Source: Terriglobia bacterium (GTDB taxonomy: Bacteria > Acidobacteriota > Terriglobia > Bryobacterales > Bryobacteraceae). Taken from it: 64,000 nucleotides of DNA. The notes under the pieces were generated by a model. The model saw only the letters and a program-made list of their open reading frames with translations. It ran no database searches and had not been told where the DNA came from. The translations under genes were made by a program, and so were the position numbers. Below, one piece after another: positions 1-64,000 of this stretch. Position 1 is the first letter of the stretch, and each line of letters opens with the position of its first letter. Location of the stretch: assembly GCA_020073615.1 (NCBI GenBank), contig JAIQEX010000010.1, positions 1 through 64,000 of the forward strand, written 5' to 3'.

Positions 1-122
1 TGCCCTGTTCTTCACGCGAACCTACGCGCGCCTGTTGCGTCCAAAACTCGCTCAAATCATGCCCGCTGGTCCACCCGGAGACTCTCCTCTCCGGGCCGCC
101 TTCGATCGTCTCCAGACGGAGA

Positions 123-1541
123 TTGACCGCTGCTGCAAGGAGGAAAAACTCGTCGCCTGAAAACTTGACTCATTTACATTACAATCTCTTGGGTAAGGAC
201 TCTAGAAGCGTGCGCTCGGGGAGATCACCCACCTTCGGATTGCTGGCAGGCCTGGCCGTAACCATCTCGGCGGTGGCGGTGTATTCCTTCTACACCATCG
301 GCCAACTCAGCAGCCTGCGCCAGCGCCAGTCGCAGGTCATCGACCGCAACCGCGCGGATTCGCTGCTGCTGCTGCGCATCCAAAACGATCTCAACTCGGT
401 CGCCCTGGCGATCCGCGACATGCTGGACGCCAGCGAGCCGTATCCGTTGACCGCCTGGCGGGGGCAGTTTCAGCGCCTTCGCGTGGACCTGGAAGACGCC
501 GTAAAGCGCGAGGAGAATTTCTCGCCGGCCGATCGCACGGCCGATCAGCGGCAGTACCTGGCGCGCTCTTTCGCGCAGTTCTGGGACGCGCTGGATCGCA
601 TTTTCGCGCTGGCCGAAAGCGACGAGCGCGAGGCGCGCGCGCGCATCCGCCTGTCGCTCGAGGCGCGGCAGGAGGCCTTGAGCACGCTGGTGGCGCGCCT
701 CCTGGTGCAGAACAACGAAAACGAGCGGCAGGTGGCCGCGCAAACGCAGGACATCTATGCCCGCGCGGAGCGGAATACCTATTTGTTTCTGGCGGCCATG
801 TTGATCGTGGTGCTGGCCACCGGCCTGTACCTGGTGCAGTACAACCGGCGCATGTTCCAGCAGGTGGCGGCTCTTTCGGAGCGGCGCAGCGAGCTGGCGC
901 GGCAACTGCTCTCCATTCAGGAGAACACCTTCCGCTACATCTCGCGGGAGCTGCACGACGAGTTCGGGCAGATCCTGACGGCCATCGGCGCCATGCTGCA
1001 ACGGGCCGGCCGGCGCGGCGCCGCGCTCGAGGCCCCGTTGCGCGGCGAGCTCGAAGAGGTGCGCGAGATTGTCCAATCCACGCTCGATAAAGTCCGTGCC
1101 CTCTCGCAGGCGCTGCATCCCGTGATCCTGGAGGAGGCCGGCCTGGAGGCCGCGCTCAGCACCCACCTTCCCATTTTCGAGAAGCAGACGGGAATTGAAA
1201 TCCGCTACCAGACCGACGGCACGGGCCAGGTGGATGGCAGCATCGCGATCCATGTCTACCGCGTGTTGCAGGAAGCGCTGAACAACGTGGCGCGCCATTC
1301 GAAATCCACCCATGCCGCGGTGCGCCTGCGCTATCTGCGCGATCGCGTGGTCCTGGAAGTGGAAGATGACGGTGTGGGATTCGGGGCGGGAAAGGAGACA
1401 CACGGCATGGGGCTGGTCTCGATGCGCGAGCGCGCCGAGCTGGTCAACGGCCGGCTGGAGCTTCTGGAGCGGGGCGGCGGCGGCGCGCTGGTGCGATTCA
1501 CCGCGCCGTTGAGCGCGGAGGAGGCGCATGCCGGAGTCTAA
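123..1541 (+). CDS. Sensor histidine kinase, NarX/HisKA_3 type (start uncertain; may begin near 211)
   Basis: Two TM segments, H-box 'SRELHDEFGQILTAIG', ATPase box 'VLQEALNNVARHSKSTHAAVRL...VEDDGVGFG'; overlaps the downstream response regulator. Confidence 0.88.
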   Translation: MTAAARRKNSSPENLTHLHYNLLGKDSRSVRSGRSPTFGLLAGLAVTISAVAVYSFYTIGQLSSLRQRQSQVIDRNRADSLLLLRIQNDLNSVALAIRDMLDASEPYPLTAWRGQFQRLRVDLEDAVKREENFSPADRTADQRQYLARSFAQFWDALDRIFALAESDEREARARIRLSLEARQEALSTLVARLLVQNNENERQVAAQTQDIYARAERNTYLFLAAMLIVVLATGLYLVQYNRRMFQQVAALSERRSELARQLLSIQENTFRYISRELHDEFGQILTAIGAMLQRAGRRGAALEAPLRGELEEVREIVQSTLDKVRALSQALHPVILEEAGLEAALSTHLPIFEKQTGIEIRYQTDGTGQVDGSIAIHVYRVLQEALNNVARHSKSTHAAVRLRYLRDRVVLEVEDDGVGFGAGKETHGMGLVSMRERAELVNGRLELLERGGGGALVRFTAPLSAEEAHAGV

Positions 1542-2154
1542 AATCTCGGTGCTGCTGGTGGACGATCACGGCCTGGTGCGCCGTGGCTTTCGCCGCATGC
1601 TGGAGGACGAGCCGGACATCTTCGTGGCGGGCGAGGCGGGCGATGGGCAGGAAGCCGTGGACAAGGCCCTGGAGCTTCATCCCGCGGTAGTGGTCATGGA
1701 TTTCGCGCTGCCCAGCATGAACGGCGCGGTCGCCGCGCGGCGCATCCTGAAAGCGCTGCCCGCCACAGCCGTGCTGATCCTGAGCATGCACTCCGAGCCC
1801 AGCTATGTGCGCACCTGTCTCGATGCCGGCGCGCGCGGATATTTGTTGAAGAACGCCGTGGATCTGGAGCTGGTGGAGGCGGTCAGAAAGGTGGCGGCCG
1901 GCGGGCAGGTGCTGGATCCGCGCCTGGGGCGTCTGCCTTCCTCGCGCAAGGTTCCGGAGCTGACCACCCGGGAGCTGGAGGTCTTGCAGTTGATCGTGCA
2001 CGGGAAGTCCAATCGGGAAATTGCCACCGTGCTGGGGGTGAGCGCCAACACCGTGGCCGTGCACCGCGCCAACCTGATGCAGACCCTCGGCATTCACAAC
2101 ACCGCGGAGCTGGTGGTGTATGCCATCCGCAACGGACTGGCGAGTATCACGTGA
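1528..2154 (+). CDS. NarL/LuxR-family response regulator
   Basis: REC domain 'VLLVDDHGLVRRGF' and LuxR HTH 'LTTRELEVLQLIVHGKSNREIATVLGVSANTVAVH'. Confidence 0.93.
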   Translation: MPESKISVLLVDDHGLVRRGFRRMLEDEPDIFVAGEAGDGQEAVDKALELHPAVVVMDFALPSMNGAVAARRILKALPATAVLILSMHSEPSYVRTCLDAGARGYLLKNAVDLELVEAVRKVAAGGQVLDPRLGRLPSSRKVPELTTRELEVLQLIVHGKSNREIATVLGVSANTVAVHRANLMQTLGIHNTAELVVYAIRNGLASIT

Positions 2155-3812
2155 CGCGCCGCGGCTTTCTGCTGGGCGCTGCCGCGCTGCCCGCGGCCGC
2201 CGCGGCCTCCGATCCGGGGTTTCGCCTGGTGGACGTCACCGGCCCCGCCGGCATCCGCTTCCAACACAACAGCGGCGCCTTCGGAGCGAAATATCTGCCC
2301 GAAACCATGGGCCCCGGCTGCGCCTTCCTCGATTACGACGCCGACGGCTGGCTCGATATTCTGCTGATCAACGGTATGGACTGGCCCGGCCACCGCAGGC
2401 GGCGCAGCACCCTCGAGCTGTACCGCAACAATCGCAACGGTTCCTTCACCGACGTGACCCGCGAGGCCGGCCTGGCCGTCGAGATGTACGGCATGGGCGC
2501 CGCCGTCGCGGACTATAACAACGACGGCTTCCCCGACATCCTGGTGACCGCGGTGGGCCAGAACCGCCTGTTCCAGAACACCGGCAAGGGCCATTTCCTC
2601 GATGTCACGGACCGCGCCGGCCTGGGCGGGCGGAGCTCCTTCAGCACCTCCGCGCTGTGGTTCGATTTCGATCGCGACGGCCATCTGGATCTCTTCGTCT
2701 GCAACTATGTGAAGTGGTCGCCCGAGCACGACATTTTCTGCAGCGTGGACGGCAGCCGCAAGTCGTACTGCACCCCGGAAGCCTATCGCGGCTCGACCTG
2801 CTGGCTGTTTCGCAACCGCGGCAACGGCACCTTCGAGGATGTGACCGCCACCAGCGGCGTATTCGACACCAGCTCGAAATCGCTGGGCGTGGCGCTGCTC
2901 GATTACGATCGCGACGGCTGGCCGGACCTGCTGGTGACTAACGACACGCAGCCCAACAAGCTCTACCGCAACCGCCGCAACGGCACCTTCGAGGACGTTG
3001 CCGTGCACGCCGGCGTGGCCTTCAGCGAGGACGGCAAGGCGCGGGCGGGCATGGGAATCGACGTGGCCGATTTCGATAACTCCGGCGCCCCGGGCATCGC
3101 CATCACCAATTTCGACAACGAAATGGTCGCCCTCTACCGCGCCGGCCGCGACGGCGTCTACTCCGATATCGCGCTCCAGACCGGGGTCGGGCAGGCGTCG
3201 CGCAACACGCTCGGCTTTGGCTGCATCTTCTTCGACGCCGATCTCGACGGGCGCCTCGACCTGCTGGCCGCCAACGGCCACATCGATGAGACCGTCCGCA
3301 ACATCCACGGCAATGTGGGCTATGCCCAGCCGCCCCATCTGTTCCTCAACGACGGCCGCGGCGGCTTCCGCGATGTGGCCCGGGAAGCCGGCGCGGATTT
3401 TGCCGCCCCCCACGTGGCGCGCGGCGCCGCTTGCGGCGATTTCGATCGCGATGGCGACGTGGATCTGCTGATCACCGCCAATCAGGGCCCGGCCCGGCTC
3501 TATCGCAACGATGTGCGCAACGGGCGCCGGTCCGTCCGCCTGCGGCTGGTGGGCACCAGGTCCAACCGCGATGGCGTGGGCGCGGTGGTGCGGCTATGGA
3601 CGCCCGACGGCGCGCAATCGAGAATGGTGAAGACCGGCTCCAGCTACCTCTCGCAATCGGAGCTGACCCTCACCTTCGGAATCGACGGGCGGGAGAAGGC
3701 CGACCGCGTGGTTATCGAATGGCCGAGCAGCCGCGTGGAAGAATACAAGAACGTAGCGGCGGGGCTCTACGATTGCGTGGAAGGGGAGGGGATCGGGAAG
3801 CCCGCCATCTGA
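2151..3812 (+). CDS. CRTAC1-type protein with FG-GAP/VCBS repeats and C-terminal ASPIC/UnbV domain
   Basis: Repeated 'FLDYDADGWLDILLING'-type FG-GAP motifs; C-terminal 'RSVRLRLVGTRSNRDGVGAVVRLW'; Tat-like N-terminus; 4-nt overlap with the regulator. Confidence 0.9.
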   Translation: MTRRGFLLGAAALPAAAAASDPGFRLVDVTGPAGIRFQHNSGAFGAKYLPETMGPGCAFLDYDADGWLDILLINGMDWPGHRRRRSTLELYRNNRNGSFTDVTREAGLAVEMYGMGAAVADYNNDGFPDILVTAVGQNRLFQNTGKGHFLDVTDRAGLGGRSSFSTSALWFDFDRDGHLDLFVCNYVKWSPEHDIFCSVDGSRKSYCTPEAYRGSTCWLFRNRGNGTFEDVTATSGVFDTSSKSLGVALLDYDRDGWPDLLVTNDTQPNKLYRNRRNGTFEDVAVHAGVAFSEDGKARAGMGIDVADFDNSGAPGIAITNFDNEMVALYRAGRDGVYSDIALQTGVGQASRNTLGFGCIFFDADLDGRLDLLAANGHIDETVRNIHGNVGYAQPPHLFLNDGRGGFRDVAREAGADFAAPHVARGAACGDFDRDGDVDLLITANQGPARLYRNDVRNGRRSVRLRLVGTRSNRDGVGAVVRLWTPDGAQSRMVKTGSSYLSQSELTLTFGIDGREKADRVVIEWPSSRVEEYKNVAAGLYDCVEGEGIGKPAI

Positions 3813-3823
3813 CCGGCTGCCTC

Positions 3824-4858
3824 TCACGCCAACTGCAACGCCTCCCGCAGGCCCGGGTCATGGCGCACGCGCCAGATCCGGCTGTCCAGGTAATAGTGCG
3901 TCAGGCCAAAGCCGCAGAAGAATCCGAACGCCAGGTCGGACGCCTTGCCCAGCTCGAACCCCGGAACGCGGTAGAGCGCGCTGAACAGCAGCGCCGCGCC
4001 CGCGTAGGCCAGCAGGCTCCGGCTCACCGCCCAGGGAATGCGGCCATGGCGCGCGCGGCCCTCCACGCCCGCGTAGCGGTTGCGATTATGGAACCAGACC
4101 AGCGCGTGGTATTGCAGGTTGTGCACGATGGTCACGGTGGGCACCGCCGCCTGCCAGCTCATATACGCGAATGTCAGCCAGTGCAGCGGGACCACCGCGG
4201 CCAGCAGGAGATACTTCGGCCAGTTGGCGGCTTCGCCGGCGCGGAACCGCACCGCCTGCCGCGCCAGATACAATGCCGCGATGCCGGCCATGAGCACCCA
4301 CAGCGGCGCCTCCGCGCGTGCCAACGAAAAGCGCAGGCCCAGCTCCTCGGGGTGATGGAGGAAGAAGCGATGCAAGGGCGGGAATACCAGCATCGCGCCC
4401 AGAAACAGCCGGTCGAGTGCGTTGTCGAGCCGGCCGAGGTCGCGATTCTTCACCTTGTACAGCACCATGAACCCGTAGTGCTGGCGCATCACGTGGTAGT
4501 AAGCCCAGACGCCCACCAGCAGCGCCAGGTACCCTTTCGCGCCGGCCAGCACCATCGCCGGTCCGAGCGAAAAGAAGAACAGCAGGCTGCCGAACAGCAG
4601 GCGCGGGTTGCGCGCGCGCGATTCGCTATCGAAAAACGTGCGCGACGCGGTGGCGAAAATATGGGTGCCGTCGAAGCCCAGCGACCAGAACCACCACAGC
4701 AGCGAAATCGGCACGCCCGCGGCGGTGTAGAGCAGCAGGTAGGCGTAGCCGGCCAACGCGCTGCCGATGACCAGGGAAAGATCGACCGGGCGCGCGATGA
4801 TCCAGCGGGAGGCGAACCGCCGGGCGGGGTACGCTTCGGGTATGGCGGCAGCGGCCAT
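3824..4858 (-). CDS. Polytopic membrane protein, unknown function
   Basis: Uninterrupted hydrophobic ORF on minus strand. Confidence 0.7.
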   Translation of the reverse strand: MAAAAIPEAYPARRFASRWIIARPVDLSLVIGSALAGYAYLLLYTAAGVPISLLWWFWSLGFDGTHIFATASRTFFDSESRARNPRLLFGSLLFFFSLGPAMVLAGAKGYLALLVGVWAYYHVMRQHYGFMVLYKVKNRDLGRLDNALDRLFLGAMLVFPPLHRFFLHHPEELGLRFSLARAEAPLWVLMAGIAALYLARQAVRFRAGEAANWPKYLLLAAVVPLHWLTFAYMSWQAAVPTVTIVHNLQYHALVWFHNRNRYAGVEGRARHGRIPWAVSRSLLAYAGAALLFSALYRVPGFELGKASDLAFGFFCGFGLTHYYLDSRIWRVRHDPGLREALQLA

Positions 4859-4876
4859 GGTCGGCTGGTGGCGCGG

Positions 4877-6154
4877 CTACGCGAAGTGGTACTTGTTGGC
4901 CGCTTCGTCCCAGACGACTTTCTTCTGGTTCTTGAACGAAAGCGTCGCCATGTGGCCGGAGATGGCCGCCTGTTGCCCCACCAGCGGCGGCGCAATCGGT
5001 TTCTCATTCCCCAGCACCGACTGCACGAAGTTGCGGAAGTGGTTGATGGCGCCGTCGCTTTCGTTGAAATCGTTTTTCCCGTTGAGATGAATCGGCTGGC
5101 GCGACTTGATGTTGTCCGGCGCCTTCCCGCGGAAGATCTCCGGGGTGAAGTACAGATCCTGCCGGTTCATCACCTCCAGGGTGCCTTCGTTGCCGCACAA
5201 CTGCTCGCCGTAGCCGTAGTGGTCGTTGCCGAAGTAGCAGCTATAGTTGATGTGGAAGTTGCCCCCGTACTCGTAGATGGCGCTGAAGGTGTCGGGCACG
5301 TCGCGGTCGTCGGTCTTGTCGGTCCAGCGGTAGATGCCGCCCGAGGCCACACAACTCCTGGGCACCGTCTTGTTCAGCATGTAATTGACAATGTCGGTCT
5401 GGTGCACCAAAAGATCGGTCGAAATCCCGCCCGAATAGTCCCAGTAGAGGCGCCACTGGAAATAGCGTTCCGCGCTCCACGGCCGCTTGGGCGCGGGGCC
5501 CAGGAAGCGGCCCCAGTCGGTATTCTGGGGCGTCGCTTCGGGTGGAATCACGTAGCGCCACGCCGGGTCGTTGGGCAGCGAATTGCGATACCAGAACGCG
5601 CGTACGAAGTGCACTTCGCCGATCTGCCCCTTCTCCACCAGCTCCTTGGCCTTCTTGTAGAGCGTGGAGCTGCGGTTCTGCGTTCCCACCTGCACCACTT
5701 TGCCCGATTTTTCCGCGGCATGCACGATATCGAAGCCCTCTTCGATGGTGTGGGCCAGCGGCTTCTCGATGTAGACGTGCTTGCCGGCCTTGAGCGCCGC
5801 AATGGTCATATCGTGGTGCAGGTGCTCCGGCGTCATGATGAAGACGGCATCGACGTTCTTGTCGGCCAGCAGGTCGTGATAGTCCAGATAGGTGGCCGGC
5901 GTGTTCCCCCAGACGGTCTGCATGCGGTCCTTGGCGCGCGCGATGTATCCCTGATAGGTATCGCAGATCGCTGTGATCCGCACGTCGTCGGGCGACGCGG
6001 TATGCAGCCAGTCGATTCCCGCGTAACCGCGCGTGCCCACGCCGATCCAGCCGATGTTGATCTTCTCGTTGGCGCCGCGGGCGGCGATCACCGCCGGCCC
6101 CGCCGCTATCGCCGCCGCCTTCAGAAAATCGCGTCTGTTGATGCCATCCGCCAT
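4877..6154 (-). CDS. Gfo/Idh/MocA-family oxidoreductase, Tat-exported
   Basis: Starts MADGINRRDFLKAAAIAAG (Tat signal), 'NIGWIGVGTRGYAGIDWL' Rossmann, 'HVYIEKPLAHTIEEG'; start revised from the ORF track. Confidence 0.93.
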   Translation of the reverse strand: MADGINRRDFLKAAAIAAGPAVIAARGANEKINIGWIGVGTRGYAGIDWLHTASPDDVRITAICDTYQGYIARAKDRMQTVWGNTPATYLDYHDLLADKNVDAVFIMTPEHLHHDMTIAALKAGKHVYIEKPLAHTIEEGFDIVHAAEKSGKVVQVGTQNRSSTLYKKAKELVEKGQIGEVHFVRAFWYRNSLPNDPAWRYVIPPEATPQNTDWGRFLGPAPKRPWSAERYFQWRLYWDYSGGISTDLLVHQTDIVNYMLNKTVPRSCVASGGIYRWTDKTDDRDVPDTFSAIYEYGGNFHINYSCYFGNDHYGYGEQLCGNEGTLEVMNRQDLYFTPEIFRGKAPDNIKSRQPIHLNGKNDFNESDGAINHFRNFVQSVLGNEKPIAPPLVGQQAAISGHMATLSFKNQKKVVWDEAANKYHFA

Positions 6155-6192
6155 AAGCGCCTCCACGTCCGATAATACCGAATTCGGGAGGC

Positions 6193-6364
6193 TTTCACCG
6201 CCGAGGCGCCGAGCCGCCGAGAACCAGGGGTTTCCCCGTCGATCCCTGTTACCTCGCGAACCGCGCCTTTCCGATTCCTTCGGGTCTGCGCGCCGAGCCA
6301 GCCGAGCACGCGGAAAACCATTGGACTTGGATTTCCTCGGCGCCTCGGCGTCTCGGCGGTGACA
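6193..6364. repeat. MITE-like element with about 30-bp imperfect terminal inverted repeats (TTTCACCGCCGAGGCGCCGAG...)
   Basis: Left arm TTTCACCGCCGAGGCGCCGAGCCGCCGAGAA; reverse complement of right arm TGTCACCGCCGAGACGCCGAGGCGCCGAGGAA. Confidence 0.6.
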
Positions 6365-6433
6365 TCTCTTCAACGGATCATGGGTCAGTACGCCGCGGCC
6401 CTTGTCGGTTCCAAAATGGTACCATCTGGGTGG

Positions 6434-6682
6434 ATGGCTAACCTGACGATCAAGAACGTGCCGGAGCCCCTCCACCAGGCGCTCAAGAAGCTGGCGCAGG
6501 AGGAAGGGCGCAGCTTGAACGCGCACATCATCCGCCAGTTGGAATCGGGCCTTGCCGAACGGAACCGCCGCCGCACCATGCAGCGGCAGAGAGAGGAGTT
6601 CCGCGCGTTTGTGGCTTCTCTGCCCAAGATGCGGTCGAGCGCCGCCTTGATCCGTGAAGACCGCGACCGCGGGCATCGATGA
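6434..6682 (+). CDS. FitA-like/Arc-type ribbon-helix-helix antitoxin
   Basis: MANLTIKNVPEPLHQALKKLAQEEGRSLNAHIIRQLE; overlaps PIN-domain gene by 4 nt. Confidence 0.85.
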   Translation: MANLTIKNVPEPLHQALKKLAQEEGRSLNAHIIRQLESGLAERNRRRTMQRQREEFRAFVASLPKMRSSAALIREDRDRGHR

Positions 6683-7113
6683 AACGGCCGGTGGCAGTGG
6701 TCGACGCCAGCGTGGCCATCAAGTGGCTCTTGCCCGAAGAAGACCAGGAGATCGCGTACCGTCTGCAGGACCAATATCAGGACGGCGCCATCGACCTGAT
6801 AGCCCCGGAGCTCCTGCTTTCGGAGGTCGGAAACGCCCTGTGGAAGCGGGTGCGCCGCCGGGAGTTGACGCCATCGGCCGCCGGGATTCTCTTCGACGGC
6901 CTGCTGCGCGATGTTCCGATCCTGGTGAACTCCGTGGCCATCCACCGCCGCGCACTGAGTTTGTCGCTCGAAAGCGACCGCCCCATCTACGATTGTGAAT
7001 ACCTGGCGCTCGCGCTCGACCATCGCTGTGACTTGGTCACGGCGGATGCGCGTTTCTACCAGGCGGTGCGACAGGCGTGGCCGCGCGTCAAGCTGCTGCG
7101 CGATATGGGGTGA
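6679..7113 (+). CDS. PIN-domain toxin, VapC family
   Basis: 'VVDASVAIKWLLPEE' and 'IYDCEYLALALDHRCDLVTADARFYQAV'. Confidence 0.9.
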   Translation: MKRPVAVVDASVAIKWLLPEEDQEIAYRLQDQYQDGAIDLIAPELLLSEVGNALWKRVRRRELTPSAAGILFDGLLRDVPILVNSVAIHRRALSLSLESDRPIYDCEYLALALDHRCDLVTADARFYQAVRQAWPRVKLLRDMG

Positions 7114-7130
7114 CGCCGGGCACACACCGG

Positions 7131-9515
7131 TCAGTTGTAGCCAACGATCTTGGAGAACAGCGAGCTGTAATTGAACAGCCCGAAATCGAGGCTCCCGCCG
7201 GCGGCCAAGGGCGCGGTGAAAGTGTTGGCCGCGCCCAGCACGTTGACCAGCGTCAGCGCACCGATAGCGGCGGCGTTGGGGTCGTTGGAACTGGGCGGCA
7301 TCTGGCTCAGGATGCTTACCGGCACGGTCAACGTCCCGTCGCTGGCACGCGCCGCGCAGGAGAAGGCCACGGCGATGCTTTGCGTGGGATCTGCCGTCGA
7401 GGGCGCCATCGACGTGCCCCCGATATGCACCGAATCCTGGCTGCCCCCGCCGCCGGTCCAGTTGATGGTCAGCGGTTTGGTCCGGTCGATGGTGGCGATG
7501 GCTCCGCAGTTGGTGCAGTCGAGCGGCGCGGGCACCGTGATGTTGGCCGTGAAGGAACCAATGTCGGTCCCCCCGGGCGCTTTCATGGACCATGCGCCGG
7601 CCTCGATGAACGCGGCCGTGCTGAGGGGTGTGGACGTCGCCAGGGTAGCGGAATACCCCTTGATGGCATCGTACGGCAGGCTCGCCGTCTTGCCGTTCGG
7701 TCCGGCCAGCGTGAGCGGCGATCCCGCGTTCGGTTGCTTCAACCCTGGCGAGATGGTGGAGGTGAGCACGAAGGAGACATCGGCGGTGCCCATTACGCAG
7801 GTTCCCGGCGGGTGGACGGCGCCCGCGGCGCCGGCAGTCTGCGCCAGCTCGAACAGTCCGCTGGCATCGAGGGAAGTGAACGAGACGAACGCCCTTTCGG
7901 TAGACGTATCCACAGCTAGTCCGGCCGCGCTAGCCTCCGCGGTGAACTTAGTAAGCGTGATTATGCCGCCAGTGAGTGTGCCGCCCTGGTCCAGTCTGGC
8001 CAACATACTCGCAGTCAGGCCCAGCGGGGCCGGACATGTGGAACTGCCGGTAGCTTTGGCGAAGGTCCCATAGTTACTCGATACGCCGTTCACCACCACG
8101 GCGAGCGGCACGAAGCAGCCATCGGGAACGCTGTCGTCGGAAGGCAGTTGGAACACGATCTGGTCGAGTCCGGGGAACTGCGGCTGGCGGCCCGCGTAGA
8201 TCGGCGTGATGGCCTTGTTACCCGCCAGTACCTGGACGCTGATTTCGACGGGGACTACCTGCCCCGGGGCGTCGCTGTCGGAGGTGCTCACCGGCCCCAG
8301 GCCGGTGCCATAGAGCACCAGGAACTGGCCCGGCGCGGCGGCGTTGGTCAGCGCGTTCAAAGGCGCGGACTTTCCGTCGGAGCTGACGTTCTGAAGCAAA
8401 GCCGGACCCGAACCGCCCTGATTCAAGGTATACATACCGAAGGCGGACTTGACCACGGTCATCTTAGCCGGCGGGCTGGCAACCCCGTTGTAAGTCACGG
8501 TCACGGTAGCGGGGCCCACGGGGGTGTTAGACGGCAGGATTCCAGCCACCTGTACATCCAGCGCATAGTACATAAACGCCTGGACGGGCGAGCCGCCGGA
8601 GGGTGTAACCGTGATGCTGGTGCCGTTCGCGCCACCCACGCTGGTGGTGAACGGAGGCGCCGCCAGCACGATGCTCGCCGGCCCCAGGCCCGACCCTTTT
8701 ACCACGAAGTAAGACCCCTGTGCGATTCCCGACCCCGGAGCGCCCTGCGGAAAGTAAGTTCCCGCGCTCAACACGCCATCCGGGCCGGGGCGGATCAACG
8801 GGCCGGGTGCCCCGGCGACCGGTAGGATGGTTCCCGACTGACTTGAAACTCCGCCGATCGAGAGGGTGATCGCCTGGTTGCCGCCGGGAATTCCCTTAGG
8901 AACGGTGAGATTGACCTGGTAAATCCCGATGGCGCCGGGCTCCAGCCCGGAGAAGGATACGGTGGCGGGTTGCCCGGCCACCGTTACCGTCGCTTGCGCC
9001 GGATCAGTCGGGAAGATGCTCTGCGGCGTTGCTGTGCCCGTGGGCACCTGGGGTTTGGTGGCGCCCAGTCCGATCGCGACAACGGTAATCGCTTCGCCCG
9101 GTTGCGCAGGGCTGGCCGCGGTCACGAGAGTTCCATCCGAGTGCGACGCGGCGAGTCCGGCGGCGAGGCCGGCGGTGGTAACGAGCACCGGAGCATATTG
9201 GCTCAGAGTAATGCTCATCGGTGCCGAGGCGCCTATCGTGATTGTTGTCGGGCCCACAGGGGCATCCACGGGGATCTGAATGTTGAATTGCCCATCCGAG
9301 GCAAAGAAGACGTAGGCCTTCTTGCCGGCCACGGTCACTGCGACCGACTTGTCGGTGCCGAGGCTGGTCCCGAAAACAGTCGCCAGACTGCCCGGCGCCA
9401 GCCTGGTGCCGGCAGAGATGGCATCCACCACCGCGGTGATAGTGGGTGTCTGGGCCGATGCGAGTCCCGATAGAGTCAGTGACAGCAGGCAAACCCAGAG
9501 AACCGCGGCCTTCAT
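7131..9515 (-). CDS. Secreted TIGR03437-domain protein (paralog 1 of 3)
   Basis: Signal peptide; repeated 'VFGTSLG...VAGKKAYVFFASDGQFNIQIP' and 'GTGLGPVSTSDSDAPGQ' motifs; C-terminal 'TINWTGGGG...' domain. Confidence 0.85.
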   Translation of the reverse strand: MKAAVLWVCLLSLTLSGLASAQTPTITAVVDAISAGTRLAPGSLATVFGTSLGTDKSVAVTVAGKKAYVFFASDGQFNIQIPVDAPVGPTTITIGASAPMSITLSQYAPVLVTTAGLAAGLAASHSDGTLVTAASPAQPGEAITVVAIGLGATKPQVPTGTATPQSIFPTDPAQATVTVAGQPATVSFSGLEPGAIGIYQVNLTVPKGIPGGNQAITLSIGGVSSQSGTILPVAGAPGPLIRPGPDGVLSAGTYFPQGAPGSGIAQGSYFVVKGSGLGPASIVLAAPPFTTSVGGANGTSITVTPSGGSPVQAFMYYALDVQVAGILPSNTPVGPATVTVTYNGVASPPAKMTVVKSAFGMYTLNQGGSGPALLQNVSSDGKSAPLNALTNAAAPGQFLVLYGTGLGPVSTSDSDAPGQVVPVEISVQVLAGNKAITPIYAGRQPQFPGLDQIVFQLPSDDSVPDGCFVPLAVVVNGVSSNYGTFAKATGSSTCPAPLGLTASMLARLDQGGTLTGGIITLTKFTAEASAAGLAVDTSTERAFVSFTSLDASGLFELAQTAGAAGAVHPPGTCVMGTADVSFVLTSTISPGLKQPNAGSPLTLAGPNGKTASLPYDAIKGYSATLATSTPLSTAAFIEAGAWSMKAPGGTDIGSFTANITVPAPLDCTNCGAIATIDRTKPLTINWTGGGGSQDSVHIGGTSMAPSTADPTQSIAVAFSCAARASDGTLTVPVSILSQMPPSSNDPNAAAIGALTLVNVLGAANTFTAPLAAGGSLDFGLFNYSSLFSKIVGYN

Positions 9516-9600
9516 TTCTTTTCCTCCGAAGGATCAATGTACCATAGGCAACGGTATAACAGGTATGATACTCTCTAATAAACGGTTCAGTGGGGTAGGG

Positions 9601-9644
9601 CTAGTCCGGAAAACTAGTCATCCCGCCTGGTTCGGGCCTATAAT
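9601..9644 (+). promoter_or_regulatory. Palindrome CTAGTccggaaaACTAG followed by TATAAT -10-like hexamer upstream of the 9663 gene
   Basis: Same arrangement recurs at 11428-11472 upstream of the paralog. Confidence 0.55.
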
Positions 9645-9662
9645 CTCAGTCAGGAGTAAAAG

Positions 9663-11315
9663 GTGCGAAATGCCTCTACTGTTGGCGTGCTTGCAGTGCT
9701 TTCCATTGCAACCGGGGCGGCGCAGCCTGTGATTCGGGCGGACGCGACCGGTGTCGTCAGCAACGCCACGTATGCGGCCCGCGGCCTGCCGAATTCGGGC
9801 ATCGCCCAGGGATCGATTTTTGCGATTTTTGGCACTAACCTGGGACCGGCCGCCCTGACCCAGCAGCCGGGTTACCCGCTGAATACTACCCTCGGCGGAA
9901 CTTCGGTGCAGGTCACCGTGGGTGGTGTGAGCAAGGACGCGATACCGGCCTACGTGGTGGAGACCCAGATCGGCGCCATCCTGCCCTCGGACACGCCGGT
10001 GGGGGAAGGCACGGTCACGGTCACATTCAACGGACAGACGAGCGCTCCCCATGCCATCACGGTCGTCCCCAGCAACTTCGGGACATTCACGCTGAATCAG
10101 CAGGGCAGCGGACCGGCGGCCGTCATGGATGCCAGTACGTTCCAGCCCTTCAGCCTGACCAGTCCGGGCAAGCCGGGACAGATCATCACGATTTGGGGCA
10201 CGGGCCTGGGCGCGATTGCGGGCGACGACAAGCAGACTCCGCCGGTGGGCAGACTGCCGGGCGTTCCCGTGGAGGTCTTCATCGGCGGGAAGCCGGCCAG
10301 GATCGTCTACAGCGGACGAGCGCCGTGCTGCTCGGGCATCGACCAGGTGAACGTGATCGTGCCCGACGGTCCCAGCGGCTGCTACAATTCGATCCTCGTC
10401 AAGATCGACAATTCGATCGGAAACGTGACCACGATGCCGATCTCGGCGGGCGGCGCATGCTCGGACACGTTCGGCATCAGCCCGGCGGACCTGACCCCGC
10501 TGCTGAACAGGCCGAGTTTCAGCACGGGAAGGATCAGCCTGGACTGCACCACATCGCTCTCCTCGAACCCGATGGGTCCTGGAGCCAACAGGCTGGAGTC
10601 CGTCGAGGCCGACTTCAACCGTTACACGCCGGTTCAGTATGCGGCGGCGCAGGGCCCAGTCCAGCAGGTTTCCAGTGGTAGCTGCGGCGTGTTGAGCTTC
10701 CTGTCGTTTCCACAACAGCGGCCGCCAGGTGCGGATACCGATCCGGTGGTGCCTCCCGGTTTGGACGCGGGCCCGGCCCTCACGGTGACTGGACCGAACG
10801 GTAGCATGTCGCTCCCTTGGAGCTCCTACTCAGGCAACTATTGGACAGTTCTGAGCGGGGACGGAACCGACCCGCTTCCCTGGTTCATTCCCGATACCGG
10901 CGGCAGCTTCACCTTTACCGGTCTCGGCGGCCCCGATGTAGGCGCCTTCAATGTGTCGTTCTTACTGGCGGCGCCGCTAGCATGGGCCAACGTAGAGCAG
11001 ATCACCGACATCCAGCGCACGCAGGGCGTGACCGTCAACTGGACGGGCGGCGACCCGACCAGCTACGTGATCATTCAGGGGACTGTTGTCACCAACCCGA
11101 ACGGCCCTGGAGTGTTCGCCCTGTTCTCGTGCACCGCCCCGACCAGCGCGGGCACCTTCACCGTACCAGCGGCGGTGTTGCTGGCGATGCCGGTCGGCGC
11201 GGGCGGGTTAGAGGTGTTCAACCACACCATACCGAAGAAGGTCACTATACCGAATATCGACTTGGCCTACGCCGAATCGTACTTCGACACGCAAAAGGGC
11301 GTGAACTACAAGTAA
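9663..11315 (+). CDS. Secreted TIGR03437-domain protein (paralog 2 of 3)
   Basis: GTG start after AGGAG; 'GVVSNATYAARGLPNSGIAQGSIFAIFGTNLGP'; highly similar to the next gene. Confidence 0.85.
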   Translation: MRNASTVGVLAVLSIATGAAQPVIRADATGVVSNATYAARGLPNSGIAQGSIFAIFGTNLGPAALTQQPGYPLNTTLGGTSVQVTVGGVSKDAIPAYVVETQIGAILPSDTPVGEGTVTVTFNGQTSAPHAITVVPSNFGTFTLNQQGSGPAAVMDASTFQPFSLTSPGKPGQIITIWGTGLGAIAGDDKQTPPVGRLPGVPVEVFIGGKPARIVYSGRAPCCSGIDQVNVIVPDGPSGCYNSILVKIDNSIGNVTTMPISAGGACSDTFGISPADLTPLLNRPSFSTGRISLDCTTSLSSNPMGPGANRLESVEADFNRYTPVQYAAAQGPVQQVSSGSCGVLSFLSFPQQRPPGADTDPVVPPGLDAGPALTVTGPNGSMSLPWSSYSGNYWTVLSGDGTDPLPWFIPDTGGSFTFTGLGGPDVGAFNVSFLLAAPLAWANVEQITDIQRTQGVTVNWTGGDPTSYVIIQGTVVTNPNGPGVFALFSCTAPTSAGTFTVPAAVLLAMPVGAGGLEVFNHTIPKKVTIPNIDLAYAESYFDTQKGVNYK

Positions 11316-11427
11316 GGCCGGGCCACGCCGTTGGGGCGGCACCGGCCCCCTGCCGCGCCGGGTGACCGGCCCGGGCCGCGGTACAGAGGTCCCGGTGCGT
11401 ACCGGCACAGGCCCCCCCGGCAGGGCA

Positions 11428-11472
11428 CTAGTACCGGATAACTAGCGATCCCGCCTGGTCCGGGCCTATAAT
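11428..11472 (+). promoter_or_regulatory. Palindrome CTAGTaccggataACTAG plus TATAAT upstream of the 11490 gene
   Basis: Conserved with 9601-9644. Confidence 0.55.
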
Positions 11473-11489
11473 CCGGTGAGGAGCAAAAG

Positions 11490-13172
11490 GTGCGAAATTT
11501 CATAATTGTTGGCATGCTTGCAGTGCTTTCCGTGACAATTGGGACCGCGCAGACGCCCGCGATCCGGACGGACGCGACCGGTGTCGTCAGCAACGCGACC
11601 TACGCGGCTCGTGGCCTTCCGAACTCGGGCATCGCCCAGGGATCGATCTTCGCGATTTTCGGAACGAATCTGGGACCAGCCGCCCTGACCCAGCAGCCGA
11701 GTTACCCGCTGAATACTACCCTCGGCGGAACTTCCGTGAAGGTCACCGTGGGCGGTGTGAGCAAGGACGCGATACCGGCCTACGTGCTGGCGACCCAGAT
11801 CGGCGCCATCCTGCCGTCCGACACGCCGGTGGGGGAAGGCACGGTTACGGTGACGTTTAACGGCCAGACGAGCGCTTCCCATGCCATCACGGTCGTCCCG
11901 AACAATTTCGGGACATTCACGCTGAACCAGCAGGGCAGCGGACCGGCGGCCGTCATGGATGCCGCTACCTTCCAGGCCTTCAGCCTGACCAGTCCGGGCA
12001 AGCCCGGACAGATCATCACGATCTGGGGCACGGGCTTGGGCGCGATTTCCGGCGACGACAAGCAGACTCCGCCGGTGGGCAGCCTGCCGGGCGTTCCCGT
12101 GGAGGTCTTCATCGGCGGGAAGCCGGCCAAAATCGTCTACAGCGGACGCGCGCCGTGCTGCTCGGGCATTGACCAGGTGAACGTGATCGTGCCCGACGGC
12201 CTCAGCGGCTGCTACAATTCGATCCTCGTCAAGATCAACAATTCGGTCGGCAACGTGAGCACGATGCCGGTCTCTACGGGCGGCGCGTGTTCGGACACCT
12301 TCGGCATCAGTTCGGGGGACATCAGCACGCTGCTGGGGAAGGGAACCTTCAGCATCGGTTCGGTGACGCTGGGCCGGGCCACGTCGCCGTCGTCCAATCC
12401 TTTAGTCCCCGGCACCATCAAAACCGAGATCGCCGGCGGCGGGTTTACGAAGTACACGCCGCAGCAGTTTACGGCGTCGCAGGGCGCATTCCAGCAGGTA
12501 TCGATCGGCAGTTGCAGCATCTTCAGCTTCCTGGGGACGGCTTCAGCGGATACCGACCCGGTGCAGCCTGTCGTCCTCAATGCCGGCCCGGCGCTCAGCG
12601 TCAGCGGACCGAACGGCACCAAGCCGATCCCGCGCGATGCCAATTCCGGCGAATACTCAGCCACGGTGGGCGGCGGCGCCACCAATCCGCTGCCGCTGTT
12701 CATTCCGGATGCCGGCGGCACGTTCACCTTCACCGGCCCGGGCGGTCCGGACGTAGATGCCTTCAGCACGAGTCTGGCGGTGCCGCCGCCCCTGACCTGG
12801 AGCAACGCGGACCAGATCACGGACATCCAGCGGTCCCAGGGCGTGACGATTAACTGGACCGGCGGCGACCCGGCCAGCTACGTGATCATCACGGGAACAT
12901 CCGTGGCTGTGGACCTTACGAATTCCAGCTTGTCGGCGATCGTGGAATTCACCTGTACCGCCCCGGTGGGTCCGAAGACGTTCACGGTGCCGGCTGCGGT
13001 ATTGCTGGCGATGCCGCCCAGCACAATCATCAGCGCCGGAGGTTTCAGCATTGGGACGGGCTCGCTGATCGTGTTCAACTTTACTCAGCCGAAGACGTTC
13101 ACCGTGCCCAAGGTCGACATTGCCTTCGCGACTGCGTACTTCGCCACGTCGAAGACCGTGAACTACAAGTAG
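11490..13172 (+). CDS. Secreted TIGR03437-domain protein (paralog 3 of 3)
   Basis: Tandem duplicate of 9663-11315 at DNA and protein level. Confidence 0.85.
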   Translation: MRNFIIVGMLAVLSVTIGTAQTPAIRTDATGVVSNATYAARGLPNSGIAQGSIFAIFGTNLGPAALTQQPSYPLNTTLGGTSVKVTVGGVSKDAIPAYVLATQIGAILPSDTPVGEGTVTVTFNGQTSASHAITVVPNNFGTFTLNQQGSGPAAVMDAATFQAFSLTSPGKPGQIITIWGTGLGAISGDDKQTPPVGSLPGVPVEVFIGGKPAKIVYSGRAPCCSGIDQVNVIVPDGLSGCYNSILVKINNSVGNVSTMPVSTGGACSDTFGISSGDISTLLGKGTFSIGSVTLGRATSPSSNPLVPGTIKTEIAGGGFTKYTPQQFTASQGAFQQVSIGSCSIFSFLGTASADTDPVQPVVLNAGPALSVSGPNGTKPIPRDANSGEYSATVGGGATNPLPLFIPDAGGTFTFTGPGGPDVDAFSTSLAVPPPLTWSNADQITDIQRSQGVTINWTGGDPASYVIITGTSVAVDLTNSSLSAIVEFTCTAPVGPKTFTVPAAVLLAMPPSTIISAGGFSIGTGSLIVFNFTQPKTFTVPKVDIAFATAYFATSKTVNYK

Positions 13173-13203
13173 GGCGCGGCGAACCCCGATCTTTCGCAAC
13201 CGC

Positions 13204-13226
13204 CTGGCGCCGGTCGCCGGCGCCAG
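13204..13226. terminator. Perfect 10-bp stem hairpin CTGGCGCCGG-tcg-CCGGCGCCAG
   Basis: Perfect inverted repeat downstream of the paralog 3 stop; no clear U-tract. Confidence 0.45.
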
Positions 13227-13280
13227 CACGCCCGCGCCACTCACTATACTGGAGATTAGACTGACTGACAGGCGCGAGCC

Positions 13281-15170
13281 ATGGAGCGGAAGGGCTGGAA
13301 GAGTACGGCGTGGTACGTCGGGCTGCTGGCGGCGGCGTTTGTCGCCGCCGTGGCGGGGAGCTGGAAGTTCGGCGCGCAGCTTAACAACGACGCTTACGAT
13401 TTTATGTTCCGGCTGTACCGCCCCCACCCGTGGCCGGTGCGGGCGGCGATTCTGGATATCGACGAGGCTACCCTGGCGGCGGTGCGCGGCGGCATGCGCG
13501 GCATCCGCAAACCGCTCGCCGATGGGTTGCTCCTGGTGGCCGCCGCCCGGCCGCGGGCCGTGGTGATCGACGTCACGCTCACCGATGAGGGCGAACCGGC
13601 CGAGGACGCGGCCCTGGCCCAGGCGCTGTGCGCCAACCCCAACCTGGTGCTCTCGTCGCTGTTCATGGATAATCCCGTCCGCTGGGAAGATCCCAAGCCG
13701 CAATTTGCGCGCTGCGCCGCCGCCATCGGCCATGTGTACGCCCAGCCCGACGACAACGACTCGGTCACGCGCTCCATCCCCCTGATGAAACTGGCGGGCC
13801 GCGACCGCCGCTGGGCCCTCGCGTTGGCCGCATTCGCGCTCAGCCGCGGCGCGCCCATCGAGGAGCTGCGCCCCGGAACGGATCTGCGCGTGGCGGGCAC
13901 GGTGATTCCCAGCCGTGCCGGCGACGAATCGCGGCTCATGCGCGTGCGCTATCTTCCGCCCGGCATGAGCATCCCCAGCGTCCCCCTCAAGCGCCTGCTC
14001 GACCGTCCTTCGCTCGCCGCGCAGTTTGCGGGCAAAGTAGTCTTCGTGGGAGTTACCGCGCCCACCGAAGTGCGCGACCGCCTGTTCACGCCCGCCGCCC
14101 AAGGGCAGACCACCACCGGGATCGAGATCAACGCCCATGCCTTCGAGACCATGGCCCAGGGCCTGTTCATCACCGACGTTTCCGACCTCTGGGTGTTGCT
14201 CTTCAGCCTCGCACTGGTAGTGGGCGCGGGTCTTTCCTTCCGCTATCTGCCGGGGTGGTGGGCCTATGCCGGCGGCTTGCTGGTGCTGGCGGCGGCGCAG
14301 GTGGCGCCTTACCTGTTCTTCACCCGCCAGCGCGTCTTTTCCTTCGCCACTCCGGCCTCGGCGGCGTGGTTCGGCACCCTCACGGCGGCGGCCTATTACA
14401 CCCTGGTGGTGCGCCGCAACTGGCGCATCGAGCAGTCCGCGCGCGAGCGCTACCAGCAGGCCATGCACTTCGTCACCCACGAAATGCGCACGCCCCTTTC
14501 CTCCATACAGGGATCGAGCGAATTGATCTCCAGGTACGCGCTCACCGAGGAGAAGCGCAAGCAGATCGCGCAGCTCATCAACTCGGAATCGAAGCGGCTG
14601 GCCAAGATGGTGGAGATTTTCCTGAGCGTGGAGCGTCTCTCGGCCGGGCAGATGGAATTGAAGCAGGAGGTTATGGCGGTGAAGCCGCTGGTGGAGGTCT
14701 GCGTGGACCGCATACGCCTCCTCGCTGAGCGCAAGCACATCGCAATCAGACTCGAGCCCATTCCCGAAGAGCTCGCGCTTACCGGCGACCGGGAATTGAT
14801 GGAGTACGCTTGCTACAATCTGCTTACCAACGCGGTGAAGTACTCGCCCCGTGAGACTGAAGTCGCGGTCTCCGCCTGGCAGGACGACGGCCGGATCCGG
14901 ATCGCCGTGAAGGATCAGGGCATCGGAATGGACCAGAAGGAAGTCAAACACATTTTCCAGAAGTTCTATCGCACGAAGAAAGCGGAAGAATCGGGCGAGG
15001 CGGGCAGCGGAATCGGACTCTCCATCGTCCAACAGATCGTGGAACAGCATGGGGGACAGATCGAGGTGACCAGCCAGCCGGGCGCGGGCTCGTGTTTCAC
15101 GCTGGTGATGCCCGCCGCGTCCGGGCGCCCGGCGAGTCCGCCCGTGCCCACCGCGGTGCAACGAAATTGA
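13281..15170 (+). CDS. CHASE2-domain sensor histidine kinase
   Basis: Periplasmic CHASE2-like region, three TMs, H-box 'FVTHEMRTPLSSIQGSSELI', 'GSGIGLSIVQQIVEQHGG'. Confidence 0.9.
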   Translation: MERKGWKSTAWYVGLLAAAFVAAVAGSWKFGAQLNNDAYDFMFRLYRPHPWPVRAAILDIDEATLAAVRGGMRGIRKPLADGLLLVAAARPRAVVIDVTLTDEGEPAEDAALAQALCANPNLVLSSLFMDNPVRWEDPKPQFARCAAAIGHVYAQPDDNDSVTRSIPLMKLAGRDRRWALALAAFALSRGAPIEELRPGTDLRVAGTVIPSRAGDESRLMRVRYLPPGMSIPSVPLKRLLDRPSLAAQFAGKVVFVGVTAPTEVRDRLFTPAAQGQTTTGIEINAHAFETMAQGLFITDVSDLWVLLFSLALVVGAGLSFRYLPGWWAYAGGLLVLAAAQVAPYLFFTRQRVFSFATPASAAWFGTLTAAAYYTLVVRRNWRIEQSARERYQQAMHFVTHEMRTPLSSIQGSSELISRYALTEEKRKQIAQLINSESKRLAKMVEIFLSVERLSAGQMELKQEVMAVKPLVEVCVDRIRLLAERKHIAIRLEPIPEELALTGDRELMEYACYNLLTNAVKYSPRETEVAVSAWQDDGRIRIAVKDQGIGMDQKEVKHIFQKFYRTKKAEESGEAGSGIGLSIVQQIVEQHGGQIEVTSQPGAGSCFTLVMPAASGRPASPPVPTAVQRN

Positions 15171-16474
15171 TGCCCAGACTACTGTTGGTGGAAGACGATC
15201 CCGCGCTGCAGTTCACCATTCTGACGGCCCTCGAAGAGAAGGGATACGGCGTGGACGCGGTATCGACCACGGGCGAAGCCATCGACCGCCTGCGGGATAA
15301 CGCGTACCCCATCGTGATCTCCGACATCTACATCGACGAGCGCACCGGCCTCGACATCCTGGACGCCGCCCGGCGCAAGGACCCGCTCTGCTCGGTGATC
15401 CTGATGACCGGACGCGGCACCATGGAAACCGTCATGGCGGCCACGCGCGGCGGCGCCTTCGATTACATCGCCAAGCCGTTCGACCTGGATGTGCTGACCG
15501 GCGCCATCGAGCGCGCCGAAGCGGTGCGCGGTGCCGGGGAAAACGAAGCCCAGGAGGAGGAGCTTCCCGAGACCGAGATGATCGGCATCTCGCCGGGGAT
15601 GGTGGACGTTTATAAGAAGGTCTCGCGCGTCGCGCCCACTGACGCCACGGTGGTGCTGGAGGGCGAGACCGGCACGGGCAAGGAACTGGTGGCGCGCATG
15701 ATTCACCGCTTCAGCCGGCGCGCGAGCCAGCCGTTCGTGGCCGTGGATTGCGCCTCCATCGCACCTTCGCTGCTCGAGAGCGAGTTGTTCGGCGCCATGC
15801 GCGGGGCCTTCACCGGCGCCGACCGCGACCGCATCGGGGTGTTCGAATCGGCCAACCGCGGCACCGTGTTTCTGGACGAAATCGGCGACATCGAAATGAA
15901 CTTCCAGGCCAACCTGCTGCGCTTTCTGCAGGAGCGGGAGATCCGGCCGCTGGGCGCCGGCAGGCCCCGCGAAGTGGACGTGCGGGTGATTGCCGCCACC
16001 AACCGCGATCTGCAGCGGCTGGTCGACGAAAGCAAGTTCCGCGAGGACCTGTGGTACCGCCTGAACACCGTGCGCATCACCATGCCGCCCCTGCGCGAGC
16101 GGCGCGGCGATATCCCCCTGCTGGCGCGCTTCTACGTCAACAAGTACACCGGCCTGTACAATCGCAACGTCAAGCTGATGGATTCCGGCGTGAAGGCGCT
16201 GCAGGATTACACCTGGCCCGGCAATGTGCGCCAGTTGCAGCATGTCATCGAGCGCCTGACCATTCTGGCCGACCAGATCGACGGCGAAACCGTGCTCGAC
16301 GCGCTCACCGCCATGGATTCGCGCGAGAAGCCCATGGAGACCCTGGCCGACGCCGAAGAGGAGCAGATCCGCCGCGTGCTGGCGGCCACCGGCGGCAACA
16401 AGAGCAAGGCCGCCCAGATTCTCGGAATCGAACGTAAAACGCTCTACCGGAAGCTGGAACGAATGAAATTCTAA
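15170..16474 (+). CDS. Sigma-54-dependent NtrC-family response regulator
   Basis: MPRLLLVEDDPALQ receiver; 'GETGTGKELVARMIH'; Fis-type HTH at the C-terminus; start revised. Confidence 0.93.
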   Translation: MPRLLLVEDDPALQFTILTALEEKGYGVDAVSTTGEAIDRLRDNAYPIVISDIYIDERTGLDILDAARRKDPLCSVILMTGRGTMETVMAATRGGAFDYIAKPFDLDVLTGAIERAEAVRGAGENEAQEEELPETEMIGISPGMVDVYKKVSRVAPTDATVVLEGETGTGKELVARMIHRFSRRASQPFVAVDCASIAPSLLESELFGAMRGAFTGADRDRIGVFESANRGTVFLDEIGDIEMNFQANLLRFLQEREIRPLGAGRPREVDVRVIAATNRDLQRLVDESKFREDLWYRLNTVRITMPPLRERRGDIPLLARFYVNKYTGLYNRNVKLMDSGVKALQDYTWPGNVRQLQHVIERLTILADQIDGETVLDALTAMDSREKPMETLADAEEEQIRRVLAATGGNKSKAAQILGIERKTLYRKLERMKF

Positions 16475-16492
16475 CCGCCGGCCACTCCTCCG

Positions 16493-17248
16493 ATGATCGA
16501 CATTCACAGCCACATTCTGTTCGGCGTCGACGACGGTCCCGAAACCCTGGAGGAATCCCTGGCCATGGTGCGCATGGCCGCCGCCTGCGGCACCACCGAC
16601 ATGGTGGCCACTGCCCACGCCAACCTCAAATACGAGTTCGATGCGCAGGCGGTGGAGCGCAAGGTGGCCCAGTTGCAGGAGGCGGTGGGTCCGTCTCCGC
16701 GCATTCACTATGGCTGCGAATTGCATCTGACGCTGGAGAACGTGGAAGACGCCGTGCGGTCGCCGGGAAAATACTCCATCGGCCATCGCGGCTACGTGCT
16801 GGTGGAGTTTTCCGATTTCCTGGTTCCCAAAACCACGCCGCAGGTCTTCGCGCGGATGATGGAGGCCGGCCTGCGCCCCATTGTGGCGCACCCCGAGCGC
16901 AATCCGATCATGCAGAAGCGGCTGTCGGAATTGGAGGGGTGGGTCCGGCAAGGCGCCCTCCTGCAAGTGACCGCGCAATCGTTTTTCGGCCGCTTCGGCC
17001 GCTCGGCTAAGGCCTCCGCGCACGACCTGATGGGCCGCGGCCTGGTCCACTTCCTGGCCAGCGACGCGCACCATGCCGAGCACCGGCCTCCAGGTCTCGA
17101 CGAGGCACGCGAGTACGTCGCGCGCAATTTCGGAGCCCCGGCGGCGCGGCGCGTGCTCGAAGAGAATCCGCGTGCCGTCCTGGCCGGCGAACCTCTCCCG
17201 CCCGTCCCGATTGCCATCAAGCGGCGGAAGCGGTTTCTGCTCTGGTAG
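16493..17248 (+). CDS. CpsB/CapC-type tyrosine-protein phosphatase (PHP fold)
   Basis: [29 protein letters not shown]. Confidence 0.88.
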
Positions 17249-17336
17249 GCGCGAGCGTTCGGGACGGCACAGAACCGCGGCCTGCGCCGAAGCGCGCGCC
17301 CGGCAATTGTTCGATCATAGAGCAAAGGATGCTGTG

Positions 17337-19730
17337 ATGATCGAAACCCAAACCCCCGTATCCACCACCGCGCCGGGGCCGCTCACGGCCGAGGAATTGC
17401 GCCGCATGGACGCTTACTGGCGCGCGGCGAACTATCTGTCGGTTGGGCAGATCTACCTGTACGACAACCCCCTGCTGAAGACGCCGCTCAAGCTGGAGCA
17501 CATCAAGCCGCGCCTGTTGGGCCACTGGGGCACCACTCCCGGCCTCAACCTGATCTACGTGCACTGCAACCGGCTGATCCGGAAATACGACCTCGACATG
17601 ATCTATATCGCCGGCCCCGGTCACGGCGGCCCGGGCCTGGTGGCGAACACCTACCTGGAGGGCAGCTACAGCGAATTCTGGCCCCACGTGCAGGAGAACG
17701 AGGCGGGCATGAAGCGGCTGTTCCACCAGTTTTCGTTTCCCGGCGGCATTCCCAGCCACGTGGCGCCCGAGACGCCGGGCTCCATTCACGAGGGCGGGGA
17801 ACTGGGCTACGCCCTGCTGCACGCCTATGGCGCCGTCTTCGATAACCCCGGCCTGTTCGTCTGTTGCGTGATCGGCGACGGCGAGGCGGAAACGGGTGCG
17901 CTGGCCGCAAGCTGGCACTCCAACAAGTTCCACAACCCGGCGCGCGACGGCGCCGTGATTCCCATTCTCCACCTCAACGGCTACAAGATCGCCGGTCCGA
18001 CCGTCCTGGCCCGCGTGAGCCGCGAGGAGCTGACGGACCTGTTCAAAGGCTACGGATACAGCCCGCACTTCGTCGAGGGCGACGATCCCGCGGCCGTGCA
18101 CCAGTTACTGGCCGGCACGCTCGACGCCATCGTGGCCGAGATCCACGACATCCAGCGGGACGCCCGCGCCGAGGGCGCGCGCGAGCGCCGTCCGTGGCCG
18201 ATGGTGGTCTTGCGCACTCCGAAAGGCTGGACCGGCCCGAAGGTCGTTGACGGAGTGCAGATCGAAGGCACGTTCCGCGCCCACCAGGTGCCGGTGACGG
18301 AGATGGCCGCCAAGCCGAAGCACATCAAAATCCTCGAAGACTGGATGAAGAGCTATCGTCCCGAGGAGCTGTTCGATGGCCACGGAAAGCTGATTCCCGA
18401 GCTGGCCGCGCTGGCTCCCCAGGGCGCGCGGAGAATGGGCGCCAACCCCAACGCCAACGGCGGCCTGCTTCTGAAGGAGCTCAACCTGCCGGACTTCCGC
18501 GATTACGCCGTGAAGGTCCCCAAGCCCGGCACGGTAACGGCCGAGGCGACGCGCGTCATGGGCCGCATGCTGCGCGACGTCATGAAGCTCAACATGGAGG
18601 CGCGCAACTTCCGCGTGATGGGTCCGGACGAGACCGCCTCCAATCGCCTGGACGCGCTGTTCGAAGTGACGGACCGCGTCTCCACCGCCGAAATACTGGC
18701 CAATGACGACCACGTCGGCCGCGATGGCCGCGTCATGGAGGTGCTCAGCGAACACATGTGCGAGGGCTGGCTGGAAGGGTACCTGCTCACCGGCCGGCAC
18801 GGATTCTTCTCGTGCTACGAAGCCTTCATCCACATCATCGACTCCATGTTCAACCAGCACGCCAAGTGGCTCAAGGTCACGCGCCACATTCCCTGGCGGC
18901 GTTCCATTGCGTCCCTGAACTACCTGCTGACCTCGCACGTCTGGCGGCAGGACCACAACGGCTTCAGCCACCAGGACCCCGGCTTTCTCGATCACGTGGT
19001 GAACAAGAAGGCGGACGTGGTGCGCGTGTACCTGCCGCCCGACGCCAACACGCTGCTTTCCGTGACGGACCACTGTTTGCGCAGCCGGCACTACGTGAAC
19101 GTGATTGTGGCGGGCAAGCAGCCCTCGCTGCAATGGCTGGATATGGACCAAGCGGTCACGCACTGCACGGCGGGAATCGGCATCTGGGGCTGGGCCTCGA
19201 ACGACCAGGGCAAGGAGCCCGACCTGGTGATGGCCTGCTGCGGCGATGTTCCCACGCTGGAGACGCTGGCCGCGGTGGACCTGCTGCGCAAGAACCTGCC
19301 GGACCTCAAGATCCGCGTGGTGAACGTGGTGGACCTCATGACCCTGCAGCCTGCCTCGGAGCATCCCCACGGCCTCTCGGACCGCGAATTCGATTCCATG
19401 TTCACCGCCGGCAAGCCCGTCGTCTTCGCCTTCCACGGATATCCGTGGCTGATCCACCGCCTCACCTATCGCCGCACCAACCACGACAACATCCACGTGC
19501 GCGGCTACAAAGAGGAGGGCACCACCACAACGCCCTTCGATATGACCGTGCTCAACGATCTCGACCGCTTCCACTTGGCGGGCGACGCGGTGGACCGCGT
19601 GCCGCGCCTGCGCGACGTAGCGGCGCATTTCAAACAGCACCTGCGCGACAAGCTGATCGAGCACAAACAGTACATCGTCAAACACGGCGACGATCTGCCC
19701 GAAGTGCGCGATTGGAAATGGCCGTATTAA
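17337..19730 (+). CDS. xfp: Phosphoketolase (xylulose-5-P/fructose-6-P)
   Basis: '[39 protein letters not shown]', '[10 protein letters not shown]'; start MIETQTPV revised. Confidence 0.95.
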
Positions 19731-19992
19731 GTGGGGTAGGCCCCCTGGCCTGCCCCCATGGCCGGAAGGGCCACCGAAAAGGCGGCGAGAAGGCGGGTTA
19801 CCAACCCGCCGCGGGATTCCATCCCGCCCCACATGGGCTGGCGCTGCCCACACGGCGAGGCTTTCAACCGTATTTCATTTCGCGCCGGCGCGCAACGATG
19901 CCATTGAAAAGCCCGCGCGTCGGGATTTTCAACCGTGCCCCGGTAACGAAATGCCCGCTTCGCGCCGGGCAGGCCAGGAGGCCTACCCCACC
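19731..19992. repeat. MITE-like intergenic element with about 23-bp terminal inverted repeats and internal hairpins
   Basis: Left GTGGGGTAGGCCCCCTGGCCTGCC; right GGCAGGCCAGGAGGCCTACCCCAC; internal GGCGGGTTACCAACCCGCC and GCGGGATTCCATCCCGC. Confidence 0.65.
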
Positions 19993-21216
19993 ATGAAAAT
20001 CCTCGCCCTGAACGGAGGGTCCAGCAGCTTCAAAGCGAGCCTGTTCGAGCTGGCCGGCTCCCCTCCGGCCGCCGCGCCGCCTCCGCTGTGGGATGCGCGC
20101 GTCGATTTCAAACACCACGAGGGCTCGGCCGAGATCCGCATCGCCGCCGCCGACGGCGCGCCGCTCCACCAGACCATCGCCGTGGCATCCCCGCTGGCCG
20201 CGCTCGAGCCGCTCCTGGCCATGCTGTGGAGCGGCGCCGCGCGCGCCGTTGCGGACCGCGCGGAGATCGCCGCTATCGGCCACAGGATCGTCCACGGCGG
20301 CAAAGCCTTCCGCCAGAGCACGCGCATCTCGCCCGATGTAATGGCCGCCATCGCGCGGCTGGCCAGTTTCGCGCCGGAACATAACCGCCTGGAGGTGGAG
20401 GCCATCGAGGAAGCGGAACGGATCTTCGGGCCCGCCACGCCGCAGGTGGCGGTGTTCGATACCGCGTTCCATGCCACCCTGCCGCCCGCGGCCTACGTCT
20501 ATCCGGGGCCTTATGACTGGCTCGCCGAGGGCACGCGCCGCTACGGCTTCCACGGCATCAGCCATCAGTACGTATCGCGCCGCGCTGCCGAAATTCTGGG
20601 ACGCGATTTGCACTCGCTGCGCATGATCGCCTGCCACCTGGGCAGCGGCTGCTCGCTGGCGGCGATCTCCGGCGGAGAGAGCGTCGATACCACCATGGGC
20701 TTCACGCCGCTCGAAGGCCTCATGATGGGGACGCGCTCGGGCTCCATCGATCCCGGCATCCTGATCCATCTGGTGCGCCACTGCGGGTACCGCGCCGAGG
20801 ACCTGGACCGCGTCCTGAACCAGGAATCCGGCTTGAAGGGCCTCTCCGGGATCTCCGGAGACATGCGCGACATCCTGTCGGCGATGGCCGCGGGCCACGA
20901 GCGCGCGCGCCTGGCTTTCGACGTCTACGTGCACCGCTTGTGCGCCTCCATAGGCGCCATGACGGCCAGCCTCCGCGGCCTCGACGCGCTGGTGTTCACC
21001 GCCGGCGTGGGCGAGAACTGCGCGCCGCTGCGGGCGGCGGCCTGCGAGACGCTCGCGTTTCTAGGGATGAAAATCGACCCCGTGAAGAATGATCACGCCG
21101 CGGAGGGAGATGCGGACATCGCGGCGGCCGATTCGGCCATACGCATCGTGGTGGTGCGTACCCAGGAGGAGTGGGAAATTGCCAAAGAGTGCGCCCGGGT
21201 CCTGACCGGCGGGTGA
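19993..21216 (+). CDS. ackA: Acetate kinase
   Basis: MKILALNGGSSSFKASLF; 'RYGFHGISHQYVS'; 'MGTRSGSIDPGIL'. Confidence 0.95.
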   Translation: MKILALNGGSSSFKASLFELAGSPPAAAPPPLWDARVDFKHHEGSAEIRIAAADGAPLHQTIAVASPLAALEPLLAMLWSGAARAVADRAEIAAIGHRIVHGGKAFRQSTRISPDVMAAIARLASFAPEHNRLEVEAIEEAERIFGPATPQVAVFDTAFHATLPPAAYVYPGPYDWLAEGTRRYGFHGISHQYVSRRAAEILGRDLHSLRMIACHLGSGCSLAAISGGESVDTTMGFTPLEGLMMGTRSGSIDPGILIHLVRHCGYRAEDLDRVLNQESGLKGLSGISGDMRDILSAMAAGHERARLAFDVYVHRLCASIGAMTASLRGLDALVFTAGVGENCAPLRAAACETLAFLGMKIDPVKNDHAAEGDADIAAADSAIRIVVVRTQEEWEIAKECARVLTGG

Positions 21217-21245
21217 CAATACGGAATAGAGGGCGCCTCGCCGGT

Positions 21246-22034
21246 CTACTTCGCCGGTGAGACGCTCTTGATCTTCAAGGCAACCTGTCCGCTTTCGGTG
21301 GAATAACCCAGGTACTCAAACTGAACGTGATAGGCATCGCGGAATTCCGTGAAAGCCTTGTACTCGCCGTTTAACTTCCATCCGGGATACAAGAAAAACT
21401 CATCGAACTGGATGATCGTGCCCGGAACCATTCTATCGGCCAGCCCCTCCAGCACGGTCTTTGTGGACGAATAAAGATCGGCATCCATATGAACGAACGC
21501 GAGAGGACCGCTGAATCGCCCCTTCCACCCGGGCAGCACCTGATCGAACCAGCCCTTGTGCAGCACCACATTCGGCCGCACGCGCGGCAGATCCATCCTG
21601 GCAAACGTTCCCTTCGGCATGCCTTCCCGCCAGTTTTCGGGCAAGCCTTCAAAAGAATCGAAACCATGGATCGGCTTCTGCGGAATCAGGGATGCAATGT
21701 AGTTAATCGTGCCGCCGGTGGCTACCCCGAATTCGCAGTACAGACCATCGGCGACGGTGACGGCTTCAATCGATTTCTTCAGTAGTTCACGCCTGGTCCC
21801 GCATGCCTGCAAAGCCGGCATGTACTCATCGATGAAGCGGGCCGAGTCCTCGCTGGCCATGCGAAGCCGGAGGTCGTACATTGTATTCGGATAGCCGGCA
21901 TCGTGAATCTCAGCCTTCACGGATCGGGCCATAGGTAACACTACGAGAAAGGTGTAGGCGCTGAACACCAGAACCGAACCAATCACTACAAGGGTCCAGT
22001 CGCGTTTCACGGGTTGCTGCTCCAGGGAGGACAT
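21246..22034 (-). CDS. TylF/macrocin O-methyltransferase-like SAM-dependent methyltransferase, membrane-anchored
   Basis: 'YCEFGVATGGTINYIASLIPQKPIHGFDSFEGLPENW'; N-terminal TM segment. Confidence 0.75.
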   Translation of the reverse strand: MSSLEQQPVKRDWTLVVIGSVLVFSAYTFLVVLPMARSVKAEIHDAGYPNTMYDLRLRMASEDSARFIDEYMPALQACGTRRELLKKSIEAVTVADGLYCEFGVATGGTINYIASLIPQKPIHGFDSFEGLPENWREGMPKGTFARMDLPRVRPNVVLHKGWFDQVLPGWKGRFSGPLAFVHMDADLYSSTKTVLEGLADRMVPGTIIQFDEFFLYPGWKLNGEYKAFTEFRDAYHVQFEYLGYSTESGQVALKIKSVSPAK

Positions 22035-22211
22035 AATCCTCTCTTGAGCGTAGCCAGCTATGGCGGGCATCACCAGTCCTCTTCGGTTAATTAATCAGCC
22101 GAGGACGCAGAATCCCAGAGCGCCCGATTCACGCTACGGCGCGATCGCATCGCCATGGGAGGTGATCTTTCAGGACTTGGGGTTCAGGCTTTCGCCCTTA
22201 TCCGCCTCTCC

Positions 22212-22439
22212 CTACACCTTCTCCTGTTCTTTGCGCCGCGCCGCCCAGTATTTCTTCATGCGGGCGGAAACATCCTGACGTTCCTTCAGGTCCATCGACT
22301 TTCGGCCTCGACGCTTGGTATCGTCCGACGCCGCCGATGGAGGTGCCGCCTTGTGCTGCAACCCCTCAAGCAGGGAGATGGCCTGCTCCAGGGTCGCCTT
22401 CTGCGCATATAGCTCGCGAATGACGTTTTCTAGATCCAT
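22212..22439 (-). CDS. Small coiled-coil hypothetical protein
   Basis: MDLENVIRELYAQKATLEQAISLLEGL...; plausible short ORF. Confidence 0.55.
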   Translation of the reverse strand: MDLENVIRELYAQKATLEQAISLLEGLQHKAAPPSAASDDTKRRGRKSMDLKERQDVSARMKKYWAARRKEQEKV

Positions 22440-22716
22440 GGCATTCAAAATTTAAAGACTGGCCCAAGATTCAAACGATCTTTTCCGTGCCGGGGAGCCC
22501 GGTATCAGTCCCAATTTCGTTCCGTAGCAACTAAGTTCGCTTCGTTCGTGATAGAAAGCGCAAGTCTAACATGCCGCGATGACGCAGTGAGCCAAAATTC
22601 GCCCAGAGTAAGGGGAAAACCTGAGTTTACGTTAGTTTACGTACAAACAGCTTCCGGGACGGCGACTTGATTAATGCAGTTAAGCAAGATAGCTGAATCA
22701 AACGGCCCGCCGCCCT

Positions 22717-25713
22717 TCAACGGCGCAAGCGGCGCGAACCCTTCTGTCCCACGACCACCTCCAGCCTGGTTCCCTGGCCCGGTACGGAATCGACCGTCAG
22801 GCACGCCGCCATCTGCCGGGCGCGCTCGCTCATTCCCGCCAGGCCCCAATGGTTGTTCTTGGCGGCCGCCGCCTGCGGATCGAAACCCACGCCGTCGTCC
22901 TGCACCGCGAGACGGACCTCGTGCGCGGCATACACCAGCTCGAGCGTAATCCGCTGCGGCTTCCCGTGATTCATGGCGTTGGTCATCGCCTCCCGGGCGA
23001 TGATGAACAGGTTGGCCTGCACATCGTAAGGAAGCTCGCGGGCTTTTCCGGTCACTGCCATGTCGAAGCGGATGGGGGTGCCCTCCACGATCTGCCGGGA
23101 CGCCGTCCGCAGCGCTTCCGGCAGCGTGCTGTTCTCCAGCGCGGAAATGCGCATCGCCGAGAGCGCCTGGCGGGCCTCCCGCAAGGAACGGTCGGCTTGC
23201 TCCAGCGCCAGATCCATCCTGCGCTTGCCGGCTTCGGGCGAGTTGGCCATCTGGCGCGAGGCCGCCTCCAGTTGGAATACCACCCCCGCGAATCCCTGCA
23301 GGATGGTGTCGTGCATCTCGCGGGTGACCCTCGTGCGCTCCTGGAGGACCAGCCGGAATCCGGATCGGAGCTGGCGCAGGCGGAGCCGGTGCCCGCCATA
23401 GCCGGCCAGCCCGGCCGCGCTCGCGCACAACGCCAGAAACAGCCACGTCTGGTAAAAGTACGGCTCCGCGCGAAATGCCAGCGCCGCTCCCGTTCGGTTC
23501 CAGACGCCATCGTTGTTGCAGGCGATCACACGGAAGCGATAGTGCCTGGGCGGCAGATTGGCGTAGACGATCTGGCGCCTGGTTCCGGCCTCCACCCAAT
23601 CCTTATCGAAGCCCTCCAGTTTGTAGCGGAAGCGAATCGATTCCGGCTGCGTCAGGCTGAGGGCGGTGTACTCGAATTGGACGGCGCGGCCGCGCAGACC
23701 GATCTCGCGTGCGCGGAGTTCGAGCGGCTTGCCGTCGACCAGCAAATGCTCGATGGCGACCGGCGGAGGCAGCGTGTTGGTGCGAATCGTTCCAGGATCG
23801 ATACTGGCGACGCCGTCTTGCGTATCGATCCAAAGCCGTCCATCGCGCGACCTGGCGATGCGCGGACCGGACATTCCGAATTTGGCCGGACGGATGCCGT
23901 CGCCAGGGCCGTAGGTGGCGAACGCCAGGCGCTGGGGCGCGCCGTCGGCGATTCTCTCCAGGCCGGAAAGTTCGAGCGCCAGCAGGCCCGCGGCAGTTAC
24001 CAGCCACAGGTGGCCGTGCGTGTCCTCGCCGATCGCCTGGATGCCGCCTTCCGGCAGGCCTTGCGCGGTAGTCCATGTTGTCCAGTGTCCCTTGCGAAAC
24101 CGGCTCAGCCCCTGGCCGGTTCCCACCCAGGCGTTATCGAGACTGTCTTCGTAAATCGCCTGCACCGGGCCGGCCGCCAGCCCGTTCGGCGGGTCGTAGG
24201 AATGAACCGATCCGCCGCTCACGACCGCGATGCCGCCTTCGTGATAGCCGATCCATAGATCTCCGCCGCGGCTGGTGTGGAGCTGGTAGATGCTCTTCCC
24301 CGGCGGCAGGCCATCCGGTTTGGCCGGCGCGGGCAGGCCATGCTGCAATTGCCACAGGCCCCGTTGCGCGTCGGCCAGCCAGAGCCCTCCACTGCGGCCG
24401 GCGGTGATGGCGAAGACACGAGTGAGGCGCGTCCCCGCGGTCCCCCGGATCTCCACAAAACGGTTGTGGGACAAGTAGCCCAGCCCGCCGGTCGTGCCCG
24501 CCCAGAGGGTCCCGCGCGCATCCTCGTAGAGAGACAGGACCGTGGCCGGCGGCAGCCCCGCTTCTCGCGCATACGTCGTCACGCGATTGCCGCGCACGCG
24601 GCTGAGTCCGCCGCCAACGGCGGCCACCCAAACGTCTCCGTCCCGAGTGGCGCAAACCGCGGTAATGGAGTTTCCCGCCAGGCCGTCCTGTGTGGACCAA
24701 CGCGCCACCTTCGGCTGCCGGAAGCGGTCCAGGCCATTCGCTGTCCCCACCCACAGATTCCCCTCGCGATCCTCGAACATGGCCGTTATCTCATCGCTCG
24801 ATAGCCCGTCCCGGCGGGTGAAGTGCTCCGTCCCGCCGTTCCGCAGGCACAGCAGACCCCGGTTCATGGTTCCGATCCACAGGTTGCCATCGTGTTCCCG
24901 CAACAGAGCCTTAAAATCATTTCTGAGAGGACCGCTGGCCGGCTCGATTCTGCCGTTGGCAAAGCGGAGGATGCCACTCGTCACGCCGGCGAGGAACAGG
25001 TTCCCGGCGGCATCTCCGGTGATTGAGTCGATCCTGTCGCCCGGGCTGGTGAGGCGGCACTGTTCCGCTCGGCTGCCATTCCAGCGGCAGAAGCCCGCCG
25101 ACGTTCCCACCCAGATCGTGCCGCCGCGGTCCTGAAACAAAGACGGAACTTGAAGGCCTGGCAGCCCGGACTCCCATCCAAACGTCTTGACCGTGCCCTT
25201 TTCGATCAACACGAGTCCGGCGGCGGTCTCTTGCGCGCTACCCGCCCAAAGGCGTCCGGCGCGATCTTCGAGCATGGCCGCAATCGTCTGGCTGGTCAAG
25301 ACATTGCCTCCGGCGCAGGGGACCAGGTGCCCATCGCGCAGCTTGGCGATGCCGCTTTCCGTGCCGATCCATAGACCTCCGTCAGCCGATGCAGCCAGCG
25401 ATTTGATCGCCTCGCCCGGCAGCTTTTCTCCCTGCGGCGGCTTCCAGGCGGCGAAGCGCAGGCCGTCAAACCGGAGCAGCCCCTGGGCTGTTCCCAGCCA
25501 CAGGTAACCGTCGCTGGTCTGGGCCAGAGCCTCCACGCCAGGCACCACGGCGCCCTCCATCTGGGTCCAGCTCGTGTGCAGGTACTGCGTGAGAGACAGT
25601 CCGGGAGTCAGAGCAGAAGCGCAATTGGCGAGCGCGATCAGAGCGGCCGCAGCGGCCGGGAATTGGAGGCATGCCTTCCCTCCGGGTACCGCGCAGGTTT
25701 TCACCCCGGTCAT
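22717..25713 (-). CDS. Two-component sensor kinase with Reg_prop beta-propeller, Y_Y_Y and HisKA_3 domains
   Basis: Repeated 'DREGNLWVGTANGLDRF' propeller motifs; 'LQERTRVTREMHDTILQGFAGVVFQLE'. Confidence 0.93.
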   Translation of the reverse strand: MTGVKTCAVPGGKACLQFPAAAAALIALANCASALTPGLSLTQYLHTSWTQMEGAVVPGVEALAQTSDGYLWLGTAQGLLRFDGLRFAAWKPPQGEKLPGEAIKSLAASADGGLWIGTESGIAKLRDGHLVPCAGGNVLTSQTIAAMLEDRAGRLWAGSAQETAAGLVLIEKGTVKTFGWESGLPGLQVPSLFQDRGGTIWVGTSAGFCRWNGSRAEQCRLTSPGDRIDSITGDAAGNLFLAGVTSGILRFANGRIEPASGPLRNDFKALLREHDGNLWIGTMNRGLLCLRNGGTEHFTRRDGLSSDEITAMFEDREGNLWVGTANGLDRFRQPKVARWSTQDGLAGNSITAVCATRDGDVWVAAVGGGLSRVRGNRVTTYAREAGLPPATVLSLYEDARGTLWAGTTGGLGYLSHNRFVEIRGTAGTRLTRVFAITAGRSGGLWLADAQRGLWQLQHGLPAPAKPDGLPPGKSIYQLHTSRGGDLWIGYHEGGIAVVSGGSVHSYDPPNGLAAGPVQAIYEDSLDNAWVGTGQGLSRFRKGHWTTWTTAQGLPEGGIQAIGEDTHGHLWLVTAAGLLALELSGLERIADGAPQRLAFATYGPGDGIRPAKFGMSGPRIARSRDGRLWIDTQDGVASIDPGTIRTNTLPPPVAIEHLLVDGKPLELRAREIGLRGRAVQFEYTALSLTQPESIRFRYKLEGFDKDWVEAGTRRQIVYANLPPRHYRFRVIACNNDGVWNRTGAALAFRAEPYFYQTWLFLALCASAAGLAGYGGHRLRLRQLRSGFRLVLQERTRVTREMHDTILQGFAGVVFQLEAASRQMANSPEAGKRRMDLALEQADRSLREARQALSAMRISALENSTLPEALRTASRQIVEGTPIRFDMAVTGKARELPYDVQANLFIIAREAMTNAMNHGKPQRITLELVYAAHEVRLAVQDDGVGFDPQAAAAKNNHWGLAGMSERARQMAACLTVDSVPGQGTRLEVVVGQKGSRRLRR

Positions 25714-25811
25714 CTCCTGTCGTGAGTGCAGGCACTATTATCGCCCAACAAATCGGGATCGCGATTTCCCATCGGGTATAATTTAAGGAATTCCCGCAAC
25801 GTTACAAGGAA

Positions 25812-26441
25812 ATGAGTGCCAAGGGTCCTATCACGGTCCTGGTGGTCGACGATCATCCTGTGGTGCGGGATGGCCTGAAGGCCATCATTTCTTCCGAGCC
25901 CGGCATGGAAGTGGTGGGCGACGTGGGCACCGCTGGCGAGGCAGTCGCGGCCTACCTCGTGTTGCGCCCCGCCATAGTGCTGATGGATCTGCTGCTGCCC
26001 GATTTCAGCGGCTCGGAAGCCATCCAACGCATCTGCCAGAGGTCGCCGAATGCCCAGATCATTGTCCTGACGACGGCCGATGGCGATGCCGAAATCTACC
26101 GCGCGCTCGAGGCCGGCGCCCGCGGATATCTGCTGAAGGACATGGTGAGGCGCGAGCTCATCCAGGCCATCCGCCAGGTCTGTGCCGGGCAGCGGTACAT
26201 CCCCGCGCAAGTGGGAGCGCGCATCGCCGAGAACCTTCCCCGGCCGGATATCACCGCGCGCGAGATCGAAGTGCTGCAACTGATCGCTTCCGGTTTTCGG
26301 AATAAAGAAATAGCGCACCGGCTAGGGGTCACCGAAGCCACCGTCAACGCCCACATCAAGCATTGCCTGGCGAAGCTCAGCGCCACCGACCGCACTCACG
26401 CCGTTATGGTGGCGCTGCGCCGCGGCATCATTCATCTGTAG
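25812..26441 (+). CDS. NarL/LuxR-family response regulator
   Basis: 'ITVLVVDDHPVVRDGLKAII'; 'DITAREIEVLQLIASGFRNKEIAHRLGVTEATVNAHIK'. Confidence 0.94.
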   Translation: MSAKGPITVLVVDDHPVVRDGLKAIISSEPGMEVVGDVGTAGEAVAAYLVLRPAIVLMDLLLPDFSGSEAIQRICQRSPNAQIIVLTTADGDAEIYRALEAGARGYLLKDMVRRELIQAIRQVCAGQRYIPAQVGARIAENLPRPDITAREIEVLQLIASGFRNKEIAHRLGVTEATVNAHIKHCLAKLSATDRTHAVMVALRRGIIHL

Positions 26442-26489
26442 CCGATCACTGAACGCCGATAGCCGGCCGCTCCCGCTTAGCCCCCGCTA

Positions 26490-26505
26490 TTACCAGATTT
26501 GGTAA
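26490..26505. promoter_or_regulatory. Inverted repeat TTACCA-gatt-TGGTAA upstream of the lasso-like operon
   Basis: 6-bp perfect arms with 4-nt spacer. Confidence 0.45.
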
Positions 26506-26565
26506 CAACCGTTCTAGCAGATTGGGCGATTCGCTGCGGCTCCACACTGCCGCAGACTGGATTCC

Positions 26566-27123
26566 ATGTTGAGACATACCCGCCTCAACAGGGGGCCGGA
26601 GGCGTTGCTATGGGCTCCACTGCCGTTTGCCGCCGCGCGATCGGGGCCGCCCCCGAGGACCAGCGGCGTACTGCCCCACATACAACTCGATCAGTGGCCG
26701 CCCCCTGCCATCGTTGCGCGCCTTATTGATCGCAGTCTCCAGTTTCCCCACGTGCGCGCGCGGCAGAGCCGGATGGCCTCCCCCGAGACGCAGGCCCTGT
26801 GGGTGTCCGACGAGCGCGCTCTCGGCCCCGCCGAGGCGTTCATCGACGGCCTCGAATTCTGCCATCTTCACGCGGCGCCGGAGGGCAGCCTCCATTTGAC
26901 GCTGCCGCGGGAGGTTCGCCCGCAAGTTCTGAAATTGGGCTGGGCCGAACTGCATCTGCTGGTCCGCGCCGGGTTCCTGCCGGAGTCGCTGGTGCTGGTC
27001 TATGCCCCACGGAACGACTCCGAGTTGGAGATCGCGCTGCGGCTGGTCCAGATTTCGTGCCAGTTCGCGCAGGGTGTCTATGACCGGTTGCGCTCGCCGC
27101 GGCGTGAGGCGATCCATGGGTAA
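26566..27123 (+). CDS. DUF5519/'luciferase'-domain family protein
   Basis: 'FCHLHAAPEGSLHLTLP...KLGWAELHLL...LVLVYAPRNDSELEIALRLVQIS'; 8-nt overlap with the downstream cyclase. Confidence 0.65.
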   Translation: MLRHTRLNRGPEALLWAPLPFAAARSGPPPRTSGVLPHIQLDQWPPPAIVARLIDRSLQFPHVRARQSRMASPETQALWVSDERALGPAEAFIDGLEFCHLHAAPEGSLHLTLPREVRPQVLKLGWAELHLLVRAGFLPESLVLVYAPRNDSELEIALRLVQISCQFAQGVYDRLRSPRREAIHG

Positions 27124-28978
27124 ATTGGCGGGCATTTTTTACTTCGATTTGCGGCCGGTCTCCCCGGAAGATCGCGATCGGGTTGGGCGGAGCCTCGATG
27201 GTCCGGAGCCCGCCGCTCTGGAGATCTACGGCGCTCCCGGACTTTTGATGGCATACGCCGCATCGCCCGATTCCCGGCGCGACCGCGGCGCCGGCTGTTG
27301 CTCGGCGGGCCACCGCGCGTGCACCTTTGACGGCCGGCTGGACAACCGCGCCGAGCTGCTTGCCAGGCTTGACGAAAACCGATCGCGGGCGCCCGCCAGC
27401 GCCGTTGCCCTCGCCATCCATGAGGCCGATGGCCCTGCGGGATTGGGCCGGCTCGTGGGCGACTGGAGCCTGGCCATTTGGAACGCGCGGAATCGGACCG
27501 TATCGCTCGCCAGCGACTACGCCGGCACCCGTCCGCTTTATTTCCATCGGACGGCCAGCCGCCTCATCTGGTCCTCGTCGCTCAAAGATATCGCCGAGTG
27601 GGCCCGCGCCGGAGACCTCGACGAAGACTACGCAGCCGCCTTCCTCAGCCGCGGCCTCGCTGCACATCGAACGCCGTATCGCGGCGTTCTCCCGGTCCCC
27701 GCGGGTTCCATCGTCAGCGTATCGCCCCAGCGGTTGGAGACGACCAAGTATTGGAGCCTTCCGGTCAGCCGGACCATCCACTATCGAGACGAGTCGCAAT
27801 ATGAAGAGCAACTGCGGGTGTTGTTTCAGGAAGCGGTTGCCGCCCGCCTCGACACCGCCGCGCCGGTCTGCGCCGAACTGAGCGGCGGCCTGGACTCGTC
27901 GTCGGTGGTCTCCATGGCCCACCGCTTGATTCAGGGCGGCAAGGTCCGAGCGCCCGGACTGGTCAGCTTCAGCTATCGCTCCGCCGGGTCTACCGACGAA
28001 CAGTTTTACCGCGCGGTGGAGCAGAGCTGTAACCTTCCGGCGGTCCATCTGGAAACCGGCGAATACCCCGCCACCTCCCCGGACTTCGCCGCCGCCGCGC
28101 CCCTGTTGTGGGGGCCGCGCCTGACCGAGGTGGCGCGCCGCATGGCGGCGGGCGGATCGCGTGTGTTCCTCACCGGCCAGCTTGGCGACCTGATGATGGG
28201 AAACTGGCTCGACGATTCCGAACAGGCCGGCGACTACCTGCGGCAGGGCCGGTTTTCGCAAGCCGTGCGCGAGGCTTTTGCCTGGAGCCATTCCCTGCGG
28301 GTCCCCGTCTATTCCATTCTCGGGCGCGCGCTCGGAGTGGCCTCTTCGGTCAACGCGGATATGGCGCGAAACGCGGCCGGCCACGCTGCTTATGGCGACT
28401 CCCTCAGCCCCGGCCTGAGCAGAATCGCCGCCCTTCACGAGCGCGGCCTCTCCGCACAGGACTGGCTGCGGCACGCGTTGCCGGCTCGCCGAAAACGGCT
28501 CAAGGCGCTCCATGAGGTTCTGCAATGCCGGGCCTTGCAATGTCCCGAACCCATGCAAGGCGTCGAGTACTGCCATCCGTTTCTCCACCGCCCGCTGGTG
28601 GAATTCATGCTGGCCATTCCGCCCGCGGCCGTCTGCCGGCCGGGCGAGCCCCGGCGCCTGATGCGCCGCGCCTTCGCCGGCATCGTTCCCGATCTGGTGC
28701 TTCGCCGCCGCTCCAAGGGAGGCTACGACGCCATGTTCCTGAACGCTCTCCGGCCGTGCGCCTCCGAGCTTCTGCGCCGTCCCGGAGAGATAGGTCTGGT
28801 GCAGCTTGGTTACGTGGACCGCCGCAGCGTTGAATTCCGCCTGCGCAGGCTGGTGGCGGGTCTGGAGTGCAATGAATCGCAGTTGCGCCACCTGATTCTG
28901 TTCGAATTCTGGCTGCGCAATCGAGAGCAGGCCGGCAGCGCCGCCGATGGGCGCGCCACGGCGCCGGCGGCGGCGTAG
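27116..28978 (+). CDS. Asparagine-synthase-like lasso peptide macrolactam synthetase (C protein)
   Basis: PP-loop 'CAELSGGLDSSSVVSMA'; N-terminus MGKLAGIF lacks the glutaminase Cys; start revised. Confidence 0.88.
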   Translation: MGKLAGIFYFDLRPVSPEDRDRVGRSLDGPEPAALEIYGAPGLLMAYAASPDSRRDRGAGCCSAGHRACTFDGRLDNRAELLARLDENRSRAPASAVALAIHEADGPAGLGRLVGDWSLAIWNARNRTVSLASDYAGTRPLYFHRTASRLIWSSSLKDIAEWARAGDLDEDYAAAFLSRGLAAHRTPYRGVLPVPAGSIVSVSPQRLETTKYWSLPVSRTIHYRDESQYEEQLRVLFQEAVAARLDTAAPVCAELSGGLDSSSVVSMAHRLIQGGKVRAPGLVSFSYRSAGSTDEQFYRAVEQSCNLPAVHLETGEYPATSPDFAAAAPLLWGPRLTEVARRMAAGGSRVFLTGQLGDLMMGNWLDDSEQAGDYLRQGRFSQAVREAFAWSHSLRVPVYSILGRALGVASSVNADMARNAAGHAAYGDSLSPGLSRIAALHERGLSAQDWLRHALPARRKRLKALHEVLQCRALQCPEPMQGVEYCHPFLHRPLVEFMLAIPPAAVCRPGEPRRLMRRAFAGIVPDLVLRRRSKGGYDAMFLNALRPCASELLRRPGEIGLVQLGYVDRRSVEFRLRRLVAGLECNESQLRHLILFEFWLRNREQAGSAADGRATAPAAA

Positions 28979-29110
28979 CGGTGGCGGTAGAACCCGGCGA
29001 TGGCGGCATCACCTGAAATGGGTACGAAACGATAAGAGAATTCGGGATTGTGGGGGATCGGAACATAACGTAGCCTCAGGGGGAGTTCAGCCCTGCAAAT
29101 TCGGAGGGTC

Positions 29111-29470
29111 ATGTTCACGTCATTTCGCCGGGCCATCCGGCACTTCCGCTACCGGCGCGCGGCGCAATCCGTGGCGCAGCCGAAACCGCCCGGGGAGGGT
29201 GTACCGATTGTCCCCGCGGAAGTCCGGGCGTCGACCGGCGGCGGCGCTCTATTGCTGCTCGACACCGGGCAGGGCCTTCTCTTCAAGTCCAACTCTACGG
29301 GCGCCCGTATCTGGCAGGGTCTGGTGGAGGGCAAATCCATGACGGCCGTTGCCCAACAATTGAGCGAGGAATATGGCATCGCGCCGGAGCGCACAGCAGG
29401 AGACATCGAACGCTTCCTGGCGGATCTCCGGGCCAACGGTCTGCTGACGGTTGCTCAGGGGAGCCGATGA
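29111..29470 (+). CDS. PqqD-like RiPP recognition element (lasso B1/E)
   Basis: 'GGGALLLLDTGQGLLFKSNSTGARIWQGLVEGKSMTAVAQQLSEEYGI...DIERFLADLRANGLL'. Confidence 0.88.
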   Translation: MFTSFRRAIRHFRYRRAAQSVAQPKPPGEGVPIVPAEVRASTGGGALLLLDTGQGLLFKSNSTGARIWQGLVEGKSMTAVAQQLSEEYGIAPERTAGDIERFLADLRANGLLTVAQGSR

Positions 29471-29856
29471 TCGCGCGCCTCTCCCGCAGCCTGTTGATCG
29501 CGCAAGCCCTCTGGCAACTGCTTCGCTATGACGTGGTGCTCAGAGCAGGGGGCTTCCGCCGCATTCATCGCGACCTGGGCCGGCGGCGCCCCAAGCCGGC
29601 GGGCGGCGCTCCCAGCCGGGAAGCGCGCATCTGCGAGGCCATGCGGTGGGCCCTTTCGTTGTACTGCAAGCCGGCCCTGTGTTTGCAGCGTGCGGTTGCC
29701 ACTGCTCGTCTGTTGCGGCGGCACGGCATGGAAGCGCACGTCGTGATCGGATACCGGCCCGAGCCGTTCTTCGGGCACGCCTGGGTCGAGATTGAGGGCC
29801 GGGTAGTGGACGATTCGCCGGCCTGGCAGCGCCTGCATGTTTTGGAGCGAATTTAG
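29467..29856 (+). CDS. Transglutaminase-like lasso leader peptidase (B2)
   Basis: Cys/His/Asp triad in 'KPALCLQRAVATARLLRRHG', 'FFGHAWVEIEGRVVDDSP'; 4-nt overlap with B1. Confidence 0.9.
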   Translation: MIARLSRSLLIAQALWQLLRYDVVLRAGGFRRIHRDLGRRRPKPAGGAPSREARICEAMRWALSLYCKPALCLQRAVATARLLRRHGMEAHVVIGYRPEPFFGHAWVEIEGRVVDDSPAWQRLHVLERI

Positions 29857-29874
29857 AAAGTGAAAAGGAGAAAC

Positions 29875-30027
29875 ATGATTCCGTACCAAGCGCCCGTGCT
29901 CGACAAAATCGGCAAAGCCGAGGAAGTGATCCGTGGCATCCTGTCCACCGGAACGGATATCGACGGACAGTCGTTCACCAACGATTTTGAGTTCCTGGAC
30001 GACCGCGACGATGCATCCGGCCGCTAG
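29875..30027 (+). CDS. Candidate lasso peptide precursor (A), 50 aa, absent from the ORF track
   Basis: RBS AAGGAG; MIPYQAPVLDKIGKAEEVIRGILSTGTDIDGQSFTNDFEFLDDRDDASGR; leader YxxPxLxxxG motif; core Gly1...Asp8; 18 nt after B2. Confidence 0.82.
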   Translation: MIPYQAPVLDKIGKAEEVIRGILSTGTDIDGQSFTNDFEFLDDRDDASGR

Positions 30028-30042
30028 CGCGAAGGGAAAACC

Positions 30043-30255
30043 ATGCCCCGCACCTCCCGAAAGCAAAAGCGTTCCGTGGGCCGCCCGCGGCGCCACGTTG
30101 AGCCCGACCAGATCAACAACCTCCGCGGCCAGGGTTTGAGTTTCCGGGAGATCGCGCAACAAACGGGGCTCGGCTACGGCACGGTGCGCAGAGTCCTCCT
30201 GAGAAGCGGTTCGTCTTCCCCGGAGACCGGCCCATCCGGTAACGCAGAATCATAG
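30043..30255 (+). CDS. Small helix-turn-helix protein resembling the C-terminal HTH of serine recombinases
   Basis: 'VGRPRRHVEPDQINNLRGQGLSFREIAQQTGLGYGTVRRVL'; 15 nt after the precursor. Confidence 0.65.
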   Translation: MPRTSRKQKRSVGRPRRHVEPDQINNLRGQGLSFREIAQQTGLGYGTVRRVLLRSGSSSPETGPSGNAES

Positions 30256-30302
30256 AAGCGCCGCGCCAACCCCTCGGCGGGCTTCCCGAGCCGCCATAAT
30301 AG

Positions 30303-30926
30303 TTGACGGGAGGTGGTCCGTTGCAGGTTGCGCCCAACGAATTGCGCCAGTATTACTCGTCCCTCTCCGACGAGATGCTTCTGGAGATCGATCCGGCCGA
30401 TCTCACGGATGCTGCGCGGCAATGCTACCAGAGCGAGTTTGCGAAAAGGGGTCTGTCGCCGGACGCCGCGCCCCCACCGGCGGCGGATGAGCATGCAGAG
30501 GCAGGCTTGGAGGTGGAACCCGATTGGCTGGAGCATGCCGCCTGCCCGTGCTCCTTCACGTCAGTCCCGGGCTCAAACCACGCACCCGATGCGGAGCGCG
30601 CGCGAGAGGTTTTGCTGGCTGCCGGAATTCCCTGCCATCTCTCCGCGATTTCGCCCGACCCGCGGAATGAAGACTCTCCACGCTTCGAGGAATACCGCGT
30701 GCTGGTTCCGGCCTCGCTCAACCTCAAAGCCATAAGCGTGCTCGACCAGGAGATCTTCAACGCGGATCTCGAGGCCGATTGGCGAACGCATTTTGCGGAC
30801 CTGCCGGATGAGGACCTCCGCGCGCTCCATCCGGAAGTCATCTGCGCCGGTCTGTTGGACCGCGTGGAGCGCCTGACCCGGGCCTATAACGACGAGATCG
30901 CGCGGCGAAGGGCGGAACGGGCGTAA
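30303..30926 (+). CDS. Hypothetical protein, possibly DUF2007-like central region (start uncertain, maybe TTG 30321)
   Basis: Coherent ORF with 'FTSVPGSNHAPDAERAREVLLAAGIPCHLS'. Confidence 0.6.
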   Translation: MTGGGPLQVAPNELRQYYSSLSDEMLLEIDPADLTDAARQCYQSEFAKRGLSPDAAPPPAADEHAEAGLEVEPDWLEHAACPCSFTSVPGSNHAPDAERAREVLLAAGIPCHLSAISPDPRNEDSPRFEEYRVLVPASLNLKAISVLDQEIFNADLEADWRTHFADLPDEDLRALHPEVICAGLLDRVERLTRAYNDEIARRRAERA

Positions 30927-30947
30927 GGCTCCGCCGCGCTTTGCGAT

Positions 30948-31265
30948 GTGCGGCAGTTTGCCGTACAATCATATGAGAGTCAGGGAGCAGTGCCCACGAT
31001 GCCAAAGCTGGAGCGATTAGAGGCCCGCGTTACGAACCGGCAAAAACGCCTGATCGAACGCGCCGCGAACCTGGAAGGGCGCTCCATTACCGATTTTGTG
31101 GTGGCTGTGACGCAAGCTGCAGCCAGGCAGGTGGTTGAGGAGCATGAGATCTTAAAGCTCACGGCCAAGGACCGCGAGGTGTTCGTGGATGCGTTGCTGC
31201 ACCCGGCCGAGCCTAACGCCAGGCTCCGCGAAGCCGTCCGGCGAAACCACCGCCGCCTCAGGTAG
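30948..31265 (+). CDS. DUF1778-type antitoxin (TacA-like; start uncertain)
   Basis: 'LEARVTNRQKRLIERAANLEGRSITDFVVAVTQAAAR'. Confidence 0.82.
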   Translation: MRQFAVQSYESQGAVPTMPKLERLEARVTNRQKRLIERAANLEGRSITDFVVAVTQAAARQVVEEHEILKLTAKDREVFVDALLHPAEPNARLREAVRRNHRRLR

Positions 31266-31274
31266 CAGGTCGAC

Positions 31275-31790
31275 GTGGAAGCGTTCCAACGAGCCATAGA
31301 GCCATTCCAAAAGCATCGCCACTCCAGAGACGACTTTTCCTGTGAAGTAGAATCGTTGGAGCGGTATTTTAAGACCCAGGCGGCTCAAGAGGTCGCGAAA
31401 AAGGTTGCCGCGGTCTTCGTACTCGCTGAAGGCCGCACGGTCATCGGCTATTACACGCTCTCGAGTTACACCATCGATGGCGGCGAATTGCCGGATGAAG
31501 TTGCGAAACACCTGCCGAACTATCCGAAGTTGCCGGCCATTCTGATTGGCCGGCTGGCCCGCGACAAGAAGTATGCCCGTCAAGGAGTGGGCGAAACACT
31601 GCTGGTGGACGCGTTGCGGCGAAGCCTGGAAAACACCGCAAGAGTCGGCGCCGTCGCGGTGGTTGTGGAAGCAGAAAACGAAAAAGCTCGCAAGTTCTAC
31701 CTCGACTACGGGTTCATCCCGTTCCCCGGCCATCGGGACAAGCTGTTCATGCCGATGGGGACCATACAGAAGACTTTTTCGCCGGTCTGA
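31275..31790 (+). CDS. GNAT acetyltransferase toxin (TacT-like)
   Basis: 'LPAILIGRLARDKKYARQGVGETLLVDAL...VVVEAENEKARKFYLDYGFIPF'; paired with DUF1778. Confidence 0.85.
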   Translation: MEAFQRAIEPFQKHRHSRDDFSCEVESLERYFKTQAAQEVAKKVAAVFVLAEGRTVIGYYTLSSYTIDGGELPDEVAKHLPNYPKLPAILIGRLARDKKYARQGVGETLLVDALRRSLENTARVGAVAVVVEAENEKARKFYLDYGFIPFPGHRDKLFMPMGTIQKTFSPV

Positions 31791-31813
31791 GCTGGCTCAT
31801 CCGCCAAGACGCA

Positions 31814-31890
31814 TGGTGGGCGGTCGCGGGCTCGAACCGCGGACCTTCTGGGTGTAAACCAGACGCTCTAACCAACTGAGCTAACCGCCC
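31814..31890 (-). tRNA. tRNA-Val (anticodon TAC), CCA encoded
   Basis: GGGCGGTTAGCTCAGTTGGTTAGAGCGTCTGGTTTACACCCAGAAGGTCCGCGGTTCGAGCCCGCGACCGCCCACCA folds as a cloverleaf. Confidence 0.95.
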
Positions 31891-31961
31891 GGACGATGGG
31901 TCTCTTCCATTCTAGCCATCCTCGCCCGCGCCGCGCCAGACCGTTGTGGCACAATCTACCC

Positions 31962-33452
31962 ATGATGCCCCGTGCCCTTCTCGCCGGCTTCGGCCTCCTT
32001 CTCGTGGCCGCTGCGGCTTTCGGCCAGGCTCCCGCCAGCGGGAAGCGCGTGCACCGCCTGCTGATCCACAATGCCACCGTGGTGGACGGCAACGGCACAC
32101 CCGCCAGCGGGCCCAAGGACATCCTTATCGAGAACAACACCATCGCCGACGTCATCCCGCTCGATGCGGTCTCGCTCTCGCGCGGCGGGCGTGGGTCGAC
32201 GCAGGCCGACGCCGTCATCGACGCCACCGGCAAGTACGTGCTGCCCGGCCTCATCAACGCGCACGCCCATCTGCAGGAGGAGCGCGGCGGAAAACCGCAG
32301 CCCATCGAGTACGAGCTGAGTATCTGGCTGGCCTGCGGGATCACCACCGTGCGCGACGTCGGCAGCGATACCAAGCGGGCCATCGAGCTGCGCCGCCAGA
32401 GCGCGGAAGGCGAAATCGCCGCGCCGCGCATTTTCATCTATCCCATGTTCGGCCGCCCGCGCAACGCCGCCGAAGCCCGCGCCCGCGTCCGCGAGCTCAA
32501 AGGCATGGGCGCCGACGGCATCAAGATCCTGGGCATCGACCGCGACACCATGGAGGCCATGGAGGACGAGGCCCACGCGCTGGGCCTGCGCGTGGCGCAC
32601 CACGCCGGCGTCGAAGAGACCAATGCCTGGGACGATATCCGCTTCGGCACCACGAGCATCGAGCACTGGTACGGCATCCCCGATGCGGCCATCGACAGCG
32701 GCGTCCAGAACTTCCCGTCCACCTATAACTACAACAACGAGACCGACCGCTTCCGCTACGCCGGCCGCCTGTGGCGCGAAGCCAATCCGGAGCGGCTCAC
32801 CAAAGTGCTGCAGGCCATGGTGGATGGGCACGTCGCCTGGGACCCCACGCTGGATATTTACGAAGCCAGCCGCGACCTCGCGCGCGCGCAGACGCAGCCG
32901 TGGTTCGCCCAATACCTGCACCCCACGCTCGAGGAATACTTTCGCCCCAACCCCGCCAACCACGGCTCGTACTTCATCGGCTGGAGCTCGACCGACGAAG
33001 TATTCTGGAAAGAAAACTATCGCCTGTGGATGGCCGCCCTCCGCCAGTTCGACCGCCTGGGCGGCCTCATCGGCATGGGCGACGACGCCGGTTTCATCTA
33101 TCAGATGTACGGCTTCGGCCTGATCCGCGGCATGGAGCTGCACCAGGAGGCGGGCTTTCACCCGCTGAAGATCATCCAGCAGGCGACCGGCAACAATGCG
33201 AAAATCCTGGGACAGGAAAACCGTCTGGGCCGCGTGCGCGCCGGCTTTGCCGCCGACCTTATCGTGGTCAACGGCAATCCGCTCGAGAACCTGAAAGTCC
33301 TCTACCCCACCGGCGTGGAGGAGATCCGCGACGGCAAGGCGGTGCGCGGCGGCGGCATCGAATGGACCATCAAGGACGGCATCCCGTATCACGCCCCCAC
33401 GCTGCTGGCGCGGGTAAGAGAAATCGTAGCGGAAGCTCGCAAGCACCAATAA
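31962..33452 (+). CDS. Secreted amidohydrolase/imidazolonepropionase-like protein
   Basis: 'YVLPGLINAHAHLQEERGG', 'GRVRAGFAADLIVVNGNPLENL'; start revised. Confidence 0.9.
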   Translation: MMPRALLAGFGLLLVAAAAFGQAPASGKRVHRLLIHNATVVDGNGTPASGPKDILIENNTIADVIPLDAVSLSRGGRGSTQADAVIDATGKYVLPGLINAHAHLQEERGGKPQPIEYELSIWLACGITTVRDVGSDTKRAIELRRQSAEGEIAAPRIFIYPMFGRPRNAAEARARVRELKGMGADGIKILGIDRDTMEAMEDEAHALGLRVAHHAGVEETNAWDDIRFGTTSIEHWYGIPDAAIDSGVQNFPSTYNYNNETDRFRYAGRLWREANPERLTKVLQAMVDGHVAWDPTLDIYEASRDLARAQTQPWFAQYLHPTLEEYFRPNPANHGSYFIGWSSTDEVFWKENYRLWMAALRQFDRLGGLIGMGDDAGFIYQMYGFGLIRGMELHQEAGFHPLKIIQQATGNNAKILGQENRLGRVRAGFAADLIVVNGNPLENLKVLYPTGVEEIRDGKAVRGGGIEWTIKDGIPYHAPTLLARVREIVAEARKHQ

Positions 33453-33527
33453 AAGCGCGGCGCGCAGGGCCGGCCTTCCCCCGGTTCCCGGCCCCCGAAC
33501 GCCAGCCCCGGGAGCGAAGCGGGCCCC

Positions 33528-35477
33528 CTACCGCAAATTCTCGTTGAACCACGCGATCATCCGCACCAGGACGTCGCGCTGGTGCTCCGCCGTGTGGAAC
33601 ACGTGTCCTTCGTCGGGATACACGACCATCTGCGTCTTCACTCCGAGGGTCTTGAGGGCATGCCAAAACTCGTAGGATTGGGGCGGCGGGCACTCGCCGT
33701 CGCGGTCGCCCACGACGACGAGCGTCGGGGTCTTCACGCGCTTGATGAAGTTGATGGCGGAGCTCTTGGCGTAGACCGCGGGGTCGTCGTAGACTGACGC
33801 GCCGAAGTACGGGATCATCCACTGGTCGATGGCGTTCTCGCCGTAATAACTCTGCCAGTTGGCGATGCCCGCCCCGGCCATGGCCGCGCGGAAGCGGCCG
33901 GTCTGCGTCACCGCCCACATGGTCATGAAGCCGCCGTAGCTCCAACCCGTGAGACCGACGCGATTGGCGTCCACCGGTGCGGTGCGGATGGCTTCCTCGA
34001 CGCCCGCCAGGATGTCGCGCAGATCGCCGCCGCCAAAATCGGCCACGTTGGCGAGGGCAAACTTTTCGCCTTGCCCATAGCTGCCGCGCGGGTTCGGCAG
34101 CAGCACGAAGTATCCCTGCTGCGAAAGCAGCGTGGGGTTGAACCCGGGCCGCGGCCACGCCGGCTTCAGCGAGGAGGCCGGCCCGCCGTGCACCGCCACC
34201 ACCATGGGGTACTTGCGGTCCGGCGCGAAATCGCTGGGATAGAGCAGCCACCCCTGCACGCGAAAGCCGTCGCTCGTCCAGTGCAGGCTCTTGGCGTCTC
34301 CCCACAACGGCCGGCGCGCGCTGTTTTCGTGGGTCGCCTGTTTCCATTCGCCGATCGCCCCCGCCCAGATCTCCGGCGGCTGGCGCCACGAGTTGCGGAT
34401 CACCGCGCTGGCCTTCGCGTCCGCGGTCATCGAGATGCCGCTATCGTCGAAGGCCGGGTTGATGCTCTCCTCGCCTTGCCACAGCCGCTCGGCCTGGCCG
34501 GTGGCCGGGTCCAGGCGCGAAATGGCGCTGCCGCCGTCGTAGTGTTCAGTGAAGTAGAGTTGCTTCGCCTGCCGCGGCCAGGCGATATTGCTCGCCGAAG
34601 ACGCCATCCCCGGAGTGAGATTGCGCGCTTCGCCGCCGCCCGCGGGCACCGCAAAGATGTCGCCTCCGGTCGATCCTTCGTCGCTCATCAGGCCGCCGAT
34701 GAAGACGATCGACCGGCCATCGGGGGACCAGCGCGGCGCCGCGATCTGCTGCTGGACGCCGGGCTTGTAGATGGCCTTCATCTCGCCGGCCGCGGCGGAA
34801 AGGGTGTACAGTTGCGCGATCCACCAGTTATCGTCGCCCGCGCCCGCCGCGGCCGTGGCGGCGAAGGTCCGCCCGTCGGGCGACCACTCGTACTCGTACA
34901 CGTACATGTCCCGGGGCGAAAGTTGACGCACCGCGCCGGTGGCCGCGTCCACCACCGTCAGGCGCTGTTCGTAGATCTTCGATTCCAGGACGCCCGCATC
35001 CGGCGGCACCGGATCGAGCGGTCCCGCGCGGCGGGGCAGATCCTCAGTAAACAGGATGGCCACCTGCTTTCCATCCGGCGACCAGCGCGGGTCGTCCAGC
35101 AGGCCCTTGAGATGGGTGAGTTGGCGCGCGGGTCCGCCCTCGGCCGCGGCGATATAAAGCTGGAGCTGCTCCTTCTTCTCCCGGTCGGAAAGGAAGGCGA
35201 TCTGCTTCCCGTCGGGCGACCAGGCCACGCCGTGCTCGTCATAGGAGGCCTTGCCATCGCCCGCCGAAATCCGCCGCCGCGGGGCGAGGTAAATGGCGGA
35301 CTTGCCCTCCGCCAGCGCCTCCACGTACGCCACGTGCGCGCCCTCGGGAGAGATCCTGGCTTCGAGGAACTGCCGCGTGGCGGCGATTTCCGCGAGCGCG
35401 GGCTCGACCGGCGTTGCGGGTTGCGCGTGAAGCCCCCAGACCGCAATTAGTGCCGTGCAAAGGAAACGAACGTTCAT
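33528..35477 (-). CDS. S9-family prolyl oligopeptidase/acylaminoacyl peptidase
   Basis: TolB/WD40-like propeller, 'GLTGWSYGGFMTMWA' nucleophile motif, 'PDEGHVF'. Confidence 0.92.
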   Translation of the reverse strand: MNVRFLCTALIAVWGLHAQPATPVEPALAEIAATRQFLEARISPEGAHVAYVEALAEGKSAIYLAPRRRISAGDGKASYDEHGVAWSPDGKQIAFLSDREKKEQLQLYIAAAEGGPARQLTHLKGLLDDPRWSPDGKQVAILFTEDLPRRAGPLDPVPPDAGVLESKIYEQRLTVVDAATGAVRQLSPRDMYVYEYEWSPDGRTFAATAAAGAGDDNWWIAQLYTLSAAAGEMKAIYKPGVQQQIAAPRWSPDGRSIVFIGGLMSDEGSTGGDIFAVPAGGGEARNLTPGMASSASNIAWPRQAKQLYFTEHYDGGSAISRLDPATGQAERLWQGEESINPAFDDSGISMTADAKASAVIRNSWRQPPEIWAGAIGEWKQATHENSARRPLWGDAKSLHWTSDGFRVQGWLLYPSDFAPDRKYPMVVAVHGGPASSLKPAWPRPGFNPTLLSQQGYFVLLPNPRGSYGQGEKFALANVADFGGGDLRDILAGVEEAIRTAPVDANRVGLTGWSYGGFMTMWAVTQTGRFRAAMAGAGIANWQSYYGENAIDQWMIPYFGASVYDDPAVYAKSSAINFIKRVKTPTLVVVGDRDGECPPPQSYEFWHALKTLGVKTQMVVYPDEGHVFHTAEHQRDVLVRMIAWFNENLR

Positions 35478-36278
35478 GGCAAACCGAGCTTATCAGATCC
35501 GCACCGCGCGCGGCCGGACCCACGGGAAGATTGGCGCCAGGTGGTAGCGCGGCGGCAAGCAAGCGGCGCCGCGCGAAGCGAGGCGCGCATTGCGCCCGAT
35601 GCGCTCCGGGTGGTCAGGCGTGCCGTGGAACGGCAAGGGGCCGAAGGCGCGATAGAACTACCGCGACCGGAGACACTGCGGCTGTAAGAAGGGGGTGAAA
35701 CGGGTGAGGATGTCGTCGCGGCGGCCGGGGCTTGCGGACTTATCGCCGGGCGTTTCCGGCCGCCAATGGTTTGAGCCGCGTCTTCGATGATCTAGGCCCG
35801 CTGGATGGCGGACATATCGTTGCCGATTCGACGCGTTGGCTCTCTGATACCCGATGGGACGGCAATCACTGCTCTCCGCTCTCCACAGGATGTGCTGGGA
35901 CCGCGATCCCAAGATCTCCCCGTCGACACCATCCATATAGGTGCATGCCGCGTGGCTTTAAAGGCCGCCGGGGAGTTCAGTACCACCTGAGTTGCGACGT
36001 TTGCTGGCCAGCAAAGAAACCTGTCGGGGCCGTGCGGTGGTGCGCAAGGCCTCTTTCACGATTTCACGGTAGCATGGCGGCTGCGGGCGGGTGGCGCGAT
36101 TGGCGGGCAAGGCGATGGAAATGAAGGCGAAAAAACTTGTGAACGGCTTCGCGCGCGGGGGAGAGGACGTCCGGATTCACCGGAGGCGGCGGCGTATTCC
36201 GGCATGCCGGCGTTGGGTTGAAGTGGAGCGGATCAAGGGCCGCGAGGATATATTACTGGATATAGGGAGGAATCCTCC

Positions 36279-36581
36279 GTGCGCACCACGCCGCAGAAAC
36301 GAGCGCTGAAGCGATACCGGAAGCGCCTCAAGCAGCGGGGGGTGGTCCGGTTCGAGGTTCTTGGGCTGGACGCCGATCGCGAACTGATCCGGTCGCTCGC
36401 AAGGCGGCTCGCCAGCGACGGCGCTGAGTCGGCTCGTATTCGCGCCAGTGTCCGCCGGGCCATTGCCGGGGAACAGCCGGAAAAGGGCGGCATTCTCAAA
36501 GCACTACGCCGATCCCCTCTGGCCGGCGCCGAGCTGGATCTGAGCCGCCCGCGGACTTCGGGCCGCAGAGTCGATCTGTGA
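36279..36581 (+). CDS. Putative antitoxin upstream of FitB/VapC-like toxin
   Basis: GTG start with AGGGAGG; 4-nt overlap with PIN gene. Confidence 0.65.
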   Translation: MRTTPQKRALKRYRKRLKQRGVVRFEVLGLDADRELIRSLARRLASDGAESARIRASVRRAIAGEQPEKGGILKALRRSPLAGAELDLSRPRTSGRRVDL

Positions 36582-37006
36582 GCCGGAGCCTCCTCGACAC
36601 CAACATCATCGGCAATGTCACCAAACCCGTGCCATCGGAAGCGCTGGTCAAGTGGATGGCCGAGCAAGCCGACGCGGATCTGTTTATTTCTTCGCTGACA
36701 GTGGCTGAAATCCGGCGCGGCATACTGGAGAAGCCCGCCGGAAAGAAGCGCCGGGAACTGGAGCGTTGGTTTACCGGCCGCAAAGGCCCGCAGGCGCTAT
36801 TCGCCGGCCGAGTGCTCCCGTTCGACGAAAGGGCCGCCCTGGTCCGGGCGCGGCTGATGGCCGGCGGCACGGCGAAAGGGCAGCCCCGGAGCCCCCTCGA
36901 CATGATCATTGCCGCCGTGGCGGAAGCGAATGGCTGCGTGGTTGTGACCGAGAACGAAAGAGACTTCGCGGGCCTGAAGATCGTGAACCCCTTGCGCGCG
37001 AGTTGA
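36578..37006 (+). CDS. PIN-domain toxin, FitB/VapC-like
   Basis: 'LLDTNIIGNVTKP', 'FISSLTVAEIRRGI', 'PLDMIIAAVAEANGCVVVTENERDF'. Confidence 0.9.
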   Translation: MSRSLLDTNIIGNVTKPVPSEALVKWMAEQADADLFISSLTVAEIRRGILEKPAGKKRRELERWFTGRKGPQALFAGRVLPFDERAALVRARLMAGGTAKGQPRSPLDMIIAAVAEANGCVVVTENERDFAGLKIVNPLRAS

Positions 37007-37089
37007 AGCTGGGAAAGGTGCGGGTGTTGGCGGAGTAGGGTAGGCCTCCTGGCATGCCATCGCTCCGAAGGCGCGCAATCGGCCGTGGT

Positions 37090-37467
37090 TCACGCGGCAC
37101 CCTGCAGTGCCTTTGCAACCGTGTCCGGAAAGCGATCGATCACGGTCAGGTAGGCCCGTACCGGGCTCGGCGGTTGCGCCCCACTGCTTTCCCAATCCTG
37201 CAACGTGTGTACATTGAAGCCGTACCGCCTGGCGAATTCGGCCTGAGACAATCCCGATCTGCTGCGGATCGCTTTCACGTCCACCGGGCCCGGAAACGGC
37301 TGGAAGTTTTTTCCGCGAACCGCGCCGGCCGGGAGTTCCAGCGTTTCAGGGATGTCGGATGTATCGATATCCTCATCCCGCGCGTTCTGGAGCGCGAGCA
37401 ATTCCTTCTTCTGTTTCCCGGAAAGCGGTTTGCCGAGAAGCTCCTCTTCACGGAATCGTTTCAGCAT
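37090..37467 (-). CDS. Antitoxin with BrnA-like N-terminus and XRE/HigA-like HTH C-terminus
   Basis: 'GKPLSGKQKKELLALQNARDEDIDTSDIPE' then 'VKAIRSRSGLSQAEFARRYGFNVHTLQDWE'. Confidence 0.75.
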   Translation of the reverse strand: MLKRFREEELLGKPLSGKQKKELLALQNARDEDIDTSDIPETLELPAGAVRGKNFQPFPGPVDVKAIRSRSGLSQAEFARRYGFNVHTLQDWESSGAQPPSPVRAYLTVIDRFPDTVAKALQGAA

Positions 37468-37739
37468 AGAGTTTTCTTTCCTGACGTGTGGCGCGGCGGG
37501 CTGAAATGATCCGTACCGCCGCCTCGGCTAGTTCCTCGGTATAGGTGTGCACGACGGTAAGAAACAACAACGGGCCTCTCACCGACCCGATCGCGTGCCA
37601 CCTTTCCTCACCGTCCTCGATACGCTCGATAAACAGCAGGCGATTCGGGTCCTCGAACACAAGGGCCGCGGTTTCGAACGAAATCCCGTGCTTCGCGCGG
37701 TTGGCCTCATTTCTTGTTTTCGTCCCACTCGAATCTCAC
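37448..37739 (-). pseudogene. BrnT-family toxin gene with frameshift near codon 10
   Basis: VRFEWDENK(K*) in one frame, then NEANRAKHGISFETAALVFEDPNRLLFIERIEDGEERWHAIG in the next; shift at AAGAAATGAGG (about 37705-37714). Confidence 0.7.
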
Positions 37740-37995
37740 ACATCTGCTACGATACGGAATTTCCGCATAGAAGCCAAGGCGGTCCTGGGATGCAGCGAAC
37801 TTTATGATGCCCTGGCGCGGATATCCCGGCCCCCAACTGTCCTCCTAACAGCCTTTCCGGGACATGAAGAAGAAGAGCTACTTTGACCAGTGATCCGGTC
37901 GATTCGGGCACAACCGGCCCACTCCTTGCGAAATTCCCGCCCGGCGCAGCTTCATAGCACGACGCCGGCCGAGCCGCTATACGTGGCTGGGCAGA

Positions 37996-38361
37996 ATGAA
38001 CCGGCTTGCGCGACAATTGAAACTACAGGTCATGCCGACGCTAAGCGATTTTGAGAAACTGCTGCCTACGCTATCGCCCGGCGAGAAGGCCCAGATCCTG
38101 AAGTGGGTGGTCCAGGAACTGGGGGACGCTTTTCCGGGGATTGACTCACGTTCCGATGTCTGCGGCGGCGAACCATGCATTGTCCGGACGCGGATTCCCG
38201 TTTGGCTGCTGGAACAGGCGCGACGCCTGGGCGCGAGCGAGCAGGAGTTGCTGGCGGCGTATCCCTCTCTACGCGCAGAGGACCTTGTGAACGCCTGGGC
38301 CTACGCGCGTTCCCATTCCGGAGAAATTGAAGCGCAGATTCGCGGCAACGAGGCCGCTTAG
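37996..38361 (+). CDS. DUF433-family antitoxin
   Basis: 'GIDSRSDVCGGEPCIVRTRIPVWLLEQARRLGASEQELLAAYPSLRAEDLVNAWAYA'. Confidence 0.85.
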   Translation: MNRLARQLKLQVMPTLSDFEKLLPTLSPGEKAQILKWVVQELGDAFPGIDSRSDVCGGEPCIVRTRIPVWLLEQARRLGASEQELLAAYPSLRAEDLVNAWAYARSHSGEIEAQIRGNEAA

Positions 38362-38364
38362 TCG

Positions 38365-38433
38365 GTGGCCCGGTACTATGCAAACGAGAACATTGCGGCA
38401 CAGGCCGCGGCTGGAGCAGCGCTTGCGGGCTAG
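38365..38433 (+). pseudogene. Possible remnant of DUF5615 PIN-like toxin N-terminus
   Basis: VARYYANENI resembles DUF5615 N-termini (M-A-R-Y-Y-A-D-E-N), then truncated. Confidence 0.4.
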
Positions 38434-38566
38434 GATTGGAGGGGACTTGCGCCCGTTCCAGTTCACCGTGAGTCAACGGCTACGAACCACGGTATTCGAG
38501 CATGGGACTCACCGACATCGGTAAGCTTGCCTTGCCAAAATGCGCGCGATGCGCTGAGATAGATCC

Positions 38567-39067
38567 ATGGCAGATTGGGTACAGAGACTATCGGACGTGG
38601 AGATGCAGTTAGATGCAGGACGGCGCGCCGTGGAGAGCAAAGCCGAAGAGCTCTTTGAGCAAATTATCGCCGAGATTGAGGCTTGCCTGACGTCTTTCAA
38701 CGAACGTCATCCTATAGGTCCTGATCTGGAGACTCTCGACATCGAAGATCGATTCAAAAACACCGCCTATGTTAAAAGGCAGAAGGGCGCTCTCGTTGCC
38801 ACAGTTTCTCGCAGAGCCCCCGATGCGCACTCACTTACGCTTGAACTTATTCCTGCGATGAAGGTGCTCCGCCGACGGCGAGACGGCCAGCAGGAGAGCG
38901 ACATCTCGATCAAAGCGGAGCGCTTGGACAACGCTCCGGCGACACCTGTTTGGCAGTTTCATTTCGTGGTGGATCGGAAGCTCTTCACAATCCCCGAACT
39001 GGCCCAGGCTCTCTTGGCTACAACCCTCTTCCGACGGGAAGTGCTCGATTCCGCTCAGAGCCAGTGA
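38567..39067 (+). CDS. Hypothetical protein
   Basis: Single coherent 166-aa ORF. Confidence 0.6.
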   Translation: MADWVQRLSDVEMQLDAGRRAVESKAEELFEQIIAEIEACLTSFNERHPIGPDLETLDIEDRFKNTAYVKRQKGALVATVSRRAPDAHSLTLELIPAMKVLRRRRDGQQESDISIKAERLDNAPATPVWQFHFVVDRKLFTIPELAQALLATTLFRREVLDSAQSQ

Positions 39068-39318
39068 GAGCATCCCAAACTAATCCGAGGGGACCGCTAG
39101 TAAGGCGGTCCGTGTTCCGTGTGTTGTTGACCGCCTCCCCGAGTCTGCATTACAGACGATTCGCTGCCCACGTAGTACATTTGGCTGATGCCGCGCGCTT
39201 GTAGGCCCTATTTGGGTGGGCGTCACAAGCGGCCGTTTCCGAGTCCAGCGCATTCGGCTCGGGAGGCGTTATGCTCGGGATCCTGCTGGGTGTGGTGTTC
39301 AGCGGTCACATCGTTCCG

Positions 39319-40152
39319 TTAAAACTCAACCTTGCTCAGGCGTGCCCGTGCCGCCTCAGTGTAAAAGCTGGGCTGTCCTCTTCCCGATTCGATGATCTTG
39401 TTAAGCCACTCCCTCGTGGAGGCCCAGTCTTTGCGGCTCCAATAACCCTGGGCGATCTGATACCTGAATGCCTGCAGATATGGGCTGGCCGGAAAAGCGA
39501 CCTCAAACTCTGCAAATGTCTTTAGCACCATTGGCATGTATTTGGCAAAGTTTGACTTCAGTCCGTAGCTGGATCCGTATTGACTCAGATCTTTCCAGCC
39601 TAGCAGCGCAAACAGTTTTCGCTGGTAGGCTAGCTCCGCAGCGTCTGAACCTGAAAATTCTGCAATTACCTTGTCATACCATCCAAGAGCCACTTCCACC
39701 ATAGGCATCCAGGATGAGTCTATTGTGAATTTCCGATCGCTTTCAGACCAAAAGTCCCCGTTTCGGATATAAGATTGTGCCACCGCCGAGGATACCGAGG
39801 AATCTGACGCCTTCGCGAACACCTCTCGTAACTGCGTCAACCTGTCCTTCAGTTCGGTTGCACGCTTTGACGTCGGATGATCCTTCACAAGCCGGGCCCA
39901 ATCGTCAACTGCCGTCGAATAGTTGCCCTCGTCAAATGCAATCTGCCCCATATAGTAGAGTGCCTCGGCCTTCGTCGTAGGCACAGTCTTTGGATCGTGA
40001 TAGAGTGCAATGAACACTTCCATTGCCTTCGGCTTGAGACCGTGCAGGTAATAGTCCTTCGCAAGTTCGAGCTCTTGCGCAGTTCCAGGGCGGGAGCAGG
40101 AGACAGTCAGCAAGCTAACAGCTGAAATATAGAAAAGGATATTCTTTTTCAT
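39319..40152 (-). CDS. Lipoprotein with TPR-like repeats
   Basis: MKKNILFYISAVSLLTVSCS lipobox; 'EALYYMGQIAFDEGNYSTAVDDWARLVKDHPTS'; start revised. Confidence 0.75.
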   Translation of the reverse strand: MKKNILFYISAVSLLTVSCSRPGTAQELELAKDYYLHGLKPKAMEVFIALYHDPKTVPTTKAEALYYMGQIAFDEGNYSTAVDDWARLVKDHPTSKRATELKDRLTQLREVFAKASDSSVSSAVAQSYIRNGDFWSESDRKFTIDSSWMPMVEVALGWYDKVIAEFSGSDAAELAYQRKLFALLGWKDLSQYGSSYGLKSNFAKYMPMVLKTFAEFEVAFPASPYLQAFRYQIAQGYWSRKDWASTREWLNKIIESGRGQPSFYTEAARARLSKVEF

Positions 40153-40430
40153 CCGCGCACATCCAATGAAGTTTATAGCATGTGTCATGATCCGAGTCTA
40201 GGGGAGCGCGGGGAGGTGTCGAGGAGGAGAGCGTTGGGTGCGGCCGCACCGGCGGCTACTCAACGCCGTGGGTTTTTCTTGTAGGGTCGAATGGTCGCCC
40301 CCTCCTCCACAAACTGGCTCCGCTCTTGCGGAGGGCAGTTCAAGCCACCTTGGGATGAGTGGGCCGCAATGCCGACGAAGGACAGCGAGACGTCAGCACG
40401 GGTGACAATTACGGGATGCCGACGGCAGGC

Positions 40431-41381
40431 TTAGAGCCAGATCATTTCGGCGTAGGCAGTGAGCGATCCGATTTCGAAATGTATGTGATCCCGCGACTCG
40501 ATGAGAGCGGCCTCTTCGGGAGACGGCGGCACCCAGAGAAAACGATGCTCCTGCTGATAACTGAACCGAAAGTGTTTAAACAGCTGCACGGCCATTTGGT
40601 GCGGGCGAGCGAAGAACGGATCGAAATAGACCACCGGCGCAGCGATGAACGTCCAGCCGGGTAGCTGGGTGTTGACTGCGTTTTGTACCTGCGAGGTAAA
40701 CTCTTCTGGGCGTGTGATGACCACGCATGTTTCATCGAAGTCCTCGAACATTCGTGCCTCGCACGCTTCTGCCAGACAGTAAACGTAGAAGTCCGTTGTG
40801 GCCTGAAGTTCGACGAGTGTGTTGCCGAGGTATGGAACGTTCAAGTCAACGGCGCTGGTCCCGTTGGCGTCCTGCCGAACTCCCATGAACCGATGGGCAT
40901 CGATCGGATGTACATACGCCGCGACCCGTGCTTCATTGTCGGCTCTGGCGCGTCCCAGGCTCGGATCGCAGTAGAAGCTTGCTCGCGATATCCGGCCTCT
41001 TCCCTCAAGCAGGAGCGCCGCCATATGCTTCCGTTTTCCGAATTTCACCAGAATCGGTCCGGGCCAAGAGCGGTCAGCCAGTGCTCGAAGAGCCCGCCTG
41101 ACTCTTGGGGGCTTCGGAAGGTTAAGAGCGTCCAGCACGCCAGCTTGCCGGTGGTGAAATCCACGTATGGCCATCTCCTCAAGAACGTGCGCGAAATGTT
41201 CCATTTGGGAAGGGTCTTCGTCGAAGGGCTTAAGTCCGACTTTGCCGTCCGGCGTGTAAACCAACATGGCTGACGCCAGATCGCCAACCCGCGTGAAAAG
41301 GTCAGCGTTCGGCAGGTCGCGCATATAAGGGTCGCCACGATACTGAAGTCGCCAAGCCTCGTCCCGCCTCATCAGCGTCAT
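40431..41381 (-). CDS. Uncharacterised protein, no confident family
   Basis: Long coherent ORF of 316 aa. Confidence 0.65.
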   Translation of the reverse strand: MTLMRRDEAWRLQYRGDPYMRDLPNADLFTRVGDLASAMLVYTPDGKVGLKPFDEDPSQMEHFAHVLEEMAIRGFHHRQAGVLDALNLPKPPRVRRALRALADRSWPGPILVKFGKRKHMAALLLEGRGRISRASFYCDPSLGRARADNEARVAAYVHPIDAHRFMGVRQDANGTSAVDLNVPYLGNTLVELQATTDFYVYCLAEACEARMFEDFDETCVVITRPEEFTSQVQNAVNTQLPGWTFIAAPVVYFDPFFARPHQMAVQLFKHFRFSYQQEHRFLWVPPSPEEAALIESRDHIHFEIGSLTAYAEMIWL

Positions 41382-41625
41382 TTCTTCAGGTTAAAGCACG
41401 CACGCACCGGTAAGACAGCGCCTGCGACCCTGCGCGTCCCTCAGACGTACTCCGCACCGCCCGCATCGAGAGGGATTAGTACCGGTAAGCCGGCTCCTGT
41501 CCTCCGATGCGCCAAGCCCGGGCGACCGCGGCCTTACGGCTTGTCGGAAAGCGGTGACAGGCAACGCTGTCCACGCACCGAAGAAGGCGCGGTTTGGGAC
41601 TGCGCAGCCAGCCACGGCTTTGCTC

Positions 41626-42975
41626 CTACCCCTCCAACCCCATCTGCGCCAGCCTATACCGCAGCGCATTTCTCGTCAACCCCAGCATCCGCGCGGCCTG
41701 GCTCTTGTTGCCGTCGGCGCGGCGGAGCGCTTCGCGGATGATGTCCTGCTCGTATTGGTCCAGCGTCAGTCCTTCCGGTAGGAAATGCTGGTCGCTCTGC
41801 GCGCGCGGGCGCGGCGCGCTTTCCAGTTGGATGCCGGCGGCGTCCAGTTGCGTGCCCGTGCACATCACCAGGCTGCGCTCGATCACGTTTTCCAGCTCGC
41901 GCACGTTGCCCGGCCAGTGGTAGGCCATCAGCTTCTCGATGGCCGCGTCGGTGATCGAGGTCACGCGGCTGCCGGCGTCGGGCGCCAGCTTGCGGAGGAA
42001 GTGCGCGGCCAGGGAGGGAATGTCCACCTTGCGCTCGCGCAGCGGCGGGATGTTCATCGGGACTACGTTGAGGCGGTAATAAAGATCCTCGCGGAAGGTG
42101 CCCTGCTCCAGGGCGGCGCGCAGGTCCTGGTTGGTGGCGGCGATCACGCGCACGTCGATGTGGCGGGTCACGTTGCTGCCCAGGCGCTCGAATTCGCGCT
42201 CCTGCAGGACGCGCAGGAGCTTCACCTGGATGGCGCCGGGCACGTCGCCGATTTCGTCGAGGAAGACGGTGCCGGTGTCGGCCTGCTCGAATTTGCCGGG
42301 CTTGGTGGCGTTGGCGCCGGTGAAGGCGCCCTTCTCGTAGCCGAACAGCTCGCTCTCCATGAGGTTTTCGGGCAGGGCGGAACAGTTGATTTTCACCAGC
42401 GGGCGGTCGCGGCGCGGGGAGTGAAAGTGGATGGCGCGGGCGATGAGGTCCTTGCCCACGCCGCTCTCGCCGGCCAGCAGGACGGTGGCGCGGGTGGGGG
42501 CCACGCGCTCGATGGTGGCGAAGACCTCCTGCATGGGCTGGCTGCGGCCAATGATGTTGTCGAACTCGTAGCGGCGGCCGAGCTCCTGCTTGAGCAGGCG
42601 GTTCTCGTCGCGCAGATCGCGGACCTCGATCGCCTTGTGGACCACCTGCATGAGGTGATCGAGCGAGAACGGCTTGAGCAGAAAATCGGTGGCGCCGGCC
42701 TTCATGGATTCGACCGCGGTCTCGACGCTGCCGTAGGCGGTCATCACGATCACCGGCACCTGCGCGTTCTGGCGGCGGATGAGGGCGAGAAGCTGCAGGC
42801 CGTCCATGTTGGGCAATTTGAGATCGGTGAGGACGAGGTCGGCGCGGTCGGCGAGCTTGACGCCCTCCTCGGCGCTGGCGGCTTTATCGACGTCGAAGCC
42901 CGCGGAGGCGAGCTGGAGCTCGAGCACGCGGCGGAGCTTGTCTTCGTCCTCGACCACCAGGATGCGTTTTTTCAT
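41626..42975 (-). CDS. Sigma-54-dependent NtrC-family response regulator
   Basis: [16 protein letters not shown]; '[18 protein letters not shown]'; Fis HTH. Confidence 0.95.
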
Positions 42976-44243
42976 GCGGCGGATTGGGGATTAACGGAAT
43001 ACATGGGCAGGAGCACGCGGAAGACGCTGCCCTTGCCGAGCTCGCTCTCCACCGCTATCTTACCGCCGTGTCCGTCCACGATCTTGGAGACGATGGAGAG
43101 CCCGAGACCCACGCCCTCGGGCTTGGTGGTGAAGAAGGGGTTGAAGATGGTGTCGGCCTGGCGGGGGTCGATGCCCGCGCCGCGGTCGATGACGGCGATT
43201 TCGGCGGCGCCAGCGGAGGCGCGGGTTTTCACGGTGACGGCGCCGCCGGGGGCGGTGGCCTGCGCGGCGTTGAGCACCAGGTTGTAGAAGACGCGCTCCA
43301 TGAGCTCGGCATCGAAGGGGAAGGGGGGAATCTCGGGAGCGTAGTTCTTGTAGATGGCGATGCCGGGGGCTTCGCGTTCCACGGCGGCGATGGCGCGGTC
43401 GAGGGTGGCGGTGAGGTCGGCCGCATCGAGGCGCGGCTGGAGCGGGCGGGCGAATTGCAGGAAGCGGGTGATGAGCGAGTTGGCGCGGTCGGCTTCGGCG
43501 GTGATGAAGCCGGCCACTTCGCGCGCCACGTCGTTTTCGGCGGCGACGGTGCGGGCGAGCATCTCCGAGGAGGCGCGTATGGTGCCGAGGGGGTTGCGGA
43601 TTTCGTGTGCCAGGCCGGCGGAGAGCTGGCCGAGCGCGGCCAGGCGGTCGGAGCGGCGCGCGGCTTCTTCCACCTGCTGGATGTGGCGGTTGGCTTCGGC
43701 CAGTTGTTCGGCGGTGCGGCGATGCCGGGCGGACTGGATGCGGAGGTCCTCGGCCAGGGTGTTGGCGAGGTTCCCCACCATGACCAGGAAGACGATGCGG
43801 AAGGTGAGGTCGGTAATGTATTGCGACCAGTTGGCCCACGCCAGGAAGGAGAGGTAGGCGGTGGCGGCCAGCAGGGTAAACAGCAAGGTGCCGACCACGC
43901 CGAACGCGTTGGCGGCGGAGACCACGGGGAGCAACAGGAGGGGCCAGTAGCGGCTGGTGACGCTGCCCGAGTAGCCGATCAACAGGTAGACCAGGGCCAG
44001 CTTGAGGACCAGCCAGAAGATGCGGCCGCGGGTGGTAGACAGGGCGGGGATCTTGGGTTCGAGCACCTGGACCACGAACAAGGCCACCAGGGGGACGACC
44101 TCGAAGACGTCGCCGATCTCGGTGGTGGCGAGGAGCACGGCAAACAGCAGGAGCCAGACGAAGTCCTGAGGGCGGACGAGCCGTATCCAGCGGAGCAGCG
44201 GGTGGAGCACGGGTGATGATATCCCAGTGGGATTATGGCACAA
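42972..44243 (-). CDS. Membrane sensor histidine kinase
   Basis: N-terminal TMs; 'LAALGQLSAGLAHEIRNPLGTIRASSEML'; overlaps the regulator by 4 nt. Confidence 0.94.
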   Translation of the reverse strand: MCHNPTGISSPVLHPLLRWIRLVRPQDFVWLLLFAVLLATTEIGDVFEVVPLVALFVVQVLEPKIPALSTTRGRIFWLVLKLALVYLLIGYSGSVTSRYWPLLLLPVVSAANAFGVVGTLLFTLLAATAYLSFLAWANWSQYITDLTFRIVFLVMVGNLANTLAEDLRIQSARHRRTAEQLAEANRHIQQVEEAARRSDRLAALGQLSAGLAHEIRNPLGTIRASSEMLARTVAAENDVAREVAGFITAEADRANSLITRFLQFARPLQPRLDAADLTATLDRAIAAVEREAPGIAIYKNYAPEIPPFPFDAELMERVFYNLVLNAAQATAPGGAVTVKTRASAGAAEIAVIDRGAGIDPRQADTIFNPFFTTKPEGVGLGLSIVSKIVDGHGGKIAVESELGKGSVFRVLLPMYSVNPQSAA

Positions 44244-44260
44244 TAGGAGGGTAACGTCTC

Positions 44261-45970
44261 ATGTCAAACCCACGCGCGGCGGATCAGGACCGGACTGCCA
44301 GTCCGGACCCGCAACCCTCCAACGACTCCCACGAGTCTTTCGGCGACATTCTGTCGCAGTACGAACAGTCGCATTCCCATAGAGCCGAAGAAGGCGGCAA
44401 GGGGCTGGAAGGCACGGTCATCGCGGTCACCGGTGAATCGGTGTTCCTGGATATCGGCTTCAAGACGGAAGGGATCATTCCGCTGGCGGAGTTTCAAAGC
44501 GCCGGCGAAGCGGTCAAAGCGGGCGACAGAATCCCGGTATCGGTCAAGGGGCGCGATCCGGAGGGCTACTACGAGCTGTCGCGGCTGAAGGTGGAGCGGC
44601 CCAGGGACTGGTCGGCGCTGGAGAAGGCGTTTGCCGAGAAGACGGCCATTGCGGGCGTGATCACGGCGGTGGTGAAGGGGGGGGTGAGCGTGGACGTGGG
44701 GGTGCGGGCGTTTATGCCGGCCTCGCGTTCGGGCGCCAAGGATGCGGCCGACATGGAGAAGCTGATCGGCCAGGAGATCCGCTGCCGCATCATCAAACTC
44801 GACGTGGCCGATGAAGACGTGGTGGTGGACCGGCGCGCGGTGCTGGAGGAAGAGGAGCGCGGCATCAAGGAGCGCCGCTACGCGGAGGTCAAAGAAGGGG
44901 AGACGGTGCAGGCCACGGTGCGCAGCCTGACCGACTACGGCGCTTTCGTGGACATCGGCGGCGTGGATGCGCTGCTGCACGTGGCGGATATCTCCTGGGG
45001 CCGCGTGAACAAGCCCGCCGACGTGCTGGCGGTGGGGCAGCAGATCGAAGCGCGCGTGCTCAAGGTGGATGCCGCCAAGCGGCGCATTTCGGTGGGCATG
45101 AAACAGCTTCAGCCGCATCCCTGGGACTTGGTGAGCGAGAAGTACAAGGCCGGCGAGCGGGTCACGGGCACGGTCACGCGGGTGGCCGATTTCGGCGCTT
45201 TCGTGGAGCTGGAAAAGGGCATCGAGGGGTTGATTCACCTGTCCGAGATGTCGTGGTCGAAGAAGGCGCGCAAGCCCTCCGACGTGGTGAAACCGGGCGA
45301 GAAGGTGGAGGCGGTGATTCTGGGCGTCAACCAGGCCGACCGGCGCATTTCCCTCGGCCTGAAACAGGCGCTGGGCGACCCCTGGGCGGACGCGGCGCAG
45401 AAATTTCCGGTGGGCTCGGTGGTGACCGGCGCGGTCACGAGCATGCAGAAGTTCGGCGCCTTCGTGCAGCTTGCCGAGGGCGTGGAGGGCATGATTCACG
45501 TGGGCGACATCAGCGCCGAGAAGCGCATCAACCATCCGCAGGACGTGCTCAAGACCGGGCAGCTGGTGCAGGCGCAGGTGCTGGAGCTGGACGGGGAAAA
45601 GCGGCGGCTGCGCCTGGGCATGAAGCAGCTTGTGCCCACGGGCCTGGACGAATACATCGCCGAGCACAAGGAAGGCGACCTGGTGACGGGCCGCATGACG
45701 GACGTGGGCAGCGGACGCGCGCGGGTGGAGTTGGGCGAAGGCATCCAGGGCACCTGCCGGCTGGCCGGGGAAGGGCCGGAGGCACAGGAGCAGACCAGCG
45801 AGCGGGCCGCCGACCTGTCGTCGCTGACCTCCATGCTGCAATCCAAGTGGAAGGGCGGGCAGGGAGGCAGCGTGGCACGGCGGGAGCCGGCGCGCGCCGG
45901 GCAGATTCGCAGCTTCCGCATCGTGAAGCTGGACGCGGCGGTGAAGCGGATCGAGCTGGAACTGGCGTGA
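44261..45970 (+). CDS. rpsA: S1 RNA-binding domain protein / 30S ribosomal protein S1-like (about 6 S1 repeats)
   Basis: 'VQATVRSLTDYGAFVDIGGVDALLHVADISWGRV', 'VTGTVTRVADFGAFVELEKGIEGLIHLSEMSWSKK'. Confidence 0.9.
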   Translation: MSNPRAADQDRTASPDPQPSNDSHESFGDILSQYEQSHSHRAEEGGKGLEGTVIAVTGESVFLDIGFKTEGIIPLAEFQSAGEAVKAGDRIPVSVKGRDPEGYYELSRLKVERPRDWSALEKAFAEKTAIAGVITAVVKGGVSVDVGVRAFMPASRSGAKDAADMEKLIGQEIRCRIIKLDVADEDVVVDRRAVLEEEERGIKERRYAEVKEGETVQATVRSLTDYGAFVDIGGVDALLHVADISWGRVNKPADVLAVGQQIEARVLKVDAAKRRISVGMKQLQPHPWDLVSEKYKAGERVTGTVTRVADFGAFVELEKGIEGLIHLSEMSWSKKARKPSDVVKPGEKVEAVILGVNQADRRISLGLKQALGDPWADAAQKFPVGSVVTGAVTSMQKFGAFVQLAEGVEGMIHVGDISAEKRINHPQDVLKTGQLVQAQVLELDGEKRRLRLGMKQLVPTGLDEYIAEHKEGDLVTGRMTDVGSGRARVELGEGIQGTCRLAGEGPEAQEQTSERAADLSSLTSMLQSKWKGGQGGSVARREPARAGQIRSFRIVKLDAAVKRIELELA

Positions 45971-45976
45971 GAAAAA

Positions 45977-46090
45977 CGGGGGCTGGGGGCTAGGGGCTGG
46001 GGAAAGGCGGCTCGCTGCGCTCGCGGCTTCGTGAGATGACCGCGAGCGAAGCGAGCTTTCCTTCCCCCGGCCCCTGGCCCCTGGCCCCTG
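45977..46090. repeat. Large imperfect extragenic palindrome
   Basis: GGGGCTAGGGGCTGGGGAAAGgcgGCTCGCTGCGCTCGCGG ... CCGCGAGCGAAGCGAGCTTTCC...CCCCTGGCCCCTGGCCCC. Confidence 0.55.
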
Positions 46091-46280
46091 TTCTTCTGGC
46101 CCACCTCGTGCACGGTTACTCGCCGTAAGATGCGGATCTGCTTTCAGGACAAGGCCGGGCGGCAAGACGATCGTGCCTTTTTCGCACACAGGTGTGACCA
46201 TCCGGCACCAGAGGCAGGGACGTTAACCCTTGGTATAATTGTGAGTTCATTCGATTGAAAGGCTCCTTCAAGAATCGCCC

Positions 46281-49064
46281 ATGAAGTGTATCCCGGTTTT
46301 CTACGCATGCACCGCGGTTATGTTCGCTCAGACTGCCGGCGTTCCGGTGGGCTTTACCACGGGACAGGCCGCGCGGCTGGTGATCGGGCAGACCACGTTC
46401 ACGAGCGCGGATTCGAATTCGAGCGACACCATTGTGGGCGGAGTCAGCGGGCTGGCGTATGCCGCCGACACGCTGTTTGTCGCCGACGCGAACCGCGTGG
46501 GCGCGAATCCCTCGAACCACCGCGTCCTGCTGTTTCAGAATCTTTCGACTATGCTGCCCGGCGCAGACGCGGAGCTGATTGACAATCGCAAGTGCCCGGT
46601 GTGCCTGGGACAGGCGACGCTGGTGCTGGGGCAGCCGGACTTCACCACCACCACCGAGCCCATCCCCGCCACGCGCAGCGACATGCGGCAGCCCACGTCG
46701 GTGGCCTCCGACGGCATACACGTAGTGGTGGCCGACACCAACCATAACCGGGTGTTGATCTGGAATCGCATTCCGACCACCAACGACGCGCCGGCCGACG
46801 TTGTGGTGGGACAGCCCGACTTCACCAGCGTGTCGGTTCCGGGCAACACGCCCAACGCGAAGTCGATGCGCGGGCCGCAGGGCGTCTGGATTCTGAACGG
46901 GAAGCTGTACGTGGCGGACACGCAGAACAACCGCGTGCTGATCTACAACAGCATCCCCACGGCCAACGGCGCGGCCGCCGACGTGGTGCTGGGGCAGCCG
47001 AATTTCACCACCTTCGTGGAGCCGGACCTCACCCAGCAGAGGAACGGGGCGCTGGCCAACAACATGCTGAATCCGGTGTCGGTGACCTCGGACGGCACGC
47101 ATCTTTTTGTGACCGACCTGGGGTTCAATCGCGTACTGATCTGGAACAGCATTCCCACCGCCAACACCGCGCCGGCGGATGTGGCCATAGGGCAGCCGGA
47201 CCTGGTGAGTGCGATTCCCAACAACGCGTTCAGCGGCACTGCGGCCACCACGGCCACCGACACCAACAAGGAGACGCCGGTGCTGTGCACGACCCCCACG
47301 GGCACGCTGGACAGCGCCAACAACCCGGAGTTTCCGTCCAGTTGCAACGCCACGCTGGATTTTCCGCGGTACGCGCTGGCGGGGGGAGGCCGGCTGTTCA
47401 TCGCCGATGGCGGCAACGACCGCGTGCTGATCTTCAACCAAATCCCGACGGCGAGCGGCGCTTCGGCCGACACCGTGATCGGGCAGTTGGGCGGAGGGGT
47501 GAACCAGGCCTCTGACGCCTCCGATTCGCTGAGCACGCCGCTCGGGCTGGCGTGGGACGGAAGCAACCTGTACGTGAGCGACGCGTTCCACCGCCGCATC
47601 ACGGTGTATACCATCGGCGCCAATGCGGTTCCCTACCAGGGAGTGCGCAACGCGGCGAGCTTCGCCATCTCCGCGAGCGGGAACGTGACCATCAGCGGCA
47701 CCATCAACGCCGGCGAGAAGGTGACCATCACCGTCAACTCGACCGACTACACCTATACCGTGGTGACCGGGGACACGCTGAACACAGTAGTGACGGCGCT
47801 GGTGACCAAGATCAATGCCAGCAACAACAACGCGGGCGACCCCAATGTGCTGGCCACCGCCGACCTCTCCACGAACCAGGTGGTGTTGACGGCCAAGCAG
47901 CCGGGAACCGCGGGGAACAGCATCACATACGCGGCCACCACCACGGCGGCTGCCGGCTCGGGCACCACGCAGATCGTAGCCAGCGCGGCCAGTTCCAGCC
48001 TGCTCGGGGGCGGAGATGCGGCCTCGATCGCGCCGGGCACGATCGTATCCATCGTGGGGACGAATCTTTCGGCCGGAACGGCGGCCGCCGACCTGAGCCA
48101 GACGCAGTTGCCGACCAACCTGGGTGGGACGGAAGTTTATTTCAACGGCATTCCAGCGCCGCTGTACTTCGTTTCGCCGGCGCAGGTGAACGCGCAGATC
48201 CCGTGGGAAGTGCTGGACACGACGAGCATCAACGCCTTTGTGCGGTCGGTGATGAGCGACGGGACGGTGATGACCACGACCCCGGTGGCGGTGACCATCG
48301 TGGCGGCGAATCCCGGCATTTTCGCGCAGGCCGGGAGTCAGCCCGCGGGCACGCCGCAAACCGCGGTGGCGTTCCACGGCTCGAGCTTCGCCAACGGCAT
48401 CGTGGACGTGGAGGGCGCCATCCAGGCGGGTGACATTGCGGTGGTCGGGGTGGCGGACCGCACGTACACGTACACCGTGCTGGCCACCGATACCCTGCTG
48501 AGCATCCGCGACGCCCTGGTGGCGCTGATCAATCAGGATCCGCAAGTGACCGCGGCGCCCTCGGGCGTGTTTCCCCGGATCGTGATCCAGGCGCGCATCC
48601 AGGGTCCGGAGGGCAACGGCATTGCGCTCACCGCCACGCAGCAAGGCACCGGCCCGGCGCTGGTGATGACGGCCTTCACCCCCTCACTATGCTGCGCCAA
48701 CGTGGGCGGATCGCTGGTGACGGCGGACAACCCGGCGGTGCCCGGCGAATTCATCATTCTGTATGCCACCGGGCTCGGGGTGCCGAACCTGACGAGCGAC
48801 CTGCAGCCCCTGATCCAGACCGGAGTGCAGTTCCCGGTTGGCGGACCGGTGACCACGCCGGGGAGTTCGGTTTCTTCGCTGGCCGGCGGACTGACCGCCG
48901 ACGTGATCTCGGCGACGCTGCTGCCGGGCACGGTGGGAACCTTCCAGGTGGTGCTGCACCTGAACCCGGATGTGACCCCCGTGAACGGGTTCGTGAACCT
49001 GAACATCTCGCAAGATCTCTTCACCAGCAACACGGTGGCCGTGCCGGTGGCGGCGGGGCAGTAG
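46281..49064 (+). CDS. NHL-repeat plus TIGR03437 secreted protein with two internal paralogous domains
   Basis: Repeated 'VLIWNSIPTANTAPADVAIGQPDL'; 'VYFNGIPAPLYFVSPAQVNAQIPWEV'. Confidence 0.88.
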   Translation: MKCIPVFYACTAVMFAQTAGVPVGFTTGQAARLVIGQTTFTSADSNSSDTIVGGVSGLAYAADTLFVADANRVGANPSNHRVLLFQNLSTMLPGADAELIDNRKCPVCLGQATLVLGQPDFTTTTEPIPATRSDMRQPTSVASDGIHVVVADTNHNRVLIWNRIPTTNDAPADVVVGQPDFTSVSVPGNTPNAKSMRGPQGVWILNGKLYVADTQNNRVLIYNSIPTANGAAADVVLGQPNFTTFVEPDLTQQRNGALANNMLNPVSVTSDGTHLFVTDLGFNRVLIWNSIPTANTAPADVAIGQPDLVSAIPNNAFSGTAATTATDTNKETPVLCTTPTGTLDSANNPEFPSSCNATLDFPRYALAGGGRLFIADGGNDRVLIFNQIPTASGASADTVIGQLGGGVNQASDASDSLSTPLGLAWDGSNLYVSDAFHRRITVYTIGANAVPYQGVRNAASFAISASGNVTISGTINAGEKVTITVNSTDYTYTVVTGDTLNTVVTALVTKINASNNNAGDPNVLATADLSTNQVVLTAKQPGTAGNSITYAATTTAAAGSGTTQIVASAASSSLLGGGDAASIAPGTIVSIVGTNLSAGTAAADLSQTQLPTNLGGTEVYFNGIPAPLYFVSPAQVNAQIPWEVLDTTSINAFVRSVMSDGTVMTTTPVAVTIVAANPGIFAQAGSQPAGTPQTAVAFHGSSFANGIVDVEGAIQAGDIAVVGVADRTYTYTVLATDTLLSIRDALVALINQDPQVTAAPSGVFPRIVIQARIQGPEGNGIALTATQQGTGPALVMTAFTPSLCCANVGGSLVTADNPAVPGEFIILYATGLGVPNLTSDLQPLIQTGVQFPVGGPVTTPGSSVSSLAGGLTADVISATLLPGTVGTFQVVLHLNPDVTPVNGFVNLNISQDLFTSNTVAVPVAAGQ

Positions 49065-49067
49065 ATA

Positions 49068-49103
49068 TTCACCGCCGAGACCCCGAGGCGCCGAGAAGCA
49101 CAA
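49068..49103. repeat. Single arm of the CCGCCGAG...CGAGGCGCCGAG repeat
   Basis: ATTCACCGCCGAGACCCCGAGGCGCCGAGAAGCACA, matching the arms at 6193 and 6364. Confidence 0.55.
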
Positions 49104-49143
49104 AACCAAACGAGTAAGAGCCTGAGAGAGCGGCGGCTCGGAG

Positions 49144-49752
49144 TTACGTGCGCTGGCGGTAGATTTCCCTTGCCAGTTCGCGCACGGCGGGCGGGACGAG
49201 GTGTTCCCAGGGCTGGCCGCGGGCGATGCGCTCGCGGACTTCGGTGGCGGAGACGTGATCGTACTCGCCGGTGAGCTCGAGGCGGCGGATGGCGGACCGC
49301 AGCCGCTCGGGCGGTTGGTATTCGCCTTCGCGGGCGGCCACCAGCAGGTCGAAGTGGCGCAGCATTTCGTCCCAGGCGCCGGGGCGGCCGTAGTCCCAGC
49401 CGGCGGCGCGTTCGGCGGCATCGCGGCCGCACAGAAACGCGAGCTGCACATCCGCGCCGTAGCAGTCCCGGCATTCGCGGGCGATTTCTACGAACAGCCC
49501 TCGCTGGGAGGCCGCCAGGGAGAAGGCCGGATGGCCGCCCAGGGCCGCGCGGAGCATGGCGGCGCGATCCTCAAACGAAGCGCCGGAATACTCCTTGTGC
49601 GGGAAGGCTCGGGGAAGGACGAAGAGCACCTCCTCGACGCGGGCGAGCGCGGCCTGGGCGAGCGCGAGATGGGCGACCGTCACGGGGTTGAAGGTGCCGG
49701 GCAGAACGGCCAGGAGGCGGGGATGGCCTGCGGCGCGGTGGAGGAGTTGCAT
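49144..49752 (-). CDS. NadD-like nicotinate-nucleotide adenylyltransferase
   Basis: 'AVLPGTFNPVTVAHLALAQAAL', 'HVSATEVRERIARGQP'; start revised. Confidence 0.8.
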   Translation of the reverse strand: MQLLHRAAGHPRLLAVLPGTFNPVTVAHLALAQAALARVEEVLFVLPRAFPHKEYSGASFEDRAAMLRAALGGHPAFSLAASQRGLFVEIARECRDCYGADVQLAFLCGRDAAERAAGWDYGRPGAWDEMLRHFDLLVAAREGEYQPPERLRSAIRRLELTGEYDHVSATEVRERIARGQPWEHLVPPAVRELAREIYRQRT

Positions 49753-49841
49753 TTCGCTCGCGGGTTGCGCGAAAAGCCCCAATCTGCTCAGAAACACCAA
49801 GGGCGCGAGATTCCTCCCGCGCCCTGGGGTGGTCCAAAACT

Positions 49842-50231
49842 CTAGGCGGCGTTGGCGAGCAGTTCGCCGAGCGTCTCGCCGGCGTCGGATTCGAATTCGT
49901 GCCGGTCGGCGGCCTCCTGGCACTTGATGCAGTACTTGGTCCACGGTACAGCATCCAGGCGCTTGGGCTTGATATCTTCTTCGCAATGCAGGCAAATGCC
50001 GTAACTGCCATCGGCCATGCGGGCTAGCGCGCCCTTGACACTGCGCAGCAGGTTGGATTCGCGGTCGAGGTTGCGGATGGCCAGCTCGCGCTCGCCGGCG
50101 AGCTGCACTTCATCCAGAGCGTCCGGAGTTTTTTCGATGGCAATGTCTTCCCGGTTCCGAAGCCCCAGGGACAATTCCGCCTGCTTGGCTTCCAGCATTG
50201 CTTTGTATTTGTTGAGTTCGGTCTGGTTCAT
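49842..50231 (-). CDS. DksA/TraR C4-type zinc-finger protein
   Basis: 'ALARMADGSYGICLHCEEDIKPKRLDAVPWTKYCIKCQE'. Confidence 0.92.
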   Translation of the reverse strand: MNQTELNKYKAMLEAKQAELSLGLRNREDIAIEKTPDALDEVQLAGERELAIRNLDRESNLLRSVKGALARMADGSYGICLHCEEDIKPKRLDAVPWTKYCIKCQEAADRHEFESDAGETLGELLANAA

Positions 50232-50413
50232 GGGTCCATCTCCCTAAAAGCGTTTTTTGTTTTTATTTGTTCTCTTTAGCGCGCTTCCCGCTGTAAAAAT
50301 ATAGACGAAAATTCAAGCCAAAGGTTTCACCGCTTCAGATCCCTCAAAAGAGCTAGCGGGCCGCCCGATTTTCACCCAGCGGCCCCGGATGAATACACCT
50401 CATAGCAATCTGC

Positions 50414-52147
50414 ATGCCAAAGTTCTGGCGCACTCAAAACGGGCGGCTTCACGGCCGAAACTGTCGTCCTACCTCTCATCGGCCAAATGCTACCATTTCT
50501 AGTTCGCTCGTCAAAAAAAAATCGGTGAAGCCACATACCCATAGACGACAAAGCAGGGTCTGCGCGTTGATCGCGTGTAGTTTTTTCTTTTTCTCGGGCT
50601 TGGCTTTTCTGCCACACCTGGGTGTTCAAAACGACGAAGCGATCTTCGGCATGGCGTTCCTCAAACCCCTGGCCGGCGCCTGCACGATTCGGATCGGGCA
50701 CTCCCGATTTCCGCTTATGCTGATGAGTTACCTGGGGACGCTGAAGGCCTGGCTGTACCGCCCGGTTTTCCGCGCATTCGGCACCGGGGTATGGACGTTG
50801 CGGCTTCCCGTCCTGTTTGCCGGCGTGGCCAGCGTATGGTTGTTCTACCTGCTGTTGCGCCGGATTGCCGGGGAGCGTGCCGCTTTAATTGGATGCAGTT
50901 TGCTGGCGGTGGATGCAACCTATTTGCTGACCGTTTGCTTCGACTGGGGGCCGGTGGCGCTGCAACATCTGCTGCTGGTGGCGGGACTGCTGGCGTTGGT
51001 GAAGTTCTACCAGGAGCGCCGCGAGGTGGCGCTGGCCGGCGGCTTCTTCCTGCTGGGGCTGGCCATGTGGGACAAGGCGCTGGCGGTATGGATGTTGTCG
51101 GGAATCGCGCTGGCCGCGCTGGCCCTCTTTCCGCGGCGGGTGTTAGCGGTGGTCACCGGCCGCCGCGTGGCCATTGCGGTGCTGGCGTTCGCCTTGGGCG
51201 CGCTTCCCCTGCTGGTGTACAACGCGCAGAACGACTGGCCCACGCTGCGCGGCACCTTCACTCGCGAGCCGCGGCCAATTTCCGGCAAGGCGATGATGCT
51301 GGTGGCGACGGCGCGCGGCGAGGGACTGTTCGGGTGGATGTTCTTCGAGAACTGGCAGACGCCAGCGCCCCACGAGCCGTACGGTGGTTTCGAGAAAGCC
51401 TCAGCCTGGGTTGGCGAACTGGCCGGACACCCGCGCCGGCACCTGCTGTTCTACGCGTTTCTGCTGGCGCTGTTGCTGGCGCCGCTGGCGCGCGGCGATG
51501 CGCTACGCGCCATCCTGTTCGCGGTGGCCGCCATGGCGGTGGCATGGTACCAGATGGCCATCACCGCCAACGCCGGAGGCACGGTGCACCACACCATTCT
51601 GCTCTGGCCGTTCCCGCAACTGGCGATCGCGGTTTCGTTTGCCGCGGCGTCGCGGCAGCTGGGGCGTTTCGGAATTCCGGTTGTCGCCGTGGTCACGGCA
51701 GTGATGGCGGTCTCGGGTGCACTGGTGGTGAATGAACACCACCTGGTGATGCTCCGTTACGGGGGCAGCCAGAACTGGACGGACGCCATCTTCAAGCTGG
51801 ACCGCTATGTGGAAGGCATCCCGGCGCAAAACCTGTACTGTCTCGACTGGGGCATCGCCGACGGCCTGCGCGTGCTGGGCCACGGCACTCTGCCGGTCCA
51901 GGTGGACACCGACCCGATCTCCAAACCGGAGCTCAGCGAGGACGACCGTGCCGTGGTGCGGCGCATGATCGCCGACCCGGACGGCCTGTTTCTGGCTCAT
52001 ACCAAGGATTACGAGTTCTTCCCCGGCGTCAACCAGAAGCTGGTGAAATTCGCGGCGGAGGCGGGTTATGAGCGGCGGATGCTGGCCACGATCTCCGACA
52101 GCTACGGCAGGCCGGCGTACGAAGTGTACCGTTTCGCGGGGCGGTGA
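50414..52147 (+). CDS. GT39/PMT-like integral membrane glycosyltransferase (start uncertain)
   Basis: Many TMs; 'GVQNDEAIFGMAFLKPL' acidic loop. Confidence 0.75.
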   Translation: MPKFWRTQNGRLHGRNCRPTSHRPNATISSSLVKKKSVKPHTHRRQSRVCALIACSFFFFSGLAFLPHLGVQNDEAIFGMAFLKPLAGACTIRIGHSRFPLMLMSYLGTLKAWLYRPVFRAFGTGVWTLRLPVLFAGVASVWLFYLLLRRIAGERAALIGCSLLAVDATYLLTVCFDWGPVALQHLLLVAGLLALVKFYQERREVALAGGFFLLGLAMWDKALAVWMLSGIALAALALFPRRVLAVVTGRRVAIAVLAFALGALPLLVYNAQNDWPTLRGTFTREPRPISGKAMMLVATARGEGLFGWMFFENWQTPAPHEPYGGFEKASAWVGELAGHPRRHLLFYAFLLALLLAPLARGDALRAILFAVAAMAVAWYQMAITANAGGTVHHTILLWPFPQLAIAVSFAAASRQLGRFGIPVVAVVTAVMAVSGALVVNEHHLVMLRYGGSQNWTDAIFKLDRYVEGIPAQNLYCLDWGIADGLRVLGHGTLPVQVDTDPISKPELSEDDRAVVRRMIADPDGLFLAHTKDYEFFPGVNQKLVKFAAEAGYERRMLATISDSYGRPAYEVYRFAGR

Positions 52148-52192
52148 CCGTTTTGGGACAGGGCCGAAAACCCGCGGCTGCGGGGGGCTGTT

Positions 52193-54019
52193 CTATCGCA
52201 CCTCGAACACTCCGATGGCCAAGCCCAGGTCGCGCGCGTCGCCGGGGGCGCGGATGGTGCGGCTCACCTCCACGGTAACGTGCAGTTCGGGCTTGCCCAC
52301 GGCCGAGGCGGGCAGGGGGAAGGCCAGCTCAAAATCGTTGCGGCCGGGCGGCAGGGCGGCGGATTGGGTCGAACCCTCGACCGTCACGGTCACCGTCAGG
52401 GGGCCGCCGCGGGTCAGCTCGTCCGGGCAGTATCCACTGAGATAGAGCTTCTGGCCGGCAGCGGACGCACCGGCGATGCGCAGGGTGGCGCGCTTCGGTA
52501 TCCAGCGGTGATTGCCATCAACGGGGTACCACTCGGGCCCCAACAAATAGGAGGTGAGCGGGCTGGCGACGTCGATGCGCGCCGGCAGCCCGATTTCGCG
52601 GGGCACGGCCGCATAGGCCGTGGTGATGTTGCGGAGGCGCGGGCCGCGGACATCATAGACCGCCAGTTCGTCGCGGGCGAGGGCATTGGCAGCGACGTCC
52701 GCCGGGAGGAGAAATTCGCCGATGTTGCCCAGGTTGGGCTGGGCGTCGATGTGCCGTTCGCTGCCCGAGGCCAGGTAGACCGGGCCGGCTCCGATGAGGC
52801 GGAAGGGGTGGTCGGGAAAGCTGTTCCAAAAGAGCTCGCTATCCACGCCCACCAGCAGGATGGACTGGCGCGGGTGCAGTTCGTGGGCGCGCGCCACACC
52901 TTCCACGAGGTTGCGCACGCGAACCGTGAGCGCGCGATTCTCGGCCGCGTCGTGCACGGTTCGGGGCAGAACCAGGACCACGTAGAGTGCGGCCAGCGCC
53001 ACGGCGGCGACCCGGGCGCGCGCGGTGGCACGCCACGCTTCGGCAAACGCCCAGCCGCCCAGCCAGCAGGCGCCGATCAGGGGCAGATACAGGTAGTATT
53101 CCATGAGATGGTCACGGAGCGGCAGCACGGGCGCGATGGTGGCCGCGTACCACACCACGCAGAAGAGCGCCGCCGCGGTCCCGCCGCGCAGCTTGCGCGC
53201 GAGGAACCACAGCAAGCCTAGGGTGACCACCGCCACACCCGCCAGCAGCGCCGCTTTGGGCAGGCCGAGCGGCGTCCAGAGTAAGACCGGGCCGGCCGAC
53301 CACGTCCAATAGGTGGCCAGCGTGCGGAGCATGGAACCGGTGAAGTGCAGGGCGTAGTCGCCGGTGCCGGGAAGGGGGACAAGGGCGCGGTGCGCGACTA
53401 CATAAAGGATGGACGGGAGGAACAGCGGCAGGGTCCGGCGGAAGTTTTTGCGGGCGCAGAGAAAGGTGTAGGACGCGGCCAGGGCGGGATAGACCAGGTT
53501 CACCTCCAGTGCGCCGAAGCCGAGCAGAAAGGCGATCCACTGGCCGAGGTTGTAACGCGCGCGGCCGGTTTCCACGTAGCGCAGCAGAAAGTAGAACGCC
53601 AGCAGCAGGAAGAAGCCGCAGAGCACCTGGTTGTAGACGCAGACCCAGCCCAGCGGCTCGACCAGGGCGCTGTTGACCACCCAGAACACGGCCGCGCAGA
53701 CGCCCGCGGCGCGCAGGCCGGTGAGACGGGCGCCGATCCACGCGACCAGGGCCAGGTTGGCGAACTGGGTGGCGAAGACGACGATGCGAAAGGGCATCGC
53801 GTCCAGGCCGAAGAGGCCGAAGCCGGCCATGAAGAAGGCGCGCTCGCTGAGGGGGCGAATGGTGCCCTGGGCAAAGGGCGCGAACAGCGCATGCACAACG
53901 TCGCGGCCCACGCCCACGGCCAGCCACGCAAAGTCGTCGGCGCGGAACCAGGCAGAGAGGCTCGCCCAGTGGACCAGGAGGCAGAGCAGCAGGGGCAGCA
54001 GGAAGAGGCCCCTTTTCAT
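52193..54019 (-). CDS. Polytopic membrane protein, glycosyltransferase-like
   Basis: 'HWASLSAWFRADDFAWL' and about 10 TM segments. Confidence 0.65.
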   Translation of the reverse strand: MKRGLFLLPLLLCLLVHWASLSAWFRADDFAWLAVGVGRDVVHALFAPFAQGTIRPLSERAFFMAGFGLFGLDAMPFRIVVFATQFANLALVAWIGARLTGLRAAGVCAAVFWVVNSALVEPLGWVCVYNQVLCGFFLLLAFYFLLRYVETGRARYNLGQWIAFLLGFGALEVNLVYPALAASYTFLCARKNFRRTLPLFLPSILYVVAHRALVPLPGTGDYALHFTGSMLRTLATYWTWSAGPVLLWTPLGLPKAALLAGVAVVTLGLLWFLARKLRGGTAAALFCVVWYAATIAPVLPLRDHLMEYYLYLPLIGACWLGGWAFAEAWRATARARVAAVALAALYVVLVLPRTVHDAAENRALTVRVRNLVEGVARAHELHPRQSILLVGVDSELFWNSFPDHPFRLIGAGPVYLASGSERHIDAQPNLGNIGEFLLPADVAANALARDELAVYDVRGPRLRNITTAYAAVPREIGLPARIDVASPLTSYLLGPEWYPVDGNHRWIPKRATLRIAGASAAGQKLYLSGYCPDELTRGGPLTVTVTVEGSTQSAALPPGRNDFELAFPLPASAVGKPELHVTVEVSRTIRAPGDARDLGLAIGVFEVR

Positions 54020-54525
54020 TTGAGGCCCACGCTCAGCACCACCACGCCCAGCTCTCGCTGGTCCGCGCCGCTGGGCGGCAGGGCTTTATCCAGCTCGCAA
54101 TCCACGCGCACGGAACTGCCCGTAAGGAGAGCGGGCGGCACAGGGCGCAGGTAGGTGTAATTGCCCGGCTGCCGCCAGGTTTCGGGGGGAAGCGTGGTGC
54201 CGTTGATGGCGACGGAAAGAGAAATCGCGTGCAGCCGCTCGATGGTCGCCGGCGCCACGGACAGCTTCACCTCGAGCGTGGCGCCCTTCTGCGCCGCTCC
54301 GAAAGGTGTGCTCAGCACGACGGCAAATTTCCGCTCCGTCCAGCGCCAGGCGTTCTCCTCGATGGAATGGAAGCCCGCGACGAGCTGCGCGGCGGATTTG
54401 GGATCGCCCGTGTGCACGGTCGAAGCCAGGGGCGCGGCGGTCTCCTCTTCGGTTTGCTGGACATGCACCTTGGGATGCTGGCAACCGAGCAGCGCCAACA
54501 GCAGAATCGCGGCGAGCGCCTTCAT
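54016..54525 (-). CDS. Small lipoprotein, unknown function
   Basis: MKALAAILLLALLGCQH lipobox. Confidence 0.7.
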   Translation of the reverse strand: MKALAAILLLALLGCQHPKVHVQQTEEETAAPLASTVHTGDPKSAAQLVAGFHSIEENAWRWTERKFAVVLSTPFGAAQKGATLEVKLSVAPATIERLHAISLSVAINGTTLPPETWRQPGNYTYLRPVPPALLTGSSVRVDCELDKALPPSGADQRELGVVVLSVGLK

Positions 54526-56564
54526 CAGTCCCCGGCCCTCTCCACCTGGACGAGGCAACTGTAGAAGGTGGGGCCGCCGCCCGCGTCGGTAAGGCGATCG
54601 GAAGTGAGGGCGTTCACGTTGCGGCGGCCGGGGGCGCGCTTGCCCCAGCGCACGGAGGGTGCCGCCACCACGCCCGGCCGCACGGTGCCGTCCACCCGCG
54701 CCTCCAGGATCGCCGAGCCGCGGTCGTTATAGATGCGCACCGCGTCGGAGGTGCGGATCCCCAATCGGGCGGCATCGGCGGCAGCGAGGTGCAGGACGGC
54801 GGTTTGCGAATCCACCGCATCGCGATGGCCGAAAGTGGAGTTCATGCTGTCGTCGTTTTTGGCGGCGACCAGCTCGAAGGGATATTTGCGGCGTAGCGCC
54901 TGGTCGCCGTGGCGCGATTCGACGGGCGGCGTGTAGTCCAGCGTTTCGGCGTGGAAATGGCATTTGCCGTTGGCGGTGCCGAAGCCTCCGGCGGCGAAGG
55001 GCAGGAACGGCTCGGGGATGTTCAGCCGCACGGAATGCTCGCGGTCGAGCCGCTCCAGCGTGATGCCGCGCACGAAGGGATGCGGTGAATCGAGCAGGCC
55101 GCGGATCATATCGTCTTCCGACTCCGCGAAGCAGGGATCGCCGAAGCCCATGCGGGCGGCCAGCCGGCGGAAGATCTCGACGTTCGACTTGGTTTCGCCC
55201 GGCGGCGCCAGAGCGGGCCGCGCAAGCTGCAGGTAGTGATGGCCGTAGGCGAGGTAGAGGTCGGTGTGTTCCAGGAAGGTGGTGACCGGCAGCAGGATAT
55301 CGGCGTAATCGGCGGTATCGTTCTGGAACTGTTCGAGCACCACGGTGAACAGATCCTCGCGGCGCAAGCCGGCGAGCACGGCGTTCTGATTGGGCGCGAT
55401 GGCGGCGGGATTGGAGTTGTAGACGACCAGCGCTTGGACAGGCGGAGCCTCGAGAGTGCGGAGCGCGGCGCCCAGCGACGACATGTTGACGATGCGCGCC
55501 TCGCGGCCCAGCGCCTTCTGCTGGAGGCCGGCGCGCTCGAGCGGGGCGCGGTTGAGCTGGAACGCCTGCGCGGTGGAAAGCTGGAAGCCGCCGCCGATTT
55601 CTTTCCAGCTCCCGATGAGCGCGGGCAGCAGCGCGACGGCGCGCACCGCCATGGCCCCGCGGTCGCTGCGCTGTACGCCGTAGTTGAGGCGGATGACGGC
55701 GGGCCGCGTGGTGGCGTACTCGCGGGCGAGGGCGGCGATCTCCTCGGCGGGAATGCCGGTCAGCTCCGCGGCGCGGCCGGGCGTCCAGGCGCGCACGCGC
55801 TCGCGCAGGACATCGAAGCCCTCGGTGTAGCGCGCCACGTAATCGGCGTCGTGCAGGTCCTCCGCAATGATGACGTGCATCATGGCCAGGGCGAGCGCGG
55901 TATCGCTGCCCGGGTTGATGAAGAAGTGCCGGTCGGAAACGGCGCCGGTGCGGGTGAGCCGCGGATCGATGGTGTAGAGGCGCGCGCCCTGGCGCCGCGC
56001 CTCCATGATGAACGGCCACAGGTGCACGTTGGTGCCGAGAATGTTGGCGCCCCAGGCCAGGATGAGCCGCGAATGGCGGAACTGCTCGGGCTCGGTGTTG
56101 TAGCGCAGGCCCAGCGCCTCGGTATGCCCGGCGACGCCCGCCGAAGAGCAGATGGTGCGGTCGAGCCGGGAGGCGCCCAGGCGGTGGAAGAAGCGGCGGT
56201 CCATGCCGGCGCCGTTGAGCAGCCCCATGGTGCCGGCATAGCTATAAGGAAGGATGGCCTCGGGGCCAAAGCGGGCGGCGATTTCGGTGAGACGCCCGGC
56301 GATGGTATCGAGCGCCTCATCCCAGGAGATGCGCGCGAAGCGTCCCTCGCCTTTGGCCCCGGTGCGGCGCTGCGGGTAGAGCAGGCGGCCGGGCGAGTAT
56401 TCGCGCTCCAGGTACTGCGCCACCTTGCCGCAGAGGAAGCCGCGGGTGACGGGGTGCGCCGGGTCGCCGCGCAGCTTGGTGCCGCGGCCATCTTCGACCG
56501 TGACCAGCAGGGAGCAGCAGTCGGGGCAATCGAGCGCGCAAACGGAGTGGTGGATTTCGGGCAT
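54525..56564 (-). CDS. Molybdopterin-dependent oxidoreductase with N-terminal Fe-S motif
   Basis: MPEIHHSVCALDCPDCCSLLV...GFLCGKVAQYLERE; molybdopterin-binding domains; start revised. Confidence 0.92.
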   Translation of the reverse strand: MPEIHHSVCALDCPDCCSLLVTVEDGRGTKLRGDPAHPVTRGFLCGKVAQYLEREYSPGRLLYPQRRTGAKGEGRFARISWDEALDTIAGRLTEIAARFGPEAILPYSYAGTMGLLNGAGMDRRFFHRLGASRLDRTICSSAGVAGHTEALGLRYNTEPEQFRHSRLILAWGANILGTNVHLWPFIMEARRQGARLYTIDPRLTRTGAVSDRHFFINPGSDTALALAMMHVIIAEDLHDADYVARYTEGFDVLRERVRAWTPGRAAELTGIPAEEIAALAREYATTRPAVIRLNYGVQRSDRGAMAVRAVALLPALIGSWKEIGGGFQLSTAQAFQLNRAPLERAGLQQKALGREARIVNMSSLGAALRTLEAPPVQALVVYNSNPAAIAPNQNAVLAGLRREDLFTVVLEQFQNDTADYADILLPVTTFLEHTDLYLAYGHHYLQLARPALAPPGETKSNVEIFRRLAARMGFGDPCFAESEDDMIRGLLDSPHPFVRGITLERLDREHSVRLNIPEPFLPFAAGGFGTANGKCHFHAETLDYTPPVESRHGDQALRRKYPFELVAAKNDDSMNSTFGHRDAVDSQTAVLHLAAADAARLGIRTSDAVRIYNDRGSAILEARVDGTVRPGVVAAPSVRWGKRAPGRRNVNALTSDRLTDAGGGPTFYSCLVQVERAGD

Positions 56565-56601
56565 TGCGAGATTACATATATGATACACAGAGGAACCAAC
56601 C

Positions 56602-59600
56602 ATGCGTCTATTCCCGTCTCATCACCGCCGCATATGGGCGATGCTGGCCGCCGGCTGCCTGGGCATGGCCGGCTTGATCTGGGCACAGGGGAGGGGCGCC
56701 AGCCCGCCGCCAACGCCGCCGCCCAATGCTTCCACCGATCCGCTGCTGCGCGGATTCGAGTTCCGCTCCATCGGGCCGGCCACCATGATGGGCCGGGTGG
56801 ACGACATCGCGGGCGCGGAAAAGGACCCGATGATCGTCTACGTCGGGTTCGCCACCGGCGGATTGTGGAAGTCCACCGACGGCGGCAACCACTGGCATTC
56901 GCAGTTCGACAACATGGCCAACGAATCGGTGGGCGCCATTGCCATCGCGCCTTCGGACCCCAACGTGGTCTACGTGGGCATGGGCGAGGCGAACAACCGG
57001 CAGAGCTCGTCGATCGGCGACGGAGTGTGGGGCACCATCGATGGCGGCAAGACCTGGAACCATCTCGGCCTGGAGGACACGCAGTCCATCGGGCGGATCG
57101 TGGTGGACCCGGTGAACCCGAACATCGTGTACGTGGCGGCGGGCGGCCATCTGTTCGGGCCCAATGCCGAGCGCGGCCTCTATAAGTCGGTGGACGGCGG
57201 CAAGAACTGGAAGAAGGCGAAGTACATCGATGCCGACACCGGTTTCACGGATGTGGCCATTGATCCGGTGAATCCGAAGATTCTCTATGCGGCGTCGTTT
57301 CAGCGGCGGCGCACCTGGTGGGGCTACAACGGCGGCGGCCCTGGTTGCGCGCTGTGGAAGACGACCGACGGCGGCGAGAGCTGGAGCAAGCTCGAGGGGC
57401 CGGGCTGGCCGAAACCGAAGGATGGGATCTACGGGCGCATTGCGATCTCCGTGTTCCGGGCGAAGCCCTCGACGATTTACGCGCAGGTGGAGACGGGCGC
57501 CAGCGCCGGCACAGGTGGAGGCACTACGGCCGAAGGCGGACCGGCGCGCGGCGGACGCGGCGCGGCGGCCACCGAATCGACCGCGGAAGCACCGGCGGCT
57601 GGCGCGGCGGCAACGGCTGGTCAGCCAGCGGCGGGCGCGGCTCCGGGCGCAGCTCCGGCTGCGGGCCGCGGCGGTGGTGGCGGTGGCGGCGGCCAGGGTG
57701 GCCGGGGCGCGCCCGGTCCACCCGATCCCAATCGCAGCGGCGTATTCCGCTCCGACGATGGCGGCAAGACCTGGACCTTCATGAGCAATCAGGACCAGCG
57801 TCCCACCTACTTCAGCCAGATTCGCGTGGACCCGGTGGACGATAAGAAAGTCTTCGTGGGCGGCAACCCTGGGCAGGTGTCGCACGATGGCGGCAAGACC
57901 TGGCAGCCGCTCACCGGTTCGCACACCGATTACCACGCCATCTGGATCAATACCAAGGACCCGCGCATCGTCGCCGTGGGCCACGACGGCGGCCTCGACA
58001 TCAGCAACGATGGCGGCGTCACCTGGGACTACCACAACGATATTGCCGTGGGCCAGTTCTACCAGGTCTCGGCCGACATGCGGCGCCCGTATTACGTGTG
58101 CGGCGGCTTGCAGGACAACAACGCGTGGTGCGGGCCAAGCGCGCTGCGCTCCGCAACCGGACCGGTGAACACCGACTGGTACACGGTGGCGGGCGGCGAC
58201 GGCTTCTACACGCGCCAGGATCCCACCGACTGGGCCATCGTCTACGGCGAGTCGCAGGACGGCAACATGAGCCGGCACGATCTGCGCAACGGAACGCAAA
58301 AGCCCATCCGGCCGACGCTTCCGGGTCGCGGCGGAGCGGCGGCCCCGCCCGCGGGCGAACCGCCGGCGGGAGCGGCGGCCGCACCGCCGGGGAGCACGGC
58401 CGCGCCCGGCGGCGGCGTTACTTCCCCCGGCGCACCGGCGGGACGCGGCGGAGGCCGCGGCGGTGTCCCCAACGTGATCAACGCGCCGGCCGGGGTCGAG
58501 CCGTTCCGCTTCTACTGGAACGCGCCGTTTGAGATATCGCCCCACAATCCGGCCGTGCTGTACATGGCTTCGCAGTACTTCTTCAAGTCCACCGACCGCG
58601 GCGATTCGTGGTGGATGAATCCCACCGATCTCAGCAAGAACGTGAACCGCTGGGCGCCGGACATGGCGATCATGAACGTGGCCGGCGACAAGCCCATGGC
58701 CGAGAAGCACGACGGCTACTCGGCGAGCTCGATGGCCACGCAGGTGCGCGAATCGCCGGTGCGGGCGGGAGTCATCTGGATCGGCACCGACGACGGCAAC
58801 CTGCAGGTGAGCCAGAACGGCGGCGAGAGCTTCACCAGCCTGTACCAGAACATCGCGGGCGCGCCCAAAGGGTACGTGCACATCGCGCGCATCGAGCCCT
58901 CGCACTTCGACGCGGCCACCGCCTACGTGGCCATCGACGCCCATCGCAACGACGATTGGAAGCCGTACGTTTTCAAGACCACCGACTATGGCAAAACGTG
59001 GGTGAGCATTGCCGGCAACCTGCCCGAAAAAGGCAATGTCAACGCGCTGCGCGAGGATGTGGAGAATCCGCGCCTGCTGTTCGCGGGCACCGAGTTCGGC
59101 TTGTATGTCAGCCTGGCCGGCGGCGAGGATTGGAAGAAATTCATGACCGGCCTGCCCAGCGTGCGCGTGGACGATATACTGATCCATCCGCGCGATCGCG
59201 ACGTGATTGTGGCGACGCACGGGCGCTCCATCTGGATTGCCGACGACATCACCCCGCTCGAGCAGATGAAGGCGGCGGGCACGCCGGATGTGGTGCTGTT
59301 CGAGCCGCGGCCGGGGATCGAGTGGAAGAACGATCTGCAGGCAATGCGGCGCGTGACCAATCGCGATTTCCGCGGGCAGAACCCGCAGGGCGGCACGGCG
59401 ATCCACGTCTGGGCCAAGAGCGACCTGGGCGCGGCGAAGCTCGAGTTTCTGCGTCACGGCGAGGTGGCGAGCGTCATGGAGGTGGCGATCAAGGCGGGCA
59501 TGAACCGTTTCCAGTGGAACATGCAGAAGCCGGCGCCGCCGGGGGCCGCGGCGGCCGGAGGCGGCGGCCGCCAGGGACGCGGCGGCGAAGCTGCGCCGGG

Positions 59601-59841
59601 CGGTGCGGCCAACGCACCGGAAGCGGCGGGTGGTGCGGCGGGTGGTGCGGGCGGACGGGGACGCGGCGGCCCGGCGGGAGTTCCGTTTGTGGCCGGCGGC
59701 GGACGCGGCGGCTTCGGCGGCGGCGCCTTAGGGGGCGGCCCGGTGGAACCCGGAGCGTACCTGGTGCGGCTCACCGTGGGCAGCCAGACCTGGACCTCGC
59801 TGGTGGAAGTCTTCGAAGATATCTGGATGCGCCCGCAGTAG
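56602..59841 (+). CDS. VPS10/sortilin-like beta-propeller (glycosyl-hydrolase-like BNR) protein
   Basis: Repeated 'DGGKTWNHLGLEDTQSIGRIVVDPVNPNIVYVAA'; low-complexity Gly/Ala-rich loops. Confidence 0.88.
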   Translation: MRLFPSHHRRIWAMLAAGCLGMAGLIWAQGRGASPPPTPPPNASTDPLLRGFEFRSIGPATMMGRVDDIAGAEKDPMIVYVGFATGGLWKSTDGGNHWHSQFDNMANESVGAIAIAPSDPNVVYVGMGEANNRQSSSIGDGVWGTIDGGKTWNHLGLEDTQSIGRIVVDPVNPNIVYVAAGGHLFGPNAERGLYKSVDGGKNWKKAKYIDADTGFTDVAIDPVNPKILYAASFQRRRTWWGYNGGGPGCALWKTTDGGESWSKLEGPGWPKPKDGIYGRIAISVFRAKPSTIYAQVETGASAGTGGGTTAEGGPARGGRGAAATESTAEAPAAGAAATAGQPAAGAAPGAAPAAGRGGGGGGGGQGGRGAPGPPDPNRSGVFRSDDGGKTWTFMSNQDQRPTYFSQIRVDPVDDKKVFVGGNPGQVSHDGGKTWQPLTGSHTDYHAIWINTKDPRIVAVGHDGGLDISNDGGVTWDYHNDIAVGQFYQVSADMRRPYYVCGGLQDNNAWCGPSALRSATGPVNTDWYTVAGGDGFYTRQDPTDWAIVYGESQDGNMSRHDLRNGTQKPIRPTLPGRGGAAAPPAGEPPAGAAAAPPGSTAAPGGGVTSPGAPAGRGGGRGGVPNVINAPAGVEPFRFYWNAPFEISPHNPAVLYMASQYFFKSTDRGDSWWMNPTDLSKNVNRWAPDMAIMNVAGDKPMAEKHDGYSASSMATQVRESPVRAGVIWIGTDDGNLQVSQNGGESFTSLYQNIAGAPKGYVHIARIEPSHFDAATAYVAIDAHRNDDWKPYVFKTTDYGKTWVSIAGNLPEKGNVNALREDVENPRLLFAGTEFGLYVSLAGGEDWKKFMTGLPSVRVDDILIHPRDRDVIVATHGRSIWIADDITPLEQMKAAGTPDVVLFEPRPGIEWKNDLQAMRRVTNRDFRGQNPQGGTAIHVWAKSDLGAAKLEFLRHGEVASVMEVAIKAGMNRFQWNMQKPAPPGAAAAGGGGRQGRGGEAAPGGAANAPEAAGGAAGGAGGRGRGGPAGVPFVAGGGRGGFGGGALGGGPVEPGAYLVRLTVGSQTWTSLVEVFEDIWMRPQ

Positions 59842-59925
59842 GACAGCGTCCTGGCCCATGGGCGCTCACTGAATTCGCGAGCGAGCAAAGCTTGATGGCA
59901 ACGTTTCCCACAACGGCGTTTTGGG
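59661..59925 (+). repeat. Direct repeat copy 1: 3' end of the VPS10-like gene plus downstream flank
   Basis: Extensive nucleotide similarity to 61216-61475. Confidence 0.8.
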
Positions 59926-60326
59926 ACCAGTCTCCGAGTGGCCATTCGCCCAAAGCATCTATCGGCGCTTCCGAAAAGAACTTCGGCCTCAGGGCTGATC
60001 ATTGGTCGTAAGGCGTTATCGCCAGGAATCGGCTTCGACTCAGCTGTGCCGTGACTCCTCCAATCATGCATGATGACTCCGCAGCCGTCGATCACGCATT
60101 ATCGGATGACTTCCAAGCTCGGCACCAGCCGACTGGCCGAAGTCCGCCGCGCCATGGATATTAAACTCGGGCTCGACTGTGCCATGAAGATTCTCCGCAC
60201 ATCCTGCGTGGGCCGTCCGGTTCCGGGATTGGGTTTGCTGACCGTGCTCATTGTCGCTTTCGCCTGAGGGTTGCACTATCGGAACTCACACGTGAGGCAG
60301 TTGTAAAGTGCTATTCTGAAACTGCT

Positions 60327-60644
60327 ATGCACCCGGCACGAGGAGTTGCGCAGGCCGCAGAGTTGCAGAAAAGGCTTAACGGTATCATGCCCCAGCCGAG
60401 CCCTGGCATTGTGAAATGGCGTTACACCTTCGGCAACGACTGGACCGGCGATCCGGCAATCTTCTTTTGGGTGACGCTTACCGATGAGGCGAGCAAGAAA
60501 GATGATTTGTCAAAAGCCACCGAGGCGTTCAGGAAGGTGCTCTGCGAGCGCATCGATTTTCAAAACGATTGGGATCTCATCCCCTATTTCAATTTCCGTA
60601 GCGAATCAGAGCAGGCAATCCTAAACGACGAGGTCTACGCGTAG
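60327..60644 (+). CDS. Small uncharacterised protein paired with HEPN gene
   Basis: 'YTFGNDWTGDPAIFFWVTLTDEASKKDD...FNFRSESEQAILND'. Confidence 0.65.
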   Translation: MHPARGVAQAAELQKRLNGIMPQPSPGIVKWRYTFGNDWTGDPAIFFWVTLTDEASKKDDLSKATEAFRKVLCERIDFQNDWDLIPYFNFRSESEQAILNDEVYA

Positions 60645-60648
60645 TGGA

Positions 60649-61144
60649 ATGGGCCTGGTTGATGATTTCTTTAGCCATGCAGTGAAGCTTGCCGCTCCCA
60701 TAGAACCCAGCGATACGGAGCAGATTGATTTTCGCCGAGCGGTGTCCGCTGCCTATTATGCCGTCTTCCATCTCTTGACAATGACGGCAGCGGAGTGTTG
60801 GGTGGTCCGCAGGGAAAGGCATCGATTCGCTCGACTGTTTGAGCACGGCAGAATAAGGACTGCCTCGCTAGCTAGCACTGCCCAGTAAACTCAAAGAACG
60901 TTTGGGAGACAATGCGTCACCAGGCGATCAGAAGACCGCCGATACACTCAGCGCTATTGCAAGAGACTTTGTAGCACTCCAGCAGGATCGGAACAGTGCA
61001 GATTACGACAATTCTCGGGTATGGTCATACACGGAGGTTGAGAACGTCATCCTGCGGGCGCACGATCTTTACATCCGCTGGTACGCTGTTTCCAAGACTC
61101 CGTTCGCAGAATCCTACCTCCTCGACATGCTTGGAGGAAAGTGA
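60649..61144 (+). pseudogene. HEPN-domain-like gene interrupted by a frameshift
   Basis: 'DFRRAVSAAYYAVFHLLTMTAAE...' in one frame, 'LPSKLKERLGDN...RDFVALQQDRNSADYDNSR' in the next; frames rejoin if one CTAG is removed from GCTAGCTAGC (60867-60876). Confidence 0.7.
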
Positions 61145-61215
61145 TCTGCCTCGAGCGAGAGGCGCTTGCCAACCTCAAGGAAGGGATTGAACTGCACTTC
61201 GAACCGTGGCAAGCT

Positions 61216-61475
61216 ACGCGGCAGGCCGGCGGGCGTTCCGTTTGTGGTCGGCGGCGGGCGCGGCGGCTTCGGCGACGGCGGCTTAGGGGGCGGGCCGTGG
61301 AACCCGGCGCGTACATGGTGCGGCTCACGGTGGGCAGCCAGACCTGGACCTCGCTGGTGGAAGTCTTCGAAGACAGCTGGATGCGCCCGCAGTGGGATAG
61401 GCGTCCCGGCCCATGAGCGCTACCTGAACGGCGCCGCGGGCAATAGCTTGATGGCAACGTCTCCCACAACGGCTT
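61216..61475 (+). pseudogene. Direct repeat copy 2: fragment of the VPS10-like gene C-terminus, frameshifted, stop lost
   Basis: AGVPFVVGGGRGGFGDGGLGGGP / VEPGAYMVRLTVGSQTWTSLVEVFEDSWMRPQW. Confidence 0.8.
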
Positions 61476-61476
61476 C

Positions 61477-61884
61477 TTATTGTTTCGTGCGCTTCAGCAG
61501 TATGTAAGTGTGGTCCGTGTATTTCTCGGTGCGGAACGTTGTGGGACGATCGCCATCCATGCCGGTGCAGAGCTTGAGCGTGTCGCCCTTCAATTCGTAG
61601 ATCCCCACCTGATGGCGGCTGTTCAGAAAATCGATATGGGCGGGCTGGAAACTGGTATCGATTTTGAAGCCAGTTGGTGCCTTTCCCATTATGGAAACTT
61701 TCTCGCCCGCGAAGACCAGGGTCAACTTTTCCAGCATTCCGGCCGGTGGCGGATCGCCGTTAGACGTTGCCTCGATCGCTCGCCAGGTTCCCTGCAGCGC
61801 GGCGCGATCTTGCGCGTCCGTCTGGCCGGGCAGAGTCAAACAGACCGTGAGCGCCAGCGCCGGCAATCGCAGTAAAACCTTCAT
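61477..61884 (-). CDS. TIGR03067-type lipocalin-like secreted protein
   Basis: 'DRAALQGTWRAIEATSNGDPPP...LTLVFAGEKVSI'. Confidence 0.8.
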   Translation of the reverse strand: MKVLLRLPALALTVCLTLPGQTDAQDRAALQGTWRAIEATSNGDPPPAGMLEKLTLVFAGEKVSIMGKAPTGFKIDTSFQPAHIDFLNSRHQVGIYELKGDTLKLCTGMDGDRPTTFRTEKYTDHTYILLKRTKQ

Positions 61885-61944
61885 GCTGCTATAGATTCTC
61901 TCACATCGACTTAGTTCTGAAGTAAAATCGCGTACCGGCGCAGC

Positions 61945-63423
61945 TTAATGCGGCGGTTTCGCCACTGAGTCGGCGAGCGCGTAGGCCAATACCGCGGCCA
62001 CCGCGGCATTTTCGTTCAGTTCCCGGGGAACCACCTTGTCGAAAGTGTCGGCGGCGCTATGGTGGTAATCGAAGTAGCGGCGGCTATCGACGGTCGGCGT
62101 GAAGCCGGGTACGCCTTTTGCGGTGAGCGCGAGAATGTCCGCGCCCGCCTCGGTTCCTGGGGTCAGCATGACGGCGCCGATTGGCTCCAGCACCGGTATC
62201 AGCGGACCCAGCCAGTCGCCGAGTTCCGGTTTTCCCACGTAAGTAATGCCGCCCGGATGCCCGCTGCCCAGGTCGGATTCCAGCGCGGCGACGTGGTTCG
62301 CGAAATCCGGCTGATGCGCGGTAGCGTAGGCCCGCGATCCGTCCAGCCCCATTTCTTCGTTCATCCAGGCGACGAAGCGGATCGTCCTTCGGGGATGGAT
62401 GGCCAGCCGCTGAAGAAGATGGATGACTTGCATCGAGACCGCCACCCCCACCCCGTCATCGAGGGCGCCCGTGCCCAGGTCCCAGGAATCGAGGTGCCCG
62501 GAAACGACGACGATCTCCTCCGGATGCTCGCTGCCTTTCCAATCGGCGACCACGTTGTAGCTCTCTGTGCGGGCCAGCGAATGAGGAGTCAAGGTGAGGT
62601 GGATGCGTGCCGGCCCCTGGCGGGCGAGGTTGGCGAGCAGGTCCGCATCTTCGGCGGTGATGGCCGCCGCGGGGATGCGCGGAATCTCCGGTGAGTAGTA
62701 GGTAGCCCCGGTGTGCGGCAAGCGGTAATCGGCGCTGCCGACGGAACGAATGAGCACGGCCGACGCACCGAGCGATCCCGCCACAATGGGAGCAGCGGAG
62801 CGGTACAGCACGGCTCGTTCGTATGCCGCGAGGGCATTTCCCTGCACCGCAAGTTGTTTGTCGAACGGCTGGTTGAAGAGCACGATCCGCCCCTTGGCCG
62901 CGCCATCGGCGAGTTGTTTCAGATCGGCGAATGCGTTCACCACGAGCAGGTCGGCGGTCAGCCCGTCGGGCGGCGTACCTACGCTTCCACCGAGTGCCGT
63001 GAGGACAATCCGCTGGGTCGTGCCCGGCGCCTGCCCAGCCCATTGAACGAGCTCGCCCAATTCGACACCACGCACCCAATGCGGCACGTCGACTTTCTCG
63101 AGACGGACATCTGCCCCGGCGGCTCGCATTTGATCGGCCGCGAATTCGACGGCGCCCTGTGCCTGAGCCGACCCCGCGATTCGCGGCCCGATGTTGTCGG
63201 TCAGGTGCCGCACCATGTCGAGGGCATACGGATCGGCCAGGGCGGCCTCGCGCAACCGCCCCATGGTAGCGATCTGCGCGGCGTTCCAGGCTCCCGTAGG
63301 CGGATCGATCAGCCTCGCGACCCGTTCGTGGATGGAGGGCTCCGCACCTGGTGTTTGGGCGACGCAGGTACAGGACAGAATCATGGTATGGAAGAGCGTC
63401 AGAGTGTATCGGGAGTGAGCCAC
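61945..63423 (-). CDS. M28-family metallopeptidase
   Basis: 'EEIVVVSGHLDSWDLGTGALDDGVGVAVSM', 'WMNEEMGLDGSRAYA'. Confidence 0.9.
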   Translation of the reverse strand: MAHSRYTLTLFHTMILSCTCVAQTPGAEPSIHERVARLIDPPTGAWNAAQIATMGRLREAALADPYALDMVRHLTDNIGPRIAGSAQAQGAVEFAADQMRAAGADVRLEKVDVPHWVRGVELGELVQWAGQAPGTTQRIVLTALGGSVGTPPDGLTADLLVVNAFADLKQLADGAAKGRIVLFNQPFDKQLAVQGNALAAYERAVLYRSAAPIVAGSLGASAVLIRSVGSADYRLPHTGATYYSPEIPRIPAAAITAEDADLLANLARQGPARIHLTLTPHSLARTESYNVVADWKGSEHPEEIVVVSGHLDSWDLGTGALDDGVGVAVSMQVIHLLQRLAIHPRRTIRFVAWMNEEMGLDGSRAYATAHQPDFANHVAALESDLGSGHPGGITYVGKPELGDWLGPLIPVLEPIGAVMLTPGTEAGADILALTAKGVPGFTPTVDSRRYFDYHHSAADTFDKVVPRELNENAAVAAVLAYALADSVAKPPH

Positions 63424-63564
63424 ACGCGGATGCTAGCACATCGAGGAAACGTGAGCGGCGCCAACGGAATCGCGCCGCGGGCAAAGCTGGAAGTCGAGGT
63501 TTCCCACAACGCCATGTCTCCGCCCGATCTCTCTCCTTGACAGCTTAGGAAAGCTCATGATAGA

Positions 63565-63583
63565 CTCCTTAGCAGTTTAGGAG
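63565..63583. promoter_or_regulatory. Inverted repeat CTCCTTA-gcagt-TTAGGAG overlapping the padR RBS region
   Basis: Near-perfect dyad directly upstream of the PadR start codon. Confidence 0.5.
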
Positions 63584-63588
63584 GGCAC

Positions 63589-63930
63589 ATGTCCGGCCAG
63601 GCCCAGCTTCTTCCGGGAACTCTCGATCTTTTGATTCTCAAGGCCGTCTCTCTTGGGCCTCTTCATGGCTACGGGGTTCTGTTGCGCATCGGGCAAATCT
63701 CCGGGCAAGCGCTGTTAATCGAGCAGGGCGCGCTCTATCCCGCATTATTCCGTCTGGTGCGTCAGGGTCTTCTGAAAGCAACGTGGGGCACATCGGAGAA
63801 CAATCGCCGGGCGAAGTTCTACGAACTCACGTCTCTCGGGCGCAAACGCCTGCGCGAGGAAGCTGCCGGATGGAACCGGCTGGTTACCGCCATGGCTTCC
63901 GCGCTCGGCGCCCAAGCGGAGGAAGTGTGA
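63589..63930 (+). CDS. PadR-family transcriptional regulator
   Basis: 'LLPGTLDLLILKAVSLGPLHGYGVLLRI...IEQGALYPALFRLVRQGLLKATWG'. Confidence 0.93.
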   Translation: MSGQAQLLPGTLDLLILKAVSLGPLHGYGVLLRIGQISGQALLIEQGALYPALFRLVRQGLLKATWGTSENNRRAKFYELTSLGRKRLREEAAGWNRLVTAMASALGAQAEEV

Positions 63931-64000
63931 GAATCCTGGCCTATTTTCGTTCGCTCGCCGCCCGGTTTTTCCATCGCTCCCAGATCGAGGACGACCTGGA
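63927..64000 (+). CDS. N-terminus of a MacB/FtsX-like ABC permease (truncated by window end)
   Basis: GTG start overlapping padR; MRILAYFRSLAARFFHRSQIEDDL resembles permease-prefix domains. Confidence 0.6.
   Translation, partial: MRILAYFRSLAARFFHRSQIEDDL

Follow-up and report, generated by a model that had tools for sequence, protein, structure and literature searches.

A lasso-peptide biosynthetic locus in a Bryobacteraceae bacterium that probably carries its own two-component switch

What use does a bacterium have for a lasso-peptide cluster that shows neither exporter nor isopeptidase and that carries its precursor gene behind the genes for leader recognition and removal? The question is raised by a 64-kb stretch of DNA (the window) from the soil acidobacterium Terriglobia bacterium GCA_020073615.1, contig JAIQEX010000010.1, a host genome of 6.96 Mb that is 98% complete; its closest titled relative is a MAG of the Bryobacteraceae (Acidobacteriota). 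An initial annotation described there a lasso-type RiPP operon of unusual order. I compared the locus with 237 genomes of the family (Bryobacteraceae), most of them draft assemblies. Its features, with the gene arrangements found in relatives, are given in Table 1.

Table 1. Features of the lasso locus in the window, and arrangement of related loci.
Feature	Position	Strand	Evidence or remark
Sensor histidine kinase, 998 aa	22717-25713	-	Signal-like N-terminal segment, Reg_prop repeats, Y_Y_Y, HisKA_3, HATPase_c (Pfam)
NarL/LuxR-type response regulator, 209 aa	25812-26441	+	Response_reg + GerE; divergent from kinase
Candidate operator, perfect 16-bp palindrome TTACCAGATTTGGTAA	26490-26505	+	Upstream of DUF5519-C
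DUF5519 (PF17648 "Luciferase domain") protein, 185 aa	26566-27123	+	Pfam E 2e-18
Lasso cyclase C, AsnB-like	27116-28978	+	Asn_synthase (PF00733, E 4e-31) + GATase_7
B1, PqqD-type RiPP recognition element	29111-29470	+	PF05402 E 6e-15; NF033530 E 9e-13, under its cut-off
B2, transglutaminase-like leader peptidase	29467-29856	+	Transglut_core3; NF033537 lasso B2, above curated cut-off
Lasso precursor A	29875-30027	+	Leader MIPYQAPVLDKIGKAEEVIR, predicted core GILSTGTDIDGQSFTNDFEFLDDRDDASGR; AGGAG 4 nt 5' of ATG
Small HTH protein, 70 aa	30043-30255	+	HTH_58 E 6e-6
Window genus			Kinase (antisense), regulator, DUF5519-C-B1-B2-A-HTH
G030, G061, G257, G195 (C416)			DUF5519-C-[kinase, antisense]-B1-B2-A + regulator
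G175			DUF5519-C-[kinase, antisense]-B1-B2, order as G030, up to contig end in B2
G230			[kinase, divergent]-B2-A-regulator-DUF5519-C-ABC exporter

The coordinates and the Pfam and NCBIfam matches bear out the order first described, DUF5519, C, B1, B2, A, HTH, all on the plus strand, with overlaps of 8 nt between DUF5519 and C and of 4 nt between B1 and B2; 132 nt (28979-29110) lie between C and B1. The assignment to the lasso type is upheld as well, by the family models, the leader pattern and Gly1/Asp8. Elements by which a lasso cluster is recognized are present: B1 and B2, an AsnB-like C with its ATP-pyrophosphatase motif, and a YxxPxL leader together with Gly1 and an Asp at position 8, inside the 7-9 range in which lasso precursors have Asp or Glu. 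By its gene content and its precursor, the locus belongs to the lasso family. C shares 45-54% identity with its counterparts in five relatives, with the LSGGLDSS motif (SGGLDSSS) invariant, and B2 is the sole Transglut_core3 match in the host genome. The HTH protein is restricted to the genus (63% identical in L008, the second genome of the genus, and not found at the remaining loci). A scan for consensus promoters and terminators gave no signal above chance.

Seven precursors could be aligned, from six genera, all Bryobacteraceae (one has a run of 10 N in its leader). In the numbering of the window's A, the residues Met1, Tyr4, Leu9, Gly13, Gly21, Gly26, Asp28, Asp30 and Phe40 are invariant in all seven. 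With Gly21 set as +1, the leader pattern falls into place as Tyr(-17), Pro(-14), Leu(-12) and Ile/Val(-2), and Asp28 becomes +8, so that Gly1, Gly6, Asp8 and Asp10 of the core are invariant along with Tyr(-17). The window's own leader keeps Tyr(-17), Pro(-14) and Leu(-12) and has Ile(-2). None of the seven shows the usual, not obligatory, Thr(-2); all have Ile or Val there, an exception that has been experimentally validated (PMC10368454). The predicted core is therefore GILSTGTDIDGQSFTNDFEFLDDRDDASGR, with a ring from Gly1 to Asp8. A core starting at a later Gly (GQSFTNDFE, with a Gly1-Glu9 ring) was also considered and rejected, for it would put the leader Tyr at -27, its position 9 is Gln in L032 and its Gly is Ala in L031, while Gly21 and Asp28 are invariant and restore Tyr(-17) and Ile(-2). 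The core has 8 acidic and 2 basic residues (5-11 and 0-2, respectively, in the other cores). Substitutions that separate the leaders of the genus's two genomes are mostly synonymous (dN 0.05, dS 0.87), and their cores do not differ at residues 6-26. A further lasso precursor of the family, at L035 2604 (minus strand), has the core GTGAWKHDADEETFLE with Ile(-2) and Asp8 and is possibly paeninodin-like.

A search with the window's B2 gave eight strong matches (E < 1e-27) in seven other genomes of the family, plus G175, whose B2 is interrupted by a contig end. L008 has the same C-B1-B2-A-HTH order, its DNA 83-85% identical, and clusters with DUF5519 occur in six other genera as well; the organization of the locus is therefore beyond chance. 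In genome G001 the locus is broken between two contigs, with ends at window positions 26440 and 27137, and its DUF5519 gene is unseen because it falls into the gap between them. At G230 (L028, C470 7054-7742) no B1 was detectable within 12.8 kb, with B2, A, C, DUF5519, kinase, regulator and ABC exporter all present, so the gene set is incomplete at some loci. Two further loci, L010 (in G031) and L029 (in G195, C253), have the order B1-B2-C and neither DUF5519 nor this kinase in the available sequence. This second lasso type lies close to large outer-membrane barrels with a carboxypeptidase-regulatory domain.

Among the clusters with DUF5519, A follows B2 wherever both are visible. This position of A is a family trait of the DUF5519-type clusters; the side-by-side placement of C and B1 is no such trait. 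Five other genera have the kinase gene, in antisense orientation, between C and B1, hence DUF5519-C and B1-B2-A cannot be one uninterrupted operon there. The claim of one operon may hold in the window and does not extend to those genera, and the single operon is probably not ancestral, to judge from these arrangements. Nor is the position of A as unusual as had been supposed, since two acidobacterial metagenomic clusters, BGCs 482.1 and 44.1, are published with A last (PMC9064862). In L008 the C-B1 gap holds a degenerate GCCGCGTA/GTAGCCGCC tandem array (1832-2028); the window's gap has no repeat.

The DUF5519 protein has relatives in 7 of the 237 genomes, each beside a lasso C, and the order-level search gave the same result. 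Its gene neighbors that of C in every one of the seven clusters that show both, so the protein is probably a partner of C, and this linkage suggests that it may act as a partner or tailoring factor of the cyclase. It does not serve as a general lasso marker: eight PF17648 loci examined elsewhere in the phylum have no lasso genes nearby. Its AlphaFold2 model is fairly confident (pLDDT 86). The best fold match in the PDB is weak, 3h9x (Foldseek E 0.017, 12% identity, probability 0.98, TM-score 0.61 on the target), which is PSPTO_3016, presumably of the MmcQ/YjbR family. Going by the model, DUF5519 might be a YjbR-like accessory protein. A sequence search of the PDB found no solved DUF5519 structure, a literature search for DUF5519 found no papers, and the name "Luciferase domain" should not be taken as the protein's activity.

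Two further genes lie just upstream of those first described. When the kinase was searched against the 237 genomes, its top 8 matches were exactly the 8 genomes with a DUF5519-type lasso cluster, with scores of 763-2277 bits and (self aside) identities of 43-78%; the next match stood at 644 bits and 39%. In a tree of 31 kinases the eight lasso-linked ones lie on one side of a branch with support 100/100, and the closest paralogue inside the host genome is 34% identical. The kinase gene has been kept with the locus in eight genomes although its place differs: it may be upstream, next to B2, or between C and B1. The regulator is 64-70% identical to those at L009, L028, L030, L031 and L032. Both genes, the one for the kinase and the one for the regulator, are therefore part of the lasso locus. 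The boundaries first drawn, 26566-30255, rightly took in six genes and left out these two, which co-segregate with the cluster. Co-inheritance amounts to linkage, and that the kinase controls the cluster is a proposal.

The proposal may have its DNA site in the palindrome TTACCAGATTTGGTAA, a putative binding site of the regulator. It is the sole match in the window at up to 2 mismatches (0.34 expected), and a similar element, TAGCAGATTGGG, lies 24 bp downstream of it. Among the loci fetched, the palindrome's core TAYCAGATTTGG is found only in the window, L009 and L031, which belong to three genera, and always upstream of DUF5519.

These observations are probably best explained by a locus for lasso-peptide biosynthesis that has a two-component switch of its own. 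The reading is supported by the family assignments, the leader spacing, Gly1 and Asp8 in seven precursors, the kinase clade, the linkage of DUF5519 with C and the recurring candidate operator. By homology, B1 would bind the YxxPxL leader, B2, making use of Ile(-2), would cleave behind Arg(-1), and C would join the amine of Gly1 to the side chain of Asp8. The predicted product is a very acidic lasso of 30 residues, of about 3245.4 Da (monoisotopic, unmodified). The propeller-type histidine kinase would sense a signal, probably in the periplasm, and the NarL-type regulator would drive DUF5519-C via TTACCAGATTTGGTAA, and perhaps B1-B2-A too. The peptide would either be exported by a housekeeping exporter or not be exported. 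Because a sensor-and-switch pair is co-inherited with the lasso genes, the peptide is probably made on demand, when a signal is sensed.

A more adventurous version, attractive though I consider it doubtful, has the kinase act as receptor of the acidic lasso peptide that the locus itself encodes. The peptide would then be a self-inducing signal between cells, or the reporter of a bound ligand such as a metal, and not an antibiotic, and DUF5519 would be a new type of accessory protein acting with C.

The locus might, on the other hand, be a lasso cluster of the ordinary kind, with a dedicated exporter D that has been lost or relocated, its kinase and regulator being linked neighbors that serve an unrelated response. 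The initial annotation saw no transporter nearby. This stands for the window, as tblastn with the exporter of G230 as query found no match within 64 kb. It does not stand as a fixed trait: G230 carries, directly behind C and overlapping its stop codon by 4 nt, a gene for an ABC_membrane + ABC_tran protein. A linked exporter is thus optional in this type of cluster. The gene in G230 speaks for loss or relocation, as does the presence in the host genome of at least six other ABC exporters, one of them on the same contig outside the window (C127:70051-71550). A genome-wide search for a matching transporter thus finds candidates, all of them generic; the best is only 33% identical to the exporter of G230. 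The one on the same contig is 31% identical to it and is missing at the other DUF5519-type loci, so it neither qualifies as the cluster's exporter nor represents a transporter conserved in synteny just outside the region. Furthermore, no exporter was found around the clusters of G030, G061, G257 and G195, nor in the sequenced part of that of G175, which argues against a single recent loss, and the retention of a kinase gene that has moved about within the locus argues against its being a mere neighbor. I regard this explanation as unlikely.

Less likely still, the product could be a macrolactam RiPP that is no threaded lasso, an unthreaded ring for instance. Three features lend themselves to this idea. 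C matches the curated cyclase models only distantly (the best NCBIfam model is indeed the lasso cyclase NF033535, yet at 188 bits, far below the curated cut-off of 525), the acidic tail is long, at 22 residues, and most of the precursors score slightly under the cut-off of the lasso leader models. The leader spacing, Gly1, Asp8, B1 and B2 nonetheless all fit lasso rules, and the precursor of G230 exceeds the curated leader cut-off.

No known isopeptidase was recognized in the locus. That the S9 peptidase 3.5 kb downstream of A (33528-35477) fills the role, making this an isopeptidase-type cluster and characteristically exporter-less, is very improbable: it is of the same broad family (PD40 + Peptidase_S9), and known isopeptidase lasso clusters nearly all lack exporters (PMC9266682), but none of its best 60 PDB matches carries the name of a lasso isopeptidase (S9 peptidases and acylamino-acid-releasing enzymes rank first), and related lasso loci have no copy of it except a distant one in L038.

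How does the locus, read as a lasso cluster with its own switch, compare with known systems? It has in common with bsf of Bradymonas sediminis, whose precursor BsfA has been studied experimentally, and with predicted Acidobacteriaceae precursors (PMC10368454) the YxxPxL motif at -17 to -12 and Ile/Val(-2), and with the bsf type also the split B1/B2 and the Gly1-Asp8 ring, here a predicted one; D is absent from mmv (Bradymonadales), a relative of bsf. All Ile/Val(-2) clusters of that paper have a kinase or phosphotransferase. In the bsf type this is an HPr-kinase-like or other phosphotransferase, none of which was recognized by Pfam in the genes of the window's cluster that were scanned; the histidine kinase is of a different type. 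The paper mentions neither DUF5519 nor a histidine kinase. Among acidobacterial metagenomic clusters, PMC9064862 gives the orders B1-kinase-B2-C-A1-A2 for BGC 482.1 and D1-D2-B1-B2-C-A for 44.1. As in the window, B1 and B2 are split in these two and in 40.1, and no exporter is listed there for 40.1 or 482.1; unlike the window, the tables examined for the three have no DUF5519 or two-component genes.

Clusters of the siamycin family (humidimycin hum and MS-271 msl; PMC7168211) resemble the window in that they encode a histidine kinase and, in their case, two response regulators; expression of these genes altered yield. They differ in being actinobacterial and in having several transporters, disulfide oxidoreductases and a Cys1-Asp9 ring. 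Proteobacterial isopeptidase-type clusters (astexin; PMC9266682) are, like the window, without an ABC exporter; they have an isopeptidase, a GntR regulator, a TonB transporter and a sigma/anti-sigma pair, none of which was recognized in the window's locus. The rare Ile(-2) leader and the A-last order have already been described for acidobacterial lassos. As far as these papers show, the novelty lies in a dedicated propeller-type two-component system and a PF17648 protein being stably associated with the locus, and in the combination of this with the lack of a phosphotransferase, of a recognized isopeptidase and usually of an exporter.

A sensor kinase kept in eight genomes of seven genera offers a handle on the roles of exporter-less lasso clusters. 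Once the signal it senses and the targets of the regulator are found, the role of the peptide becomes testable. The comparison has also identified a lasso-linked branch of PF17648.

Some neighboring genes deserve mention. The HTH gene is directly followed, at 30303-30926, by one for a 207-aa protein that matches no family and shares 86% identity with its counterpart in the sister genome. A TacA1-type antitoxin (30948-31265) and a GNAT-domain protein (31275-31790), encoded shortly downstream of the lasso locus, are likely a TacAT toxin-antitoxin pair. A small conserved protein (RGRKSM...MKKYWA) with no Pfam match lies near three lasso loci (window 22212-22448, L009 11591-11812 and L032 10418-10669) and may simply be common in Acidobacteria.

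Follow-up and report, generated by a model that had tools for sequence, protein, structure and literature searches.

In a Bryobacteraceae (Acidobacteriota) genome, a gene of 50 codons following the genes for a lasso cyclase (C), a leader-binding protein (B1) and a leader peptidase (B2) very probably encodes a real lasso-peptide precursor (A), as judged from its sequence, its neighbours and its homologues. We consider it highly probable that its ribosomally made product would be processed along the B1/B2/C route proposed below, with a ring between Gly21 and Asp28. The window is the whole stretch of 64,000 nucleotides that was analysed, in which the cluster has the order C-B1-B2-A.

Processing enzymes and precursor gene

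The features of the cluster and its surroundings in the window are:

22717..25713, minus strand: Reg_prop / Y_Y_Y / HisKA_3 sensor histidine kinase, 998 aa (Pfam matches)
25812..26441, plus strand: NarL/LuxR-type response regulator (PF00072 and PF00196)
26566..27123, plus strand: PF17648 'luciferase-domain' protein, 185 aa (PF17648, E 2.3e-18)
27116..28978, plus strand: C, macrolactam (lasso) cyclase, asparagine-synthetase-like (PF00733, E 3.8e-31)
29111..29470, plus strand: B1, PqqD-like leader-binding protein, RRE (PF05402, E 5.5e-15, above cut-off)
29467..29856, plus strand: B2, leader peptidase, transglutaminase-like (NF033537, 76.7 bits, cut-off 33; PF13471)
29875..30027, plus strand: predicted lasso precursor A, leader residues 1-20 and core residues 21-50 (ten-copy comparison and dN/dS)
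29935..29958, plus strand: predicted macrolactam ring GILSTGTD, core 1-8, closing from the N-terminus of Gly21 to the Asp28 side chain
29986..29994, plus strand: FEF motif, F38-E39-F40, core 18-20, candidate plug residues

The cyclase carries the ATP site SGGLDSSS and likely starts at ATG 27116, giving an overlap of 8 nt with the preceding gene; its match to NF033535 (E 2.3e-55) is below the model cut-off, as is that of B1 to the lasso PqqD model NF033530 (E 8.8e-13). B2 is single-copy in the window genome, and its Cys in ALCLQRA and His in GHAWVE are both invariant across 12 B2 sequences, while the third catalytic residue (Asp) is apparently Gly in two relatives. No exporter was recognised beside C within the window; at the related locus L083 an ABC exporter adjoins C, and B1 was not found there.

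Precursor A reads MIPYQAPVLDKIGKAEEVIR|GILSTGTD-IDGQSFTNDFEFLDDRDDASGR (leader|core). The window sequence confirmed the 50 codons of the earlier note, from ATG at 29875 to a TAG, and their position 18 nt after the B2 gene with its stop at 29856. The ribosome-binding site is as good as had been claimed; its spacing, however, measures 4 nt (AAAAGGAG-AAAC-ATG) instead of 5-6 nt. A mechanical ORF caller starts the gene at the upstream GTG 29860, leading to 55 aa, but ATG 29875 is the better start because the Shine-Dalgarno sequence precedes it. The leader segment YQAPVLDKIG fits the motif YxxPxLxxxG, as proposed before, with Y4 at position -17, P7 at -14, L9 at -12 and G13 at -8, followed by I19 at -2 and R20 at -1. 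Against the NCBIfam lasso-leader model NF033521 the precursor scored 12 bits at a cut-off of 19, and therefore this model would not name it.

Further downstream, a helix-turn-helix (HTH) gene of 70 residues follows the precursor (window 30043-30255), with a counterpart of 63% identity at the same-genus locus L032. A small ORF and then an acetyltransferase-like ORF at 30948-31790 resemble, by eye, a DUF1778/GNAT toxin-antitoxin pair.

Homologous precursors and the predicted core

L032, from a Bryobacteraceae MAG that is the sole other genome of the genus in the comparison set, has the same gene arrangement as the window and carries an orthologue (MHETYEAPVLNKIGKAEEVIRGIMSNGTDIDGQSFTNDFEFLDDRDDNPDR) 77 nt after B2, with 82% identity to the window precursor. 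A profile built from these two sequences was searched over 237 Bryobacteraceae genomes and led to copies adjoining lasso enzymes in G399, G509, G492, G531 and G490. The G531 copy has a run of N within the leader, and G490 has two copies on separate contigs, for one of which (L089) the stretch examined includes just the end of C. A second copy in G375 is degenerate and fused in frame to the adjacent HTH gene (L087 1701-2015). A seven-sequence profile subsequently detected a copy in G685, a member of another acidobacterial family, just downstream of its own cyclase. The profile searches thereby added eight copies, seven from Bryobacteraceae (one degenerate) and one from the other family, and together with the window and L032 these make up a ten-copy set from eight genomes, nine copies being intact. 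Nearly all ten adjoin the same processing enzymes. Weak profile matches lay mostly within long unrelated ORFs, and one of them, L088, was checked and rejected. No precursor was found at L090, where the contig starts inside B1; the scan of viral contigs gave no relative, and that of genome contigs gave the same-genus contig only.

The earlier note had staked its reading on Y4, P7, L9, G13, G21 and D28 being kept in homologues. All of these are invariant in the seven-sequence alignment, together with M1, G26, G31 and F40, and no better precursor was seen beside the cyclase in these relatives. With Tyr set to -17, Gly occupies position 1 and Asp position 8 in every copy (10/10), residue -2 being either Ile or Val and residue -1 either Leu or Arg; this agrees with the former assignment of Gly21 and Asp28 to core positions 1 and 8. 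The usual Thr(-2) is absent from all ten. The departure from Thr noted earlier is therefore real, but it is not an oddity of one gene, as it belongs to a described subclass (PMC10368454); because the precursor BsfA has Ile(-2) (PMC10368454), Thr(-2) is not obligatory for a lasso precursor.

From this arrangement the following route can be proposed. B1 would bind the leader via Y(-17)xxP(-14)xL(-12) and present it to B2, a cysteine protease expected to cleave after Arg20. C would then join Gly21, through its newly exposed amino group, to the Asp28 side chain, leading to an 8-residue ring with the tail presumably threaded, and the acidic end would remain outside the ring or be trimmed.

The tail itself falls into two parts. 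F40 is invariant in the seven-sequence alignment, and FEF or a variant of it is present near core 17-20 in all nine intact copies; in the ten-copy comparison two copies have FEF at core 17-19, L137 has MEF, and L086 has QF, the last residue of which is core 20. The acidic end past core 20 comprises 2-13 residues and is poorly conserved. Of the long acidic tail FEFLDDRDD, which had been listed as an oddity, the end past FEF is indeed variable, whereas the FEF-type motif is a conserved part of the core. The plugs of MccJ25 are F19 and Y20, and F38 and F40, situated near these positions, may by analogy serve as plugs. The variable length and poor conservation past core 20, as expected for a dispensable end, would also suit a product in which the Gly1-Asp8 ring closes but which is an unthreaded branched-cyclic peptide, or which loses the acidic tail after FEF, leaving approximately 20 core residues. 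We regard such a product as unlikely, though it is the most serious alternative: the FEF-type residues, whose distance from Gly1 hardly varies, look like a selected plug, and no extra protease gene for trimming was identified within the cluster.

For the predicted ring between Gly21 and Asp28, the core start was scanned from -8 to +8 in the ten copies, and an invariant Gly combined with an invariant acid at 7-9 was obtained at position 1 only. A core beginning elsewhere, for example at Gly26 (Ser24 penultimate) or Thr27 (Thr25 penultimate), could draw on the invariance of Gly26 at +6 and on the Thr/Ser residues just ahead of it in the window. However, an acid at 7-9 from the Gly at +6 occurs in 0/10 copies, and Thr27 likewise has Asp/Glu at 7, 8 or 9 in no copy; the residues preceding either start are not conserved, and the leader would exceed the length expected from the YxxPxL spacing by five or six residues, which makes another core start very improbable.

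Comparison of codons 4-46 between the window and L032 resulted in a dN/dS of 0.11 at a dS of 0.36, a rough ratio as it rests on 43 codons; the same pair gave higher values for the enzymes (B2 0.35, B1 0.36, C 0.29). The precursor has changed in the manner of a constrained protein, indicating purifying selection at the level of the sequence. Although copies can decay, as seen for the degenerate one in L087, a chance ORF or a dead relic next to an otherwise functional cluster is refuted by the conservation among the homologues, which adjoin B2 or C in several genera, and by the low dN/dS and the good ribosome site, leaving this explanation a negligible probability.

The PF17648 gene, the regulators and the cyclase clade

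In a cyclase tree (short search), a group of 8 (SH-aLRT 99), made up of the window, L032, L083, L137, L159, L134, L084 and L085, is nested inside a group of 16 (SH-aLRT 100). The larger group takes in the remaining acidobacterial clusters observed with Ile/Val(-2) and is separate from Bryobacteraceae cyclases with Thr(-2) precursors, among them L034, L038, L046 and L048; one of its members, L136, has a precursor with Thr(-2). In G685, L130 (G685:C1:100000-116000) has two cyclase/B1/B2 lasso sets about 6 kb apart. At L135 (5486-6138) one cyclase is followed by three lasso-type precursors in tandem that have Ile(-2), Gly1 and, as judged by eye, an acid at or near 8.

The gene for the PF17648 protein overlaps the start of C and is probably co-transcribed with it. 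It is located immediately 5' of C in 7/7 clade clusters with coverage (window, L137, L083, L084, L085, L134 and L159), L032 being outside this count as it starts inside C. The window genome and five relatives have a single PF17648 match each, and none was found in G685. PF17648 is not lasso-specific in general, since in six other Bryobacteraceae genomes the 10-14 kb examined at a PF17648 gene revealed no lasso gene. The motifs EFCxLH and GWAExH are conserved in the protein. In a fold search with a PF17648 model, no match reached E <= 0.001; the two strongest, 2a1v and 3h9x, which we take to be DUF419/MmcQ-YjbR-like, were too weak at E about 0.02. A literature search found no publication tying PF17648 or Bryobacteraceae to lasso peptides. 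The gene, linked to one cyclase clade, is possibly a new accessory gene of a lasso cluster.

The histidine kinase and the NarL-type regulator form a divergent pair adjoining the lasso cluster (window 22717-26441), and transcription of the cluster would probably be under their control. Pfam matches confirmed a propeller histidine kinase for the window, L137 and L084, situated between C and B1 in the latter two, and a response regulator for the window, L137 and L085; ORFs of similar appearance were also seen in or beside the clusters of other relatives. Tentatively, and with a probability well below even, the PF17648 protein might be a new pathway-specific lasso component, acting in tailoring, self-protection or regulation and marking a kinase-free Ile/Val(-2) lineage, with the conserved FEF-acidic core, produced under a propeller two-component sensor, possibly being a signal rather than an antibiotic.

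Relation to known lasso systems

With MccJ25, as generally known, the predicted window peptide has in common an 8-residue ring from Gly1, aromatics at 19-20 and the enzyme class. MccJ25 differs in closing its ring to Glu8, in its Thr(-2), in a fused B protein, in a core of 21 residues and in having an exporter.

The closer relatives are precursors with Ile or Val at -2. In Bradymonas BsfA, Ile(-2) influences phosphorylation and leader removal (Duan et al., 2023; PMC10368454), and translation of the printed bsfA gene gives A-I-I-R|G-T-S-G-N-E-V-D (PMC10368454). BsfA and other Bradymonadales precursors with Ile(-2) have Y(-17), P(-14), L(-12), Ile(-2), Gly1, Asp8 and split B1/B2 in common with the window, and BsfA also has the same I-R|G junction with Arg(-1). 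The BsfA core past residue 8, in contrast, is unrelated to that of the window and is without an FEF motif, and its Ser3 is phosphorylated by a cluster kinase, whereas a search of the window cluster revealed no such gene. Ile/Val(-2) precursors have also been reported in silico from Acidobacteriaceae and Sphingomonadales (PMC10368454, citing TAA 166, Tietz et al., 2017). Those from Acidobacteriaceae (TAA 166 and the set of Duan et al.), likewise predicted, agree with the window in phylum and penultimate residue. Every Ile/Val(-2) cluster of Duan et al., including those from Acidobacteriaceae, encodes a kinase or phosphotransferase, as stated there (PMC10368454), again unlike the window cluster. 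An HPr-kinase-type gene was not found on the cluster contigs of the window genome and the relatives examined, matches to TIGR04352 and PF07475 being on other contigs, and therefore the window belongs to a lineage of Ile/Val(-2) lasso clusters that seems to lack the kinase.

The ten copies form a coherent addition to the Ile/Val(-2) lasso precursors, the one from the window scoring under the threshold of the standard NCBI leader model. They offer ten natural sequences for studying the acceptance of Ile in place of Thr by B1 and B2 in a setting that lacks the kinase of the only characterised example. Ile(-2) together with Gly1 and Asp8 is already known as a rare variant (PMC10368454), and the window precursor is an added predicted case of it.
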